Assembly: GCA_028279875.1 (NCBI GenBank) | Contig: JANQMU010000061.1 | Location: 1 to 64,000, forward strand | Length of the DNA stretch: 64,000 bases | From: Rhizobiaceae bacterium | Lineage (GTDB): Bacteria > Pseudomonadota > Alphaproteobacteria > Rhizobiales > Rhizobiaceae | Direction of reading: 5' to 3' | Part shown: positions 1 through 64,000 of the stretch, one piece after another | Position numbering within the stretch: position 1 is the stretch's first letter | Layout of the letters: each line of letters begins with the position of its first letter | Position numbers and translations under genes: made by a program | The notes under the pieces: generated by a model | Seen by the model: the letters and a program-made list of their open reading frames with translations, nothing else | What the model was told of the DNA's origin: nothing | Databases searched by the model: none

Positions 1-1
1 C

Positions 2-172
2 AATCCCTTCACCATTCTCGGCGCGCCGATTGCGCAAAACGCCCTTGTCGGCGAGGCAGGTGTCGACATCCGGGCGACCGATAATGTGATCGTCAGCGCT
101 TCCTATGAGGGCCAATATGCCGACGACGCCCAGGCACACGGCTTCCTGGCAAGGCTACTCGCACAGTTTTAG
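2..172 (+). CDS. Autotransporter outer-membrane beta-barrel domain protein, C-terminal fragment (5' end outside window)
   Basis: Frame 2 reads NPFTILGAPIAQNALVGEAGVDIRATDNVIVSASYEGQYADDAQAHGFLARLLAQF*; alternating beta-strand pattern and terminal Phe typical of autotransporter barrels. Confidence 0.7.
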   Translation, partial: NPFTILGAPIAQNALVGEAGVDIRATDNVIVSASYEGQYADDAQAHGFLARLLAQF

Positions 173-305
173 AGAATCGCCCGTCCGCCATGGACTTTGA
201 GCGGCATTGGCGCCAATCGTCAAAATCGGCTATCGATTGGGCGTCGAGCAAGCGGATGGACCTATGGGCGACTCGCACCGTTTTGCATATTGGCGTCGCA
301 TCAAG

Positions 306-437
306 ATGCCGACACCGTGGCAAGCCGTCTGTTTTTTTGCCGCGCTTTTCGTTTTCTTCCTGCTGGTGTGGACGATCCAGCGGCTCGGTTACTGGCCCGC
401 AGGCTGGACGGTCAACCCCGAATTGGGGCCTGAATGA
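306..437 (+). CDS. Candidate small single-TM protein (43 aa; alternative start at 264)
   Basis: MPTPWQAVCFFAALFVFFLLVWTIQRLGYWPAGWTVNPELGPE*; strong hydrophobic helix; stop overlaps the next gene's start (ATGA). Confidence 0.45.
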   Translation: MPTPWQAVCFFAALFVFFLLVWTIQRLGYWPAGWTVNPELGPE

Positions 438-1291
438 TCGCGTTCGGCTCCTGTCGGGATGTGCCGGTTCCGGCGCTGCATGAGGCGATGGCGGGCGCCT
501 TTGCGGATTATGTGGTGTCGATGTCTCCGGCGCTGGAACAGTTCGCATTCATGTTGCGACAGCGCGGATATGATCCATCGCTTTCGCAGGTGGCGATTGC
601 CGATGGGCGGCCCGTCGCTTTCTGGATTATCGGGTCGGATCCCCAATGCAACGGCACCTATGTGATCGCCACCGGAACGACACCGGATTTTCGCCGGCGC
701 GGCCTGGCAACCCAAATCTTCGCACATGTCCGCGCGGCACTGATCGAACGCCGGGCCGAGTGGCTTGAGCTGGAGGTCATCGATGAAAACCGGAACGCGC
801 GAGAGCTTTATGAACGGCTCGGGTTCAGGCCTCGCAGGAATGTTTCGTGCTTCACGATCCCGGATGCACCCATGGCGTCCGCATCGCATGCGCCTGCCGG
901 TATCGACGACATTCCGCTTTCCGAACTGCAAAGCCGCGGACCCGGGATGCGCGACTGGCCGCCGAGCTGGCAGAACGGGTTCGCTTCCCTTGCGCGCATA
1001 TCCGACAGCCTGGTCTGCCTTGGTGCGAGGGCGGCCGGCGGCCTTTCGGGATACGGGATCCTGATCCGGCCGACCGCGACGGTTGCCCAGATCACCGTTC
1101 ATCCGAACCACCGGCGGCAAGGTGTGGGCACGCGGCTGCTGATGGCGCTTTACAGCGCCAACGGGTCGGAACCGGTGCGGATCATCAATGCCGAGGCGCG
1201 GGACCGGGCATTTTCCGCCTTCATCAGGAAATGCAATGGTTCCGAGGGCCCCCGCCAAATCGTGATGCGTATGCCGGTTCGGAACATCTGA
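434..1291 (+). CDS. GNAT family N-acetyltransferase, two GNAT-like modules
   Basis: TPDFRRRGLATQIFAHV and VHPNHRRQGVGTRLLMAL acetyl-CoA-binding (R/QxxGxG/A) motifs in N- and C-terminal halves. Confidence 0.85.
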   Translation: MIAFGSCRDVPVPALHEAMAGAFADYVVSMSPALEQFAFMLRQRGYDPSLSQVAIADGRPVAFWIIGSDPQCNGTYVIATGTTPDFRRRGLATQIFAHVRAALIERRAEWLELEVIDENRNARELYERLGFRPRRNVSCFTIPDAPMASASHAPAGIDDIPLSELQSRGPGMRDWPPSWQNGFASLARISDSLVCLGARAAGGLSGYGILIRPTATVAQITVHPNHRRQGVGTRLLMALYSANGSEPVRIINAEARDRAFSAFIRKCNGSEGPRQIVMRMPVRNI

Positions 1292-1402
1292 GGGCGCATT
1301 CCGGATGGCTGGCTTTCCGGAAAATATCGGGCAAGGGTCGCCAAAGCGGTTGCCATCCGGCGACGCTGCCTCATTTTCAGTGGTGAGATATCCTGGACCC
1401 TT

Positions 1403-2353
1403 TTGAAGGAAACCCCCATGAGCTGGAACCCGTCGCTCGATCCCCACTGCCCATCACCCGATACCATGGACTCCATCGAAACGGTGATCGTCCCGAGGGC
1501 CCGTGATATCGGCGACTTCGAGGTGCGGCGTGCCCTGCCCGCTTCGGCCCGGCAGATGGTCGGGCCCTTTATCTTCTTCGATCAGATGGGCCCGGCCGAG
1601 TTCATCACCAACCAGGGCATCGATGTGCGCCCGCATCCGCATATCGGGCTGGCCACCGTGACCTATCTTTACCAGGGTGAATTCCAGCATCGCGACTCGC
1701 TGGGCACGGACCAGATGATCTATCCGGGCGCGGTCAACTGGATGATTGCCGGCAACGGTGTCACCCACTCCGAACGAACCAGCGCGGAAACCCGACAGGG
1801 GCCCAGTTCACTGTTCGGAATTCAGACATGGGTGGCCCTGCCTGACCACGCGGAAGAGGTCGATGCCGGATTTGAACATCATCCGAAGGAGACGCTGCCG
1901 ATCCTGAAAAGCGAAGGCAAAACGGTTCGACTTATCCTCGGCACGGCGTGGGGCGAAACGGCACCCGTCAAGACGTTCAGCGAAATGTTTTACGCGGATG
2001 CGATTTTGCAGGCGGGCACCCGCCTGCCGCTGCCGGATGACCACGAGGATCGCGGGCTCTATATCACGCAAGGATCGGTGATCATTGCTGGCCAGACCTT
2101 CGAGGCCGGGCAAATGATGGTCTTCAGACCGGGTGACAGGATCACGGTCAAAGCCGGCCCATCCGGCGCCCGCCTGATGCTGCTCGGCGGCGAGACGTTG
2201 AACGGTCCCCGACACATCTGGTGGAATTTTGTCGCATCATCCCGGGAAAAGATCGATGCGGCGAAGGAGGCCTGGGCGACAGGCGACTGGGAACACGGCC
2301 GTTTTCAACTTCCCGAGAACGACCGCGACGAGTTCATCCCGCTACCCGGATAG
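1403..2353 (+). CDS. Pirin family protein
   Basis: GPFIFFDQMGPAEF, DVRPHPHIGLATVTYLYQGEFQHRDSLG, GVTHSERT: pirin cupin motifs. Confidence 0.92.
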   Translation: MKETPMSWNPSLDPHCPSPDTMDSIETVIVPRARDIGDFEVRRALPASARQMVGPFIFFDQMGPAEFITNQGIDVRPHPHIGLATVTYLYQGEFQHRDSLGTDQMIYPGAVNWMIAGNGVTHSERTSAETRQGPSSLFGIQTWVALPDHAEEVDAGFEHHPKETLPILKSEGKTVRLILGTAWGETAPVKTFSEMFYADAILQAGTRLPLPDDHEDRGLYITQGSVIIAGQTFEAGQMMVFRPGDRITVKAGPSGARLMLLGGETLNGPRHIWWNFVASSREKIDAAKEAWATGDWEHGRFQLPENDRDEFIPLPG

Positions 2354-2386
2354 TGCGTTGCGCTTGGATTGACCGGCGGTAGACGA

Positions 2387-2806
2387 TCAGTCGCCTTTCG
2401 GCTCTTCGTCGCAACCGATCATCCACCTGATTCCGAAGCGGTCGGTCAGGGTTCCGAAGCCGGCGCTCCAGAATGTCGGTTCCCAGTCCATCTGTATGGC
2501 TCCGCCGTCGGCGAGCTTGTCGAACACGGCCTTGCCTTCGGCGGCCGTCGGAAAGCTCAGCATCACCGACGCGCCGGCCATGGCCGGGCTCTCATCCATG
2601 ATGTTGTCCGAGGCCATCAGCTCGCCATCGCCGATTTTCATCCGCGCATGCATGATCCAGCCCTTGCGATCGTCGGCAACCGGAAATTCGGGCGGCATCT
2701 GCGATGCGGGTAACTGCTCCAGGATTTCGCCGGCGAAGATGTCCGCATAGGCCGCCAGGGCCTCGGCGCACTGGCCGTTGAAAAACAGATAGGGTGTTGG
2801 GGTCAT
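2387..2806 (-). CDS. VOC/PhnB-like family protein
   Basis: MTPTPYLFFNGQCAEALAAYADIFAGEILEQLP...; PhnB-like glyoxalase fold signature; start chosen at MTPTP. Confidence 0.8.
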   Translation of the reverse strand: MTPTPYLFFNGQCAEALAAYADIFAGEILEQLPASQMPPEFPVADDRKGWIMHARMKIGDGELMASDNIMDESPAMAGASVMLSFPTAAEGKAVFDKLADGGAIQMDWEPTFWSAGFGTLTDRFGIRWMIGCDEEPKGD

Positions 2807-2903
2807 GGTCTCTCTCCCTGTGATGTCATGACAGTCTGACATACCATTATGACACGAATGACGCGGTCCGGTCTCGCCTCCGGCCGCTGCCGGACACGAC
2901 CGG

Positions 2904-4211
2904 TCAACCGAGAACGGAAAAACTCGATTCCGGATTGATCGCCCGCTTGCGGGAATAAAAGCCGGCATCGACCGTGCGGTCGAGATAGGGCAAGTGAAAT
3001 TGCAGCGGCGCCGTGTCGTGGTCGCCGCCATTTTCGCAATGGCTGACCAGGGCCGCCATCAGCTTTCCGGCGATCGGCGCGTTCTTGTACTGGTTGCCGC
3101 TGGTGCCGCAGGCCATGTAGAAGCCGGGCAGCGACGACCGGTCGTAGATCGGAATCCAGTCCTCGGTGACGTCGTAGAGATCGACGACGCCGCGCATGCG
3201 GCTTGGAATGCCAAGGCTCGGCACGCGCTGGGCATAGCGCATTGCCTGCAGCCGCCACTGATCGGAAAAATTACGGTCGTAATCGGTGTCGTCATCGACC
3301 CAGACATGGTCATCGCAGGGCGGGTCCTCCGAGCCGATCAGGATGTGGTTGCCCTGTTCGGGACGCACATAGCAGCCGATATCGCTGTCGGACACGACGA
3401 GCCCGTCCTTTTCGAAATCGAAACCCTCCGGTGACGGCACATGCACCACCTCCTGGCGCAGCGCCCGGGTCGAGATCGTCATGTCGTCCGTGACACCAGC
3501 CATCCGGTTGACCTGCGAGGATGCCGGGCCGCCGACATTGATGACGACCGGCGCATGGATTTCCTCGCCGCCGGCCAGTTTGACGCCGCCGACCCGGCCT
3601 GCCGAGGTCAGGATCTCCGTAACCGTCGCGCCGAGCCTGAAGCGCGCGCCCTTGGCCTCCGCCGCACGCTGCAGATTATGCGACGACAGGGCGGGATCGG
3701 TGACATAGCCCGCCGTCGGGAAGAAGACACCGCCTTCGAGCCGTCCTCCCGTCGGTTCGCCGAAACCGGGATCCTCCAGACGCTTCGGCGGCTGGTAACA
3801 ACGCAGATCGTAGATCGGCAGACGCTTTGTGATCTGATCGGCGCTCCAGTCCTCGAGCGGCACGCCGAGGGCGGCGCAATGGGCCTTGTGCTTTTCGAGC
3901 AACCCGTTAGCTTCGGTCTTCATCACCAGGCATCCGATTTCGCGGAACGGCGCCAGACCCCGCTCGTCGGCGATCTCCAGATAGTCGGCCCAGTTTTTCC
4001 AGTAATAATAGCCCTCATAGGCAAAGGCGGTGCCGTCCAGGGTCGAATAATGCACGCGGATAATGGCACAGGAGCCCGATGTCGAGCCGTGCCCGGCTTC
4101 GCGGTTGCGGTCCACCGACAGTGTCCGGTAGCCCTCTTTGGAAAGCTCGAATGCTGTCGCGGCGCCGATCACGCCGGCGCCAATGATGATGATGTCTGCC
4201 GTACCCGCCAT
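2904..4211 (-). CDS. FAD-dependent oxidoreductase (DadA/SoxB-type amine oxidase)
   Basis: N-terminal dinucleotide motif DIIIIGAGVIGAATAFELSKEGYRTLSVDRN; start chosen at MAGTAD. Confidence 0.85.
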   Translation of the reverse strand: MAGTADIIIIGAGVIGAATAFELSKEGYRTLSVDRNREAGHGSTSGSCAIIRVHYSTLDGTAFAYEGYYYWKNWADYLEIADERGLAPFREIGCLVMKTEANGLLEKHKAHCAALGVPLEDWSADQITKRLPIYDLRCYQPPKRLEDPGFGEPTGGRLEGGVFFPTAGYVTDPALSSHNLQRAAEAKGARFRLGATVTEILTSAGRVGGVKLAGGEEIHAPVVINVGGPASSQVNRMAGVTDDMTISTRALRQEVVHVPSPEGFDFEKDGLVVSDSDIGCYVRPEQGNHILIGSEDPPCDDHVWVDDDTDYDRNFSDQWRLQAMRYAQRVPSLGIPSRMRGVVDLYDVTEDWIPIYDRSSLPGFYMACGTSGNQYKNAPIAGKLMAALVSHCENGGDHDTAPLQFHLPYLDRTVDAGFYSRKRAINPESSFSVLG

Positions 4212-4356
4212 GCTCTGTTCCCTCGCCGGCCGCATGCCGCGGCCCTTTTTCTCTGGCCCCAGATTAGTCATATCCGACCGTTGTCCACAATCCATCTTCT
4301 TGATGGTCCCGCCGCAACCGCGCAGGATCCGGTCGCGGACGAATCGGATTGACAGC

Positions 4357-4854
4357 ATGGACGGGACAATCGGCATGGAACCACGGATCGAAACCATCGC
4401 GGCAAAGAAACTTGTCGGCCTGCACAGGGACATGTCGCTGGTCGAAAACGAGACCGGGGTGCTTTGGCGGCAATTCATGCCGAGACGTGCCGAAATAACA
4501 AACCGAACGACATCGGACTTCCTGTCGATGCAGGTTTACCGCGGACAGCCGGAAACGGTGTTTTCGCCGGATACGGTTTTCACGAAATGGGCGGCGGTGG
4601 AGGTTTCAGATCACAACTCGATCCCCGACGGGATGGAACCCTACCTTCTGAGGGGAGGCCTTTATGCCGTGTTCCCCCACCGTGGTCCGGCCGCCTCGGC
4701 GCCACAGATCATGCGGTTCATCTTCGGTGAGTGGCTGCCGAACGCCAACCATGTCCTCGACGGCCGCGAGCATTTCGAAGTGCTTCCCGCCGATTACAAT
4801 CCCATGGACCCGGATGCCCGGGAAGAGATCTGCATTCCGGTAAGGCCGCGGTGA
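4357..4854 (+). CDS. GyrI-like/effector-binding-domain protein
   Basis: MEPRIETIAAKKLVGLHRDMSL...GGLYAVFPHRGPA...EHFEVLPADYNPMDPDAREEICIPVRPR matches the GyrI-like domain layout; alternative start 4375. Confidence 0.7.
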   Translation: MDGTIGMEPRIETIAAKKLVGLHRDMSLVENETGVLWRQFMPRRAEITNRTTSDFLSMQVYRGQPETVFSPDTVFTKWAAVEVSDHNSIPDGMEPYLLRGGLYAVFPHRGPAASAPQIMRFIFGEWLPNANHVLDGREHFEVLPADYNPMDPDAREEICIPVRPR

Positions 4855-4874
4855 GACAGGTATTTCGGAGGGGA

Positions 4875-5672
4875 TCAGTCCCGGGCAGAGACGGCGGATG
4901 AAAGTGCGCGGCTTCTGGCTTTCGCGGCGGCCACGCCCCTGGTGATCAGGGAAGCCAACGCATTGTCTTGGTACAGCGCCTGCAGCCCAGCCGCGGTTGT
5001 CCCGGCCGGGCTGGTGACCTTTTCCCGAAGTTCGGCGGGTGAGTATCCGGATCGTTCCAGCAACGCCGCCGCACCGATGAACACCTGCTTCGCCAAGTCG
5101 CTACTGAGATCCGCGGGCAGGCCGGCGGCATGCCCGGCCTGTGCGAGATGTTCGGTGAAGGCGTAATAATAGGCGGGACCGCTGCCGGCCATAGCCGTGA
5201 AGGCATCGGCATGGGCTTCATCGTGGACGATGCACACGCCCAGGCGGGACAATGCATTTTCCATTGCCGTGACATCGCCGGGCCGTGCGTCCGGCTGATG
5301 GCACAGGAAAACGATCCCCTTTCCGATGCCGACCGGCAGGTTGGGCATGGCCCGGAAGACGGGTACTGGCGCGGGCACGAGGCTGCGGAGCATGGACAGT
5401 TCGATGCCGGCGGCAATCGAAACGACACTGCCCACCGCGTCCAGACGATGCAGGTTTTCGCGAAGCGCGGCTGCGACGTGCTGCGGTTTGACGGCAATGA
5501 CCGCCATGGTTTCCCCGCGCCGGTGAATCCCGGCGTTCCCGATGCAGCGTGACGGCTCGCGATCGATGATCGCGATATCCGACGGTTCCCAACCGGAGCC
5601 GATCCAGCCGTCATAAAGGGCGCGGCCCATGGCCCCGCCACCCAAAATCAGGATTCCTGATATACAAACCAT
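4875..5672 (-). CDS. proC: Pyrroline-5-carboxylate reductase
   Basis: ILILGGGAMGRALYDGW, FRAMPNLPVGIGKG, MAGSGPAYYYAFTEHLAQAGHAAGL, KVTSPAGTTAAGLQAL. Confidence 0.88.
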   Translation of the reverse strand: MVCISGILILGGGAMGRALYDGWIGSGWEPSDIAIIDREPSRCIGNAGIHRRGETMAVIAVKPQHVAAALRENLHRLDAVGSVVSIAAGIELSMLRSLVPAPVPVFRAMPNLPVGIGKGIVFLCHQPDARPGDVTAMENALSRLGVCIVHDEAHADAFTAMAGSGPAYYYAFTEHLAQAGHAAGLPADLSSDLAKQVFIGAAALLERSGYSPAELREKVTSPAGTTAAGLQALYQDNALASLITRGVAAAKARSRALSSAVSARD

Positions 5673-5792
5673 ATTCCGAATCGCACTTCCAAATGGAGAA
5701 AAGAATGAACATTTTTCGCATGCCGGCTTGCAATACAAAAATTATTTTGTTTAGTATACAGAAAAAATACGGAACGAAGGGAGAGCAATGAG

Positions 5793-6521
5793 ATGGTTGG
5801 CGTCAAGCGAAAGCAGACCGACGGCATCTATGACCGTCTTCGCTCCGATATTTTGACCATGAGCCTTCGCCCCGGCGAGGATATCGACGAACAGGCCCTT
5901 GCCGAACGTTACGGCATTTCCAGAACGCCCATCCGCGAGGCGCTGATCAAGCTGTCGGCCGACGGGCTCGTCGCGTTCGGTGAAAAACGCGGTGCGCGGA
6001 TTACCGTTCTGATCATTCCGGACCTTCCGCGTTTCATGGAAGCGCTGGATTTCAACCGGCGAGCCGTGTGCCGGCTTGCAGCCCTGCGTCGCCATGACAA
6101 CGAGTTACAGGACATCAAGACGGCATTCGAGCTGTTTACCGAGACGGCAACCTCAAAGGGTGTCGGCACGGACAATCTGAGCAGCCAGGTCGCCGATCTG
6201 GAGATGAAACTCTATGTCCAGATTTCCGAATCCGGCCACAACAAATATCTCACCGATGCCTTCAGCAAGCTGCTCACCGTCGGGCTTCGCATGATGCGGC
6301 TGCCCTTTGCCTATTCCCCGCGCGAGGGGCAGACGGTGCAGGCCTATGTGGAAAGACTGATCGACCAGCACGCGAGGCTGATCCAGGCCATCGAAGCCAG
6401 TGATCCGGACAGGGCCGAGGAATGCGCTGCCGACCTCCATCAATCCCTGGTCGAACGGCTGCGCGAGTACAACGAAGAAAACCTGCTCGGCGGCGTGTCG
6501 ATGCGGCAGGTCACCGACTGA
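5793..6521 (+). CDS. GntR family (FCD-type) transcriptional regulator
   Basis: IYDRLRSDILTMSLRPGEDIDEQALAERYGISRTPIREALIKLSADGLV wHTH. Confidence 0.9.
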   Translation: MVGVKRKQTDGIYDRLRSDILTMSLRPGEDIDEQALAERYGISRTPIREALIKLSADGLVAFGEKRGARITVLIIPDLPRFMEALDFNRRAVCRLAALRRHDNELQDIKTAFELFTETATSKGVGTDNLSSQVADLEMKLYVQISESGHNKYLTDAFSKLLTVGLRMMRLPFAYSPREGQTVQAYVERLIDQHARLIQAIEASDPDRAEECAADLHQSLVERLREYNEENLLGGVSMRQVTD

Positions 6522-6541
6522 CAGGCAAAACAGGAATCCCC

Positions 6542-7450
6542 ATGCTCACTGCTGATCATCTGTCCGGCGTTTTTACGGCACTCGTCACACCATTTTCCAA
6601 CGATGGCGAACTGAACGAGGCCGCCTTGAAGGAGTTGATCGGACGCATGATCGGCGCCGGCGTCAGCGGCCTGGTTCCGATAGGCGGAACAGGCGAATAT
6701 TTTTCGCTGTCGAGGACGGAGCGCAACCGGATCGTCGAACTGACGGTCGAGCAAAGCGCGGGACGGCTGCCGGTCATTCCCGGTGTTCTGGCAACCGGTT
6801 TTCATGACGCGCTGGATGCCGCCCGCGAATTCACCGAACGCGGCGCCGACGCGCTGATGGTGATCACGCCCTACTACACGCCGGGGACCCAGCAGGGCAT
6901 AGAGGACTATTATCGCCGATTGCGGGACAGGGTCGGTCGCCCCCTCTTGCTCTACGAAATCCCAGGGAAAACCAACGTCGCGATCAAGGCGGAAACCATT
7001 CGCTCCCTTGCCGCGGACGACACGATCATCGGCATGAAATATTCCAGCTACGATGTCGCCGAGTTCATTCGCGTTGCCGCCTTCTGTGCCGATGACATCG
7101 CCCTGTTGAGCGGCGAGGAACCGCTCTTCGCCACCCATCTGGCAATCGGCGCCCGCGGCGGAATCATGACAACCGCCAATCTCTTTCCGGAGCGGTGGAT
7201 CGCCATCTACGAGGCCGCTTCCAGCGGCGATCTGAAGGGCGCGCTGAAGCTGCAGGCGGCCCTTGATCCGCTCATCGGCGCCGCATTCTGCGAGGCCAAT
7301 CCGGGACCGCTGAAGGCCATCATGGCGACGGCTGGCTATGGCTGCGGCACACCGCGTTTCCCGTTGCAGGAAGCGACCGACCCCACCAAGGCAAGAATCC
7401 GGGCGGCACTGGCAACGATGATCCCCGATCGCGTGCAGGGAATTGCCTGA
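6542..7450 (+). CDS. Dihydrodipicolinate synthase/N-acetylneuraminate lyase family aldolase
   Basis: GGTGEYFSLSRTER, TPYYTPGTQQG, LYEIPGKTNV, GMKYSS (Schiff-base Lys). Confidence 0.88.
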   Translation: MLTADHLSGVFTALVTPFSNDGELNEAALKELIGRMIGAGVSGLVPIGGTGEYFSLSRTERNRIVELTVEQSAGRLPVIPGVLATGFHDALDAAREFTERGADALMVITPYYTPGTQQGIEDYYRRLRDRVGRPLLLYEIPGKTNVAIKAETIRSLAADDTIIGMKYSSYDVAEFIRVAAFCADDIALLSGEEPLFATHLAIGARGGIMTTANLFPERWIAIYEAASSGDLKGALKLQAALDPLIGAAFCEANPGPLKAIMATAGYGCGTPRFPLQEATDPTKARIRAALATMIPDRVQGIA

Positions 7451-7452
7451 CC

Positions 7453-8919
7453 ATGCCATCCCGCCTCCTGGAACGCCTGACCGAAATCGTCGGCCCGCAA
7501 GGGCTGCTGCGATCCGCCTTCGACATGCAACCCTATCTCGAGGACTGGCGCGGCAAGAAAAGGGGGACGGCCCATTGTGTCGTCCTGCCCGGAGATACAT
7601 CCGAGGTCTCGCGCATCGTGCAACTGGCGAACGAGCTGGGTGTCGCAGTGTATGTGCAGGGCGGCAATACCGGGCTCTGTTTCGGCGCGGTTCCATCCAG
7701 TTGCGGCGATTGCATTGTCCTGGCGCTTGGACGGATGAAGGCGATCCGGTCCCTCGACCGGGCGGCGAACTGCATCGTGGTTGACGCCGGAATCGTGCTC
7801 GAAACCGTCCATCAGGCCGCCAAGGACGCCGGAAAGAACTTTCCGATGCATCTTGGCAGCGAAGGCACGGCGCAAATCGGCGGCCTTGTCGCGACCAATG
7901 CCGGCGGCACCAATGCCTTGCGCTACGGCACCATGCGGGATCTCGTTTACGGGCTCGAATTCGTTCTGCCCGACGGCCGGGTGATCAGCGATCTCGAGCC
8001 GCTTCGCAAAAACAATATCGGCTACGACCTCAAACATCTGCAGATCGGCGGCGAAGGCACACTCGGCATCGTCACTGCCGCCTCGCTGAAACTGTTTCCG
8101 GCCCTCAAATCCGATGCCCATGCCTGGCTCGCCTTTGAGGATCCGGCCGATGCTGTGGATCTGTTCAGCAGATTGCAGGACCAGTTCGATACATCGATCA
8201 TCGCCTGTGAACTGCTTTCACGAAGTCAGGTCGACCTGGTGCTGAAACACGTTCCGCGCAGCCGCATGCCGTTCCATGAAACGCCCCAATGGACCGTGAT
8301 GATCGAACTCGGCGCGCCTCATCCGACCGCGGACCTGAAATCGGAACTGGAGGCATTTCTTGGCGCGCAGCTGGAAGAGAGCCGTCTGACGGACGCGGTT
8401 GTCGCGCAAAACGAAAGCCAGGCCGCCGATTTCTGGCATGTAAGGCACTCTGTCTCCGAGGCCAACAAGATGGAGGGGCGCGGCGTCACCCATGATGTCG
8501 CCGTCAGCGTTTCACAGGTGCCCCATTTTCTGAAGGCAGGCGAGCGGATTCTGGCGGAACACTTCCCGCAATCCCGTCAGGTGATCACCTGCCATCTGGG
8601 TGACGGGAACATCCACTACATCGTGATGTTCGCCCGCCATGCCTGGGATGGCGTTGACGATAAGCGGGAGCTTGTCCAGGCCGTTCAGACCCGCATCCAC
8701 GACCTGGCCCGCGCCTCCGGTGGAACCTTCAGCGCCGAACACGGCATCGGCCGCAAGCTGAAGGGCGAGCTTGTACGCCTCACGGATCCAACCCGATACG
8801 AAATCCTCTGCAGGATCAAAACGGCCATCGACCCGAACAACATCCTCAATCCCGGCATTCTTCTCAACAGGGACATCAGGAACGCCGTGGTCCCCGACAA
8901 TGCAGCTACGGAGGCATAA
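7453..8919 (+). CDS. FAD-binding oxidoreductase (D-lactate/glycolate/2-hydroxyglutarate dehydrogenase-like)
   Basis: VYVQGGNTGLCFGAVP, HLGSEGTAQIGGLVATNAGGTNALRYGTMRD, GTFSAEHGIGRKLKGEL. Confidence 0.88.
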   Translation: MPSRLLERLTEIVGPQGLLRSAFDMQPYLEDWRGKKRGTAHCVVLPGDTSEVSRIVQLANELGVAVYVQGGNTGLCFGAVPSSCGDCIVLALGRMKAIRSLDRAANCIVVDAGIVLETVHQAAKDAGKNFPMHLGSEGTAQIGGLVATNAGGTNALRYGTMRDLVYGLEFVLPDGRVISDLEPLRKNNIGYDLKHLQIGGEGTLGIVTAASLKLFPALKSDAHAWLAFEDPADAVDLFSRLQDQFDTSIIACELLSRSQVDLVLKHVPRSRMPFHETPQWTVMIELGAPHPTADLKSELEAFLGAQLEESRLTDAVVAQNESQAADFWHVRHSVSEANKMEGRGVTHDVAVSVSQVPHFLKAGERILAEHFPQSRQVITCHLGDGNIHYIVMFARHAWDGVDDKRELVQAVQTRIHDLARASGGTFSAEHGIGRKLKGELVRLTDPTRYEILCRIKTAIDPNNILNPGILLNRDIRNAVVPDNAATEA

Positions 8920-10164
8920 GTGGCAGACGAACACATCACGATCTTTGCCAATGCCGGCATCGTCGACGGGTCATTGGAGACACGCCGCGACGGGATGCAT
9001 GTGCTGGTCCGCAACGGCACAATCGAAGCCGTTGACGACCGCGAGATCAGGGCGCAAGCGGGCCGGCTGATCGATCTGAAAGGCAAGACTCTCATGCCCG
9101 GCCTGATCGACTGCCACGCCCATGTCTGCGCGACGACCGTTCGGCTTGGCGACAATGCCCTGTTGCCGGACTCGCTCGTCACGGCGAAGTCCATGCACAT
9201 CATGAAGGGCATGCTAAAGCGTGGCTTCACCACCGTTCGCGATCTCGGTGGTGCCGATTTCGGCCTCCAGCAGGCGGTCGCAGAGGGCCTGATTGCCGGA
9301 CCGCGCCTGGTGATTTGCGGCAAGGGGTTTTCGCAGACCGGTGGGCATTCCGATTTCCGCGGACGGTATGACGACCGACCGTCCGGGTGGCTGCTGTCCC
9401 GACTTGGTGCGCTTGGGGCGGTCGTCGACGGCATCGAGCCGCTCCGGGCCGCAATCCGGGACCAGATCAGGCGCGGCGGCCAGTTTGTCAAGCTGATGGC
9501 CAATGGCGGTGTCGCCTCACCGACCGATCCGGTCAATTTCTTCGGGTTTTCGCGGGCCGAGATCGAGATGGCCGTCGAGGAGGCGGCGATGGCCCGGACC
9601 TATGTTTCCGGCCATCTCTATACGGCTGAATCCATTCTAAGGGGCATTAATTGCGGCATTGCCTGCGTCGAGCACGCGACGCTGGTCGATGACGAGGCGG
9701 CACGGGCGATCAAGGCGGCCGGTGCCTTCGCCGTGCCGACATTGATCATTTTCGAGAGCCTGAACCGGGAGGGCGCGGCACTTGGCCTTCCGCCCGAATC
9801 CGTCGCCAAGATAGACGGGGTCAGGCGGCCGGGCCTGGCGTCTCTCGAAACACTCAGGGCAGCCGGCGTCACCATGGGATACGGCACCGACCTTTTGGGC
9901 GCGCTGCACACATACCAGTCGGAGGAATTCGTGCTGCGGGACCAGGTCCTGCCGACGCATGAGGTTATCCGCTCCGCGACCCTGGACGCAGCAAAGGTGC
10001 TGCGGATGGAAGGCCGGATCGGCTGCATTGCGCCGGGCGCCTATGCCGACCTTATTGTCGTCGACGGCAACCCGCTCAAGGACATTTCCCTGCTGACGCG
10101 GCAGGGCGCGCATATTCCACTCATCATGAAGGAGGGCTCGATCATCAAAGACGATCTGACATAG
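8920..10164 (+). CDS. Amidohydrolase family protein
   Basis: GKTLMPGLIDCHAHVC, ARTYVSGHLYTAESI, GIACVEHATLVDDE, YGTDLLG; GTG start directly after previous stop. Confidence 0.88.
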   Translation: MADEHITIFANAGIVDGSLETRRDGMHVLVRNGTIEAVDDREIRAQAGRLIDLKGKTLMPGLIDCHAHVCATTVRLGDNALLPDSLVTAKSMHIMKGMLKRGFTTVRDLGGADFGLQQAVAEGLIAGPRLVICGKGFSQTGGHSDFRGRYDDRPSGWLLSRLGALGAVVDGIEPLRAAIRDQIRRGGQFVKLMANGGVASPTDPVNFFGFSRAEIEMAVEEAAMARTYVSGHLYTAESILRGINCGIACVEHATLVDDEAARAIKAAGAFAVPTLIIFESLNREGAALGLPPESVAKIDGVRRPGLASLETLRAAGVTMGYGTDLLGALHTYQSEEFVLRDQVLPTHEVIRSATLDAAKVLRMEGRIGCIAPGAYADLIVVDGNPLKDISLLTRQGAHIPLIMKEGSIIKDDLT

Positions 10165-10270
10165 CCCCGCCGGGGAACCGAGTATCCGGGCATCGACGAA
10201 GCGCCCGGGCGTCATCCGGCAGCAGAAAAATCAAATGCCGCGATTCAATCCGAAAACAGGGAGGACAGTC

Positions 10271-11416
10271 ATGTCCAACATCACCAAAAGTCCCGCACTG
10301 CATGCATGCGCCATGGGTCTCAGCCTGCTGCTCGCCGCAGGCGGCGCACAAGCCGAGACCATTGAATTCAACGCCAGCAACTGGCAGCCGGAGAGCACCG
10401 CGCTGGTGCAAAACGGCTATAAGGAATGGGCCGCTCATCTTGAGGACATCTCCAATGGAACGTTGAAAGCCAAGGTTTTCAACGGGTCGGTCCTGCTGCC
10501 CCCGGCGGCGCATTTGAGTGGCGTGCGGGACGGCATCGCCCAGGTCGCGTTCCACGCCGGGACCTACACGCCGGCCGACATTCCGCTGGACAACATCCTG
10601 GCCCAGCTGGCCTTCAACTATGCGGACAATTTCGTCGCAACCCTGGCGGTCACAGACATCAACATGAACGATGCCGAGCTCCAGGCGCAGTGGGACCGGC
10701 ACAACATCGTGTTCGGCGGCGGTTTTGCAACCATTCCCTATCGCCTGTTCTGCACCACCAAGGTGACGTCGCTGGCGGATCTGGAAGGCAAGAAGCTGCG
10801 CATGCCGGGATCGGTTCATTCCGACTGGGCCAAGAGTGTCGGGGCCGTGCCGGTGAATGTCCCGTCATCGGAAATGTATAGCGGCCTTGAAAAGGGTCAG
10901 TTGGACTGCGCCTCCAACACGATCGAACAGTTGAAAACGAGTTCGCTCTGGGACATCGCCAAATATACGACGATGGTCGAGCTCGGCATTTACTATGCCG
11001 GCTATGAATGGGGCATCAACAAGGACTTCTGGAAAAGCCTCAGCGATGAACAGCGCCGGTGGATGTTCGATGCGTTTTCGCTGGCGATGGCGCGCACCAT
11101 GATGGGCTACGTCAAGGCCGGCGAGGCGGTGCTGGAAGAAGTCGCATCCATGGGTGTCACGGTCTACGAGCCCGAGGCTGACCTGAAAAAATCAATCACC
11201 GACTTCAAGGCAAACGCCACCGCGGCGGCGATCAAGGTCGGCACCGAGAAATTCAAGGTGGCCAATGCCGCGGACCTCGTTGACCGTTTCGAGGCGACGA
11301 TCGCCAAATGGGAAGCCCTGCTTGCCGATGTCGATCGGACCGACGAGGCGGCGGTCGCCGCACTGGTCAAATCGGAGATTTACGACAAGATCGACGTCTC
11401 GACCTACGGCCAATAG
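10271..11416 (+). CDS. TRAP transporter substrate-binding protein (DctP-like)
   Basis: Signal peptide; ETIEFNASNWQPESTAL, DLEGKKLRMPGSVHSDWAKSVGAVPVNVPSSEMYSGLEKGQLDC. Confidence 0.9.
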   Translation: MSNITKSPALHACAMGLSLLLAAGGAQAETIEFNASNWQPESTALVQNGYKEWAAHLEDISNGTLKAKVFNGSVLLPPAAHLSGVRDGIAQVAFHAGTYTPADIPLDNILAQLAFNYADNFVATLAVTDINMNDAELQAQWDRHNIVFGGGFATIPYRLFCTTKVTSLADLEGKKLRMPGSVHSDWAKSVGAVPVNVPSSEMYSGLEKGQLDCASNTIEQLKTSSLWDIAKYTTMVELGIYYAGYEWGINKDFWKSLSDEQRRWMFDAFSLAMARTMMGYVKAGEAVLEEVASMGVTVYEPEADLKKSITDFKANATAAAIKVGTEKFKVANAADLVDRFEATIAKWEALLADVDRTDEAAVAALVKSEIYDKIDVSTYGQ

Positions 11417-11423
11417 CAAAAGC

Positions 11424-11463
11424 GCTCCCGCCCTTTCCGGCCCGTGCCGCAAGGGGCGGGAGC
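11424..11463 (+). other. Intercistronic hairpin between TRAP SBP and small permease
   Basis: Perfect inverted repeat GCTCCCGCCC (11424-11433) / GGGCGGGAGC (11454-11463); no T-tract. Confidence 0.7.
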
Positions 11464-11489
11464 TGCCTTTCGGAACCCGGACCGACACC

Positions 11490-12005
11490 ATGACCAAAGC
11501 AATCCAGGGAGCCTCGAAGCTCCTGTCCTATATCGCGGCGCTGTGCCTGTTCCTGATGATGGTCCAGATCGTTCTCGACGTCGTTCTCAAATATGTGTTC
11601 AACGCGCCCATCGAAGGAAATCTCGAGATCGTGTCGTTCTATTACATGGTCGCGGTGGTTTTTCTGCCGCTCGCCATGGTCGAACTGCGCCATGAACACA
11701 TCAATGTGGACCTCTTCGTCCAGATGGCTCCAAAGGGCGTTCAGCGCTACGTCTACGCCTTCTCGTCGGTTCTGACCGCGGCCTTCTTTGCGCTTCTGTC
11801 CTACCAGACCTTCATCGACGCGGTGAATTCGACCCGCACCGGGGAAGTGATGATGGGGACCAGCCTGGTTTCCATCTGGCCGAGCCGATGGGCGCTGCCG
11901 ATCGGCATGGGACTGATCTGCCTTGCGACGTTGAACCACGCCTGGCGGTCGATCACGCAAAGCGATTTCGATCCGACGCCGCAATCGCCCGAACTGCAGG
12001 CTTGA
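11490..12005 (+). CDS. TRAP transporter small permease (DctQ-like)
   Basis: MTKAIQGASKLLSYIAALCLFLMMVQIVLDVVLKYVFNAPIEGNLEIVSFYYMVAVVFLPLA. Confidence 0.88.
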   Translation: MTKAIQGASKLLSYIAALCLFLMMVQIVLDVVLKYVFNAPIEGNLEIVSFYYMVAVVFLPLAMVELRHEHINVDLFVQMAPKGVQRYVYAFSSVLTAAFFALLSYQTFIDAVNSTRTGEVMMGTSLVSIWPSRWALPIGMGLICLATLNHAWRSITQSDFDPTPQSPELQA

Positions 12006-12024
12006 GGATGGCTGACGGGCACGG

Positions 12025-13335
12025 ATGATGGACAATCTCACGATCGGATTTGCCGCCCTTGGCGGCGGATTGCTGCTGATGGCTGTGCGGGTTCAGATCG
12101 GCGCCGCGCTCGGCATCGTTTCCTTCATCGGAATCGCGGCCATCTTGAACATGAAGGCGGCCTTCGGCATCGTCACGGCGGTTCCGTTCTATTTTGTCGG
12201 CGACTGGAACCTGACGGCCGTTCCGATGTTCCTGCTGATGGGCTACGTCGCCTCATCGGCCGGGTTGACGGCCGGACTGTTCCACGCCATGCGGCTGTTT
12301 CTGTCGCGCCTGCCGGGCGGGCTGGGCGTTGCCAGCGTCGGCGCCTGCGCCCTGTTTGCAGCAGCCTCCGGCTCCAGTGTCGCGACATCTTCGGCGATGG
12401 CCCGCATCGCGACACCGGAAATGCTCAAATATAAATATAACCCGGGCCTTGCCAGCGGTGTCGTCGCGGCATCCGGAACGCTCGGCTCGCTGATCCCGCC
12501 CAGCATCCTGATGGTGCTGTTCGGCTATTTCGCCGAGGTCTCCATTGCCAAGCTGTTTGTGGCCGGCTTCCTGCCGGGCCTGATCTCCGCGCTGCTCTAT
12601 ATGGGCATGATCGTCGGTCGGTCGATTGCCGATCCCAGGCTGGCGCCGGCGCTCGACGAGCATCCGAGCTGGTCGGAAATGCGGGCCGCTCTGAAGGAAA
12701 TCTGGCCGCTTCCGCTGCTGATCGGCGGGGTGCTGGTGGGCATCTTCACCGGCATCTTCACGCCGACGGAAGCCGGCGCCGTCGGTGCGCTGCTGGCCAT
12801 GGTCATCGCCGCCACACGGGGCAAACTGAACCGGGCCGTTCTGCGGACGGCGTTCTTTCAAACGCTCAGCGGAACCTCCGGCATCTTCATGGTGGTGATC
12901 GGCACGGTACTGCTGACCCGCCTGGTCGCCCTTTCCGGCATGGCCGATTTCATGGCCGATACGATGCTGTCTTTGGGAACGAACGATATCCTGCTGATCG
13001 TGATGATTGCCGTAATTTATGTCGTCCTCGGCATGTTCGTCGATTCCATCGGATTGATGCTGCTGACCCTGCCGATCCTGCTGCCGGTCGTGCGCGAGGC
13101 GAATATGGACCTCATCTGGTTCGGCATCATCGTCATCAAGCTGCTGGAGATCGGACTGGTGACCCCGCCGGTCGGCCTGAATGTCTATGTCATCAAGGGC
13201 GCGCTGGGCGAACTGGTGACGCTCCAGCAGATATTCAGGGGAATCTGGTGGTTCATCGTCATGGACATCGTCGCCCTGGCCGTCATCGTCGCCTTTCCGC
13301 AGCTTTCACTCTGGCTGCCGGGTTTCATGCAATAA
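12025..13335 (+). CDS. TRAP transporter large permease (DctM-like)
   Basis: FAAASGSSVATSSAMARIATPEML, SGTLGSLIPPSILMVLFG, TGIFTPTEAGAVGALLA, IGLVTPPVGLNVYVIKG. Confidence 0.95.
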   Translation: MMDNLTIGFAALGGGLLLMAVRVQIGAALGIVSFIGIAAILNMKAAFGIVTAVPFYFVGDWNLTAVPMFLLMGYVASSAGLTAGLFHAMRLFLSRLPGGLGVASVGACALFAAASGSSVATSSAMARIATPEMLKYKYNPGLASGVVAASGTLGSLIPPSILMVLFGYFAEVSIAKLFVAGFLPGLISALLYMGMIVGRSIADPRLAPALDEHPSWSEMRAALKEIWPLPLLIGGVLVGIFTGIFTPTEAGAVGALLAMVIAATRGKLNRAVLRTAFFQTLSGTSGIFMVVIGTVLLTRLVALSGMADFMADTMLSLGTNDILLIVMIAVIYVVLGMFVDSIGLMLLTLPILLPVVREANMDLIWFGIIVIKLLEIGLVTPPVGLNVYVIKGALGELVTLQQIFRGIWWFIVMDIVALAVIVAFPQLSLWLPGFMQ

Positions 13336-13359
13336 AGGCGTTGCAGGGAACCGGAAACG

Positions 13360-14310
13360 TCAAAGAGCTTCCGCCGGTCCGGACACCGTATTGCTCAAAA
13401 CGCCGATCTCGACGATCTCACACTCGATTTCATCGCCCGGCAGGCAGTAGCGCGTGGCTGGCGTCAAGCCCGGCGGGCTTGTCCACGTGCCGCCGAGGTC
13501 CCTGTCCACCGACCAGGCCGTTCCCGCCGGGGTGCCGGTAAGGATCACCATGCCGGGCTTCAAGGTGAAGTTGATCGAAAAGAAATGTACCAGTTCGGCG
13601 CAGGTCCAGATCATCTCCGACGTGCTCGCCTGCTGGCGCAACTCGCCGTTAACGCGGCTGCGCAGCGTCAGTCGCTGAGGGTCGGGAACCTCATCGGCCG
13701 TGATGATCACCGGACCGAGCGGCAGGCTGGTATCGAAGGCCTTGCCACTTCCCAGCTCATACCAGGTCATGCCCTCGGGCGTTCGGCGAACCTGCCGGTC
13801 GCGGGCCGTCACATCATTGGCGACCGTGTAACCGAAAACATGGTCCAGCGCATTGGCCGCCGCAATGTGGCGACCTGCCCGGCCGATGACGACGGCAAGC
13901 TCCGCCTCGCAATCGAGTTTTTGGGTGTGCACGGGATCGCAGATAATGTGATCGCCCGGGCCGATGACGCAGTCTGCGGTCTTGACGAAGAACTCGGGCT
14001 CTCTGCCGCTGAGCGGCGTGTTGGCCTTTTCGGCATTATGGGAACGGTAGTTCGACCCTGAACAAAGGACCGTCGACGGCATCAACGGTGCTTCCAGATC
14101 CACTGAGGAGAGCGGAATTCGCGCCTCCGGCGGCGCTGTTACGGAGAGCCCTTGCGCCGCTTTCAGAGCCGGTGCACCCGCTGCAATAAGGTCGGTCATC
14201 GTGCTGAACATGTCCGGCAGTCCGCCGGCCGCCAGGAGATCGATGACGATCTCACCGGATAAAACGCCTACCCGCTGGGCACCATCACTGGAAAATCTAC
14301 ACAGTCGCAT
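13360..14310 (-). CDS. Fumarylacetoacetate hydrolase family protein
   Basis: VLCSGSNYRSHNAEK, LDCEAELAVVIGRAGRHI, VFGYTVANDVTARD, ILTGTPAGTAW. Confidence 0.88.
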   Translation of the reverse strand: MRLCRFSSDGAQRVGVLSGEIVIDLLAAGGLPDMFSTMTDLIAAGAPALKAAQGLSVTAPPEARIPLSSVDLEAPLMPSTVLCSGSNYRSHNAEKANTPLSGREPEFFVKTADCVIGPGDHIICDPVHTQKLDCEAELAVVIGRAGRHIAAANALDHVFGYTVANDVTARDRQVRRTPEGMTWYELGSGKAFDTSLPLGPVIITADEVPDPQRLTLRSRVNGELRQQASTSEMIWTCAELVHFFSINFTLKPGMVILTGTPAGTAWSVDRDLGGTWTSPPGLTPATRYCLPGDEIECEIVEIGVLSNTVSGPAEAL

Positions 14311-14357
14311 CGGGTTCCCTCAATTTCAGCGCGATGTTGCCGTGAGGGCAGAGAGCC

Positions 14358-15152
14358 TCAGCCGGTGGACGCCCCCGGATCGGTGCCCAGCCCCGATGTC
14401 GCGTCCGACAGCAGCGAGGCGGTCAGCCCGAAATGACGTTCGGTCAATTCGCAGGCCAGATCGACATTGCGCGCCAGGGCCGCGTCGGCAATGGCCTGAT
14501 GCTCGGCGTTAAGATCGCGCTCCCCGAGCTTCCTGTAAACTGACGCCCGCCGGTAGCGTTCACATTGATCATGCAATCCGCCACGCACCCGCAGCAGCCA
14601 TCGCGATCCGCAGGCCGAAACAATGGCCGTGTGGAACGCGCTGTTGGCCTGTTCCCAGGCATCGATCACGCCGTCCTGTGCCTGCAGGAGCGCGGCATCC
14701 TCCTTTTTCATGACATAGCTTGCGGCAACGATGCCGGCTTCCCAGTCTGTTCCACCCTGCGTGATCGACAGCCGCAGCGCCGCCGTCTCAACGGCGATTC
14801 GCGCCCTGTTGAGGTCCTCGAACTCGTTCAGGTCGAGCGGGGCGACGGTAAAACCACGATTGCCCTCGGCCAGGACCAGTTGATCGGCCGCCAGCATCTG
14901 CAGAGCTTCGCGCAGTGGCGTCGGGCCGACATTGTAGATCGTCTTGAGCTTTTCGATACGCAACCGCTCTCCGGGGCGGCGCACACCCCGGATGATGTCC
15001 ACCCGAAGCGCCTTGCAGGCCGCCTGCGCCAGCGTGTTGCCGGCGTCGAGCGTCACATGGGTCGGGGAACAATCCCTGTCGAGCTGCCTGGCTGAATTCT
15101 CGGTCAATGGGTTTCCTCTTATGCGCGAACCAAATCCGCTCGATCCTAGCAC
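14358..15152 (-). CDS. GntR family transcriptional regulator
   Basis: CKALRVDIIRGVRRPGERLRIEKLKTIYNVGPTPLREALQMLAADQLVLAEGNRGFTVAPL; start uncertain (GTG 15152 or TTG 15107, the latter preceded by AGAGGAAA). Confidence 0.85.
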   Translation of the reverse strand: MLGSSGFGSRIRGNPLTENSARQLDRDCSPTHVTLDAGNTLAQAACKALRVDIIRGVRRPGERLRIEKLKTIYNVGPTPLREALQMLAADQLVLAEGNRGFTVAPLDLNEFEDLNRARIAVETAALRLSITQGGTDWEAGIVAASYVMKKEDAALLQAQDGVIDAWEQANSAFHTAIVSACGSRWLLRVRGGLHDQCERYRRASVYRKLGERDLNAEHQAIADAALARNVDLACELTERHFGLTASLLSDATSGLGTDPGASTG

Positions 15153-15166
15153 AGTTTTTCAAACTG
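15152..15166. promoter_or_regulatory. Candidate operator palindrome between divergent GntR regulator and FAH hydrolase genes
   Basis: CAGTTT-TTC-AAACTG perfect 6+3+6 inverted repeat. Confidence 0.45.
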
Positions 15167-15220
15167 CATTTGACAGGGCAGTTTCTATATGTATTCTATT
15201 TTTATCGAGAAAAATAAATA

Positions 15221-16111
15221 ATGTCGAGAGAAATGAAATTCGTCACGTTCGAGTTGGCCGGAAAGACAGCGGCGGGATATGTGGATGGCGAACAGATTGT
15301 CGTCTGTGATACGGGGCCGGATGCCGGCTTCGCCGTGCGGGCCCTCATCGAAGCCGGCACTGAGGGTATCAAAGCCTGGTCGGACGCCGGGTCTGCCGGC
15401 GCGCGCCGCGTTGCGCTGGAGGATGTCAGGCTGCTGGCGCCGATTCCGGAGCCGCGGCGCGATATCTTCTGCGTCGGCAAGAATTATCACGCCCATGCGG
15501 CGGAGTTTCATTCCAGCGGCTTTGACTCCGGTGCACGGGAAGAAGTGCCGAGCGCGCCCGTCATCTTCACCAAGGCGACCACCAGCGTGGTCGGCCCCGA
15601 TGCGGTTGTCATGGGGTCCTACGACCCGACCGGCACCGTCGACTATGAAGGCGAACTGGCGGCCGTCATCGGCAAAAGAGCATTCCGGGTCGGCAAGGAC
15701 ACCGCCCTCGATCATGTTTTCGGCTATGTCATCGTCAACGATGTCACATCCCGCGAACTGCAGCGGCATCATAATCAGTGGGTCATCGGCAAGGGCATCG
15801 ACACGTTTTGTCCGATGGGGCCATGGATCGCCACAGCCGACGAGATCGGCGACCTTGCGACGCTGGAATTGACGACACGGATCAATGGCGAGGTCCGGCA
15901 GAAGGCTTCGGTTTCGGACCTGATTTTCGACATTCCGACGCTGATTGAAACCATGTCGCGCACGATGACGCTCCTGCCGGGCGATATCATCGCAACCGGT
16001 ACACCCGTGGGGGTCGGGATCGGCTTCAAACCCCCGAAATATCTTGTCAAGGGAGACCGGATGAGCGTCAGCATCACCGGCCTCGGAGAGCTGAACAACA
16101 CAATCGGCTGA
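15221..16111 (+). CDS. Fumarylacetoacetate hydrolase family protein
   Basis: IFCVGKNYHAHAAEF, VDYEGELAAVIGKRAF, GYVIVNDVTSRELQ, IATGTPVGVGIGFKPP. Confidence 0.92.
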   Translation: MSREMKFVTFELAGKTAAGYVDGEQIVVCDTGPDAGFAVRALIEAGTEGIKAWSDAGSAGARRVALEDVRLLAPIPEPRRDIFCVGKNYHAHAAEFHSSGFDSGAREEVPSAPVIFTKATTSVVGPDAVVMGSYDPTGTVDYEGELAAVIGKRAFRVGKDTALDHVFGYVIVNDVTSRELQRHHNQWVIGKGIDTFCPMGPWIATADEIGDLATLELTTRINGEVRQKASVSDLIFDIPTLIETMSRTMTLLPGDIIATGTPVGVGIGFKPPKYLVKGDRMSVSITGLGELNNTIG

Positions 16112-16176
16112 TGAAATCACGGGCGGATTTTGTCAACACACCGACGTACTCGCCCGACCACCTCAGGGAGGAAAAA

Positions 16177-17259
16177 ATGATGAGAACACTTTCATTCGCA
16201 ACGGCCGCCGCCGCGTTCATGAGTCTGGCAATGGCCCCGGCAATCGCGCAGGACGATTATTTCGCCGGCAAGACCATCGATGTGATCGTGCCGTTCGGAC
16301 CCGGCGGCGCGACCTTCGTCTCGGCCAAGTTTCTGGAGCCATTTTTTGAAAAGCACCTGCCGGGCAATCCCGAGATCAATGTCATCGATCGGCCCGGCGG
16401 TGGCTCGCTGCTCGGCGCAAACTGGTTCGAACAGAATGCCAAATCCGACGGCACGACGATCCTGTTCACCACCTCGTCGACAGCCAACCCATTTGTGCTG
16501 GGTCAAAAGGGTGTCGAATACAAGCTGGCCGACTACCGGGTCGCCTACAGCCATCCCTTCAGCGCCGTGGCCTATGTCTCCCCGTCAACGGGTGTGAAAG
16601 ACGCCGCCGATATCAGGAATTCAAAAACACCCCTGGTCTATGGCGGCATTGCCGCGGCCGCCTCCGACCTACCCGGACTGTTGTCCTTCGAAGTGCTGGA
16701 TCTCGATGTTAAGGCGGTGCTCGGCTTCAATGGCCGCGGTCCGGTTCGCCTTGCCTTCGAACAGGGCGAGGTCAATTTCGACTACCAGTTCACGCCGGTC
16801 TATCTGACCCAGGTCGTGCCGTCAGTGGCGGACGGGACTGCCGTGCCGCTGTGGACCGGCGGCAGCACGGATGCCGATGGCAAGCTGACCCAGCGCGATC
16901 CGATCGCGCCGGAACTGCCATCGGTCTTCGAGGTCTATGAGGAACTGAACGGCTCCGCACCGTCAGGCATCGAGTGGGAAGCCTTCCAGGGCATTGCCTC
17001 GGTCACCTATGCCTATGGTCTGACCGGTTACATGAAGCCCGACACGCCGCAGGAGGTCCTGGACATCTTCGCCGAGGCGGTGGCTGCCATCAATGCCGAT
17101 CCTGAATTCCAGGCCGAAAGCGAGAAGGTCACCAATGGCGCGCGACTGAATGCCGGGCCGGCGACGGAAGCCGCGATCAAGGCGGCGCTGTCGCCCTCCG
17201 AAGAGGTGAAGACCTATCTGCGGACCCTGCTCAGCGACAAATACGGCGTCCAGTTCTGA
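16177..17259 (+). CDS. Tripartite tricarboxylate transporter substrate-binding protein (TctC-like)
   Basis: Signal peptide; FAGKTIDVIVPFGPGGATFVSAKFLEPFFEKHLPGNPEINVIDRPGGGSLLGANWF. Confidence 0.85.
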   Translation: MMRTLSFATAAAAFMSLAMAPAIAQDDYFAGKTIDVIVPFGPGGATFVSAKFLEPFFEKHLPGNPEINVIDRPGGGSLLGANWFEQNAKSDGTTILFTTSSTANPFVLGQKGVEYKLADYRVAYSHPFSAVAYVSPSTGVKDAADIRNSKTPLVYGGIAAAASDLPGLLSFEVLDLDVKAVLGFNGRGPVRLAFEQGEVNFDYQFTPVYLTQVVPSVADGTAVPLWTGGSTDADGKLTQRDPIAPELPSVFEVYEELNGSAPSGIEWEAFQGIASVTYAYGLTGYMKPDTPQEVLDIFAEAVAAINADPEFQAESEKVTNGARLNAGPATEAAIKAALSPSEEVKTYLRTLLSDKYGVQF

Positions 17260-17276
17260 CGCACACGCTGCACCGA

Positions 17277-17300
17277 CCCGGCCATCTGTGCCGGGCCGGG
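17277..17300 (+). other. Intercistronic hairpin after TctC-like SBP
   Basis: CCCGGCC (17277-17283) / GGCCGGG (17294-17300). Confidence 0.5.
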
Positions 17301-17371
17301 AGCACGTTTCCGCCACAGTCGCGTTGCGGCCGGACAACGTGTAGTCTGACGGTGTGTAAAAGGTCGCGATC

Positions 17372-19309
17372 ATGTTCGAACACGCGTTCTCTGCCCTGGA
17401 TTCCCTTTTCGATCCGATCCGGCTCCTGGCGCTGTTCGGCGGAATGCTCGTCGGCATGGTGTTCGGCATGTTGCCGGGCCTGGGCGGTGTCGCGGCCGTG
17501 TCGATCCTGCTGCCCTTCATCTATTATCTGGATGATTTCTCGGGCCTGGCGATGCTGCTGGGTGCGGTGGCCGTCGTCTACACTTCCGATACGATCACAT
17601 CGGTTCTGCTCGGCGCGCCGGGCTCTCCGGCCTCCGCACCGACCGCCATTGAGGGGCATGCCCTGGCCAAACAGGGTCAGGCCGCCCGCGCGCTGGGCGT
17701 CGGTTTCCTGGCCTCTATGATCGGCGGCCTGACGGGTGCGGCGATCCTCTTTCTTGCCATACCGGTTGCCGGACCGATCGTGCTCATGCTGGGCACGCCG
17801 GAATTGTTCATGTTCGCGCTTGTCGGCCTGATCTTCGCCAGTTCGATGATCGGCAAGGATCTGGCGAAAGGGCTCGCCTCAGCCTGCCTCGGCCTGTTTC
17901 TCGGCGTCGTCGGGCCGGCATCGGCCGCAGCCGATTTTCGCTTCACCTTCGACCAGGTCTACCTGCTGGACGGGTTGTCCCTGACCATTGTGGCGCTCGG
18001 ACTGTTCGGTGTCGCCGAGGCGATTTCGATGCTGGCGGCCGGCGGCGGCATTTCCCATATTCCGGTCGCGGTCACCCATTGGAGCGAGGGTTTCCGGGAT
18101 TTCTGGAAGAACAAGTGGCTGGTCTTCCGGGCGTCGATCATCGGGGTTTTCGGCGGGTTTGTGCCGGCCGTCGGCGCATCCGCCTCGACTTGGGTCGCCT
18201 ATGGCCACGCGATCCGCTCCACGAGGGACAAGAAGCGCTTCGGCAAGGGCGAAATCCGCGGCATTGCGGCTTCCGAGGGCGCCAACAACGCGACGGTCAT
18301 TGCCGATCTGGTGCCGACGGTCCTTTTCAGCGTGCCGGGCGGTCCCGCGGCGGCGATCTTCCTCGGGGCGCTGTTTACCTTCGGCTACTATCCCGGCCCG
18401 AGAATGATCAACCAGAACCCCGATCTGATGTTCCTGATCGTGTGGAGCGTCGCCCTCGCCTCGGTGGTCGGTGCCGCCCTTTGTTTCGCTGTGACACCGG
18501 CCCTCGCCCGGCTGACGCGCATCCCCTTTGCCATCATCGCCGCGCCGCTGATCCTGATCATGGTCATCGGCGCCTATCAGGCGACCAGCACGATGGGCGA
18601 TATCTTCATGCTGTTCGCGCTCGGTGCCCTGGGCTGGATGATGAAACATGCCGAATGGCCGCGCGCGCCGGCGCTGGTCGGCTTCGTGCTGGCGACACCG
18701 ATGGAGCAGTATTTCTGGCTCGCGAACCAGCTCCATGGCTGGTCATGGCTGCTGCGCCCCGGCGTGCTCATCATTGCGTCGTTCATCATCGTTCCGGTGC
18801 TGCTCAATATCTGGCGGAGGTGGCGCACGGGCGGCAAACCGCAACGCGATGCCGCCGCGGAGGCGCTCGACCTGCCGGATACAACCGACAACAAGACCGT
18901 GTCGCTGATCCTCGCGGCACTCGTCTGCGTCGCCTTTGCCTATGCGATATGGGAGATGACGGGCTTCAACCCCTCCTCGCGGCTGATGCCGTCCCTGGCT
19001 CTCCTGCCCGGCCTGCCGCTGGCGCTCTGGCTGCTCGTTCGCGCGGTACGCAACTATACACCGTCGGCCGACCCCGCTTTCAAGGAACCGATGATCCTGG
19101 CCGTGTTGATCGCCTATGCCGTCGCCCTCTGGGCGGTCGGCTTCACTGTCTCCACCATTGCCCTGCTCGGCTGGATGCTCTTTTTCCGCGCCAAAATGCG
19201 ACCGGTCGCGGGTGCGGTCTATGGCGTGATCGTCTTCGGCCTGGCGTGGCTGCTCTTCGACGTCCTGCGGGGCGATGCGCCGACGGGCGCACTGACCGGC
19301 ATCAGTTAA
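17372..19309 (+). CDS. Tripartite tricarboxylate transporter permease, TctA with C-terminal TctB-like extension
   Basis: GMVFGMLPGLGGVAAVSILLPF, GAPGSPASAPTAIEGHALAKQGQAARALG, EGANNATVIADLVPTVLFSVPGGPAAAIFLGAL; 645 aa with extra TM helices after about aa 500. Confidence 0.9.
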   Translation: MFEHAFSALDSLFDPIRLLALFGGMLVGMVFGMLPGLGGVAAVSILLPFIYYLDDFSGLAMLLGAVAVVYTSDTITSVLLGAPGSPASAPTAIEGHALAKQGQAARALGVGFLASMIGGLTGAAILFLAIPVAGPIVLMLGTPELFMFALVGLIFASSMIGKDLAKGLASACLGLFLGVVGPASAAADFRFTFDQVYLLDGLSLTIVALGLFGVAEAISMLAAGGGISHIPVAVTHWSEGFRDFWKNKWLVFRASIIGVFGGFVPAVGASASTWVAYGHAIRSTRDKKRFGKGEIRGIAASEGANNATVIADLVPTVLFSVPGGPAAAIFLGALFTFGYYPGPRMINQNPDLMFLIVWSVALASVVGAALCFAVTPALARLTRIPFAIIAAPLILIMVIGAYQATSTMGDIFMLFALGALGWMMKHAEWPRAPALVGFVLATPMEQYFWLANQLHGWSWLLRPGVLIIASFIIVPVLLNIWRRWRTGGKPQRDAAAEALDLPDTTDNKTVSLILAALVCVAFAYAIWEMTGFNPSSRLMPSLALLPGLPLALWLLVRAVRNYTPSADPAFKEPMILAVLIAYAVALWAVGFTVSTIALLGWMLFFRAKMRPVAGAVYGVIVFGLAWLLFDVLRGDAPTGALTGIS

Positions 19310-19323
19310 AAAAGGAAAACCGC

Positions 19324-19842
19324 ATGATCGACAGCGATATCATCGAACCCAGCATCGACCCGGCCACCAAGAAGATCGGCATCCGCCATGTCAAGGCGAC
19401 CAATGCGGCCGGCACGCGCACGAAGATCCAGGTGCGCGATTTCGATCCGGTCTATACCGACGAGCCGGCATCGCTGGGCGGTACGAATTCAGCGCCCAGC
19501 CCGCTGGAAACGGTGCTGGTGGCGCTGGTCGGCTGCGACGGCGTCATCATCAACGGCGTCGCCTCGGCGATCGGGTTTTCCTATACCGGTGTCGATTTTG
19601 CCTGCGAGAGCCAGATCGATGTGCGCGGCCCCAAGGGCGTTCCGGGCATCCGCCCCTATTTCGAGACGGCCAAGCTGGATATCACCGTCTATACCGACGA
19701 GAGCGAAGCGCGGTTTCAGCAATTGCGGAAGAACGTCGAGTTTCGCTGCCCGGTCATGAACCTGCTTCATGCCGCCAATGTCGAGATGGAAGTCAACTGG
19801 ATCGCTCGCCCGGCCGGGGAATATGCCGGGACGGTAGACTGA
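19324..19842 (+). CDS. OsmC family protein
   Basis: TNSAPSPLETVLVALVGCDGVIINGVASAIG; ...RQLRKNVEFRCPVMNLLHAANVEMEVNW: OsmC fold with two conserved Cys. Confidence 0.82.
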   Translation: MIDSDIIEPSIDPATKKIGIRHVKATNAAGTRTKIQVRDFDPVYTDEPASLGGTNSAPSPLETVLVALVGCDGVIINGVASAIGFSYTGVDFACESQIDVRGPKGVPGIRPYFETAKLDITVYTDESEARFQQLRKNVEFRCPVMNLLHAANVEMEVNWIARPAGEYAGTVD

Positions 19843-20093
19843 GAAATATCCTGCGCCAGGAGCCCGACCCGCCGAATTGACGCCGGTCAAATCGCTTTCC
19901 CGTCATCGAATGCAGACTGCATCTGTTCACGAGGCAATGTGTGAACCCCAACCCGGCGTGCCCTCGCGCCGGTTTCGCATGGGCAGTCAAACGATCCGCA
20001 CCCTGAAACGGGTCGCGAACAGGCAGTGGAAAAACCCTGACAAAAGGACTACTCATGCGCAAAACTGAAATGTGACGACGGAAAGACCACCCC

Positions 20094-21098
20094 ATGCCAT
20101 TTCATCGCGCTATCCCGTTTCTTTCAGCCTGGACGGTTCTCCTGACCTGTTTTGCCGCAGTCTTTCCCGTTTCCGGCGCGGCGCGGGCCGAGACCATTAC
20201 GCTGGCCCCGGTTTCCGTGACGGAATGGAAGGCCGTCTATGGCCGTGTCGAGGCGCGCGAGACCGTCGCGGCACGGGCACGGATCGGCGGGTTGCTGGTC
20301 GAATTGTCGGTCACCGAGGGCAATCTGGTGACCGCCGGCCAGCAGATCGCCACCGTCCGCGATGACAAGATCACCTTCCGGATCGCCGCCCTCGATGCGG
20401 AAATCGACGCGTTGAAGGCGCAACTCGCCACCGCCCAGGCGGAGCTGGAGCGCGGAGAGGAACTGGTCAAGCGCGGCGTCTCGACCGCCCAGCGGCTGGA
20501 TCAGCTTCGCACAGCCGTCGATGTGGTGCAGGGCCAGATCAAATCGACCGAGGCGCAACGGGCCGTCGCGACCCAGCAGGTCGCCGAGGGCGCGGTTCTG
20601 GCGCCCGGCGCCGGCCGTGTTCTGACCGTTCCGGTCACGCTGGGCGGCGTCATCCTGGCCGGCGAAACGGTGGCAACGATCGGCGGCGGCGGCTTTTTCC
20701 TGCGGCTGGCGATTCCCGAGCGTCACGCCCCGGCCCTGCGCCAGGGCGCAACGATCCGCATCACCGCCGGCGGCTCCGAATCCGATGGCGAGATCGTCAA
20801 GATCTATCCGCAGATCGAAAACGGCCGGGTGATCGCCGATGTCGAGATGGAAGGCCTCGATACGGCCTTCGTCAATGCCCGCGTGCTGGTGGAACTGCCG
20901 GTGGGCGAGCGTTCCGCCCTGCTGATTCCGGCCGATGCCGTCGCCACGCGGTCGGGCATCGATTTCGTCACCGTCATGACGGGTGACGCGGCGACGGACC
21001 GTGCCGTCGTGCTGGGCGAAGCCATCACACGGGATGGCGCCGACTTCGTCGAAGTGCTGACCGGCCTTGCGCCCGGTGATCCGGTGGTCGTTCCGTGA
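20094..21098 (+). CDS. Efflux RND transporter periplasmic adaptor subunit
   Basis: GRVEARETVAARARIGGLLVELSVTEGNLVTAGQQIATV; coiled-coil then barrel domain. Confidence 0.9.
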   Translation: MPFHRAIPFLSAWTVLLTCFAAVFPVSGAARAETITLAPVSVTEWKAVYGRVEARETVAARARIGGLLVELSVTEGNLVTAGQQIATVRDDKITFRIAALDAEIDALKAQLATAQAELERGEELVKRGVSTAQRLDQLRTAVDVVQGQIKSTEAQRAVATQQVAEGAVLAPGAGRVLTVPVTLGGVILAGETVATIGGGGFFLRLAIPERHAPALRQGATIRITAGGSESDGEIVKIYPQIENGRVIADVEMEGLDTAFVNARVLVELPVGERSALLIPADAVATRSGIDFVTVMTGDAATDRAVVLGEAITRDGADFVEVLTGLAPGDPVVVP

Positions 21099-24000
21099 CC
21101 CCGCCCCGCCTCGGCATTGCGGGTGGCCTGACCCGCGCCTTCATCACCTCGCCGCTGACGCCGCTGTTCCTGCTGGCGGCCATCGTCTTCGGGATCGTGG
21201 CGCTGGTGTCGCTGCCGCGCGAGGAGGAACCGCAGATCTCGGTGCCGATGGTCGACATCCATGTGCGTGCCGACGGCCTGCGGGCGGAAGACGCCGTCAA
21301 GCTGATCACCGAGCCGCTGGAAACCATCGTCAAGGGCATTGACGGCGTCGAACATGTCTATTCCCAGACCGCCGACGACCGGGCGATGGTGACGGCCCGC
21401 TTCGTCGTCGGCACATCGTCGGATGCCGCCGTTCTGCGGGTCCATGACAAGGTGCGCGCCAATTATGACCGCATCCCGGTCGGCGTGCCGGAGCCGATGA
21501 TCGTCGGCCGCGGCATCGACGATGTGGCGATCATGACGCTGACCCTGTCGCCGCGCCCGGAAAGCGCCGACGCCATATCGGCGAACGATCTGACCCGGAT
21601 CGCCCGGGAACTGCGCACCGAAATCTCCAAGATCGACGATGTCGGACTGACCTATCTGGTCGGCGAGACCGGGGAATTGCTGCGTATCGCGCCGCGCCCC
21701 GACCGCCTGGCGCTCCATGGTGTCACCCTGCAGCAGCTTGCCGGCAAGGTGACCGGGGCCAACAGGGCTTTTCCGGCCGGCCGGGTCCGCGACGGCGGCG
21801 AGCAGATCGAACTGGTCGCCGGCGAGACGCTGCGTGCGCCGGAGGAGATCGGCAATCTGCTGCTGACGACACGCGACAACCGGCCGGTCTATGTGCGCGA
21901 TGTGGCGCAGGTGGCCTTCGCGGACGACGGCGCGGACGTGCTGGTCTCGACGGTCACCCGGACTGATGGAGAGCTCCAGCGCGTGCCGTCGGTGACGCTC
22001 GCCGTCGCCAAGCGGGCGGGCTCGAACGCGGTCCACGTGGCCGAGAACATCCTGCACCGGGTCGCACTGCTCGAGGGCACACTGATCCCCGACGAGATCA
22101 CCATCGAGGTCACGCGCAATTACGGCGAAAGCGCCAATGAGAAGGCCAACGAACTGCTCTATCACCTGGCGCTGGCCACCGTCTCGATCATTGCCCTTGT
22201 CTGGATCGCCATCGGCCGGCGCGAGGCGGTGGTCGTTGCCGTCGTCATTCCGGTGACCATCCTGCTGACCCTCTTTGCGTCCTGGCTGATGGGCTACACG
22301 CTGAACCGGGTGTCGCTGTTCGCCCTGATCTTTTCGATCGGCATCCTGGTGGATGATGCGATCGTCGTCATCGAGAATATCGCCAGGCACTGGGGCATGG
22401 GGGACGGCCGGGCACGCCGGCAGGCGGCCATCGACGCGGTGGCCGAGGTCGGCAATCCGACCATCGTCGCGACCCTGACCGTGGTGGCCGCACTGCTGCC
22501 GATGCTGTTCGTGTCGGGCATGATGGGACCCTATATGAGCCCCATCCCGGCCAATGCCTCGGCGGCGATGATCTTTTCGTTCTTCGTCGCGGTCACCGTG
22601 ACGCCGTGGCTGATGTTGAAGCTCGCCGGCCGGGCCCCTGCCCCGGCCCATCACGACGGTGGCCAGGGCGGCGCCTTCGGGCGCGTCTATCGGGCGGCGG
22701 CGGCCCCGATCCTCTCCTCGAAAACCGCCAGTTGGCTGTTCCTCATCGTCGTCGGCATCCTGACCCTCGGGTCGCTGTCGCTGTTCTACACCCAGCAGGT
22801 CACCGTCAAGCTGCTGCCCTTCGACAACAAATCGGAACTGTCGGTGGTCATCGACCTGCCTGAGGGTTCGTCGGTTGAGGCGACGGATGCCGTCGCGCAA
22901 TCGGTGGCACGCGCGGTGCTCGAGCTGGATGAGGTCCAGTCCGTGCAGACACATGCCGGCACGGCGGCGCCATTCAATTTCAATGGGCTCGTGCGCCATT
23001 CCTATCTGCGCGCCATGCCCGAGCAGGGCGATGTGGCGCTCAACCTTGTCCCGAAGGATGCGCGCGACCGCTCCAGCCACGACATCGCGCTGGAGATCCG
23101 TGAACGGATCGCCGGCATCGACATGCCCGAAGGCACCAGCCTGAAGGTTGTCGAGCCGCCGCCCGGCCCGCCGGTCCTGGCAACGCTGCTCGCCGAGATC
23201 TACGGGCCCGATCCGGAAACCCGGCGGCGTGTCGCGGCCAAAGTCGAGGCGGCGTTTAGGTCGGTGCCCTTCATCGTCGATGTCGACAATTCCTACGGCG
23301 TGCCGCCGCGGCGGCTGGCGGCGACCGTGTCGACCGACGATGCCGAGTTCTTCCAGGTGCAGGAGGCCGATGTTTTCGACACCATCGCCATCCTCAATGG
23401 CGGACGCACGGTCGGCTATTCGCATCGCGGCGAAGGCCGCCAGCCGATCCCGATCCGCATCGAGCGGCCGAAGGGCCAGCGCACCGTCGACGAACTGTTC
23501 CTGACAACGCCCATCCCGGCCAATGTGTTGCCGGGCAGCCGCGGCGTCGTGGAGCTCGGCGACGTCGTCCGGGTCTCGGAAGAACGGGCCTCCCATCCGG
23601 TGTTCCGCCACAATGGTCGGGCCGCCGAGATGGTGACCGCGGAACTTGCCGGCACCTTCGAGGCGCCGCTCTACGGCATGCTCGCCGTTCAGGAAGCCCT
23701 TGACGCCCAGGACTGGACGGGGCTGACGAAACCGCGGATCTCGCTGCATGGCCAGCCCGACGATGAATCCCGCCCGACCCTGTTGTGGGATGGCGAATGG
23801 GAGGTGACCTGGGTGACCTTCCGCGACATGGGCGCGGCCTTCGGCGTGGCGCTGCTTGGCATCTATATTCTGGTTGTCGGCCAGTTCGGCTCGTTCAAGG
23901 TGCCGCTGGTGATCCTGACCCCGATCCCGCTCACCTTCATCGGCATTGTCGGCGGCCACTGGCTGTTCGGCGCGCCGTTCTCGGCCACCTCGATGATCGG

Positions 24001-24289
24001 CTTCATCGCGCTGGCCGGAATCATCGTCCGCAATTCGATCCTGCTGGTGGATTTCATCCGTCACACCCCGTCGCCGGACCGCCCGCTGACCGAGATCGTG
24101 CTGGAGGCCGGCGCCATCCGCTTCAAGCCGATCCTGCTGACGGCGCTGGCAGCGATGATCGGCGCCGCCGTGATCCTGACCGACCCGATCTTCCAGGGGC
24201 TGGCCATCTCGCTGCTCTTCGGGCTGGCGTCGTCGACCCTGCTCACGGTCCTGGTAATCCCCGCGATGTATCGCGTGCTGCGAACTTAA
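21095..24289 (+). CDS. Efflux RND transporter permease subunit
   Basis: LPREEEPQISVPMVDI, FALIFSIGILVDDAIVVIENIARHW, GAPFSATSMIGFIALAGIIVRNSILLVDFI; ATGA-type overlap with adaptor. Confidence 0.95.
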   Translation: MTPPRLGIAGGLTRAFITSPLTPLFLLAAIVFGIVALVSLPREEEPQISVPMVDIHVRADGLRAEDAVKLITEPLETIVKGIDGVEHVYSQTADDRAMVTARFVVGTSSDAAVLRVHDKVRANYDRIPVGVPEPMIVGRGIDDVAIMTLTLSPRPESADAISANDLTRIARELRTEISKIDDVGLTYLVGETGELLRIAPRPDRLALHGVTLQQLAGKVTGANRAFPAGRVRDGGEQIELVAGETLRAPEEIGNLLLTTRDNRPVYVRDVAQVAFADDGADVLVSTVTRTDGELQRVPSVTLAVAKRAGSNAVHVAENILHRVALLEGTLIPDEITIEVTRNYGESANEKANELLYHLALATVSIIALVWIAIGRREAVVVAVVIPVTILLTLFASWLMGYTLNRVSLFALIFSIGILVDDAIVVIENIARHWGMGDGRARRQAAIDAVAEVGNPTIVATLTVVAALLPMLFVSGMMGPYMSPIPANASAAMIFSFFVAVTVTPWLMLKLAGRAPAPAHHDGGQGGAFGRVYRAAAAPILSSKTASWLFLIVVGILTLGSLSLFYTQQVTVKLLPFDNKSELSVVIDLPEGSSVEATDAVAQSVARAVLELDEVQSVQTHAGTAAPFNFNGLVRHSYLRAMPEQGDVALNLVPKDARDRSSHDIALEIRERIAGIDMPEGTSLKVVEPPPGPPVLATLLAEIYGPDPETRRRVAAKVEAAFRSVPFIVDVDNSYGVPPRRLAATVSTDDAEFFQVQEADVFDTIAILNGGRTVGYSHRGEGRQPIPIRIERPKGQRTVDELFLTTPIPANVLPGSRGVVELGDVVRVSEERASHPVFRHNGRAAEMVTAELAGTFEAPLYGMLAVQEALDAQDWTGLTKPRISLHGQPDDESRPTLLWDGEWEVTWVTFRDMGAAFGVALLGIYILVVGQFGSFKVPLVILTPIPLTFIGIVGGHWLFGAPFSATSMIGFIALAGIIVRNSILLVDFIRHTPSPDRPLTEIVLEAGAIRFKPILLTALAAMIGAAVILTDPIFQGLAISLLFGLASSTLLTVLVIPAMYRVLRT

Positions 24290-24440
24290 GAACATCAACT
24301 TTTGATTGCAAACTCTTCAAGCCCAGAGTAGACAGGTTGCATCATGAAACCGCCTGCCGTCAGTGCAGGACGGACCTATGGTGGAAATTGCCGTCAAATG
24401 ACATCGCGGGAGCGACTGCGCAACTGCAACAGGAGGTTGT

Positions 24441-25088
24441 ATGTATTCGATATTCAGGAACGCTGGCCGATCCATGGCAGTCGGCTTTGCCATTGCCGGA
24501 TTGCTGTCGCTGGCCGGGCCGAAGGCACAGGCGCAAACCGAAGCGGAAGCAGCGGCCGCCTCGCAGCGTAAACTGACCGAAGCCGAGTGGAGCCGCCTGG
24601 AGAAGGATTGCCCGCTGCCAGCCGGACGCGAGATGCTGAGCGGGTTTCCGGCCGGAATCACCGCGACCCGCGTGTCGCTCCCCGAACAGAACTTCCTCGG
24701 GCTTATCATATTCGGTCTGACCGGTGATTCGGCGGGCAACAGCAGGGTGGATGTCTTTCCCGCCCTGCCGCGTGGCGGGATCGGCAAGCGCGACTATTGC
24801 GATACCATCGTGTATGGCGAAATCGCCGCAACGCCGCATTCGGCCGTCGTCGGACTGCGCCTTCGGCCCGGCCTTGATCTGAGAAAGGACTACCCGACCT
24901 CACTCCCGCAGATCGAGCAGTTCGGACAATGGGCAGCGATCTCTGCCATGGGTTTTGCGCGGATCGAGATCGCAGACGCAAAGGAGGCTCCCTGGGTTGT
25001 CGCCAAAATCGCAGACCTGCAAATGATAGCCTCGGATCGGCTCTATTTCGTCGTCGACCAAAATCTCTATGTTCCGTTGCGCGAATAG
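24441..25088 (+). CDS. Hypothetical secreted protein
   Basis: N-terminal signal peptide MAVGFAIAGLLSLAGPKAQAQTEAEAAAA; no family recognised. Confidence 0.65.
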   Translation: MYSIFRNAGRSMAVGFAIAGLLSLAGPKAQAQTEAEAAAASQRKLTEAEWSRLEKDCPLPAGREMLSGFPAGITATRVSLPEQNFLGLIIFGLTGDSAGNSRVDVFPALPRGGIGKRDYCDTIVYGEIAATPHSAVVGLRLRPGLDLRKDYPTSLPQIEQFGQWAAISAMGFARIEIADAKEAPWVVAKIADLQMIASDRLYFVVDQNLYVPLRE

Positions 25089-25150
25089 TGACCGTGCTGC
25101 TGTTTGAGTGACCACGGGGCGCGTTGAGAGCCAGCCCGAAGGTTCCCGCG

Positions 25151-26044
25151 TCAGCCGGCGAAGAGATTTTCAGGAAGACCACGCATATCGGTTTCGACGG
25201 CAAACAGCGCGCCGGCATCCGGTTCCGAGTTCAGCGCCTCCGCCGACATGCGCTGGCGGGCGCTGGTGATGAACAATGTTCTCAGATCATCGCTCCCGAA
25301 CGTGCAGGCGGTGACCTGCGAGACCGGTACCTTGATGATCCGGTCGCATCTGCCATCGGGCGTGAAACGGACCACGCATCCGGCGCCATAGCGCACATTC
25401 CACAAGCCGCCATCGCTGTCCACGGCCGACCCGTCGGGCATGCCGGGCGCCGCCGTCGCCGCTGCAAAAATGCGGCGGTTGCCGATCGTGCCGGTATCAA
25501 CGTCAAAGTCGAACGCCTCGATTTCACCGGTTTTTGAATCGGAGAAATACATGGTCCTGCCATCGGGGCTCCATCGCATGCTGTTGGGGATGCAGACATG
25601 CTCCAGCAGCGTGTCGCACTCGCCGGTAGCACCGATGCGATAAAGCCGCCCCCCGGCATAGCGCGCGCGGTCGACCATCGTGCCGAGCCACAAGCGGCCA
25701 TGGGAATCGCAACGGCCTTCGTTCGGCCGGTTGTCGGGCAGGTCGCTTTCGAGCTCCTTGAATCTGTCGAGTGTCCCGGAACCAGGATCGAAGACATGAA
25801 TGCCACCCTTGAGGGCGAGCAGCAGGCCGCCGCGTGAACGCAGAGCAACGGCGCCGACGAGAGCCGGCATCGCATAGCGATCCAGTGCGCCGCTCGACGG
25901 GACATATCGAAAAACCGCCGGGGCGCGGATGTCCACCCACCACAGACAGGCTTCCCGCACGGACCATACTGGCCCTTCGCCAAGTGCATTGGCGACCTTG
26001 CAAACCATCCGGGCCGGACCGCAATCGCCCGAAGCAGCGATCAT
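25151..26044 (-). CDS. SMP-30/gluconolactonase/LRE family protein
   Basis: ALGEGPVWSVREACLWWVDI, DLPDNRPNEGRCDSHGRLWLGTM, IPNSMRWSPDGRTMYFSDS, GMPDGSAVDSDGGLWNVRY; start overlaps upstream stop. Confidence 0.9.
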   Translation of the reverse strand: MIAASGDCGPARMVCKVANALGEGPVWSVREACLWWVDIRAPAVFRYVPSSGALDRYAMPALVGAVALRSRGGLLLALKGGIHVFDPGSGTLDRFKELESDLPDNRPNEGRCDSHGRLWLGTMVDRARYAGGRLYRIGATGECDTLLEHVCIPNSMRWSPDGRTMYFSDSKTGEIEAFDFDVDTGTIGNRRIFAAATAAPGMPDGSAVDSDGGLWNVRYGAGCVVRFTPDGRCDRIIKVPVSQVTACTFGSDDLRTLFITSARQRMSAEALNSEPDAGALFAVETDMRGLPENLFAG

Positions 26045-26892
26045 TCGGTGTGGCCGGGATTGCAGATCGATACGACCGACCGGCGGACGGCTTCCGGCGC
26101 GAAGACCCGGTCCAGCCATCCCTCCCTGAAGATGACGGGTTTTGCTTCCTCCATCGCCTGGATTGCGCCTTCGGAGAACTGACCGTCGGTAAAGGCCTTG
26201 AAGAAAATGGAGAGCTCGATCTGCAGATGGCCGAGCATGAAGTCGATCGCCGCGGCCTCGGGCACGCCTCTGCGGATCGCTTCATCGGTCGCTTCGCGCA
26301 TCGCCTGGCACAGGGTTGCGCCGACGGTTTCGGCAAGCGCCGGCTCCAGAATGGCGATCTGCTCAAGCGTGCACCGGTGCGAGCGGACAACGGGCGCGTA
26401 AATCGTCCGCGCCACCTCTTCGCACAGCGCATAATGATCTTCCGGACCCTGTATCAGGGCACAGACGATGCCTTGTTTGGCGGCGACACCGCCGAAAAAA
26501 TCCCTCTGGGCGGCAGGATCGGTTTCGTAGCCGAACAGCGGAGGGTGGCACGGATGGGTGCAGAAGTAGGTCACGTCGTCCCGCTCCGGCATTTCCCCGG
26601 CATAGGGGGCCGCCGCATCCAGCACGATCAGCGCACAGCCCGGACGCACCTTGTCGATGACCTGCCGGGCGACCTTGCCGATCAGCCGGTCGGGCACCGC
26701 CAGCACCACGATATCGGTATCCTGCAGCGCCGTTTCGAGAGCGACGGTTTCGATCCCGAGTTCGTCCCGGAGCCTCGCCCGGCCGGCCTCCGAGATCTCG
26801 ACATGGCTGACGTCGAACCGGGACCGCTGAAGATTGGTGGACAGGCGAACGCCCATTTTTCCGCCGGCGCCTAAAAGTGCGATCCTCGTCAT
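26041..26892 (-). CDS. NAD-binding phosphogluconate-dehydrogenase-C-terminal-like oxidoreductase (ApnO-like, D-apionate oxidoisomerase candidate)
   Basis: MTRIALLGAGGKMGVRLSTNLQRSRFDVSHVEIS Rossmann motif; TYFCTHPCHPPLFGYETDPAAQRDFFGG; neighbour of DUF1537 kinase and RLP. Confidence 0.75.
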   Translation of the reverse strand: MTRIALLGAGGKMGVRLSTNLQRSRFDVSHVEISEAGRARLRDELGIETVALETALQDTDIVVLAVPDRLIGKVARQVIDKVRPGCALIVLDAAAPYAGEMPERDDVTYFCTHPCHPPLFGYETDPAAQRDFFGGVAAKQGIVCALIQGPEDHYALCEEVARTIYAPVVRSHRCTLEQIAILEPALAETVGATLCQAMREATDEAIRRGVPEAAAIDFMLGHLQIELSIFFKAFTDGQFSEGAIQAMEEAKPVIFREGWLDRVFAPEAVRRSVVSICNPGHTE

Positions 26893-28265
26893 AGTGCAGT
26901 TCTCCCAAGGGTTTCGGCGCTGCCGCCGTCTCTGATTGTGCCGAAATAGTCCGGCTCTCCCATCTGCCCGCCCTTGAACGCGATCTCGAATGGTTCGCGG
27001 TCACCGGCCTCGCAATGGGCGAGGCAAAGCCCGCCACCGGCCGCAATGGGCGCCAGGGCGGTCAACGCTTCGATGCCGAGCTGTCGCCCGGCGTAACCGG
27101 ACGTATCGCCTCCCGATATGGCGACTCGGCCAAGGCCGGTTCTTTTCAACACGGTCTCAAGCACCCGCCCCAGGGCGATGCCGATCCGCCCATTGGCCTC
27201 GCCCGGATCAAGCCCGGCCCGCGCGACCGTCTCATGGTAACGGCCAACGGCCGGATCATCGGGACCGGATGCGGTGTGAACCAGCGGCGACTTGCCGGCA
27301 TCCGCCGCACGCAGCGCCGCCTGCACGGCCTCATCCACCGCCCGGTCCATGCCGGCCTCATCCACCACGGTGGCCGGATCGAACCGTATCGGTTCGAAGC
27401 CGTTGCCGCCGGCCCAGGCGATCTGCGCCGCCGCGACCGGGGATACCGATCCCGACACAGCGGCGATGCGATCCAGCGCCGCGACACGGGGGAAAGACAC
27501 CTGCGACGAAAGCCGACCGTCGGCGCGCCAATGGGCCACAAGCGCATATTCAACGCCTTGCGACCCGATGACAAAGGGCGCGGCCTGCCGGTTTTGCCAG
27601 ATGAGCCGGCCGGCCTCGGCCATGTCCGGAGGATCGCAGGCGTCGATTGCAATGATTTTCGCGCCGTCGCGACACTGACCCGCCAGCGCATCATCGGCTG
27701 ATTTCCGGTCTTGCAGGTCCGTCAGCTCGACAAGCCCGATCGATGTATCGGTCTGGGCCGCGAGATGGCGGCGGATATCAGCCTCGCGCATCGGAGTCAC
27801 CGGGTGCCGGCGCATGGTCGGGTGCCGGTCGAGCCGGTGCACCACCCCGCCGTCTTCGGCAAACAGGGTGCCGAAGGCCTGATACCGGCCGATCGGCGGA
27901 GCGGCGACCAGCAGCGGGTGCCAGGCGCCACCGACGATCGGCGCGGCAATGTCGATCCCCTTTCCGATCGATCCGGTCTCGGGCGATGAATCGAATGTGG
28001 AACAGACCTTGTAGTGAACAAGCTCGGCGCCGGTGGCGGTCAGCGCTTCGAAGATCGGCGGAAGAGCACTATCCATCCATTCGGGCGGTTTCGAACGGGC
28101 GACCCCGGCAACACCGATCGCCTGATAGGCCGGATAGGCCGCCAGCATGGCTTCCGTCGGCGGTTTGAGGAAAAGGACCGATGGGACACCGGCGAAGGTC
28201 AGGACCTCCATCACGGCCGACGCGCCGGTAAAGTCATCCCCGTACCAGGCCAACAGGCGGCTCAT
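26889..28265 (-). CDS. Four-carbon acid sugar kinase family protein (DUF1537; OiaK/DtnK/OtnK-type)
   Basis: LAWYGDDFTGASAVMEVLTFAGVPSVLFL, VHYKVCSTFDSSPETGSIGKGID, VAISGGDTSGYAGRQLGIEALT. Confidence 0.92.
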   Translation of the reverse strand: MSRLLAWYGDDFTGASAVMEVLTFAGVPSVLFLKPPTEAMLAAYPAYQAIGVAGVARSKPPEWMDSALPPIFEALTATGAELVHYKVCSTFDSSPETGSIGKGIDIAAPIVGGAWHPLLVAAPPIGRYQAFGTLFAEDGGVVHRLDRHPTMRRHPVTPMREADIRRHLAAQTDTSIGLVELTDLQDRKSADDALAGQCRDGAKIIAIDACDPPDMAEAGRLIWQNRQAAPFVIGSQGVEYALVAHWRADGRLSSQVSFPRVAALDRIAAVSGSVSPVAAAQIAWAGGNGFEPIRFDPATVVDEAGMDRAVDEAVQAALRAADAGKSPLVHTASGPDDPAVGRYHETVARAGLDPGEANGRIGIALGRVLETVLKRTGLGRVAISGGDTSGYAGRQLGIEALTALAPIAAGGGLCLAHCEAGDREPFEIAFKGGQMGEPDYFGTIRDGGSAETLGRTAL

Positions 28266-29530
28266 GAATAGGCCTCAATGGCGCGCGCAAGTGCTCGGTC
28301 ACGGCGCGCCTGCTCTTCCAGCGGGGTGCCGGAAACCGCGGCCTCCCAGGCCGATCGCAGGCTTTCCACCCCGGCCGCCGGCCCGTCGGGATGGGCCATG
28401 ATCCCGCCGCCAGCGGCATAGATCAGATCGGTGCTTTGCAGCAATCGGAAGGTCTCTGGTGGCTGCAGCGCCGACTGGCCGGACGAAAAGACCGGCATTG
28501 CAATGCAGGGTTTGTCCGGCCAGAGCGGTGTCAGACACTGCCGGGCCGAGGCGATGACGCTGTCATTGGCCTCGCAGAACTTGTTGTCGAGCCCGTTGAC
28601 ATGCATGTGATCGGCGCCGGCCAGCCGCCACAGCTTCTGCCAGGCGATATAGGACCACCCGAGAAGCGGATGGCGGGAAAGATAACCCCAACCGTTCCGA
28701 TGGGCGTGGATCGGCAATTCGGCATGACAACCAAGTTCGATCATGCCGACAAGGCCGACGGAATTGAGGCTTGCCATGACGCATGTGCCGCCGTGGGAAA
28801 CCACGAAGTCGTGGCGGCGACGCATCTGATCGAGATCGCCGGTGAGATTGAACGCGAACATGACGCGCTTGCCGGTCCGCTCCGCATGGCGTTCGATCGC
28901 CTGTGACACCGCTTTCACGCGGTCCTCGAACGGGCAGGCCGGACCGTCGGACTGCAATTCGTCATCCTTGATGAAGTCGATACCCGCCTCGGCAAGGCGC
29001 GTCACCAATGCGGCGGTTTCGGACGGCCCGAGGCCGACACTGGGTTTGACGATCGTGCCGATCAGCGGCCCGTTGTCGACCATTGCCAGCCGGCGCGTGC
29101 CCTCGACCCCGAATTTCGGTCCCGGATAGGCGGCTGCAAACGATTGATCGAGCCTGATGTCGAGAATACGCAGGCCCGAAAACTGTGCCAGTTCGAACAG
29201 ATTGCCGGCGACGGTGGCCATCAGGTTCGGCAGTGACGGGCCGATATTGGCCACCGGCCAGGACAGGGTGACTCGGGCGCGTTTGACAGGGCCGGTGCCG
29301 GGATGACGCGCGCCGGGCAGAGAGGGCCCGTCGCCGACATCCTCCTCTACGATGTCGATGCGCTCGACCCGCGCTGCCGACCGGGCCTTGAGTTCGGCGG
29401 TCTCGCCGGGCAGCGGCACGAATGTGCCCGAGGACTGCTCTCCGGCCATCACCGCCACGGCCGCATCGACCGGAAAAGCGGTTTCTACCAGATAATCGGC
29501 TTCAATTCGGTCAGTTGCGAACACACTCAT
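28262..29530 (-). CDS. RuBisCO-like protein (form IV RLP; OiaX/OiaT-type candidate)
   Basis: GTIVKPSVGLGPSETA, AGIDFIKDDELQSDGPACPFEDRV, IHAHRNGWGYLSRHP, DHMHVNGLDNKFCE, IYAAGGGIMAHPDGPAAG; start chosen at MSVFATD. Confidence 0.92.
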   Translation of the reverse strand: MSVFATDRIEADYLVETAFPVDAAVAVMAGEQSSGTFVPLPGETAELKARSAARVERIDIVEEDVGDGPSLPGARHPGTGPVKRARVTLSWPVANIGPSLPNLMATVAGNLFELAQFSGLRILDIRLDQSFAAAYPGPKFGVEGTRRLAMVDNGPLIGTIVKPSVGLGPSETAALVTRLAEAGIDFIKDDELQSDGPACPFEDRVKAVSQAIERHAERTGKRVMFAFNLTGDLDQMRRRHDFVVSHGGTCVMASLNSVGLVGMIELGCHAELPIHAHRNGWGYLSRHPLLGWSYIAWQKLWRLAGADHMHVNGLDNKFCEANDSVIASARQCLTPLWPDKPCIAMPVFSSGQSALQPPETFRLLQSTDLIYAAGGGIMAHPDGPAAGVESLRSAWEAAVSGTPLEEQARRDRALARAIEAYS

Positions 29531-29573
29531 CGGATTCCGGACAGTCACGCCATCATGAAAAGTGATATAGTGA

Positions 29574-29584
29574 TTATACCAGTT
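29574..29584. promoter_or_regulatory. Candidate FadR/GntR operator half-site upstream of RLP operon
   Basis: TTATACCAGTT; identical 11-mer in inverse orientation at 30754-30764. Confidence 0.55.
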
Positions 29585-29664
29585 GAAGTTCGCCCGCAAG
29601 CCCCTCAGGACCTTGTTCACGATCTGAAGCGCATCAATGCACGGGATCTTGAAAAAGAGGGCTA

Positions 29665-29930
29665 GGCTGTGGTGACCATTTAACTTATGCGCCGGCGTGG
29701 CACACTTCGTTCCTGGCAAGGCGCGAAATGCGCCGTAGTGTCGGCCACTTCAAGCATTTCGCAACGATGCCCAGGGGCGAAGTGTGCCTCGTCCCGAAGG
29801 GATTTGACCGGATTTGCCCATGATCAGCCCACTCGTCGTCGAATATGCACCAGCATGTCCTTCCTCCTCGTAGACCGATCCTGAACAAATCCGGACAAAC
29901 CGGCACACAAGTTAAATGGTCACCACAGCC
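29665..29930. mobile_element. MITE-like element with TA target duplication inside CTAG
   Basis: Perfect 22-bp TIRs GGCTGTGGTGACCATTTAACTT (29665-29686) and AAGTTAAATGGTCACCACAGCC (29909-29930), flanked by TA (29663-29664 and 29931-29932); no transposase-sized ORF. Confidence 0.82.
29699..29788. repeat. Long nested stem-loop inside the MITE-like element
   Basis: GGCACACTTCG (29699-29709)/CGAAGTGTGCC (29778-29788) enclosing GCGAAATGC (29723-29731)/GCATTTCGC (29754-29762). Confidence 0.7.
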
Positions 29931-29943
29931 TAGTGCCCGGGCG

Positions 29944-30675
29944 TCAGGACGCGTTGTGGGATGGGAGATTCTTGGAGTGGTACAGGCTGTTTGCCCGGTA
30001 GAGATGATCGCCCATCGATTTGGCGGCCCGCTCGGCGTCACCCGATTCGATGGCGTCCAGAATCTCGCCGTGCTCGCGCAATGTGAGCTTTTCCAGACCT
30101 GGGCGAGACAACAGGTCGATATGGAAGTTTTCCAGCCAGGCGAGGATCGCTTCGATCAGCGACACAAAGATCGGATTGCCGCTGATGCTTGCGATGCAGC
30201 GGTGAAAATCGGTGTCGCACTGCCGAAACCGGCCGGTATCGCGGCTTGCTTCTTCCTGCTTCCGCAGGATGGAGCGCAGCATGGCAAGGTCCGATTCGGT
30301 GCGTTTGCGGGAGGCGATGCGCGCCAGTTCCATCTCGAAGGTCGCCCGCGCTTCCTTCAGGTGATTGAGGGTCGGTTCGGAATGGGTGAGCATGTGGACG
30401 ACCGTGGCGCTCATGCGGCCCATCATGTCACTGATCGAAGGATCGGCCACGCGCGGTCGCTCGCCGTGGCGGATTTCCACTAGTCCGGAGCGCTGCAGGT
30501 TTTGCATCGCCTCGCGGATCGCCGGACGTCCGACGCCATAGGCGGCCATCAATTCGCGTTCCGACGGCAGCGGGTCACCGGGCTTGAGGTCGCCGCGCTG
30601 GACAATTGCCAGGACACGCTCCTCCACGTCGTCGGCAAGCTTTCGGCGCCGTATGGGTTTGCTTGTTGTAGTCAT
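29944..30675 (-). CDS. FadR/GntR family transcriptional regulator
   Basis: KLADDVEERVLAIVQRGDLKPGDPLPSERELMAAYGVGRPAIREAMQNLQRSGLVEIRHGERPRV; start chosen at MTTTSKP. Confidence 0.9.
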   Translation of the reverse strand: MTTTSKPIRRRKLADDVEERVLAIVQRGDLKPGDPLPSERELMAAYGVGRPAIREAMQNLQRSGLVEIRHGERPRVADPSISDMMGRMSATVVHMLTHSEPTLNHLKEARATFEMELARIASRKRTESDLAMLRSILRKQEEASRDTGRFRQCDTDFHRCIASISGNPIFVSLIEAILAWLENFHIDLLSRPGLEKLTLREHGEILDAIESGDAERAAKSMGDHLYRANSLYHSKNLPSHNAS

Positions 30676-30686
30676 ACCAGTGGTAT
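30674..30686. promoter_or_regulatory. Candidate operator palindrome over the regulator start codon
   Basis: ATACCAGTGGTAT palindrome sharing the ATACCAG half-site with 29574-29584. Confidence 0.5.
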
Positions 30687-30753
30687 CGGCTGATTTGCGC
30701 GACAATACAATATGCATTCCCTGATATCAGCAAATTTCTGCCAGACAGATTGC

Positions 30754-30764
30754 AACTGGTATAA
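30754..30764. promoter_or_regulatory. Candidate FadR/GntR operator half-site upstream of ABC transporter operon
   Basis: AACTGGTATAA = reverse complement of TTATACCAGTT at 29574-29584. Confidence 0.55.
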
Positions 30765-30822
30765 TGACATGATAATGAGAAAAATCAAATCAACGCAAAC
30801 CGAATGCCAATAGGGAGGATAG

Positions 30823-32163
30823 ATGATGATGAAACGGATCGGGAAAGGCCTTCTGGCCGGGGCTGCTGCGATCGGGCTCACCGGCATGGCGCTCGCCGCG
30901 GATGTGGTCCTCGAAGTGTCGGCGACCCAGCCGGAATATTTCGCCCAGGACCGCGCGATCTGGGACCTTTACGAAGAAGAGAACCCCGGGGTCAAAATCG
31001 AACTGATGTCGATCAATGAAGACACCGAGGCGGCTTTCCAGGCCCGTGTCGCCGCCGGCGATCCGCCCGATATTCGCGGGCTGACCTTTCCGACGCAGGA
31101 CAATTACAAGACCTATGTCAATCTGATGGAACTCGACTTCCCCTGGTGGGACAAGGCCAATTACGACGCCCGCACCATTTTCGAGCAGACCCATGGCGTC
31201 GAGGGATACGCACCGGCATTCAACGTCCAGGGCGGTCTGTTCCTCAATTTCATCTATCACGCCGACGAATTGCAGAAGGCCGGTCTCGATCCCAAATCGA
31301 TCAAGACGGTCGACGATCTGAGGGCCTTTCTGGAAGAGCTGAAGGCCTATGTGGCGACGCGCGACGATGTCGAATATGTCCTCGATATCGGGTGGCATCC
31401 GCGGTTCTGGGGCCGGTGGATGCTGGAGGCCTGGGGCGTCGGCCTTGGCGCTTCCAAGGAGGATTTCCGTGATCTGTGGACCGGCAAGATCGCGTTCACC
31501 GACAAGGAGAACAATCCGCTCGTTCCGGCGCTGGAACTCGTCAGGGAGTTCACCGAAAAAGGGTATCTTCCGGACAATTGGTGGAACCGGGCCTGGGAGC
31601 AGGAGTTCGAATCGAGCTTCATCACCGAGAAATCGATCTTTGCCATGCATGGCCCATGGCTGTGGAACAAGGTGCTTGCCCAGAACCCGGATGCCGAACT
31701 GGGCGGTATCTTCTTCCCGCCGAATGAAAACGGAGTGGTCTGGCAGGACGCGACCACCGCCGATCGCGGATCGGTTCTCTATGCCGCCAATGTCGGCAAG
31801 CCGGACTTCGAAGCCGCAAAGAAAGCATTTTACTGGTGGACATCGCCGGAAATCGTTAAGCTTCGCGCCGAAGCCATCGGTTTCACGCCGGCCATGGATC
31901 TGTCCGCACAGGGCGGCGTCGACCTGAGGAACCCGCAGTTCCAGAAGCTGGTGGGTCCGGCGATCAGCGCCGGCGAGATCAACTTCGACAGCAGCCTGGG
32001 CGGCCAGGCGGCGGCGGGCCCGATGCAGAAAAGCGGTACGCCCTTCGTGATTGAGGACAACGCCATGGCCAGCAAAATCGGCGCCTACGCCTCGGGCGAG
32101 ATCGACCTCGACGAACTGCTCGCCCTGATGCAGGAACGCTGGGACCAGTCTTACGCACAATAG
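30823..32163 (+). CDS. Sugar ABC transporter extracellular substrate-binding protein (CUT1 type)
   Basis: Signal peptide; VVLEVSATQPEYFAQDRAIWDLYEEENPGVKIELMSINEDTEAAFQARVAAGDPPDIRGL. Confidence 0.9.
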   Translation: MMMKRIGKGLLAGAAAIGLTGMALAADVVLEVSATQPEYFAQDRAIWDLYEEENPGVKIELMSINEDTEAAFQARVAAGDPPDIRGLTFPTQDNYKTYVNLMELDFPWWDKANYDARTIFEQTHGVEGYAPAFNVQGGLFLNFIYHADELQKAGLDPKSIKTVDDLRAFLEELKAYVATRDDVEYVLDIGWHPRFWGRWMLEAWGVGLGASKEDFRDLWTGKIAFTDKENNPLVPALELVREFTEKGYLPDNWWNRAWEQEFESSFITEKSIFAMHGPWLWNKVLAQNPDAELGGIFFPPNENGVVWQDATTADRGSVLYAANVGKPDFEAAKKAFYWWTSPEIVKLRAEAIGFTPAMDLSAQGGVDLRNPQFQKLVGPAISAGEINFDSSLGGQAAAGPMQKSGTPFVIEDNAMASKIGAYASGEIDLDELLALMQERWDQSYAQ

Positions 32164-32199
32164 GGTCCCGGCAACCCTCGTTCAGGAGCGGCACGACGC

Positions 32200-33183
32200 A
32201 TGAATTCGGAGGTTGAAGAGCAAGACCGCACGGCTTCGAAACGAGCCGTGCGGCGACGGGCATCGGCCGCGCGCAGGCGCCGGGAGACCCTGGTCGATCT
32301 TCTCTATGTGGCGCCGCAATACCTGCTCTATCTCGGCCTGCAGATCCTGCCCTTCGCAATCGCGCTGCCGATCATTTTCACCGATCAGGTGGATTTCCTC
32401 GATCAGGACATTGACTGGGTCGGCTTCGACAATATCGTCGCTCTCTTCCGCGCACCGCTGGACGAACGGCTCTATGAGGCGCTGCGCCGCACGCTGATAT
32501 TCACCTGCATCAACTATGTGATGGTGTTTCTGTTCGGCTTCCTGCTGGCGCTCGCCATGTTCGAACTCGTCTCGAAGCTGAAAGGCGCGTTTTTCACCAT
32601 CATCTACATGCCCTGGATGCTGTCGGGCGTCGGCGTCGGACTGATCATGGTCATGCTGTTTTCGACGGACACGGGATCGTTCAACCTGATCCTGGCGCAG
32701 ATGGGCTTCGGCACCAACGCCTTCGACGCCAAGAGCGAAACCACGGCGCTGGTGGTTTTACCGTTCATGTATGGCTGGAAAACCGCCGGTTTCAACATGG
32801 CGCTGTTCCTCGGCGGGCTGCTGGCCATTCCCTCCGAAACCATCGAATCGGCGCGCATGGACGGCGCCGGATACTGGCAGCGCGTCTGGTATATCTACCT
32901 TCCGCAAATCGTCCCGAGCATCATCATCGCGACCATCTTTTCGATCATCAATTCGTTCGGCATCTTCGATGAACTCGTCGGGCTCGGCGCCCTGGCGGGC
33001 AATCCCAATGCCGAATTCATGTCGATCTTCATCTATCAGCTCGGTTTCGGATCGGCGACCGTGGGCGGCGCCAAGATCGGAACCCTGGCGCAGGGCATCA
33101 CGGCATCGCTGGTCATCTTCCTGCCGCTGGTGTTTTTCGCTTTCTGGCTGAACCGCCTGCAGAAAAAAATGAGCTACCACTGA
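32200..33183 (+). CDS. Sugar ABC transporter permease
   Basis: MalF/UgpA-type; AIPSETIESARMDGAGYWQRVWYIYLPQIVPSIIIATIF (EAA loop). Confidence 0.9.
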   Translation: MNSEVEEQDRTASKRAVRRRASAARRRRETLVDLLYVAPQYLLYLGLQILPFAIALPIIFTDQVDFLDQDIDWVGFDNIVALFRAPLDERLYEALRRTLIFTCINYVMVFLFGFLLALAMFELVSKLKGAFFTIIYMPWMLSGVGVGLIMVMLFSTDTGSFNLILAQMGFGTNAFDAKSETTALVVLPFMYGWKTAGFNMALFLGGLLAIPSETIESARMDGAGYWQRVWYIYLPQIVPSIIIATIFSIINSFGIFDELVGLGALAGNPNAEFMSIFIYQLGFGSATVGGAKIGTLAQGITASLVIFLPLVFFAFWLNRLQKKMSYH

Positions 33184-34184
33184 TGCGCCGGAGATCGATC
33201 AGGAACCTTGTGCTTGCCGGCGTTCTGCTCGTCTATTGCGCGCTGACAATAGCCCCCTTTTACATCCTGGCGGTGCGCGCCTTCACGCCGACGATCCAGT
33301 CGACGGAACTTCATTGGTGGATCCCCGAGCGGCGGTCGCTGTCGATGAAGTCGCGGATCGGCGACCTGTCCACCGTCTACAATGTCGACGGCAGGGCGTT
33401 TCGACGGGAAATGGGCATCAAGGGCTATATGAACCCGCAGCTCACCTTGAGCGAAATCGCCGAACAATATGAAATAGATGCGGAGCGGATTCGCTCCTAT
33501 CTGGAACCCTATGTCCAGTATAACGGCATCTACACGATCCTGAACAACGGCTTTGTGCGCTCGCTGATCGCCACGATCGTCGTTACCGGCGCCTCGGTGC
33601 TGGTCGGCGCGCTGCTTGGCATCATGACCGGATCGGCCCTCGCCGGCTTCCGGCGGCGCTGGCACATGTTCGTCTACAATTCCTATCTGCTGAACATGAT
33701 CATACCGCCGATGATGGTGATCCTGCCGCAATATATCATCATGACGCGCTATCTCGGCCTCGAGAACAGCCTGCTCTCGCTGATCCTTCTCCACATCAAG
33801 GGCGGGGCGCTGTCGACCATGGTCTTCACCTCCTACATCGCCACGATTCCGCGCGAGCTCAAGGAGTCCGTCTATATGGATGGCGGCAAGCACTACCACT
33901 ATTTCCTCTATGTCCTGCTGCCGCTGATGGGCACGCCCTTCGCCGTGTTCGCCTCCATCACCATGCCGTGGTTCTGGAACGACCTGCTGCATTCACTGGT
34001 GCTGCTGCGGCCGGACAATTACACGCTGCCGGCCTTCGTCGCGTCGATCGGCGGCACCTTCACGACCAATTACGAAGCGATCTTCTCCGGCGTGCTGCTG
34101 TCGTTGCTGCCCATCCTGACCGTCTACCTGATCTTCCAGAAACTGTTCATCCGCTCGGCCATGGCCGGCGCTGTGAAAGGATAG
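33183..34184 (+). CDS. Carbohydrate ABC transporter permease
   Basis: MalG/UgpE-type; IPRELKESVYMDGGKHYHYFLYVLLPLMGTPFAVFA (EAA loop). Confidence 0.9.
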   Translation: MRRRSIRNLVLAGVLLVYCALTIAPFYILAVRAFTPTIQSTELHWWIPERRSLSMKSRIGDLSTVYNVDGRAFRREMGIKGYMNPQLTLSEIAEQYEIDAERIRSYLEPYVQYNGIYTILNNGFVRSLIATIVVTGASVLVGALLGIMTGSALAGFRRRWHMFVYNSYLLNMIIPPMMVILPQYIIMTRYLGLENSLLSLILLHIKGGALSTMVFTSYIATIPRELKESVYMDGGKHYHYFLYVLLPLMGTPFAVFASITMPWFWNDLLHSLVLLRPDNYTLPAFVASIGGTFTTNYEAIFSGVLLSLLPILTVYLIFQKLFIRSAMAGAVKG

Positions 34185-34189
34185 CCGCC

Positions 34190-35275
34190 ATGTCCAAGGT
34201 GACCCTGACCAACGCCGTCAAACGATACGGCTCCGTGGAGGTGCTGCACGGCATCAATCTCGAAATCCCGGCGCATCGGCTGACGGTGCTGCTCGGCCCG
34301 TCGGGATGCGGCAAGTCGACGCTTCTGCGGATGATAGCCGGCCTTGAAGACATCACCGATGGCGTTCTGAGCATCGGCGACCAGATCGTCAACGACATCG
34401 ACCCATCAAAACGCGGCTGCGCGATGGTCTTCCAGAATTACGCGCTGTATCCGCACCAGACCGTCTACAAGAACATGGCCTTTCCACTGAAGATGAAGGG
34501 CCTTTCCGCCGCACAGATCGACGAAAAAGTGCGGCAGACGGCGCGCATGCTGGAACTGGACGAATTGCTGGACAGGCTGCCGCGCGACCTGTCCGGCGGC
34601 CAGCGGCAGCGCGTCGCGATGGGCCGCGCCATGATCCGCAATCCGCAGGTGTTCCTGTTCGACGAACCGCTGTCCAATCTCGATGCCGAGCTTCGGGTCA
34701 AGATGCGCCTCGAGATCTCCCGGCTGCAGAAGGAACTGGACGCGACCATGATTTTCGTCACGCATGACCAGGTGGAAGCCATGACGCTGGCGGACCGGGT
34801 GGTGATCCTCAACCAGGGCCATGTCCAGCAGGTCGGGGCGCCGCTGGAGATCTACAACCATCCGGCCAACCGGTTCGTCGCCGGCTTCATCGGCTCGCCG
34901 GCAATGAATTTCCTGCCCATCGAGCAGGTCGAACCCGCCGGATCATCGTCGAAGATCGGGTTGCCCGGCGGCCACGCGCTGGTGCTGGACGGTCCGGTGC
35001 CGGCCGGGGCAAAACTGATGGGCGCCCGTCCCGAGCACATCCATCTCGACCGCCACGGCCTGACGGTCGAAGAGGACGCCTATACGGAACTGGGCATCGA
35101 ACATCTCGGCGACCGCGCCTACCATCATCTGAAACTGCCGTTCTGCGAATTGACGATCCTGCAAAGCGAAGCCCGCGCCGTGCCGGCCACCGGGCCGGTG
35201 CAGCTGGGCTTCGACGAAAGCCGCCTGCATTTCTTCGACGCCGATGGGCGGATCCTGGAAGGAGCTTCAGCATGA
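34190..35275 (+). CDS. ABC transporter ATP-binding protein (UgpC/MsmK/MalK type)
   Basis: Walker A GPSGCGKSTLLRMIAG, signature LSGGQRQRVAMGRAMIRNPQVFLFDEPLSNLD, C-terminal TOBE region. Confidence 0.96.
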   Translation: MSKVTLTNAVKRYGSVEVLHGINLEIPAHRLTVLLGPSGCGKSTLLRMIAGLEDITDGVLSIGDQIVNDIDPSKRGCAMVFQNYALYPHQTVYKNMAFPLKMKGLSAAQIDEKVRQTARMLELDELLDRLPRDLSGGQRQRVAMGRAMIRNPQVFLFDEPLSNLDAELRVKMRLEISRLQKELDATMIFVTHDQVEAMTLADRVVILNQGHVQQVGAPLEIYNHPANRFVAGFIGSPAMNFLPIEQVEPAGSSSKIGLPGGHALVLDGPVPAGAKLMGARPEHIHLDRHGLTVEEDAYTELGIEHLGDRAYHHLKLPFCELTILQSEARAVPATGPVQLGFDESRLHFFDADGRILEGASA

Positions 35276-36024
35276 TTGCAGCCGCCATACGCCGCACGCT
35301 GGTTGATCTGTGGGACAACGCCGTGGCCGTGTTCGCCCTGAACCTTGCCCTGCTGTGTGTCACCGCCATTCTGCTCTATCTGGTGTCCCGGGCGGTCCAT
35401 TGGCCGCCGCTGCTGTTCGTGGCGGCGCTGCTGGCGGCCTTGATGGCCGCGCTGGTTCTGCTCAGTGCCTCCGCCGCCCTGATCCGGCAGATTGCGGCAC
35501 GGTCGGATATCGATCCACGCGCCTTTGTTCCGGATTTGCGGTTCTGTGCGCTGGTAACACTGACGCTGGCCGGCACCATCGGTTCGGCCGTCCTGCTGAT
35601 GGGCGCCGCTTCGCCGGCGACAGCGTTCGGCGTGGCGGCGATGATTGCCGGTCTGTGGGCTGCGGCGGTGGCAGTGCAGCTTGTCGTGCTGACACCGGCC
35701 CTGGCCCTCGACAGGGAGCTTTCGGCAGTCGCCAAACTCGGCTGGCTGGCGATGCTGGTGCTGCGTTTTCCCCTGGCCACGATTGCGCTTGCCGTTTTGG
35801 CCGGCCTGTCGCTGGCCGCAACCGTCGGCCTCCTCCCGGGCCCTGCCGGTGCGGCGTATCTTTTCCTGCGCGCCGGCAGGGTGCTGCGAGTGCATCTCAC
35901 ATCATTGCAAAGCCCCGCCGACGAGGCCGTTGCTGTGAGGCAAGCCGCCGTCGGGGCGGAACTGCGACCGCTGAAAAACCGGACACCGCGCAATCTGCTG
36001 CAACCGTGGCGCGCCTCATCCTGA
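35272..36024 (+). CDS. Uncharacterised multi-TM protein encoded in the sugar ABC operon (possibly YesL/DUF624-like)
   Basis: About six hydrophobic helices; start overlaps ATPase stop (ATGA). Confidence 0.7.
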   Translation: MIAAAIRRTLVDLWDNAVAVFALNLALLCVTAILLYLVSRAVHWPPLLFVAALLAALMAALVLLSASAALIRQIAARSDIDPRAFVPDLRFCALVTLTLAGTIGSAVLLMGAASPATAFGVAAMIAGLWAAAVAVQLVVLTPALALDRELSAVAKLGWLAMLVLRFPLATIALAVLAGLSLAATVGLLPGPAGAAYLFLRAGRVLRVHLTSLQSPADEAVAVRQAAVGAELRPLKNRTPRNLLQPWRASS

Positions 36025-36057
36025 GGGACGATCATCGCGTTAACGAAAGGAATTTCG

Positions 36058-37491
36058 ATGGAACGGCCGAACATAGTGATGGTGGTCAGCGATCAGCAGC
36101 GGCTGGACACGGTGGGTGCCTATGGCTCCCCGATCTGCAAGACGCCCAATATGGACCGGGTGGCGGCCGCCGGCATGCGGTTCGACCGGGCCTTCACGCC
36201 GACCGGCCTGTGTTCGCCGGTGCGGTGCTCGCTGCTGAGCGGCGTCTACCCGCATGAGCACCGGGTGCTGACCAATGTCGGCCTGCACCCGATCCGCGCG
36301 CAGCTCGAACCGCAAGACGATCGCCTGTCCGCCGCCTTGAAAGGTGCCGGATACCGGATGGGCTATGTCGGCAAGTGGCATGTATCGAAGACCGATCCCA
36401 CCGGCTTTGGCTATGAGGACTATGTGAGCCTTGGCGATTATCTGGACTGGCGTCGCGCGGAAGGGCTGGATATTCCCGATGGCTTCAGCAACTATCTGGT
36501 GCAGATCGGGGTGCGCGACGATGCGCCGGCGGACAAGAGCCGGCCGGCCTTCCTCGCCGACAATGCGATCCGCCTCATCGATCGCTACCGGGACAGTGAC
36601 GCGCCGTTTTTCCTGCGGCTCGATTTCCACGGTCCGCATTTCCCCAATGTCGTGCCCGAGCCCTATTTTTCCATGTACGATCCGGCAGACATTCCGGAAT
36701 GGCCGAACCATGACGATCCGCTCGACGGCAAGCCTGCCGTGCAGAGGATCAAGCGCCGGCACTGGCGCACGGAGGGCATGCCATGGGCCGAGTGGAGCAA
36801 GCTCATTTCCGCCTATTTCGGCGAAATCACCCTGATCGACCATCAAGTCGGCCGCGTGCTGGACCATCTTCAGGCGCTGGGCCTCGACAATGACACGTTG
36901 GTCATCTGGACGACCGACCATGGTGACACGATCGGCGCCCACGGCATCTGCAACAAAGACTACACGATGTATGAGGAGATCTACCGGGTGCCGCTCTTGA
37001 TGCGCTGGCCGGGCGTGGTTGCGGCCGGCAGCCATTGCGACGCCTTCGTGCACCATTTCCTGGATATTTGCGGGACCGTGCTCGATATCACCGGCACGGC
37101 GCCACCGCAGCCCTTTCACGGCCGCTCCCTGATGCCGCTGCTGCGTGGCGAGCCGGCGCCGGAAGAATGGCCGGACAGTGCCTATTGCGAATTCCACGGC
37201 AGCCATATGGGCCTTTATTCCATGCGGCTCCTGACGACGGAGCGCTGGTCCTATGTCTATCATACGAACGATATCGACGAGCTTTACGATCGGCGAGACG
37301 ATCCCTTTCAGATGGTCAATGTCGCCGCTGACCGTGCCCATGCCGGGACCCTCGACCGGTTGAAGCGGGACATGGTTGCCTGGATGGCGAAAACCGGCGA
37401 CCATCTTCACAATGAGTGGACGGTCGACTGGCTGACCAACGATCCGGAGCTGATCGCCGAAGCACCGGGCCGCCGGCGCACCAAATGGTAG
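36058..37491 (+). CDS. Sulfatase-like hydrolase (Cys-type), apparently cytoplasmic
   Basis: N-terminal NIVMVVSDQQRLDTVGAYG, CSPVRCSLLSG (CxPxR formylglycine motif), WTTDHGDTIGAHG; no signal peptide. Confidence 0.92.
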   Translation: MERPNIVMVVSDQQRLDTVGAYGSPICKTPNMDRVAAAGMRFDRAFTPTGLCSPVRCSLLSGVYPHEHRVLTNVGLHPIRAQLEPQDDRLSAALKGAGYRMGYVGKWHVSKTDPTGFGYEDYVSLGDYLDWRRAEGLDIPDGFSNYLVQIGVRDDAPADKSRPAFLADNAIRLIDRYRDSDAPFFLRLDFHGPHFPNVVPEPYFSMYDPADIPEWPNHDDPLDGKPAVQRIKRRHWRTEGMPWAEWSKLISAYFGEITLIDHQVGRVLDHLQALGLDNDTLVIWTTDHGDTIGAHGICNKDYTMYEEIYRVPLLMRWPGVVAAGSHCDAFVHHFLDICGTVLDITGTAPPQPFHGRSLMPLLRGEPAPEEWPDSAYCEFHGSHMGLYSMRLLTTERWSYVYHTNDIDELYDRRDDPFQMVNVAADRAHAGTLDRLKRDMVAWMAKTGDHLHNEWTVDWLTNDPELIAEAPGRRRTKW

Positions 37492-37495
37492 TCCG

Positions 37496-38491
37496 ATGAG
37501 CCTTGATGTGGCGATATCCGGCGCCGGCTATGTGGTGCCCTTCCATCTGCATGCCTGGCGGCAGGCCGGCGCGCGTGTCATCGCGATCTGCGACCCGGAC
37601 CTCGACCGCGCGCGAGACCGGGCGAGTGCATTCGGCATCCCCCATGTCCACGCGAATCTCGATGCGATGCTGGGTGCCGGCGGCTTCGATGTCCTCGACA
37701 TCGCCGCGCCGCGGGGGGTGCATGTCGAACAGTGTCTTGCCGGGCTTGACGCCGGGTTGCCGATCCTCTGTCAAAAACCAATCGCGGTCGATCTTGACGG
37801 TGCGGAGCGCCTGCTGTCACGGCTGGCGGAGGGCGGACGGCTGATGGTGCACGAGAATTGGCGGTTCCGGCCGCACTACCGGCAAATGGCGGCCTGGCTG
37901 GATGACGGCCGCATCGGTCCGCTTCACCAGGCGACGATCACCATGCGGACCCGGGCGCTGCTGCCCGACGCCGACGGCGTGCGCCCGGCGCTTCAGCGCC
38001 AGCCCTTCTTTGCCTCCGAAAAGCGCATGCTCGTCGCCGAGGTGCTGATCCATCACCTCGACACCGCGCGCCGGCTGTGCGGCGAGCTGACCGTTGTCGA
38101 CGCGCAATTGCGGCGGACGCAGGACGATCTGCCGGGCGAAACGAGCGCCAGCGTCATGCTGCGCGCCGAAAACGGCGCGGCGGTCATCGTCAGCGGTGAC
38201 ATGACGGCGCCCGGAGCGCCGCCGGGAGCCGCCGACCGGGCGGAAATCTGCGGACGCGCGGGCCGCGCCGTGTTCGACGGACAATCGCTTGCGCTGCATG
38301 GAATCGACGGCAGGACCGAGACCGTCGGCTTCGCCGATGTCGATCTGCTGCAATCCAGTTTCGATGCGGCGGTCGGCCATTTTGTGACACAGACCATCCA
38401 TCACCGCCCCTATGAAACGGCTCTCGGCGACAATATCGAGACCCTGCGGCTTGTCGAACGCATCTACGAGATCTCTGCAGCCGGCGGCTGA
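37496..38491 (+). CDS. Gfo/Idh/MocA family oxidoreductase (ApsD-type candidate)
   Basis: LDVAISGAGYVVPFHLHAWRQAGARVIAICDPD; CQKPIAVDLDGAERLL (EKP-like motif); HENWRFRPHYRQM. Confidence 0.88.
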   Translation: MSLDVAISGAGYVVPFHLHAWRQAGARVIAICDPDLDRARDRASAFGIPHVHANLDAMLGAGGFDVLDIAAPRGVHVEQCLAGLDAGLPILCQKPIAVDLDGAERLLSRLAEGGRLMVHENWRFRPHYRQMAAWLDDGRIGPLHQATITMRTRALLPDADGVRPALQRQPFFASEKRMLVAEVLIHHLDTARRLCGELTVVDAQLRRTQDDLPGETSASVMLRAENGAAVIVSGDMTAPGAPPGAADRAEICGRAGRAVFDGQSLALHGIDGRTETVGFADVDLLQSSFDAAVGHFVTQTIHHRPYETALGDNIETLRLVERIYEISAAGG

Positions 38492-38706
38492 GACGCCTCG
38501 CATGGAGCGGGCGCATCTATCTCACATGGTGTACGAGACGGATCACGGCTAAACCTTCAACATTATTGCGTTTTTTCAGTGTCCAGTCCCGTTGCGCCCG
38601 CGCGGGCATCCGCTGGTCCTGAGACAGGATGTAGCTCGACATACGAAACCACCAATCGATGCCGCTCGTCCGCTGGGGAATCCAGATGATTGCAAAAACG
38701 CTTTAC

Positions 38707-38724
38707 AAACCGAACGGTCGGTTT
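38707..38724. promoter_or_regulatory. Candidate TetR/AcrR operator
   Basis: AAACCGAACGGTCGGTTT near-perfect palindrome about 35 bp upstream of a TetR gene. Confidence 0.6.
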
Positions 38725-38758
38725 ATAGTGCGGACCATTGAATTGGGGAGAGCCGACA

Positions 38759-39415
38759 ATGGACAAGGATCAGGCGACGCCACGGATCAGGGATGCGGAC
38801 CGCACCATCGGTCTGTTGAAACAGGCGACCAAAGCACAGTTGATCGGCCGCGGATTTGCCAGCCTTTCGATCCAGTCGATCCTTGAGGATGCGGGCGTCT
38901 CGAAGGGCGCCTTGTTCCATCATTTTCCGTCGAAGGATCACCTGGTCGCGGTCGCCTTTGAAGACGTCCTCATCGAACTCGCCCAGAGATTAGATGAAGC
39001 GGGCAGAGACCTTAGAGCGGGCCGTTTGACAAAGCAGGGCTTCATTGAAAAGGCGACGGCTATCGTTGAAAGCGACGTGTTCGTCGGCTGTATGGAAATT
39101 GCTCTCGGTGTCCGCACCGCCTATGCGCTGGGCGACCTCATTACGGATGCTGTTGCCAACTGGCGCGAGTCTTTTTTCCGATTCTGGGACGATTCCTTTG
39201 AGCTGCCCGACCGCTCGCCTGAAGAGGTTCGCACCCATTGGGCGCTGGCCTCGAACACGCTGCGCGGTCACGCCTTCTCTTTTGCGTTCGGAGGATCCGA
39301 AGAGGCAAGGGAACGGCATGTCCGAGGCTTTCTCGAGTATTTCCTGGCCGGCGCCCGCGTGCGCCCGCCCGATCCCACCAACGTTACATCAATCAACTCC
39401 GGGAGGACCCTATGA
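38759..39415 (+). CDS. TetR/AcrR family transcriptional regulator
   Basis: LIGRGFASLSIQSILEDAGVSKGALFHHFPSKDHLVAVAFEDV HTH. Confidence 0.92.
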   Translation: MDKDQATPRIRDADRTIGLLKQATKAQLIGRGFASLSIQSILEDAGVSKGALFHHFPSKDHLVAVAFEDVLIELAQRLDEAGRDLRAGRLTKQGFIEKATAIVESDVFVGCMEIALGVRTAYALGDLITDAVANWRESFFRFWDDSFELPDRSPEEVRTHWALASNTLRGHAFSFAFGGSEEARERHVRGFLEYFLAGARVRPPDPTNVTSINSGRTL

Positions 39416-40545
39416 AACGATATCTGTTGAAGACCCTGATCGCGACGGTCGCAGTCACCGTGACGTCCGCGGCCATCGCCCGTGACTCGATCCAGGCGGC
39501 AAGCTGGATCCCGCCGAACCACCAGGTCTCGCGCTACCTGTTCGATTACTGGGCGGACCGCGTGGCCGAACACTCCAATGGCACACTTACGGTGGATGTC
39601 GATCTCGGCTCGTCAATGGTGTCGCCGCGCGGTGCCATGGCGGAACTGGCGGACGGGATTGTCGACACCACCGCACATGTGGCGCAGTATACCCCGACAG
39701 AGCTTGCCCGTTCCAACGCGCTGGAAGAGCTCGGCATGCGCTATTCCGACTCGCGCGTGATGATCGCGGCATCGACGGATTTCGGCATCAACGAACCGGA
39801 TATGCAGGCCGAGTGGGCCCGCAACGGCATCGTGTTCGGTGCGGGCTATGTCACGGCGCTCTACAAGCTCGTCTGCAATACGCCGGTCACCAATCTCCAG
39901 GAGCTCCACGGCGCCAAGTTGCGGCTGCCGGGCCGAGCGCCGGCGGATTGGGCGAACTCGGCAGGCGCCGTCACGGTGGCTCTCAATGCCAATGAGCAAT
40001 ATGGCGCACTCGACAAGGGTGCGCTGACCTGCACCACGACGACACTGTCCGACGCCTATAACCGCAAGCTGCATGAGGTTGCGGGGCACATTATCGATTT
40101 GCCGATCACGCTCTTCTGGGCCGGTTTCGGCTGGGCCTACAATCCCGCCTCCTGGAGCGAACTGACCGTCGAGCAGCGCAAGGCGATCTTCGACGCCGAG
40201 GCGGACGCCATCGCCGCCTATGTCGTGCGCGCCATCAATCAGGAGGAAGGCGAAGCCCGCGGAAAACTCGAAGCCGCAGGCGTAACGTTCCACGAGCCGG
40301 CTGACGATCTCGTCAAGTCGATTGACGCCTATCGCGCCAACCAGCCCGCGGTTGCCGTCGGCATCGCGCGCGATACATTCGGCATCGAGAACGCTGACGA
40401 GGTGCTGGGCCGCTTCCAGGAAACCATTGACAAATGGGAGGGCCTGCTTGCCGAAATTCCGGTCGAGGACGAGGCAGCCTATGCCGATCTTCTGAGATCG
40501 GAGATCTTCGACAAGGTCAACCTTTCGACCTATCCCTCGAACTGA
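39412..40545 (+). CDS. TRAP transporter substrate-binding protein (DctP-like)
   Basis: Signal peptide; DYWADRVAEHSNGTLTVDVDLGSSMVSPRGAMAELADGIVD, LHGAKLRLPGRAPADWANSAGAV. Confidence 0.9.
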   Translation: MKRYLLKTLIATVAVTVTSAAIARDSIQAASWIPPNHQVSRYLFDYWADRVAEHSNGTLTVDVDLGSSMVSPRGAMAELADGIVDTTAHVAQYTPTELARSNALEELGMRYSDSRVMIAASTDFGINEPDMQAEWARNGIVFGAGYVTALYKLVCNTPVTNLQELHGAKLRLPGRAPADWANSAGAVTVALNANEQYGALDKGALTCTTTTLSDAYNRKLHEVAGHIIDLPITLFWAGFGWAYNPASWSELTVEQRKAIFDAEADAIAAYVVRAINQEEGEARGKLEAAGVTFHEPADDLVKSIDAYRANQPAVAVGIARDTFGIENADEVLGRFQETIDKWEGLLAEIPVEDEAAYADLLRSEIFDKVNLSTYPSN

Positions 40546-40552
40546 GCGACAC

Positions 40553-40578
40553 CCGGGCTGCGCGCCAGCGCGGCCCGG
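40553..40578 (+). other. Intercistronic hairpin between TRAP SBP and small permease
   Basis: CCGGGCTGCGC (40553-40563), loop gcca, GCGCGGCCCGG (40568-40578), one G-U pair. Confidence 0.6.
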
Positions 40579-40597
40579 CCTTTCCGGGAGATCAAAA

Positions 40598-41086
40598 GTG
40601 CCGAAGCTGAAGGCATTCTCCGAACGGCTGGCAGCCCTGCAACTCGCCGTCGCCGGGCTGGCGGTTCTGGCCATTCTCCTGACCATTTCAGCCGATGTGT
40701 TCCTGAGGGCGGCCTTCGACGCGCCCTTCAGCTCGACCATCGAAATCGTGTCCTTCTATTACATGGTCCCCGTGGCGTTCCTGCCGATTGCGGCGCTGGA
40801 AAGCGGCGACGGCCACATCAGAACCGATCTGGTTTACATGTTTTTCTCGCGAAGCGGACGGATAGCAGCCGATCTCGTCTCCGGCCTCCTGACCATCGGC
40901 ATCTATGGTCTGCTGAGCTGGGTGACGTTCAAACAGGCGATCGTATCGACAAAATCGGGTGAGCTTGCCATGGGTGTGGCGCTTCTGCCGATCTGGCCGG
41001 TGCGGTGGGTGCTTCCCCTCACCTTCGCGACCGGCACTGTCATCGCCTTGCTGTTGATGGTGCAGCGACTGACAAAGGGGCGATGA
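40598..41086 (+). CDS. TRAP transporter small permease (DctQ-like)
   Basis: LTISADVFLRAAFDAPFSSTIEIVSFYYMVPVAFLPIAALE; GTG start. Confidence 0.88.
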   Translation: MPKLKAFSERLAALQLAVAGLAVLAILLTISADVFLRAAFDAPFSSTIEIVSFYYMVPVAFLPIAALESGDGHIRTDLVYMFFSRSGRIAADLVSGLLTIGIYGLLSWVTFKQAIVSTKSGELAMGVALLPIWPVRWVLPLTFATGTVIALLLMVQRLTKGR

Positions 41087-42399
41087 TGGCTGAGCAGATC
41101 ATCCCCATCTTTGTCGCTTTCGCCGCGCTCCTGGCGCTCATCGCCGTTCGCGTGCCCATCGGCCTGTCACTGATCACCGTATCGTTTTTCGGCATCGCCT
41201 ATGAAACCAGCCTTCGGGCCGCGATCGGCTCCATCGGGCGCCTTCCCTACGAGCTGGCGACAAATTGGAGCTTCTCGGCGGTGCCGATGTTCCTGCTGAT
41301 GGGCTTCGTCGCGGCCGAAACCGGATTGACAAGCGGGCTTTTCTCCGCGTCGCGCGCGCTGCTGCGCCGCCTTCCGGGCGCGCTTGCCTCGGCCAGTGTT
41401 CTGGCAAGCGCGCTCTTTGCCGCCGCATCGGGCTCGTCGGTGGCCACAGCAGCGGCGATGTCGCGCATCGCCATCCCCGAAATGCTGCGGCGAAAATATG
41501 ATGACGGGCTGGCCTGCGGCACGGTCGCGGCCTCGGGCACACTCGGATCGCTGATCCCGCCGAGCATCCTGATGATCCTCTACGGCGTTTATGCCGACGT
41601 TTCCATTGGCGGGCTGTTCCTGGCCGGCGTGCTGCCGGGCATCCTGTCGGTGGCGATCTATATCGGAATGATCGTCACCCGCTGCGCGATCAATCCCGAA
41701 CTGGCCGGCGGCACGCAGGCCGAGCCGGATGAGACCTTCGACCGCAAAACCGTTCTCATGGCCATATTGCCCCTGCCGATCCTGATCGCGATCGTGATGG
41801 GCAGTATCTCGATGGGCCTGGCAACACCGACCGAAGCCGGCGCTCTCGGCGCACTGGGCGCGGTCGGGATCGCCGTGGTGTCGGGACGCTTCCGCTGGGC
41901 CGCCTTCCGGTCGGCCCTGACGCAATCGGCGATCTCGTTCGCGGCGATCTTCATCATCGTGGTCGGCGGCGCGCTGCTTACCCGTTACGTTGCGGTGTCC
42001 GGCCTCAGCAGACTTCTCGGCGACCTGTTCGCCGACAACGCGGCGGGGCCGCTGGCGCTGCTGCTTGCCGTAGCGGTGCTCTACATCGTGCTGGGGATGT
42101 TCATCGACTCGATCGGGCTTTTGCTGCTGACCGCGCCGCTGATCCTGCCACTGGCGACCTCGCTCGGCATCGACCTGATCTGGTTCGGCATCATCCTGAT
42201 CAAGCTGCTGGAAATCGGGCTCATCACGCCGCCGATCGGCCTCAACATCTTCGTTATCCACAGCGCGCTGGACGGGAAGGTGGCACTGCCCGCGATCATC
42301 CGCGGCGTCGCGTGGTTCATCGCCATGGACATCCTGACGCTGGCGATCCTGATCGCCTTCCCCGTGATCACGCTGTGGCTTCCCAATTCCATCATGTAA
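41083..42399 (+). CDS. TRAP transporter large permease (DctM-like)
   Basis: FAAASGSSVATAAAMSRIAIPEML, SGTLGSLIPPSILMILYG, IGLITPPIGLNIFVIH; overlaps upstream stop. Confidence 0.95.
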   Translation: MMAEQIIPIFVAFAALLALIAVRVPIGLSLITVSFFGIAYETSLRAAIGSIGRLPYELATNWSFSAVPMFLLMGFVAAETGLTSGLFSASRALLRRLPGALASASVLASALFAAASGSSVATAAAMSRIAIPEMLRRKYDDGLACGTVAASGTLGSLIPPSILMILYGVYADVSIGGLFLAGVLPGILSVAIYIGMIVTRCAINPELAGGTQAEPDETFDRKTVLMAILPLPILIAIVMGSISMGLATPTEAGALGALGAVGIAVVSGRFRWAAFRSALTQSAISFAAIFIIVVGGALLTRYVAVSGLSRLLGDLFADNAAGPLALLLAVAVLYIVLGMFIDSIGLLLLTAPLILPLATSLGIDLIWFGIILIKLLEIGLITPPIGLNIFVIHSALDGKVALPAIIRGVAWFIAMDILTLAILIAFPVITLWLPNSIM

Positions 42400-42407
42400 G
42401 GATCATC

Positions 42408-43565
42408 ATGACCGTCATAGAAACCAATGCAAAACCCACTGTCGAGGAAATGGGCCATCGGCTGGCGCGCCTTCAGGCCGGAATGGCCCGGGCCGGATAT
42501 GGCGCCTATGTTCTGGCCGATCCATCCAACGTGCTGTGGCTTACTAACTTCGCCAATTATGTCCATGAGCGCCCTTTCATACTGGTCGTTCCGGTGAAGG
42601 GTCAGCCCGCCTTTCTCGTCCCGCGGCTGGAGCTGGACCATGTCGAGCACCGGACCATCGGCGCGGTGGATTTCGTCACCTATGCGGAGTTTCCAACGGT
42701 TGAGGGCAAGCGCTGGAATGACCGCATCGCCGGACTTCTGCCGAAGGGGCCGGGCAAGATCGCCGTCGAAGCCACGCTGCCGCTGATGGTGGCGAATGCC
42801 GTCGGCGACCGCACGCAGATCACCGGGCTGATCGACGACATCCGTGCGATCAAGAGCGACTATGAGCTGGGCCGGATCGCCTATGCCTGTCGGCTTTTGA
42901 GCGAGGCGCATGATGCGCTGCTGGCGATGGCCCGCCCGGGCCTGTCACAGAGCGAAATCGACGGAACCGTCGGCAAGACACTGTTCGGCGCGCTGGTGAC
43001 GGACGATCCGAACCTCAATCCCTTTGCAACATCCATCCATACGATGATCCAGAACGCGGACGCGTCGCACGATCCGCACAATTTTTCCGATCTCGACATG
43101 AAACTGAAGGAAGGCGGGCCCAATCTGTCAGTGTTCAACGCCTTGCTCAACGGCTACGGCGCGGAGATCGAGCGCACCTTCTTCCTCGGGCAGGTGCCGG
43201 AGGCGGCGCGCAAACCGTTCGATGTCATGATGGAGGCGCGGCAATGTGTTTTCGAAATGACGAAACCGGGTGCGATCATGAGCGATGTCGACCGCGCATC
43301 GAACGATATTTTCCGTAAGTACCGGTTTGAAGACGCCATGCGCCATCGCGCCGGTCACGGGATGGGCGTGACGTCCCATGAGGGACCGTTCCTGGCCGAG
43401 GGCGAGGAAAAGGAAATCCGGCCCGGTATGGTCTTCACCATCGAACCCGGTATCTACTTTCCGGGCCTCGGCGGCTTCCGCCACTCCGACACCGTCATGA
43501 CCACGGAAAGCGGCCTGGTTCAGTTGACGCGAGGGCCCGACACGCTGGAGGCACTGACTCTATGA
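42408..43565 (+). CDS. M24 (pita-bread fold) aminopeptidase/creatinase-like hydrolase
   Basis: VLADPSNVLWLTNFANYVHERPF, HRAGHGMGVTSHEGPFL, GMVFTIEPGIYFPGLGGFRHSDTVM. Confidence 0.88.
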   Translation: MTVIETNAKPTVEEMGHRLARLQAGMARAGYGAYVLADPSNVLWLTNFANYVHERPFILVVPVKGQPAFLVPRLELDHVEHRTIGAVDFVTYAEFPTVEGKRWNDRIAGLLPKGPGKIAVEATLPLMVANAVGDRTQITGLIDDIRAIKSDYELGRIAYACRLLSEAHDALLAMARPGLSQSEIDGTVGKTLFGALVTDDPNLNPFATSIHTMIQNADASHDPHNFSDLDMKLKEGGPNLSVFNALLNGYGAEIERTFFLGQVPEAARKPFDVMMEARQCVFEMTKPGAIMSDVDRASNDIFRKYRFEDAMRHRAGHGMGVTSHEGPFLAEGEEKEIRPGMVFTIEPGIYFPGLGGFRHSDTVMTTESGLVQLTRGPDTLEALTL

Positions 43566-44002
43566 CCGCCCATCCGCTGGACCGGCCGGACCTCGACAGC
43601 CAGGCAATGGCCGCCTGTCGCGCCGCCGGGTGTGAGCACCTGACCCTGCTTGCCTTCTTCAACGACGGACAGCAGGCCTTGCGGCTCTATTCGGATATGC
43701 GGGCGGTCTTTCCGCTTGACGGAATCAAGGACATTCCCGAAGGCCCGCTCCGCGACTTGATCTATGTGCAAGGAAAACCGCAGTTTTTTGACGGGCCCGA
43801 ACAAATCCGCGAGGTGTTCTGGGACCATGAGGACATCCTCGGGGCCGGCGTCCAGGCGATTTTGAATGTCCCGCTGTTGCAGGACGGAAATGTCGTCGGC
43901 AGTTTGAACTGTATCTATCGCGGCTCCCGGCCGCCAACTCCCATTGCCGAAACCGCGCAGGCCATTGCCGACTGCTTCAGCCACACGAACGGGCCGGCCT
44001 GA
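43562..44002 (+). CDS. Small GAF-domain-like protein
   Basis: CRAAGCEHLTLLAFFNDGQQALRLYSDMRAVFPLDGIKDI...AILNVPLLQDGNVVGSLNCIY: GAF pattern; overlaps M24 gene stop. Confidence 0.7.
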   Translation: MTAHPLDRPDLDSQAMAACRAAGCEHLTLLAFFNDGQQALRLYSDMRAVFPLDGIKDIPEGPLRDLIYVQGKPQFFDGPEQIREVFWDHEDILGAGVQAILNVPLLQDGNVVGSLNCIYRGSRPPTPIAETAQAIADCFSHTNGPA

Positions 44003-44015
44003 ACCCGGACTACCG

Positions 44016-45869
44016 CTATTTCCCTGATGTTTCGGGCAGCAGGCGTACCGCACCCTTGGCGGCATTCGACACGGACTGCGCGTAGAATTGCAATGCCGTC
44101 GAGACCTTTCTGGCGCGGTTGCGCGGGCCCCACAGCGCGCGACCATTGTCGGGATGGGCGGCGCGGCGGCGGGCCAGCGTCTCCTCATCGACCAGCAATT
44201 CGATCGAACGGCGCGGAATGTCGATGCGGATCCGGTCGCCATCCTCGATCAGTGCGATGGCGCCGCCTTCGGCAGCCTCTGGAGAAACGTGACCGATGGA
44301 CAGGCCCGATGTGGCGCCGGAAAACCGGCCGTCGGTGAGCAGTGCACAGTCGCCGTCAAGACCGAGCGCCTTGAGATAGGCCGTGGGATAGAGCATTTCC
44401 TGCATACCGGGGCCGCCCTTCGGACCCTCATAGCGGACGACGATAACCGATCCCGGTTCGATGTTCCCCTTGAGGATCGCCTCGGCCGCTTCGTCCTGCG
44501 ATTCGAAGACAACCGCCCTGCCCTCGAACCGCATCATGGTTTCCTGCACCGCGGCGGTCTTGACGATGCAGCCCTGGGCGGCGAGCCCGCCATGCAGAAC
44601 CGCCAGACCGCCGTCGGGCAGATAGGCGTGGTCGATGTCGCGAATGCAGCCGGCCTCCCTGTCGAGATCGAGGCTTTCATGGTGGTTGTCCTGGCTGAAC
44701 GGATGGATAGTGCGAATGCCGCCCGGCGCGGCGCGAAAAAACGCGTACACATCCCGGTCCGTGGAGCGGCGTATATCGAACTGGTCGATGAACGCGCCGA
44801 CGGTCCGGCCGTGGACCGTCGGCGCCTGCGTGTCCAGAAGGCCTGCCCGCTCCAGTTCGCCCATGATCGCCACGATGCCGCCGGCGCGATGCACATCCTC
44901 GATGTGATAGCGCGAGGTCGCCGGCGAGACCTTGCACAGATTGGGCACCTTTCGCGACAGCCTGTCGACATCGGCCATGGTGAACGGAACCTCGCCCTCG
45001 TGGGCGATGGCCAGCAGGTGCAGAACCGTGTTTGTCGAACCGCCCATGGCGATATCGACGCTCATGGCGTTTTCGAAGGCGTTGAAACCGGCAATGCCGC
45101 GGGGCAGCGCCTCTTCATCATCTTCCTCATACCAGCGACGGCACAGATCGACGATGCAGGCGCCGGCCTCGCTGAACATCTGCCGGCGTCTTGCATGGGT
45201 TGCCAGCAGGGTGCCGTTGCCCGGCAGCGCCAGGCCGAGAACCTCCGCCAGACAATTCATCGAATTGGCGGTGAACATGCCCGAGCAGGAGCCGCAGGTC
45301 GGGCATGCCGACACTTCCAGCGCATCGATCTCCGCGTCGGAGCGCTGCGGATCGGCGCCGGCATAGACCGCGTCGGTAAAATCCGTCGCATGCAGGCGGC
45401 CGTCGAGTTCCGTCTTGCCCGCCTCCATCGGCCCGCCTGAGACGAAAACCGCCGGAACGTTCAGCCGCATCGCTGCCATCAGCATGCCCGGCGTGATCTT
45501 GTCGCAATTGGAGATGCAGACCATCGCATCGGCGCAGTGGGCATTGACCATATATTCGATGGAATCGGCAATGACCTCACGCGACGGCAGGCTGTAGAGC
45601 ATGCCGTCATGGCCCATGGCGATGCCGTCGTCGACGGCGATGGTGTTGAATTCGCGCGGCACGCCCCCGGCCGCGCGAATGGCTTCGGCAACAAGCGCGC
45701 CCGGTTCGCGCAGATGGATATGTCCGGGAACGAATTCGGCGAAGGAATTGACGACGGCGACGATCGGCTTGCCAAAATCCTCTCCGCGCAGGCCGGTGGC
45801 GCGCCACAGGGCCCGCGCCGCAACCATGCGCCGTCCGGATGTGGAGGTTTTCGATCGTAATTCCGGCAT
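44016..45869 (-). CDS. Dihydroxy-acid dehydratase / sugar-acid dehydratase (IlvD/Edd family)
   Basis: [32 protein letters not shown]-like motif, [49 protein letters not shown]; start chosen at MPELRSK. Confidence 0.92.
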
Positions 45870-45960
45870 GTCTCCGATATCCGTGTTGTGCCCGGAAAGG
45901 CTTCGTGAAACGGCACCGCCCCTTGCCTGCGGCGCGCGATGGCGCATGGCTTAGCATTGA

Positions 45961-45978
45961 TTTTTTGTTCGAAAAAAC
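45961..45978. promoter_or_regulatory. Candidate LysR-regulator site in divergent ilvD-like/lysR intergenic region
   Basis: TTTTTTGTTCGAAAAAAC, imperfect palindrome centred on TTCGAA. Confidence 0.35.
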
Positions 45979-46013
45979 GAATTATATCGAAGATATTAAT
46001 TGGAAATTCCGAT

Positions 46014-46874
46014 ATGTTTGCCAAACGCAATGTCGATATCGATCTGTTCCGGACCTTTCTGGCAGCGGTCGATCTGGACGGTCTCAACAAGGCGGCGATC
46101 GCGGTCGGCAGGTCGCAATCGACGGTCAGCACCCAGATCAAGCGGATGGAGGAAATCGTCGGCTGCGCCCTGTTCCAGCCCGACGGGCGCAAGGTCAGAC
46201 TGACCGCCGCCGGAGAAAAATTCGCCGGCTACGGACGCCGGCTGGTAGCGCTGCACGACCAGGCGCTGGAGGCGATGGCCGGCGACCGGCTGGAGGGCAG
46301 CGTGAGCCTTGCCGTCATGGGCGATTATGCCAATCATGTGCTGCCGGCCTATCTCGCCCGGTTCATGGAACGCTATCCGGCGATCATGGTCGATGTGACC
46401 ACCGGCTTTTCCGCCGATCTGCTCGAACAGCTCGGCGGCCGGTTCGACCTTGTCCTGTCGACACACCCGCTCGGCGAGGGCAAGGGGGAGCGGTTGCGGG
46501 TCGAGAAAACCCGCTGGGTGTTTTCGTCGAACCATGAACTGCCCAAATCGGCCGCCGTCCCGTTGGCCCTGCTGCCGCCGGGAAACCTGTTTCGACACTG
46601 GGCGCTCGAGGCGCTCGACGGCGCCGGCATCAACTGGCATGTGCTGTTCACCAGTTCGAGCATCGCCGCGGTCGAGGCGGCAGCCGCCGCCGGCATTGCC
46701 GTGTGCGTCGCCAAGGAAGGGTCGGTCCGCGACGGCCTGCGGTTTCTGGAACGGAAACACGGATTTCCCGATTTGCCGGAGACCGAGATCGTGCTGAACC
46801 GCTCCGCCGGCCGCTTCCCCGGTGCAACATCGGCGCTGGGCGATTTCCTTGCCGTTGCAATGAAAGAGACATGA
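46014..46874 (+). CDS. LysR family transcriptional regulator
   Basis: DIDLFRTFLAAVDLDGLNKAAIAVGRSQSTVSTQIKRMEEIVGCALFQPDGRKVRLTAAG. Confidence 0.92.
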   Translation: MFAKRNVDIDLFRTFLAAVDLDGLNKAAIAVGRSQSTVSTQIKRMEEIVGCALFQPDGRKVRLTAAGEKFAGYGRRLVALHDQALEAMAGDRLEGSVSLAVMGDYANHVLPAYLARFMERYPAIMVDVTTGFSADLLEQLGGRFDLVLSTHPLGEGKGERLRVEKTRWVFSSNHELPKSAAVPLALLPPGNLFRHWALEALDGAGINWHVLFTSSSIAAVEAAAAAGIAVCVAKEGSVRDGLRFLERKHGFPDLPETEIVLNRSAGRFPGATSALGDFLAVAMKET

Positions 46875-46987
46875 GGTGGTGGCTCATGCTGCTCAGGCGG
46901 TGCCTATCGATATGACGAAGCTGCCGATCCAGACGGCTGAATGGTTCCTTCCCGTGTGGTCCGAATGACCGTCACAATGCCTCAAAT

Positions 46988-47683
46988 TCAGTTCAGCCTG
47001 CCGGTCATGACCACATTGTCGGTGCAGGAAAAATCCTGTGCCGTCGGCATTCCGGCTGAAAAAGGCATGTAGTCTTCGTATGCGACTGTGATAAGTCGCC
47101 CCAACTCGGAAAGCGGATCCGGGTGGTCATCGGAACGTATGTCGATCGCCGGATAATCCTGGCCGTTGTGGACAATGAGAGCCGCTGACTGCCGGCCGCG
47201 TCGGTCACCACCGGCGGCCTCGCCGGCGACAAGACAGGCCAGCAGCCGTTCGGGCATTGGCAATGCCCCGTTGGTCTCGAACGCTTCGTGCATCGAGGCG
47301 AGGACTTCCTCGCCCGCCAGCAGATTGCCGGCGACGGAGACGTTGGCGCCGATCAGATGCCCGGCCCATTCCAGGCATTCATCGCCGGTATGGGCACAGA
47401 ATTCGCCATTGGTATCAAGCATATGGACCTGTCGATAGCCGGCACCGGTATCGCGTGTGCGAAATTCCTGCAACAGGTCCTCGCCCGGTGTGCCGTCTTT
47501 CATGCGCTCCAGCCCCTCCAGCGCCCACAGCGGGTTGACATAGGACTGCGTCGCGACAGCGCAATTGGCCCGGACATAGGGAACGGCGGCGCCAACCGCG
47601 AAAAACCGGCTTGCTACTGCGATGCCGATTTGTCCGCTCTGCCTGTCACGGGCAATGATCGAGTATGTCAATTTCTCCTCCAT
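46988..47683 (-). CDS. DUF1028 domain-containing protein (predicted Ntn-hydrolase-like)
   Basis: TYSIIARDRQSGQIGIAVASRFFAVGAAVPYVRANCAVATQSYVNPLWALEGLERM. Confidence 0.9.
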   Translation of the reverse strand: MEEKLTYSIIARDRQSGQIGIAVASRFFAVGAAVPYVRANCAVATQSYVNPLWALEGLERMKDGTPGEDLLQEFRTRDTGAGYRQVHMLDTNGEFCAHTGDECLEWAGHLIGANVSVAGNLLAGEEVLASMHEAFETNGALPMPERLLACLVAGEAAGGDRRGRQSAALIVHNGQDYPAIDIRSDDHPDPLSELGRLITVAYEDYMPFSAGMPTAQDFSCTDNVVMTGRLN

Positions 47684-47770
47684 GGGTCTGGATGCAGGCG
47701 ATCCCCGATGTGGTCCTTACAGTGCCTTTGTCCGTGCCGGAGCTTGTCAGGCACGCACCCGTCGGGAATG

Positions 47771-49540
47771 TCACAAAAGAGCCGCGCAGGCGTTCGCCGC
47801 CGCCAGGACGGCCATCATCTGCGCCGTGTGAGCGACAATGAACTCCTCTCCATAAATCGTCTCGTCCGGCGCTTCGGTTATGATCGTGACGGGGAAGATC
47901 CCCTCGCTGTTTTGTTCGATGAGAACCGGTATGTCCCTGCGGACCTCGAATACCTGCTCCGGCAGGTACAGCCGCGAGCGCTCGAGCTGTTTCCTGTTGA
48001 GTTCCACGATGGGCCGGTAGCTTGCCAGCGCGTCAATTATCGCTTGCAGGATTGCATCGCCCTTGGCTTCCCAGCCCGCATGACATCGGAGAATGAGGAA
48101 AAACCCCTTCGGAAGCGTCCATTGATCAAAATCACGCGGCACATAGCCGGTAAAGGGGCGGGTCCATTCGTGAGATGGGTATCCATGAAGATTGAGATGC
48201 AGCTTTGCGCCCGTTTTCTCTTTTCCCATGTGGAGAATTTCGTTCTCGAACCCGCGTTCGGTGTATTCGAGATCGCAGCCGCCCGCCGTGTAGCGTGCAG
48301 CATGATTCATGTGACGCGGATGGCGGGCGGCGAGTTCACGGAAAAGCGCATAACCATCGGGGTTTTTGAGCGGCGCGATGGCAAACCCCACCTTGCCGTC
48401 CTGCTTGAGGCGATGGGCGGCCCGGAGCGCGCCGACCGGACCGGACGATTCGTTGGCGTGCTGACCGGCGGTGATCAGGACATTCGGACCCGGACCTTCG
48501 ACATGGGTTCCCCAGACGGGTCGCCCGCGACGTGACCGGGCTTCGAAGTCCTGTCCGCCGAGCGCATCGAGATGGGCTTTGATGGTGCCTGGTTCCAGCC
48601 AGTGATCGGCGGCTTCCAGATCGGTCGGAATGTCAATGGGAGCGGCTTTGTCCGTCTCAAGCCAGGGGTCAGCGCTGGTCGTAAGGCGCACACGCAAAGG
48701 GCCATCCTTCGGCACGATCTCCGGCACGATTTGTCCGGGCGCAAACACACGATCGCTTTTTTCGTGTCCCCGGCGGGTCTTCAGCAGTTCAAGTGCGGAG
48801 AAATAGAGATCCTCATGCATGGCCTCGCCGGTGCTGAGCCATTCACCCTCAGTTGTGAGCGGAGTGTCATAAAAGGGCGCTTCAATACTGACGTTCAGGC
48901 GGTCAAAATGGGCTTCTGTACCGGGCCAGTCACGCGTTTCCAGCACGCCCATGACAGCCGCAAATGCCTCTTCCTGATCGGTTCTGAAGGCTTCGTCACG
49001 GTCGAGTTCCGGTTTGAGGGGCACCCGAACGCGCACCCAGCCGGTGCTGGTGAAGGTCCGATGGCCGGTGTGGTTGTCATGAAACGCATTCGGTGCGGCG
49101 ATGTCGATGACCCGTTCCGCCCGACCGGGGCCACGCAGTACCATGCGGTAGAATGGCAGGCTTGTCCCGTCGCTGGCCGCATCCGGTTCAAACAGGATGG
49201 ACCGGTCGCCCACAAGATCGACCACCGGATAGCATTCAAGCAGAAATCGTCCTTTCGAGACACCATCGACAACCGGGTAACGAATGATGATTTCCTCGGC
49301 CCCGTCAAAATCCGTTTCCTCAATGACGGTGTGAACCAGCGGTTTGTAGGCGGAGCGGATTTTCGCGTGCACCCCGTTGCCTTCAAGGCACTCGCGGGCC
49401 TTTGCCCGCCGCTCGGGCCCGTCAAAGACCCAAATCTCAACCTCCGCGCCACGATAGTCGGGCGCGGAGAAGGTTTTGACGAGTGCGTCGAGGCTCGCGC
49501 CGATGCGAATGTCGCAGAGAGTCGTTCCAGATTGCATCAT
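47771..49540 (-). CDS. M14-family zinc carboxypeptidase/deacylase-like protein
   Basis: NVLITAGQHANESSGPVGALRAAHRL (HxxE), LHLNLHGYPSHEWTRPFTGY (third ligand His). Confidence 0.8.
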   Translation of the reverse strand: MMQSGTTLCDIRIGASLDALVKTFSAPDYRGAEVEIWVFDGPERRAKARECLEGNGVHAKIRSAYKPLVHTVIEETDFDGAEEIIIRYPVVDGVSKGRFLLECYPVVDLVGDRSILFEPDAASDGTSLPFYRMVLRGPGRAERVIDIAAPNAFHDNHTGHRTFTSTGWVRVRVPLKPELDRDEAFRTDQEEAFAAVMGVLETRDWPGTEAHFDRLNVSIEAPFYDTPLTTEGEWLSTGEAMHEDLYFSALELLKTRRGHEKSDRVFAPGQIVPEIVPKDGPLRVRLTTSADPWLETDKAAPIDIPTDLEAADHWLEPGTIKAHLDALGGQDFEARSRRGRPVWGTHVEGPGPNVLITAGQHANESSGPVGALRAAHRLKQDGKVGFAIAPLKNPDGYALFRELAARHPRHMNHAARYTAGGCDLEYTERGFENEILHMGKEKTGAKLHLNLHGYPSHEWTRPFTGYVPRDFDQWTLPKGFFLILRCHAGWEAKGDAILQAIIDALASYRPIVELNRKQLERSRLYLPEQVFEVRRDIPVLIEQNSEGIFPVTIITEAPDETIYGEEFIVAHTAQMMAVLAAANACAALL

Positions 49541-50415
49541 TTGCTGGTTTGCCCAAGCGGGTCGAGCTGGTCGCGCAACCAGTCACCCAGAAGATTGAGG
49601 CCAAGCACGGTGAGCATGATCGCCAGGCCGGGGAACACGGTGACCCACCATGCGGTTTGCACGTAGTTTCGGCCCTCCGAGAGCATCCCGCCCCAACTGG
49701 GAATCTGCGGATCGACACCAAGTCCAAGAAAAGTCAGGCTGCTTTCCAACAGGATGTTGTTGGCGACATTCAACGTCAGGAGAATGATCAGCGGTCCAAG
49801 GGCGTTGGGCAGGATATGGCCGAAAATGATCTTGACATCCGGCAGCCCGTAGCCTCTGGCGGCCTGCACGAACTCCCGCTCCCGCAAGGACAATACGGAC
49901 CCACGCACCAGCCGCGCATATTGCACCCACTGCGACACGATCATCAATGCAATGACCTTGTCCAGACCGGGACCGACGATCGCAATAACGGTGATTGCCA
50001 GAAGGATGAAGGGCAAGGCCAGCTGCACGTCGGCAAAGCGCATGAGGAACACGTCCCACAGGCCGCGATAATAGCCCGATACCAGCCCGATCAACGTTCC
50101 CAGAACGACCGCGCCAAGCGCCGACAGCACACCGACCGTGAATGAGATTCTGCCGCCGATGATCACACGCTCAAGAATATCGCGGCCGAGAGGATCCGTG
50201 CCCAGGATATGTTTGGCGCTCTGCAGCGGCGGCGTGAGGCGGGCCGCCAAGTCTATCGCTTCACCGCCTCCGGGGAAAAGAATGCCCGAGAACAGAACCA
50301 GACCGCCCAGAACACCGGTCAGCGTCGCACCGGCGACGAACTCGAACTGAAGCAAGCGACCACGCCAGTGGCCGCGTGCCCGGCCGACAGTCGGAACGGG
50401 ATCCGTCGCGCCCAT
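49537..50415 (-). CDS. Peptide ABC transporter permease (DppC type)
   Basis: HILGTDPLGRDILERVIIGGRISFTVG, QAARGYGLPDVKIIFGHILPNALGPLIILLT. Confidence 0.92.
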   Translation of the reverse strand: MGATDPVPTVGRARGHWRGRLLQFEFVAGATLTGVLGGLVLFSGILFPGGGEAIDLAARLTPPLQSAKHILGTDPLGRDILERVIIGGRISFTVGVLSALGAVVLGTLIGLVSGYYRGLWDVFLMRFADVQLALPFILLAITVIAIVGPGLDKVIALMIVSQWVQYARLVRGSVLSLREREFVQAARGYGLPDVKIIFGHILPNALGPLIILLTLNVANNILLESSLTFLGLGVDPQIPSWGGMLSEGRNYVQTAWWVTVFPGLAIMLTVLGLNLLGDWLRDQLDPLGQTSK

Positions 50416-50416
50416 T

Positions 50417-51343
50417 TCACTGCACCCTTATGCGTGGATCGATGAGGCCGTATAGGAGATCGACGCAAAGGTTCACCGCGACGATCATCAGGGCCAGAAT
50501 TGAAACCGTGGCCTGCAAAACAGGGTAGTCGCGCTGGGCGATGGCCTCGACCGCGAGCGTGCCCATGCCAGGCCAATTGAAGACGAGTTCGACCACGACG
50601 ATACCGCCGATGAGATTTCCGAACTGGAGTCCGAGATAGGTGACCAGGGCAATGGCGCTGTTGCGCAGCGCGTGTTTGTAGACGACCGCACGCTCTCTCA
50701 ACCCCTTTGAACGGGCCACCATGATGTACTGTGCCGAAAGGGTCTCCAGCATGGTCGTTCGAACAAGCCGGACATTGATCGCCGTCAGAATGATGCCGAT
50801 GGTAAAAGCCGGAAGGACCAGGGAAAGGGGGCCGGAAAAGCCGCTTGCCGGGAAAATCGGAAAGGTGATCGAAAAGACGAGAACCAGCATTATCGCCAGC
50901 CAGAAATTCGGGAACGACAGTCCGATCAGGGAAAGCACGCGGATGAGCTGGTCCGAAAGGCCGCCGCGATAAACGGCGGCATGAATACCGAGCGGAATCG
51001 AGATCAGGATCGAAATGATCATCGACGAAAAGGCCAGAAGAAGGGTGGCCGGCAGGGCAATCGCGACAAGCTGGGCCACCGACCCGCGGAAAAAGCTGGT
51101 CCCGAGATTTCCGGTCATGAGCCCGCCGACAAAATCCGCATATTGGGCAAGAAAGGGCTGATTCAGTCCCAAAGCCTCGCGAATGCGGACAAGATCAGCT
51201 TCGGTGACGTTGGTGGCGCTCTGGGTCAGCATGACGGCCGGATCGCCGGTCAGCCGTATCACGAAGGCCACGAACAAGGTCACGACCAGCATGACGAACA
51301 ACGCCTGGATCACGCGCTGGGTGATGAATTTGAATACAGGCAT
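50417..51343 (-). CDS. Peptide ABC transporter permease (DppB type)
   Basis: FITQRVIQALFVMLVVTLFVAFVIRLTGDPA, VARSKGLRERAVVYKHALRNSAIALVTYLG. Confidence 0.92.
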   Translation of the reverse strand: MPVFKFITQRVIQALFVMLVVTLFVAFVIRLTGDPAVMLTQSATNVTEADLVRIREALGLNQPFLAQYADFVGGLMTGNLGTSFFRGSVAQLVAIALPATLLLAFSSMIISILISIPLGIHAAVYRGGLSDQLIRVLSLIGLSFPNFWLAIMLVLVFSITFPIFPASGFSGPLSLVLPAFTIGIILTAINVRLVRTTMLETLSAQYIMVARSKGLRERAVVYKHALRNSAIALVTYLGLQFGNLIGGIVVVELVFNWPGMGTLAVEAIAQRDYPVLQATVSILALMIVAVNLCVDLLYGLIDPRIRVQ

Positions 51344-51424
51344 GCGTATCTTCGCCCTGAGACCGGGCGCCCATCAGGCATTTCGTGTGTCTTTGCACGA
51401 TACCCTGAATGGGCGACAGGCGGA

Positions 51425-51450
51425 TGGTTGCCGGGCAAAGCCGGCAACCA
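51425..51450 (-). other. Intercistronic hairpin between peptide SBP and DppB-like permease
   Basis: TGGTTGCCGG (51425-51434) / CCGGCAACCA (51441-51450). Confidence 0.6.
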
Positions 51451-51465
51451 CCATGCGGCTGGATC

Positions 51466-53034
51466 CTATTGAATGGAGACCGAGGAATATCGCGCCCGGT
51501 CGTCCGGCGCGGGCACAAATCCGTGCACCCGCTTGTTGACGCCGTAGAGGGTTTCGAAATTGAACAGCGGCACATCGAGCGCATGCTCATGCGCATAGGC
51601 CGCCACCTCCTGCAACGTCTTCTCGCGTATCCTCGGATCATAGGTCATGCGCTGCTTCTCAAGCATCGCGTCGAGCGTGTCATCGGCAAAATACGGCGCC
51701 CAACGCTCGCCCGAGTGGTAGAGCAGATAGGCCGTATTGTCGAAGTCAAACGTCCATCCGCCCCAGCCGAACTGGAACAGTTCGCCGGTTTTGCCCTGCG
51801 GCACGATTTCCGAGAAGAATACGTTGGTCTCGTGGGTCTTGATCTTCACGTCGATACCGATCGCGCCAAGATAGCTTGCAATGGCCTGTGCCACCTCGCG
51901 GAAGGTATCATCATTGTTGCGGATATCCATGATGATCTCGGTACCCGGTTTGAATCCGGCTTCGGCAAGCAGCGCCTTGGCACCTTCGGGATCGTAAGCA
52001 TAGCCCTCCAGATTTTCATCATAGCCGAACGATTTGGCGCCCTGGATACTGGCAATGGAACTGCCATAGCCTTTCAGAAGCGCGTCGATGATCGTTTCCC
52101 GGTCGATGGCCATATTGATCGCCTGTCGCACGCGCGCGTCCGCCGTTACGGCGTCAACGACTTTGATGCGCAGAAAATTGACCGTCGGACCCGGCACGCT
52201 GACGAGATCGACATTGGGATTGGCCTTGATGGTGTCGACCGCACTTGTCGGCACATTCATGGATATGTCGACGCCTCCGGACAGCAATTCCGCCATCCGG
52301 GTGGCCGGCTCCGGAATGAAGCGAATGACCAGATTGTCCACCTTGGCCGGATCGCCCCAATAATCGTCGAACTTTTCAAGCTTCACGTCGACCGCCGGCG
52401 TGTATTCAACGACCTTGAACGGCCCCGTGCCAACCGGCTTCTTGTCAAACGCCTCTTCTCCGACCTCTTCGATATATTTTGGCGGCACGATCATGGCGCC
52501 ATAGCCCGCCAGTTTGGTCAGCATCACCGGATCGACCGCTTTCATGACGAAATCGACGGTGTGGTCGTCGACAATTTCAATCCGGTCGATGGAGGTATAA
52601 TTGGAGCGTTGCGGGCCTTTTTCTCCTTCTTCACCCAAGAGGCGGTCGAAGGTGTATTTCACCGCTTCGGCATTGAATGGTTCGCCATTGTGGAATGTGA
52701 CGCCCTCGCGGAGGGTGAAACGAATGCGTGAATGGTCGTCGAGAAATTCCCATTCGGTTGCCAGCCCCGGCTTTAACTCAAGCTGTTCCGTCCGGTGCAA
52801 AAGGCCGTCGAATATGTTGCTGCCGATGGACCCCCAGGCAAGAAGGAACGTATCGATAGGATCGAGATTTTGCGGATCCTGTTGCTGGGCGACCGTCAGC
52901 GTTTGAGCCGCGGAAGCTGGACCGGCCGGCAGCAGGGGCATGGCTGCGAGACCGGCGGCAAACACCACCGCGAAACGCAAGATGGAGCGCCGCCCGGTGT
53001 GGCTGGCGGCCTTTGATGCAAAACTGTATTTCAT
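51466..53034 (-). CDS. Peptide ABC transporter substrate-binding protein (SBP family 5)
   Basis: Signal peptide; LEFLDDHSRIRFTLREGVTFHNGEPFNAEAVKYTFDRLL-type core; start chosen at MKYSFAS. Confidence 0.93.
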   Translation of the reverse strand: MKYSFASKAASHTGRRSILRFAVVFAAGLAAMPLLPAGPASAAQTLTVAQQQDPQNLDPIDTFLLAWGSIGSNIFDGLLHRTEQLELKPGLATEWEFLDDHSRIRFTLREGVTFHNGEPFNAEAVKYTFDRLLGEEGEKGPQRSNYTSIDRIEIVDDHTVDFVMKAVDPVMLTKLAGYGAMIVPPKYIEEVGEEAFDKKPVGTGPFKVVEYTPAVDVKLEKFDDYWGDPAKVDNLVIRFIPEPATRMAELLSGGVDISMNVPTSAVDTIKANPNVDLVSVPGPTVNFLRIKVVDAVTADARVRQAINMAIDRETIIDALLKGYGSSIASIQGAKSFGYDENLEGYAYDPEGAKALLAEAGFKPGTEIIMDIRNNDDTFREVAQAIASYLGAIGIDVKIKTHETNVFFSEIVPQGKTGELFQFGWGGWTFDFDNTAYLLYHSGERWAPYFADDTLDAMLEKQRMTYDPRIREKTLQEVAAYAHEHALDVPLFNFETLYGVNKRVHGFVPAPDDRARYSSVSIQ

Positions 53035-53085
53035 GTTTTTTCTCCCTTTGTCGGCAGCGCCCGCCAAGGCGCCGCCGGTTATAAA

Positions 53086-54960
53086 TCACGTGAAACTGTC
53101 CATATCGCTCGCGACGAGGTGCCCGTCTCCGATCGATCGAAAGCCGTGGATGGCGGGCTCGTCGCCAATTCGCCGAATGGGGCTCGGGATTTCGCCTTCC
53201 ATGGGCGGACGCCGCGGACGCCGGGTCGCATCGATGGCCGGAACCGCCGCCAGCAAACGCCTGGTATAGGGATGTTGCGGGTTTTCGAAGATCTGTTGCC
53301 GGGTGCCGATTTCCACCAGTTGGCCCAGATACATCACCGCAACCCTGTGGCTTATCCGTTCGACCACCGCCATGTCGTGGCTGACGAAGAGATAGGCAAG
53401 GCCCTGTTCAGCCTGAAGCCTCATCAGGAGATTGATCACCTGGGCCTGAACCGATACGTCGAGCGCCGACACCGCTTCGTCGGCGATGATCAGGCTTGGC
53501 GTGCAGGCAAGTGCGCGGGCAATGCAGATACGCTGGCGCTGGCCGCCGGAAAACTCATGCGGAAAACGGCGTGCGTGGGCGGTCTCGAGCCCGACTTTCA
53601 GCAGGAGATCGGCAACACGCCTGGCGGCGGCGTGCGAATCCGTGACGAGGCCGTGGGTGATCGCCGGCTCGATAATGCTCGCACCGACCGTCTTGCGCGG
53701 GTTGAGTGACCCGAACGGATCCTGGAAGACATACTGGATTTCCCGCCTGAACCGCTTGCGGTCCGCCTGCGGAAGCGAAAATATATCCCGGCCGCGAAAC
53801 CGAACCGTTCCCGAAACCGGATCGACCAGTTGCTGGATTGTTTTGCCGACGGTCGATTTTCCGCTTCCCGACTCACCGACGAGCGCAAGCGTTTCGCCGG
53901 CGTGTATCGTGAAGGAAACGTTCTCCGCAGCGTGAACCCGGTGTGTCACGCGATTGAAAAGCCCGCTGCGGATATCGTAACGCGTCGTAAGACTGTCGAC
54001 TTCGATGACCGGCTCGGATCGATCGACTGCGGCCTTTGCCGGCGCAGCGCCCTCGGGCTTTTCGGTGTCATGCGGCAAACGGAACGGTTTTGGCGCCCGC
54101 TCACCGGTCATGCTGCCAATCTTGGGTACGGCGGCAAGCAGAGTCTTTGTGTAGTCTTCCTGAGGATTGGTCAGCAGCGTCGCCGCGTCGGCCAGCTCCA
54201 CGCGCCGGCCGTTTCGCATCACAAGCACATCGTCCGCCATCTCGGAGACAACACCCATGTCGTGGCTGATGAAAATCACGGCGGTGCGAAATTCAACCTG
54301 CAGATCGCGAATGATGTACAGTATCTGCGCCTGGATCGTCACATCGAGTGCGGTTGTGGGCTCATCGGCAATGAGAACCTTGGGCTGGCAGGACAAGGCC
54401 ATGGCGATCATCGCCCTCTGTCGCATGCCGCCGGAGAGTTGGTGGGGATAATAGTCGAGCAGACGCACAGCGTTGGGCAGCCGTACCAGGTCGAGAAGAT
54501 CCCGCGCCCGTTTTCTGGCCTCTGCATGCCCCAATCCGCGGTGAAGCACCAGGGTCTCGATGATCTGCGAACCGATCGTGAAAACCGGATTGAGCGAGGT
54601 CATCGGCTCCTGGAAGATCATGGCAATTTCATTGCCGCGAACGGTCCGCAAATCCGGTTCGTCAAGGGACGCCAGGTCAATGGCCCTGCCGTGCACTTCA
54701 CTTTGGAAAATCACGGTCCCGCCGACGGTTCGCCCGCCGACATGCCGGGTCAGACCGAGAAGGGCAAGCGAGGAAACCGATTTGCCCGAACCGGACTCTC
54801 CGACAATCGCAAGCGTTCTGTTGCGCTCGAGATCAAAGGACAGATCCGTAACGGCACGGGTGATGTCGTCGCCTTGCCCGAATTCGACACTCAGATCGCG
54901 GACCGAAAGGACAGTTTGCCGGGATTGACCAATCGCCTCGATGTTGCTTTCCGGCCGCAA
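53086..54960 (-). CDS. Peptide ABC transporter ATP-binding protein, fused DppD-DppF type
   Basis: Two Walker A (GESGSGKSVSSLALLG, GESGSGKSTVGKTIQQ) and two signature motifs (LSGGMRQRAMIAMAL, FSGGQRQRICIARAL). Confidence 0.95.
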   Translation of the reverse strand: MRPESNIEAIGQSRQTVLSVRDLSVEFGQGDDITRAVTDLSFDLERNRTLAIVGESGSGKSVSSLALLGLTRHVGGRTVGGTVIFQSEVHGRAIDLASLDEPDLRTVRGNEIAMIFQEPMTSLNPVFTIGSQIIETLVLHRGLGHAEARKRARDLLDLVRLPNAVRLLDYYPHQLSGGMRQRAMIAMALSCQPKVLIADEPTTALDVTIQAQILYIIRDLQVEFRTAVIFISHDMGVVSEMADDVLVMRNGRRVELADAATLLTNPQEDYTKTLLAAVPKIGSMTGERAPKPFRLPHDTEKPEGAAPAKAAVDRSEPVIEVDSLTTRYDIRSGLFNRVTHRVHAAENVSFTIHAGETLALVGESGSGKSTVGKTIQQLVDPVSGTVRFRGRDIFSLPQADRKRFRREIQYVFQDPFGSLNPRKTVGASIIEPAITHGLVTDSHAAARRVADLLLKVGLETAHARRFPHEFSGGQRQRICIARALACTPSLIIADEAVSALDVSVQAQVINLLMRLQAEQGLAYLFVSHDMAVVERISHRVAVMYLGQLVEIGTRQQIFENPQHPYTRRLLAAVPAIDATRRPRRPPMEGEIPSPIRRIGDEPAIHGFRSIGDGHLVASDMDSFT

Positions 54961-54961
54961 T

Positions 54962-55627
54962 TCAGGCTCCCTGAACTTCGGTTCGCGAATTCGCCAGAAC
55001 CTTCGACACCAGCTTGACCGCTATGGCCACCGCATCCGTCATCATGGCAAGGCTCATGGATGCGCCCATCGGCTCCGCCGATGTCTGTTTCGCAACATGC
55101 GCCGGGGTTTGCGGCACATGGAGAAAGCCGCACAGGGCACGCAGCCCATGTGTTTCGATCAAATGACGTGACGTATAGAGCATCTGGTTGCACATGTGGG
55201 CGCCGGCCGAAAACGAAAACTCTGCCGGTATGCCGGCCGCTTTCAGCGCCGCAACCGTCTCCTCATTGGGAAAATCCGCGTTATAGGCGACCGGGCCATC
55301 GTCAATAATGCTTTGCAGATGCACGCTTTCGCCGGAGCTGTCCGGCACATCGAAATGCCGCCAATTGCAGGCAACCATTTCAGCCCTTATGCCGGTTGCG
55401 CTGGCTGCCACACCCAGTCCAATCCAGGCATCCGGCTGAAGCTCCAGGAGAGCTTTTTCAACGCAGTCATAGAGGGAGGCGGTCACCACCGGGACCTTTC
55501 TGGTGACGACCTCGCAATTGCCACAGTCACGGCTCTTCAGACCGTCAAGGATCAGCGCCGCCGGGTTGTCCTCAAATGCGCCCCAGGCGCCGTATCCGGC
55601 GACCACGATCCGCGGAAACTCAGCCAT
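54962..55627 (-). CDS. pcp: Pyroglutamyl-peptidase I family (C15) cysteine peptidase
   Basis: VAGYGAWGAFEDNPA, ATGIRAEMVACN (Glu), FSAGAHMCNQMLY (Cys), GFLHVPQTP (His) triad. Confidence 0.85.
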   Translation of the reverse strand: MAEFPRIVVAGYGAWGAFEDNPAALILDGLKSRDCGNCEVVTRKVPVVTASLYDCVEKALLELQPDAWIGLGVAASATGIRAEMVACNWRHFDVPDSSGESVHLQSIIDDGPVAYNADFPNEETVAALKAAGIPAEFSFSAGAHMCNQMLYTSRHLIETHGLRALCGFLHVPQTPAHVAKQTSAEPMGASMSLAMMTDAVAIAVKLVSKVLANSRTEVQGA

Positions 55628-55753
55628 CACCACCGCCTTGCATGCCCTCCGATTTCCAACCCATCGAAAAGAATGTCAAAGCCAGCCAATAATATCAAAT
55701 CGTGTTAATCTATAGTTCTATGTTTCAATGTTGTAGGGCAGAGAAGCCGGCAT

Positions 55754-56662
55754 ATGCGTTACAGACAGATTGAGGCCTTCCGATATGTAATGGTAACGGG
55801 AACCACAACCGGTGCAGCCGAGACGATGGCAATTACGCAGCCTGCGGTCAGCCGGCTCGTCAAGGACCTGGAAGCCGGCCTTGGATTCAAGCTTTTCGAT
55901 CGCTTCAAGGGTCGCCTGCTGCCGACCGCCGATGCAATCCGTTTCTATCAGGGCGTTGAGCAGTTCTATATGGGACTTGACCGGCTTGAACGCATGGCGG
56001 ACCAGATTCGCACCCAAAAGCCGGCAGACCTCAAAGTGTGCGCGACGCCGGCGCTTTCGACCTATGTGTTTCCGGACGCGGTTCGGCGCTTCAAGGAAAT
56101 CTACCCGGCTGTCGATCTGCTGATCGAAGGGTTTTCTTCCTCCGAGATTGTAACGAGATTGCAGACGCGCCTGACTGACCTTGCGATCACGCTGGCCTTT
56201 CCGGAGGTCGCCGGAATCGTTCAGGAACCTTTGATGGAAGCGGCACATGTTTGCGCGGTACACGAAACCCATCCGCTGGCGAAGAAGGATGTGGTGACCC
56301 CTGAAGATTTTGTCGGTGAGGAGGTCTTGAGCATTCTTCCAAGCGGATTGGTCAACTGGAACAGGATTGCCAGCATCCTGACAAAGGCCGGCGTCGAATA
56401 TGAAAGTGGCACCGGCATTCAGAACTCCCACACCGGATACAGTCTTGTCGCCGCCAATCTGGCGATTGCCCTGATCGAACCGTTTGCAGCGCCGACCTGG
56501 CTGAAAAACGGTGTCGTCACCCGCCCGTTCGAACCGAAGGTGAGCTTCAGCTACGTCATTGCGCACGCCCATACGCAACAACAGACGGAGCCGTTAAAGG
56601 CCTTTACCCAAATCGTCCGGGATGTTTGCCGGCAAAGGCGGGAAGCTCAGGACCGTATCTGA
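55754..56662 (+). CDS. LysR family transcriptional regulator
   Basis: MRYRQIEAFRYVMVTGTTTGAAETMAITQPAVSRLVKDLEAGLGFKLFDRFKGRLLPT. Confidence 0.93.
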   Translation: MRYRQIEAFRYVMVTGTTTGAAETMAITQPAVSRLVKDLEAGLGFKLFDRFKGRLLPTADAIRFYQGVEQFYMGLDRLERMADQIRTQKPADLKVCATPALSTYVFPDAVRRFKEIYPAVDLLIEGFSSSEIVTRLQTRLTDLAITLAFPEVAGIVQEPLMEAAHVCAVHETHPLAKKDVVTPEDFVGEEVLSILPSGLVNWNRIASILTKAGVEYESGTGIQNSHTGYSLVAANLAIALIEPFAAPTWLKNGVVTRPFEPKVSFSYVIAHAHTQQQTEPLKAFTQIVRDVCRQRREAQDRI

Positions 56663-56818
56663 TTGCTCGCATGAGGCTGTGTCACCGTGGAGTCGAAACG
56701 GTCCCACTTTCATCCTGTCAGCCGGACCGCGTGTTTGAATTTGATTTCGAAGATACGGTATAAGGCGATCGACATCGGATGAGGATGTCCGATACCCAAG
56801 TAAACCGGATCGAAGGCC

Positions 56819-57265
56819 TTGAACGGATCAGCCGACAGGACATATGCCGCCGCGGATATTATCGAAATGCTGGGTCTGGAACGTCATCCCGAGGGCGGAT
56901 GGTTCGTGGAGACCTTCGTGGACAGCGGCACGACTGACGGACGCGCCCATTCGACGGCCATCTACTATCTGCTGGAGGCCGGCCAGAGATCGCACTGGCA
57001 CCGGGTCGATGCGGCCGAAGTCTGGCACTGGTATGCGGGCGCCCCGCTTGACCTCAGCATCCATGACGGCACGCATACCGATCAACACCGATTGGGGATT
57101 GCGTTGGACAAGGGACAGCGCCCCATGGCGGTCGTTCCGGCCCATGCCTGGCAGTCGGCCGTCAGTACCGGCGCCTGGAGCCTGGTGGGATGCACAGTCG
57201 CCCCGGGCTTCCGGTTTTCGGGCTTCGAAATGGCGCCGCCCGGCTGGTCGCCCGATGCGCCCTGA
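56819..57265 (+). CDS. DUF985 cupin domain-containing protein
   Basis: IIEMLGLERHPEGGWFVETFVDSG...STAIYYLLEAGQRSHWHRVDAAEVWHWYAGAPL...GCTVAPGFRFSGFEMAPPGWSP; TTG start. Confidence 0.88.
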   Translation: MNGSADRTYAAADIIEMLGLERHPEGGWFVETFVDSGTTDGRAHSTAIYYLLEAGQRSHWHRVDAAEVWHWYAGAPLDLSIHDGTHTDQHRLGIALDKGQRPMAVVPAHAWQSAVSTGAWSLVGCTVAPGFRFSGFEMAPPGWSPDAP

Positions 57266-57317
57266 GAAAGCGGGATAACGGCCGGGGCGTTCGCATGGAA
57301 CGTCCCGGCCGCCGTGC

Positions 57318-57794
57318 TTACATCGCCGGCAGAATGACCGCGTCGATCACATGGATGACGCCGTTCGATGCCTCGACATCGGGGCTGACGACATTGGCCT
57401 TGTCGACCTTCACGCCGCCTTCGGTCATGATCGTCACCTCGCCGCCCTGAACCGTCGCGGCCTTCATGCCGTTGCTCAGGTCGCCCGACATCACCTTGCC
57501 GGGAACGACGTGATAGGTGAGGACCGCTGTGAGCCGGTCCTTGTTTTCAGGCTTCAGCAGATCTTCGACCGTGCCGGCCGGAAGGGCCGCGAAGGCGTCG
57601 TCCGTGGGCGCGAAGACGGTAAATGGCCCTTCGCCCTTGAGCGTATCCACCAGGCCGGCGGCCTGGACGGCGGCAACCAGCGTGTTGAAGGATCCGGCGG
57701 CAACTGCCGTGTCGACAATGTCCTTTTCGGCGGCCTGGGAGGGCAGCGCCATGGCGGTCACGGCTGCGAGTGCGAGGAAGGTTCTGCGGAACAT
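57318..57794 (-). CDS. Fasciclin domain-containing secreted protein
   Basis: [48 protein letters not shown]...[14 protein letters not shown]; start chosen at MFRRTFL. Confidence 0.95.
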
Positions 57795-57904
57795 GGGGGG
57801 TCTCCAGAATTGATGATGAAACGATGCCGCCATCGGCATCGCTCTCACTACGGACGACCGAAAAAGGTGGTTCAATCACGTTGACGTGATGGGCGGGCAG
57901 AAGG

Positions 57905-58729
57905 TCACCGCTTGACGGAGACTGCATGAATGGCGTGCGTTGCAATCCTCTGAACGCTTTTGGCCGCCACCCGTTCAATCACGTTCTTCTCAAGTTCCGC
58001 TCGCGTCGGCGGATCGAGCTTCTCGACCTCGCCGCGAAATCCCGAGCCCATCACCAATGTCCAGAAATCGCCCGCCTGCTTCAGCGGCTGATAATCGTCC
58101 GCACTGACGATGTCGGGCTCGGCTGCACCACCAGCCAGGATGAGATCCGCCAGGCCGTCCGGGTTCGTCAGCCGTGCCCAGGGCGGTGGGCCTTTCGGCG
58201 CCACGCCACCCAGTTTCTCAAGCTCTTCGAAAAACACCGGTCCTCCGGGCTCGAATGAATTCGGCCCCCACACCGTCACGACCAGACGTCCCTGCGGTTT
58301 CAAAAGCCGCCAGAACTCGTTGATCAGCGCTTCCATGTCGTCCACGAAGAAAACGGAGAAGACACTGATCAGCGCATCGAAACTGCCGTCCGGGAACGGC
58401 ATCGACCGCATGTCCAGGCACTGGAAGTCGATGTTCCGGCAATCCAATTCGTCGGCCTTGCGTCTGGCGACCTCGACCATCTTTTCGGCGAAATCGACGC
58501 CGGTGACCCTGCCCGACGGGCCGACGGCTGCGGATGCCGGAAAGGCCGACGCACCGGTGCCGCAGCCGACATCCAGCACCGTGTCACCGTGTCGCAGCCC
58601 GGCCAGTTCCACCGCCTTTCGTCCGTGACGGTTCCAAAAGCCCAAGGGTTCGGCGTCGAATGTGTCCGATGCGTGGTTGTAGGTCGTAGCGGCTGGGAAC
58701 GGTTGCGTCGTGCGTTCCGTCATTGGCAT
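57905..58729 (-). CDS. Class I SAM-dependent methyltransferase
   Basis: GDTVLDVGCGTGASAFPASAAVGPSGRVTGVDFAEKMVEVAR. Confidence 0.92.
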   Translation of the reverse strand: MPMTERTTQPFPAATTYNHASDTFDAEPLGFWNRHGRKAVELAGLRHGDTVLDVGCGTGASAFPASAAVGPSGRVTGVDFAEKMVEVARRKADELDCRNIDFQCLDMRSMPFPDGSFDALISVFSVFFVDDMEALINEFWRLLKPQGRLVVTVWGPNSFEPGGPVFFEELEKLGGVAPKGPPPWARLTNPDGLADLILAGGAAEPDIVSADDYQPLKQAGDFWTLVMGSGFRGEVEKLDPPTRAELEKNVIERVAAKSVQRIATHAIHAVSVKR

Positions 58730-59020
58730 GCTCCGGCGGACAGTCTACCCTCCCGTTATAACAGCATCAAAGTCATCACGCATCGCCTCTGTCGACGGCC
58801 GCCTGATGATCGCATTCGCGGCCAATTCCGTTGATGAATCGTGCGATGGCCCGAAGACTGTTTTGCGCCGATAACGCGCATTCATTGTCGACTAGACGAG
58901 AGACAGCGCGTACTGTTTCGCCGCGATGCAAGCAGCAGCTGGCAGTGTACAAATATCGTGCATCTGCGCGTAACCAGACAACGGGGAGGCAGTCAGATTT
59001 CCGATCGCACCTATGAACCC

Positions 59021-59458
59021 ATGACCAAAGCCGAAGTCGTGATCGCGCAGCGCGCATGGGCCAAATACGTCATCGAGCAAGACGTCGACCGGCTCCTGGA
59101 GCTCTATGATTTCGGAGAGCCGGACGAACCCCTGCTGTTCAAACCAACTCTGGCGGATGTGATCCGGATCGATCGCGCAGGGGCGCGTTCCTACTTTGTC
59201 GGCGGCGACCCGAACTATCCCCACGACCACGGATTTCTCAAGCGGGGGTGGAAGCAGGTGGAGTTTCAAAGTGCGGTCGGTCCGATCCTGAAAGCCGGCG
59301 GGCTCGGTTACAAGGACATGGGGCATTACACATTCGTCGATGGCGGGGGCAACGCCACCCGTGCCGATTACACCTTTGCCTATCACAAGCTGAACGGGCG
59401 TGTTCTGATCTCACTGCACCACTCCTCACTGACGTGGTATCCACCCGTCGAGACGTGA
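59021..59458 (+). CDS. SnoaL/CaMKII-association-domain-like protein, function unknown
   Basis: AWAKYVIEQDVDRLLELYDFGEPDEPLLFKPT...GHYTFVDGGGNATRADYTFAYHKLNGRVLISLHHSSLTWYPP. Confidence 0.65.
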   Translation: MTKAEVVIAQRAWAKYVIEQDVDRLLELYDFGEPDEPLLFKPTLADVIRIDRAGARSYFVGGDPNYPHDHGFLKRGWKQVEFQSAVGPILKAGGLGYKDMGHYTFVDGGGNATRADYTFAYHKLNGRVLISLHHSSLTWYPPVET

Positions 59459-59519
59459 AAACGAATCTTGGGACGCTCTATGCTGGCGTCCGGCAGGAGC
59501 TTGTCGCGTTTGGCGGCGG

Positions 59520-59957
59520 TCACGTCTCTGGCAGGCAGGCGGAGCATCCGCAGTCCTCGGCCTCCTGCACCTCCGCAATGGTCGTTGCCGCCAAACGTTC
59601 AACGAAGCTCTGCTCAATACCGGCGATCAGGTTTGCCACGCGTCGATGCAGCGCGTGCTCGACGGCGCACGCGGACCCCTCGTTGGAGGCATCCGTCGCT
59701 ATCAGACGTTCATCAAGGGCAAGATAAACGTCCGCGAGGGTAATTCGGCGCGGGTCCCGAGCCAGCCGCCAGCCTCCTGAGGGTCCCTTTTCCGACACAA
59801 CAAGTCCGGCTTCCCTCAGCTTGCCCAAAACGCGTCGAACCACGACCGGATTGGTTCCCGCATGCGCCGCAATATCCGATGACGTGCGCATACGGTCGTC
59901 GGCCGCCATGTGGCCAAGGGTGTGCAGAGCCAGGGCAAGGCGGCTGTTGCGCTTCAT
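59520..59957 (-). CDS. Rrf2 family transcriptional regulator
   Basis: MKRNSRLALALHTLGHMAADDRMRTSSDIAAHAGTNPVVVRRVLGKLREAGLVVSEKGPSGGWRLARDPRRITLADVY. Confidence 0.9.
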   Translation of the reverse strand: MKRNSRLALALHTLGHMAADDRMRTSSDIAAHAGTNPVVVRRVLGKLREAGLVVSEKGPSGGWRLARDPRRITLADVYLALDERLIATDASNEGSACAVEHALHRRVANLIAGIEQSFVERLAATTIAEVQEAEDCGCSACLPET

Positions 59958-60010
59958 GGACCGGTTCCCTCCTTTCCCCATAACGTAACAATCAGAGTTG
60001 CAAATAGCCA

Positions 60011-60027
60011 GTAACTCTTCTAGTTAC
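60011..60027. promoter_or_regulatory. Candidate Rrf2 operator in divergent intergenic region
   Basis: GTAACT-cttct-AGTTAC perfect 6+5+6 inverted repeat. Confidence 0.55.
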
Positions 60028-60062
60028 ATATTCTCAAGCTCAGTTTCTTCGAGGCAGATAAC

Positions 60063-60986
60063 ATGCAAGATGTTGTTATCGTCGGCGGAAGCTTTGCCGG
60101 GTTGACGGCGGCGGTGCAACTCGGACGGGCGAGCCGCAACGTGACGGTCGTGGATGCGGGCGCCCCGCGCAATCGGACATCGCCTGCCGCGCATGGGGTG
60201 CCGGGGTGGGACGGCACGCCGCCCTCCGACATCCTGGCGCGGTTTCGAGCCGATGCACGCAGCTATCCGACGGTGACCTTTGTTGAAGATGAAGCCCTTG
60301 GCGCGACGCCAAGCGGCAGCGCGTTCGACCTTGATCTCACCTCCGGGCGAACACTGCAGGCACATCGCATCATCCTGGCGCACGGGGTGCGTGACATGCT
60401 CCCCGATATTCCAGGTGTCGTCGCGGCTTGGGGCAAAACGCTTCTGCATTGCCCCTATTGTCACGGGTACGAAGTGCGCGGTCGCCCACTTGCCGTCCTG
60501 GCGAACCATGCCATGTCCGGACACCAGGCGGAACTGCTCCGGTCCGATTGGAGTGACGACGTGACCCTCCTGACCGGCATTGCGGGCACGTTTGAACAGG
60601 ACGCATTCGATGCAACAGGTTTTGCGCTGGAGCCCCGACCCGTCGCCCGCATGATCGAAGGAAATGACGGTATCACTGTCCAGTTCGAGGACGGCCAATC
60701 GAAGCAGTTCGCCGCGATTTTTGTCGCCCCCCGGGTTAGCCTCGATGGAACGCCGGTGGCAGGGCTTGGCTGTGCCACCGCGGACGGCCCGCTGGGCCCT
60801 TTTGTACAAATCGGCCCGATGGGCCAAACCTCCGTCGCCGGGGTCTTCGCCGCGGGGGACTGCGCGCGTCCGGGCCATAACGTGACGTCCGCCATCGGAG
60901 ACGGCGCGATGGCCGGCATCGGCTGCCACCAATCCCTTGTCTTCCCCAATATGATCCAGCCGCTAGAGGTATCCAGCCATGACTGA
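60063..60986 (+). CDS. NAD(P)/FAD-dependent oxidoreductase (thioredoxin-reductase-like)
   Basis: [45 protein letters not shown] (CxxC), [26 protein letters not shown]. Confidence 0.92.
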
Positions 60987-62190
60987 CACCCGCCTTCCCG
61001 TCACCGTCCTCTCAGGTTTTCTCGGCGCCGGGAAAACGACACTGCTTAACCGTGTCCTGAACAATCGCGAGGGGCGCCGCGTCGCGGTGATCGTCAATGA
61101 CATGTCCGAAGTGAACATCGACGCTGACCTCGTGCGCGCCGACACCGAACTCAGCCGAACGGACGAGACACTGGTGGAGATGTCCAATGGCTGCATTTGC
61201 TGCACCTTGCGGGACGACCTTCTTGCGGAAGTGCGGCGCCTCGCCGGAGAGGGACGCTTTGACTATCTTCTGATCGAATCCACCGGGATTTCGGAGCCGC
61301 TGCCCGTCGCCACCACTTTCGAGTTCCGTGACGAGGGCGGGGAAAGCCTGTCGGATGTTGCGCGGCTCGATACGATGGTGACCGTCGTTGATGCGGTGAA
61401 CCTGCTGCGCGACTTTTCCAGCCACGACTTCCTGAGCGACCGTGGCGAGACCATGGGCGAGGAAGACGAGCGCACACTGGTGCACCTGCTGACGGACCAG
61501 ATCGAGTTTGCAGATGTCATCATTCTGAACAAGGTCGACGATGCCACGCATGGCCAGGTTGACGCGGCCCGCAAGATCATCCGCAGCCTGAACGCCGATG
61601 CGAAGATCGTCGAGACCAACCATTCCGATGTCCCCGCTGGCGCGATCCTCGACACAGGCCTTTTCGATTTCGACAAGGCCCACGAGCACCCGATGTGGTT
61701 CAAGGAACTCTACGGGTTTGCCGATCATGTGCCGGAAAGCGAAGAGTATGGGGTGCAGAGCTTTGTCTACCGCGCCCGACGGCCTTTCGAGCCGGAGAAA
61801 ATCCTGGCGCTTTTGCAAGGTGCGCTGCCCAATGTCGTCCGCGCCAAAGGCCATTTCTGGATCGCCACGCGGCCGGACTGGGTTGCCGAGTTCTCTCTCG
61901 CGGGCGCGCTGTCGGGCATTAGCCCGCTTGGCACCTGGTGGGCCGCGGTACCCCGGGATCGGTGGCCGCAGCATGAAAGCGCAAAGAGCTATATGGCCAC
62001 GCATTGGCAGGAGCCTTGGGGAGACCGTCGACAGGAACTCGTCTTCATTGGGGCGGGTATCGACTGGGCGACGCTTAAAGCACGGCTCGATGCCTGCCTT
62101 GTGCCCGAACACCTGGCACCCGGTCCCGATGCGATTGCGGATTTTCCCGACCCGTTCCCGAACTGGCGCCGGGCGGAAGCCGCCGCATGA
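60979..62190 (+). CDS. zigA: COG0523/CobW-family GTP-binding zinc metallochaperone (ZigA-type)
   Basis: [66 protein letters not shown]. Confidence 0.9.
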
Positions 62191-62840
62191 CGCTCCTTCA
62201 AAGCCTTAAAGCCGATGCGCTGACCGGGGTCCAGGAAACGGATACACCCGAAGGTCTGTCTGTGATTCACCGCGCAGACTGTGCGGCAACGATGTGGCGA
62301 CGCACGCCTTCGCAGCGCTTTCAAACCTGGATTGACGCCTTGCCGCCCGAAAGCCTGCCACGTACCCGGGTGATCTTGCGGCCGGAGACGGTCCGGGAGG
62401 CAACCTGCCATATCTGCGACGTCTGTGGCACGCCGGAGGGTTTTGAGCGCGATAGCCTGGTGGACGACGCGACCGCGCTCACTTACATCTTCGCGCATAT
62501 TACCAAGACACGATTTCTTCGGTTGCGGTTCGACGTCATCACCTCCAACGCCTGCCGCAAGTTCCATATAGACGCCGTCACGGCGCGTCTCATCTGCACC
62601 TATCGCGGGACCGGGACACAGATCGGTGTCGGCGCACAGGGAGCCGAGCCCCGCGAGATCCTCACGGTCCCCACGGGCGCACCGATTGTGTTGCGTGGGA
62701 CGCTCTGGCCGGAGCGCCCGACATCCGGCTTGCTGCACCGCTCGCCCCCTATCGAGGGAACGGGCGAAACCCGCCTGCTGTTCGTGCTCGATCCGGTGCT
62801 CGACCCGGACGATCAGCCGGAGCAGAAATTCATCCATTGA
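62187..62840 (+). CDS. DUF1826 domain-containing protein
   Basis: [26 protein letters not shown]...[25 protein letters not shown]; overlaps zigA stop. Confidence 0.82.
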
Positions 62841-62864
62841 CGTGCGACAACAGGGAGATCCGAC

Positions 62865-64000
62865 ATGAAAACACGCGCCGCCATTGCCTGGGAACCAAAC
62901 AGGCCGCTTGAAATCGAAGAGATCGATCTCGAAGGTCCCAAGGAGGGCGAGGTCCTCATTCGTATCGTGACGACCAGCCTGTGCCACACGGACGTCTTCA
63001 CCCTCTCGGGCGAAGACCCCGAGGGCCTGTTTCCCTGTGTCCTGGGCCATGAGGGATGCGGGATTGTCGAGGAGGTAGGCAAGGGCGTCACCTCCGTTGT
63101 GCCCGGCGATCACGTGATACCTCTCTATGTTCCGGAAGACCCCAACTGCCCCTATATCAAGTCCGGCAAGACCAATCTTTGCCAGACCATCCGCAAGACC
63201 CAAGGGGCGGGTGTCATGCCGGACGGAACATCGCGCTTTTCCTACAAAGGCAAGCAGATCCTGCACTATATGGGCACAAGCACGTTCAGCGAATACACGG
63301 TTTTACCTGAGATTTCGGTGGCCAAGATCTCCAAGGAGGCGCCGCTGTCCAAAGCCTCAGTGATGGGCTGTGCCGTCCCGACGGGGATCGGGGCAGTCCG
63401 CAACACGGCCAAGGTCGAGGAAGGCGCGACGGTCGGCGTCTTTGGCCTGGGCGCTGTGGGTATGGCCGTGATCCAGGGCGCGGTGCTGAAAGGCGCGTCG
63501 CGGATCATCGGGATCGACATCAACCCCAACAAGTTCCCGCTGGCCAAGTCACTGGGTGCCACCGAATGCATCAATCCACGGGATCACGCAGCGCCCATCC
63601 ACGAAGTCCTGATCGAGATGACGGATGGCGGGCTGGACTACACTTTCGAAGCTGTCGGCAATGTAGAGCTGATGCGTTCGGCGCTGGAGGCCTGCCACAA
63701 GGGATGGGGCGAATGCACCGTGATCGGCGTGGCTGGCGCCGGACAGGAGATTTCGACGCGGCCCTTCCAACTCGTCACGGGACGCGTGTGGCGTGGAACG
63801 GCCTTTGGTGGCGTCCTGGGCCGCAGCCAATTGCCCGGCATGGTCGATGAATGGTTGCGCGGCGACTTCAGCGTCGACCCCTACATCACCCATCACATGA
63901 CCCACGGGCAGATCAACACGGCTTTTGACCTCCTGAAAGCAGGCGAGTCGATCCGATCGGTCATCCATTTCCAGCCGGGCGACACAATGACCGTCAATTC
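62865..64000 (+). CDS. Class III alcohol dehydrogenase / S-(hydroxymethyl)glutathione dehydrogenase-like (3' end outside window)
   Basis: [94 protein letters not shown]. Confidence 0.93.

Follow-up and report, generated by a model that had tools for sequence, protein, structure and literature searches.

Our study describes a 266-bp repetitive element in a 64,000-nucleotide stretch of DNA (the window) from the genome of a Hoeflea species. In all likelihood it is a non-autonomous MITE, belonging to a family of nearly uniform size (~267 bp) with a structured, non-coding palindromic core and outer ends of ~20 bp recognised by IS5-family (DUF4096/DDE_Tnp_1) transposases; in Hoeflea these ends belong to the ISNGR9 type. 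The common view of MITEs is that each derives by deletion from a single IS and disappears together with it. In the present case, sequence comparison indicates that the core is older than the ends, and in our reading these elements form a new MITE family whose IS5-type ends are interchangeable. The literature searched, with partial coverage, contained no description of MITEs in which the core stays constant while matched ends are exchanged.

Within the window, the segment 29662-29686 (CTAGGCTGTGGTGACCATTTAACTT) is the exact reverse complement of 29909-29933, as an earlier sequence-only reading had stated. The perfect repeat comprises 22 bp inside the duplicated TA, the figure of 25 bp being reached only by taking in the CTA and TAG of the target, and the inverted repeat goes on imperfectly to about 31-34 bp per side. 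The 266-bp length, the perfect 22-bp repeats, the TA duplication at CTAG, the lack of an encoded transposase and the resulting expectation of mobilisation in trans, all put forward in that reading, agree with our evidence, in which the element is a short (<500 bp), non-coding MITE with dispersed copies in differing flanks. The probable start of the minus-strand RuBisCO-like gene is ~134 bp away, with the element upstream of it; the stop codon of the GntR/FadR-type regulator is 11 bp from the TA of the element, the MITE being downstream of this minus-strand gene. The minus-strand cluster at 25151-30717 encodes a RuBisCO-like protein, a two-domain sugar-acid kinase (SBD_N/NBD_C), a phosphogluconate-dehydrogenase-like protein, an SMP-30 lactonase and the GntR/FadR regulator, and adjoins ABC sugar-transport genes; it presumably resembles acid-sugar (apionate/isoapionate-type) catabolic loci.

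Table 1. Features of the MITE and its neighbours, in window positions.
Feature	Position	Strand	Evidence
MITE, 266 bp (267 bp in most relatives)	29665..29930		28-element alignment A2 and same-genome copies
Left copy of duplicated target TA (in CTAG)	29663..29664		junction also seen in ISNGR9-like IS; a G007 copy has a proposed empty site
Right copy of duplicated target TA	29931..29932		
Left terminal inverted repeat (TIR)	29665..29696	+	outer 20 nt GGCTGTGGTGACCATTTAAC match ISNGR9-like IS ends
Right terminal inverted repeat (TIR)	29899..29930	-	
Core arm B, ~96-nt hairpin (helices 4-6 of A2)	29696..29791		
Core arm A, ~97-nt hairpin (helices 2-3 of A2)	29803..29899		
Conserved Shine-Dalgarno-like motif GAGGAGGAAGGACATG	29854..29869	-	
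RuBisCO-like protein gene, neighbour	28262..29530	-	Pfam PF00016/PF02788
GntR/FadR-type regulator, neighbour	29944..30717	-	Pfam PF00392/PF07729

The copy search proposed with the sequence-only reading found the element to be multicopy. The host genome (G000), a draft assembly of 164 contigs, holds seven full copies including that of the window, the other six at 93-97% identity, together with six further copies cut by contig ends and a 177-bp derivative on contig C17 that lacks most of one hairpin arm. A pattern of the 31-bp end gave 43 matches, against none for a reversed-pattern control; because of this difference and the six additional full copies, the inverted repeat is far beyond chance. 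Blast recovered full copies in other Hoeflea genomes, at 91-92% identity in G004 and in H. poritis (G007), a relative of the same genus, and at 82% in G006. G004 also carries ~180-bp short forms, in which, as in the C17 derivative, arm B is largely missing. The ends vary by Hoeflea species, with GGCTGTAGTGACGATTTAACC in G004 and GGCTTTGG... in part of G007. An exact-pattern scan of GTDB genomes gave a match in Hoeflea poritis only, and our searches of plasmid and phage records returned no copies at the DNA or peptide level.

Full copies mostly show the junction CTA-GG...CC-TAG (hyphens mark the edges of the element). In H. poritis a full copy lies between dac and tmk as CCTTA-MITE-TAACGC, where G008 has CCCCTTAACGC. 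This comparison fits a TA duplication, and we propose the G008 sequence as a candidate empty site, which is supportive only, since the flanks have diverged outside ~11 bp at the junction. The search for empty sites thus succeeded in part: for the window copy, whose flanks are too diverged, none of the eight other Hoeflea genomes yielded an empty allele.

Judged against sequenced elements, the ends and junction of the MITE are of the ISNGR9-like IS5-family type and not of IS630. The host genome contains a relic IS with the TIR of the MITE, truncated at its 3' end (C62:33152-33364); at C62:33344, what looked like a solo end belongs to a truncated gene for an IS5-type transposase, of which it is the 3' end, and the encoded C-terminus, RRVAIRYDKLLANFLGFVKSAAIQLWLKWLNRHHSL, runs into the MITE's repeat. 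Searching with the relic's C-terminus led to ISNGR9-like IS5-family elements on rhizobial and related plasmids (S. fredii pNGR234a, R. leguminosarum, Mesorhizobium, Xanthobacter, Pelagibacterium), which share the outer ~20 bp and the CTA-GG...CC-TAG junction with the MITE. At eight plasmid loci these elements have a TIR close to GG(T/C/G)(C/T)GT(G/A)GTGACGATTTAAC, and CTA-...-TA junctions are present in all eight; they are 852-859 bp long with a transposase gene, whereas the MITE core bears no visible relation to the IS sequence. The window TIR matches that of ISNGR9 (GGTCGTGGTGACGATTTAAC) at 17 of 20 positions, and the right end of the Xanthobacter IS (GGCTGTAGTGACGATTTAAC) matches the window TIR at 18 of 20 and the G004 MITE at all 20; the G004 copy excepted, MITE and IS share 85-90% TIR identity, not perfect identity. 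In genome G429 the MITE end GGGCCTGTGGACATTCAA is one base in 18 off the end GGGTCTGTGGACATTCAA of an 843-bp IS5-family IS in the same genome. From these matches, the MITE appears to use an IS5-family transposase supplied in trans. The DDE_Tnp_1/DUF4096 loci of the host genome (L091-L098) were tried as the partner, and their ends do not match. The proposed search for an IS with matching ends was therefore successful on plasmids and gave only the truncated relic in the host genome, where no intact ISNGR9-like element was found (in a draft assembly such absence is not final), so that current mobility is inferred only. The MITE interior does not look like a deletion derivative of an IS: its core is common to elements with other ends and contains no visible transposase sequence.

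The sequence-only reading had assigned the element to IS630 (Tc1/mariner-like) transposons, an origin that now seems very improbable. TA duplication within CTAG is known for IS630, and RUP provides a precedent for MITEs driven by IS630 (PMC2229807), but the duplication is common to the IS5-family elements described here and is not diagnostic, the TIR and junction belong to IS5-family elements with sequenced transposases, and a DDE_3 (IS630) transposase search of the host genome gave no match. The findings that the same reading had named as speaking against a MITE, namely a single copy, no IS sharing the TIR and no empty allele, are not what the genomes hold.

The whole element is one long quasi-palindrome. 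In the consensus fold of 28 elements (alignment A2) the ends pair with each other and enclose two arms, giving 99 pairs, 73 of which show two-sided compensatory change; the covariation score is 0.494, against 0.165 when shuffled and at most 0.1 when slid. The window element alone has a z of -14 as RNA and -11.8 as DNA, and its minus-strand RNA fold reaches -169 kcal/mol. The RNA fold, the compensatory pairs and an excess of G-U over A-C exceptions in arm A would suit a structured or regulatory RNA gene that happens to be mobile, with the covariation reflecting selection on the transcript. We hold this to be improbable: selection on a transcript should lead to a surplus of G-U on the strand transcribed, but in the 77 pairs common to the folds of both strands the 46 G-U exceptions stand against 47 A-C exceptions, and arm B leans to the other strand. 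Such strand-neutral covariation points to maintenance of the palindrome at the level of DNA. In addition, Rfam returned no family at gathering score, only sub-threshold microRNA-like chance matches, and the element has many copies per genome with different neighbours. Strand-neutral compensatory base-pair changes need not mean a functional RNA, and this MITE family is a clear case. Multi-base compensatory changes are documented to arise by template switching between the arms of inverted repeats (PMC8794818; same topic PMC7202029, PMC8604942), and the matching ends could be kept purely by replication template switching across the quasi-palindrome, their likeness to IS ends being partly convergent. 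Compensation is just as strong within the core arms, where a transposase has no need of a match, and this favours the account, but we regard it as unlikely on its own, as the TA junctions and the outer ends correspond to those of real IS5 elements, once in the same genome. The element also contains a 64-aa frame (M.IFNDE...NPFGTRP...LNRP) that most genera keep open, together with a strong Shine-Dalgarno-like motif, and a peptide profile detects family members across the order. A mini-gene encoding a conserved peptide is nevertheless scarcely credible. The dN/dS of ~0.95 and three equally variable codon positions rule out a protein-coding reading of the frame, the start or frame is lost in the Hoeflea copies with the window end type and in G285, G429, G047 and G167, and the peptide matched no Pfam or NCBIfam family. 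The motif GAGGAGGAAGGACATG is kept where the ATG or the reading frame is lost and is thus probably not a start site.

Outside Hoeflea, the blast matches cover the interior of the MITE only. A profile search with this interior found the ~200-bp core, which the family has in common within elements of ~267 bp, in 18 of 398 genomes; these cover 14 of the 142 genera sampled in the order. The elements are mostly 264-268 bp long with a GG tip and TA flanks, the scan for their limits having given a slight reward to the latter. Their ends are very different (GGGCCTGTTGAGTATCAT, GGGCCTGTCTTCACTCAT, GGACCTGTTGACAAAGG, GGGCCTGCCATCACTC, GGTCGTGGTGAGGATTTAAC and others): comparison of the window, G004, G006 or G252b with G008 gives cores that are ~80% identical with outer ends only 38-52% identical, while mean agreement between both ends of one element is 94%. 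Genome G252 carries both an ISNGR9-type and a GGGCCTGTTGAG-type element, and by core sequence the ISNGR9-type copy clusters with those of Hoeflea, so that end type and core subfamily go together there. The G252 copies L297 (C5) and L295 (C34), with different end types and lengths of 292 and 297 bp, apparently share a core insert (both frames MP.IFPGKFGDE), which suggests exchange between subfamilies in one genome. The CcrM methylation site GANTC is under-represented in the family, occurring in 8 of the 28 A2 elements against an expectation of ~1 per element by chance.

We propose a model in which a transposase of the IS5 family, provided in trans, would recognise the pair of matching ends and carry the element into a TA, preferably within CTAG, with duplication of the TA, in a reaction that may have been active recently; the ends would be re-matched by selection for a functional end pair, by inverted-repeat template switching, or by both. 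It is possible, though we hold the idea with less than even confidence, that the MITE lineage outlives its transposases, one palindromic core persisting throughout the order by repeatedly swapping its outer ~20 bp for the ends of the resident IS5-family element and the second end being brought into line with the first by inverted-repeat copying. A core older than its ends makes transposase switching, and the change of both ends in step, open to sequence-based and transposition tests.

RUP of S. pneumoniae, for which mobilisation in trans by an IS whose ends match has been proposed (PMC2229807), Correia/NEMIS of Neisseria and ERIC of enterobacteria are, like the MITE, short stem-loop elements with TIRs and a terminal TA. 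They measure about 107-155 bp and occur in other phyla or classes, and RUP pairs with IS630, whereas the Hoeflea MITE has an IS5-family partner, a core common to an order and ends that differ between lineages. The Caulobacter/Brucella intergenic repeats (CIR) are also alphaproteobacterial and intergenic with a two-arm secondary structure (PMC2229807); however, they are ~110 bp long with a conserved GANTC and no TIR, whereas in the MITE a TIR stem closes the structure and GANTC is absent or unconserved. Identity with CIR was rejected because the family has no conserved GANTC. QMITE1/QMITE2 of Coxiella and other MITEs have many truncated copies beside full ones, as here (PMC10969869), but the truncations of the Hoeflea MITE cluster at the TIR/core junction.

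One end alone is present at about 40 sites in the host genome and about ten in relatives. These solo ends, about 50 in G000, G004, G007, G008 and G001 (L044-L062, L145-L182), are ~34 nt or 14-20 nt long and often abut gene stop codons. Among the 50 analysed, 28 stop at 30-39 nt, corresponding to the TIR/core junction, and only three are longer; the search patterns favour matches above ~20 nt, and longer remnants would also show in the copy search. We treat the solo ends as MITE remnants. A REP-type reading of the 34-bp ends, suggested by their sharp boundary, was set aside, as they have no obvious internal hairpin and the unit varies with each species' MITE ends. Their sharp inner boundary is not explained by simple transposition and counts against our explanation of the element as an IS5-mobilised MITE. 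Since the TIR/core junction is the base of the arms in the fold, cleavage of an extruded cruciform at this point is a possible, if speculative, cause.

Among 34 stop triplets at element boundaries, 15 close a frame of 100 codons or more, compared with 12.3% of random TAG triplets (p = 4e-6). With G as the first base of the element, an insertion at the TA within a stop codon still yields TAG, so gene ends are harmless targets; the preference for stop codons suggests how such MITEs pile up harmlessly in a gene-dense genome. At the adh-lpxXL junction of the host genome a ~21-bp end supplies the stop codon, and the insert is absent in five of the six relatives aligned, with a degenerate version in G004. 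At L178:60-120 (G000 C65:97) an end similar to the second TIR type (...CAACAGACCC) lies immediately next to a TAGGCTGTGGTGACC end, which suggests that one element type inserted at the TA of another; likewise, the NXC24 ISNGR9-like copy is followed by TAGGGCCTGT.
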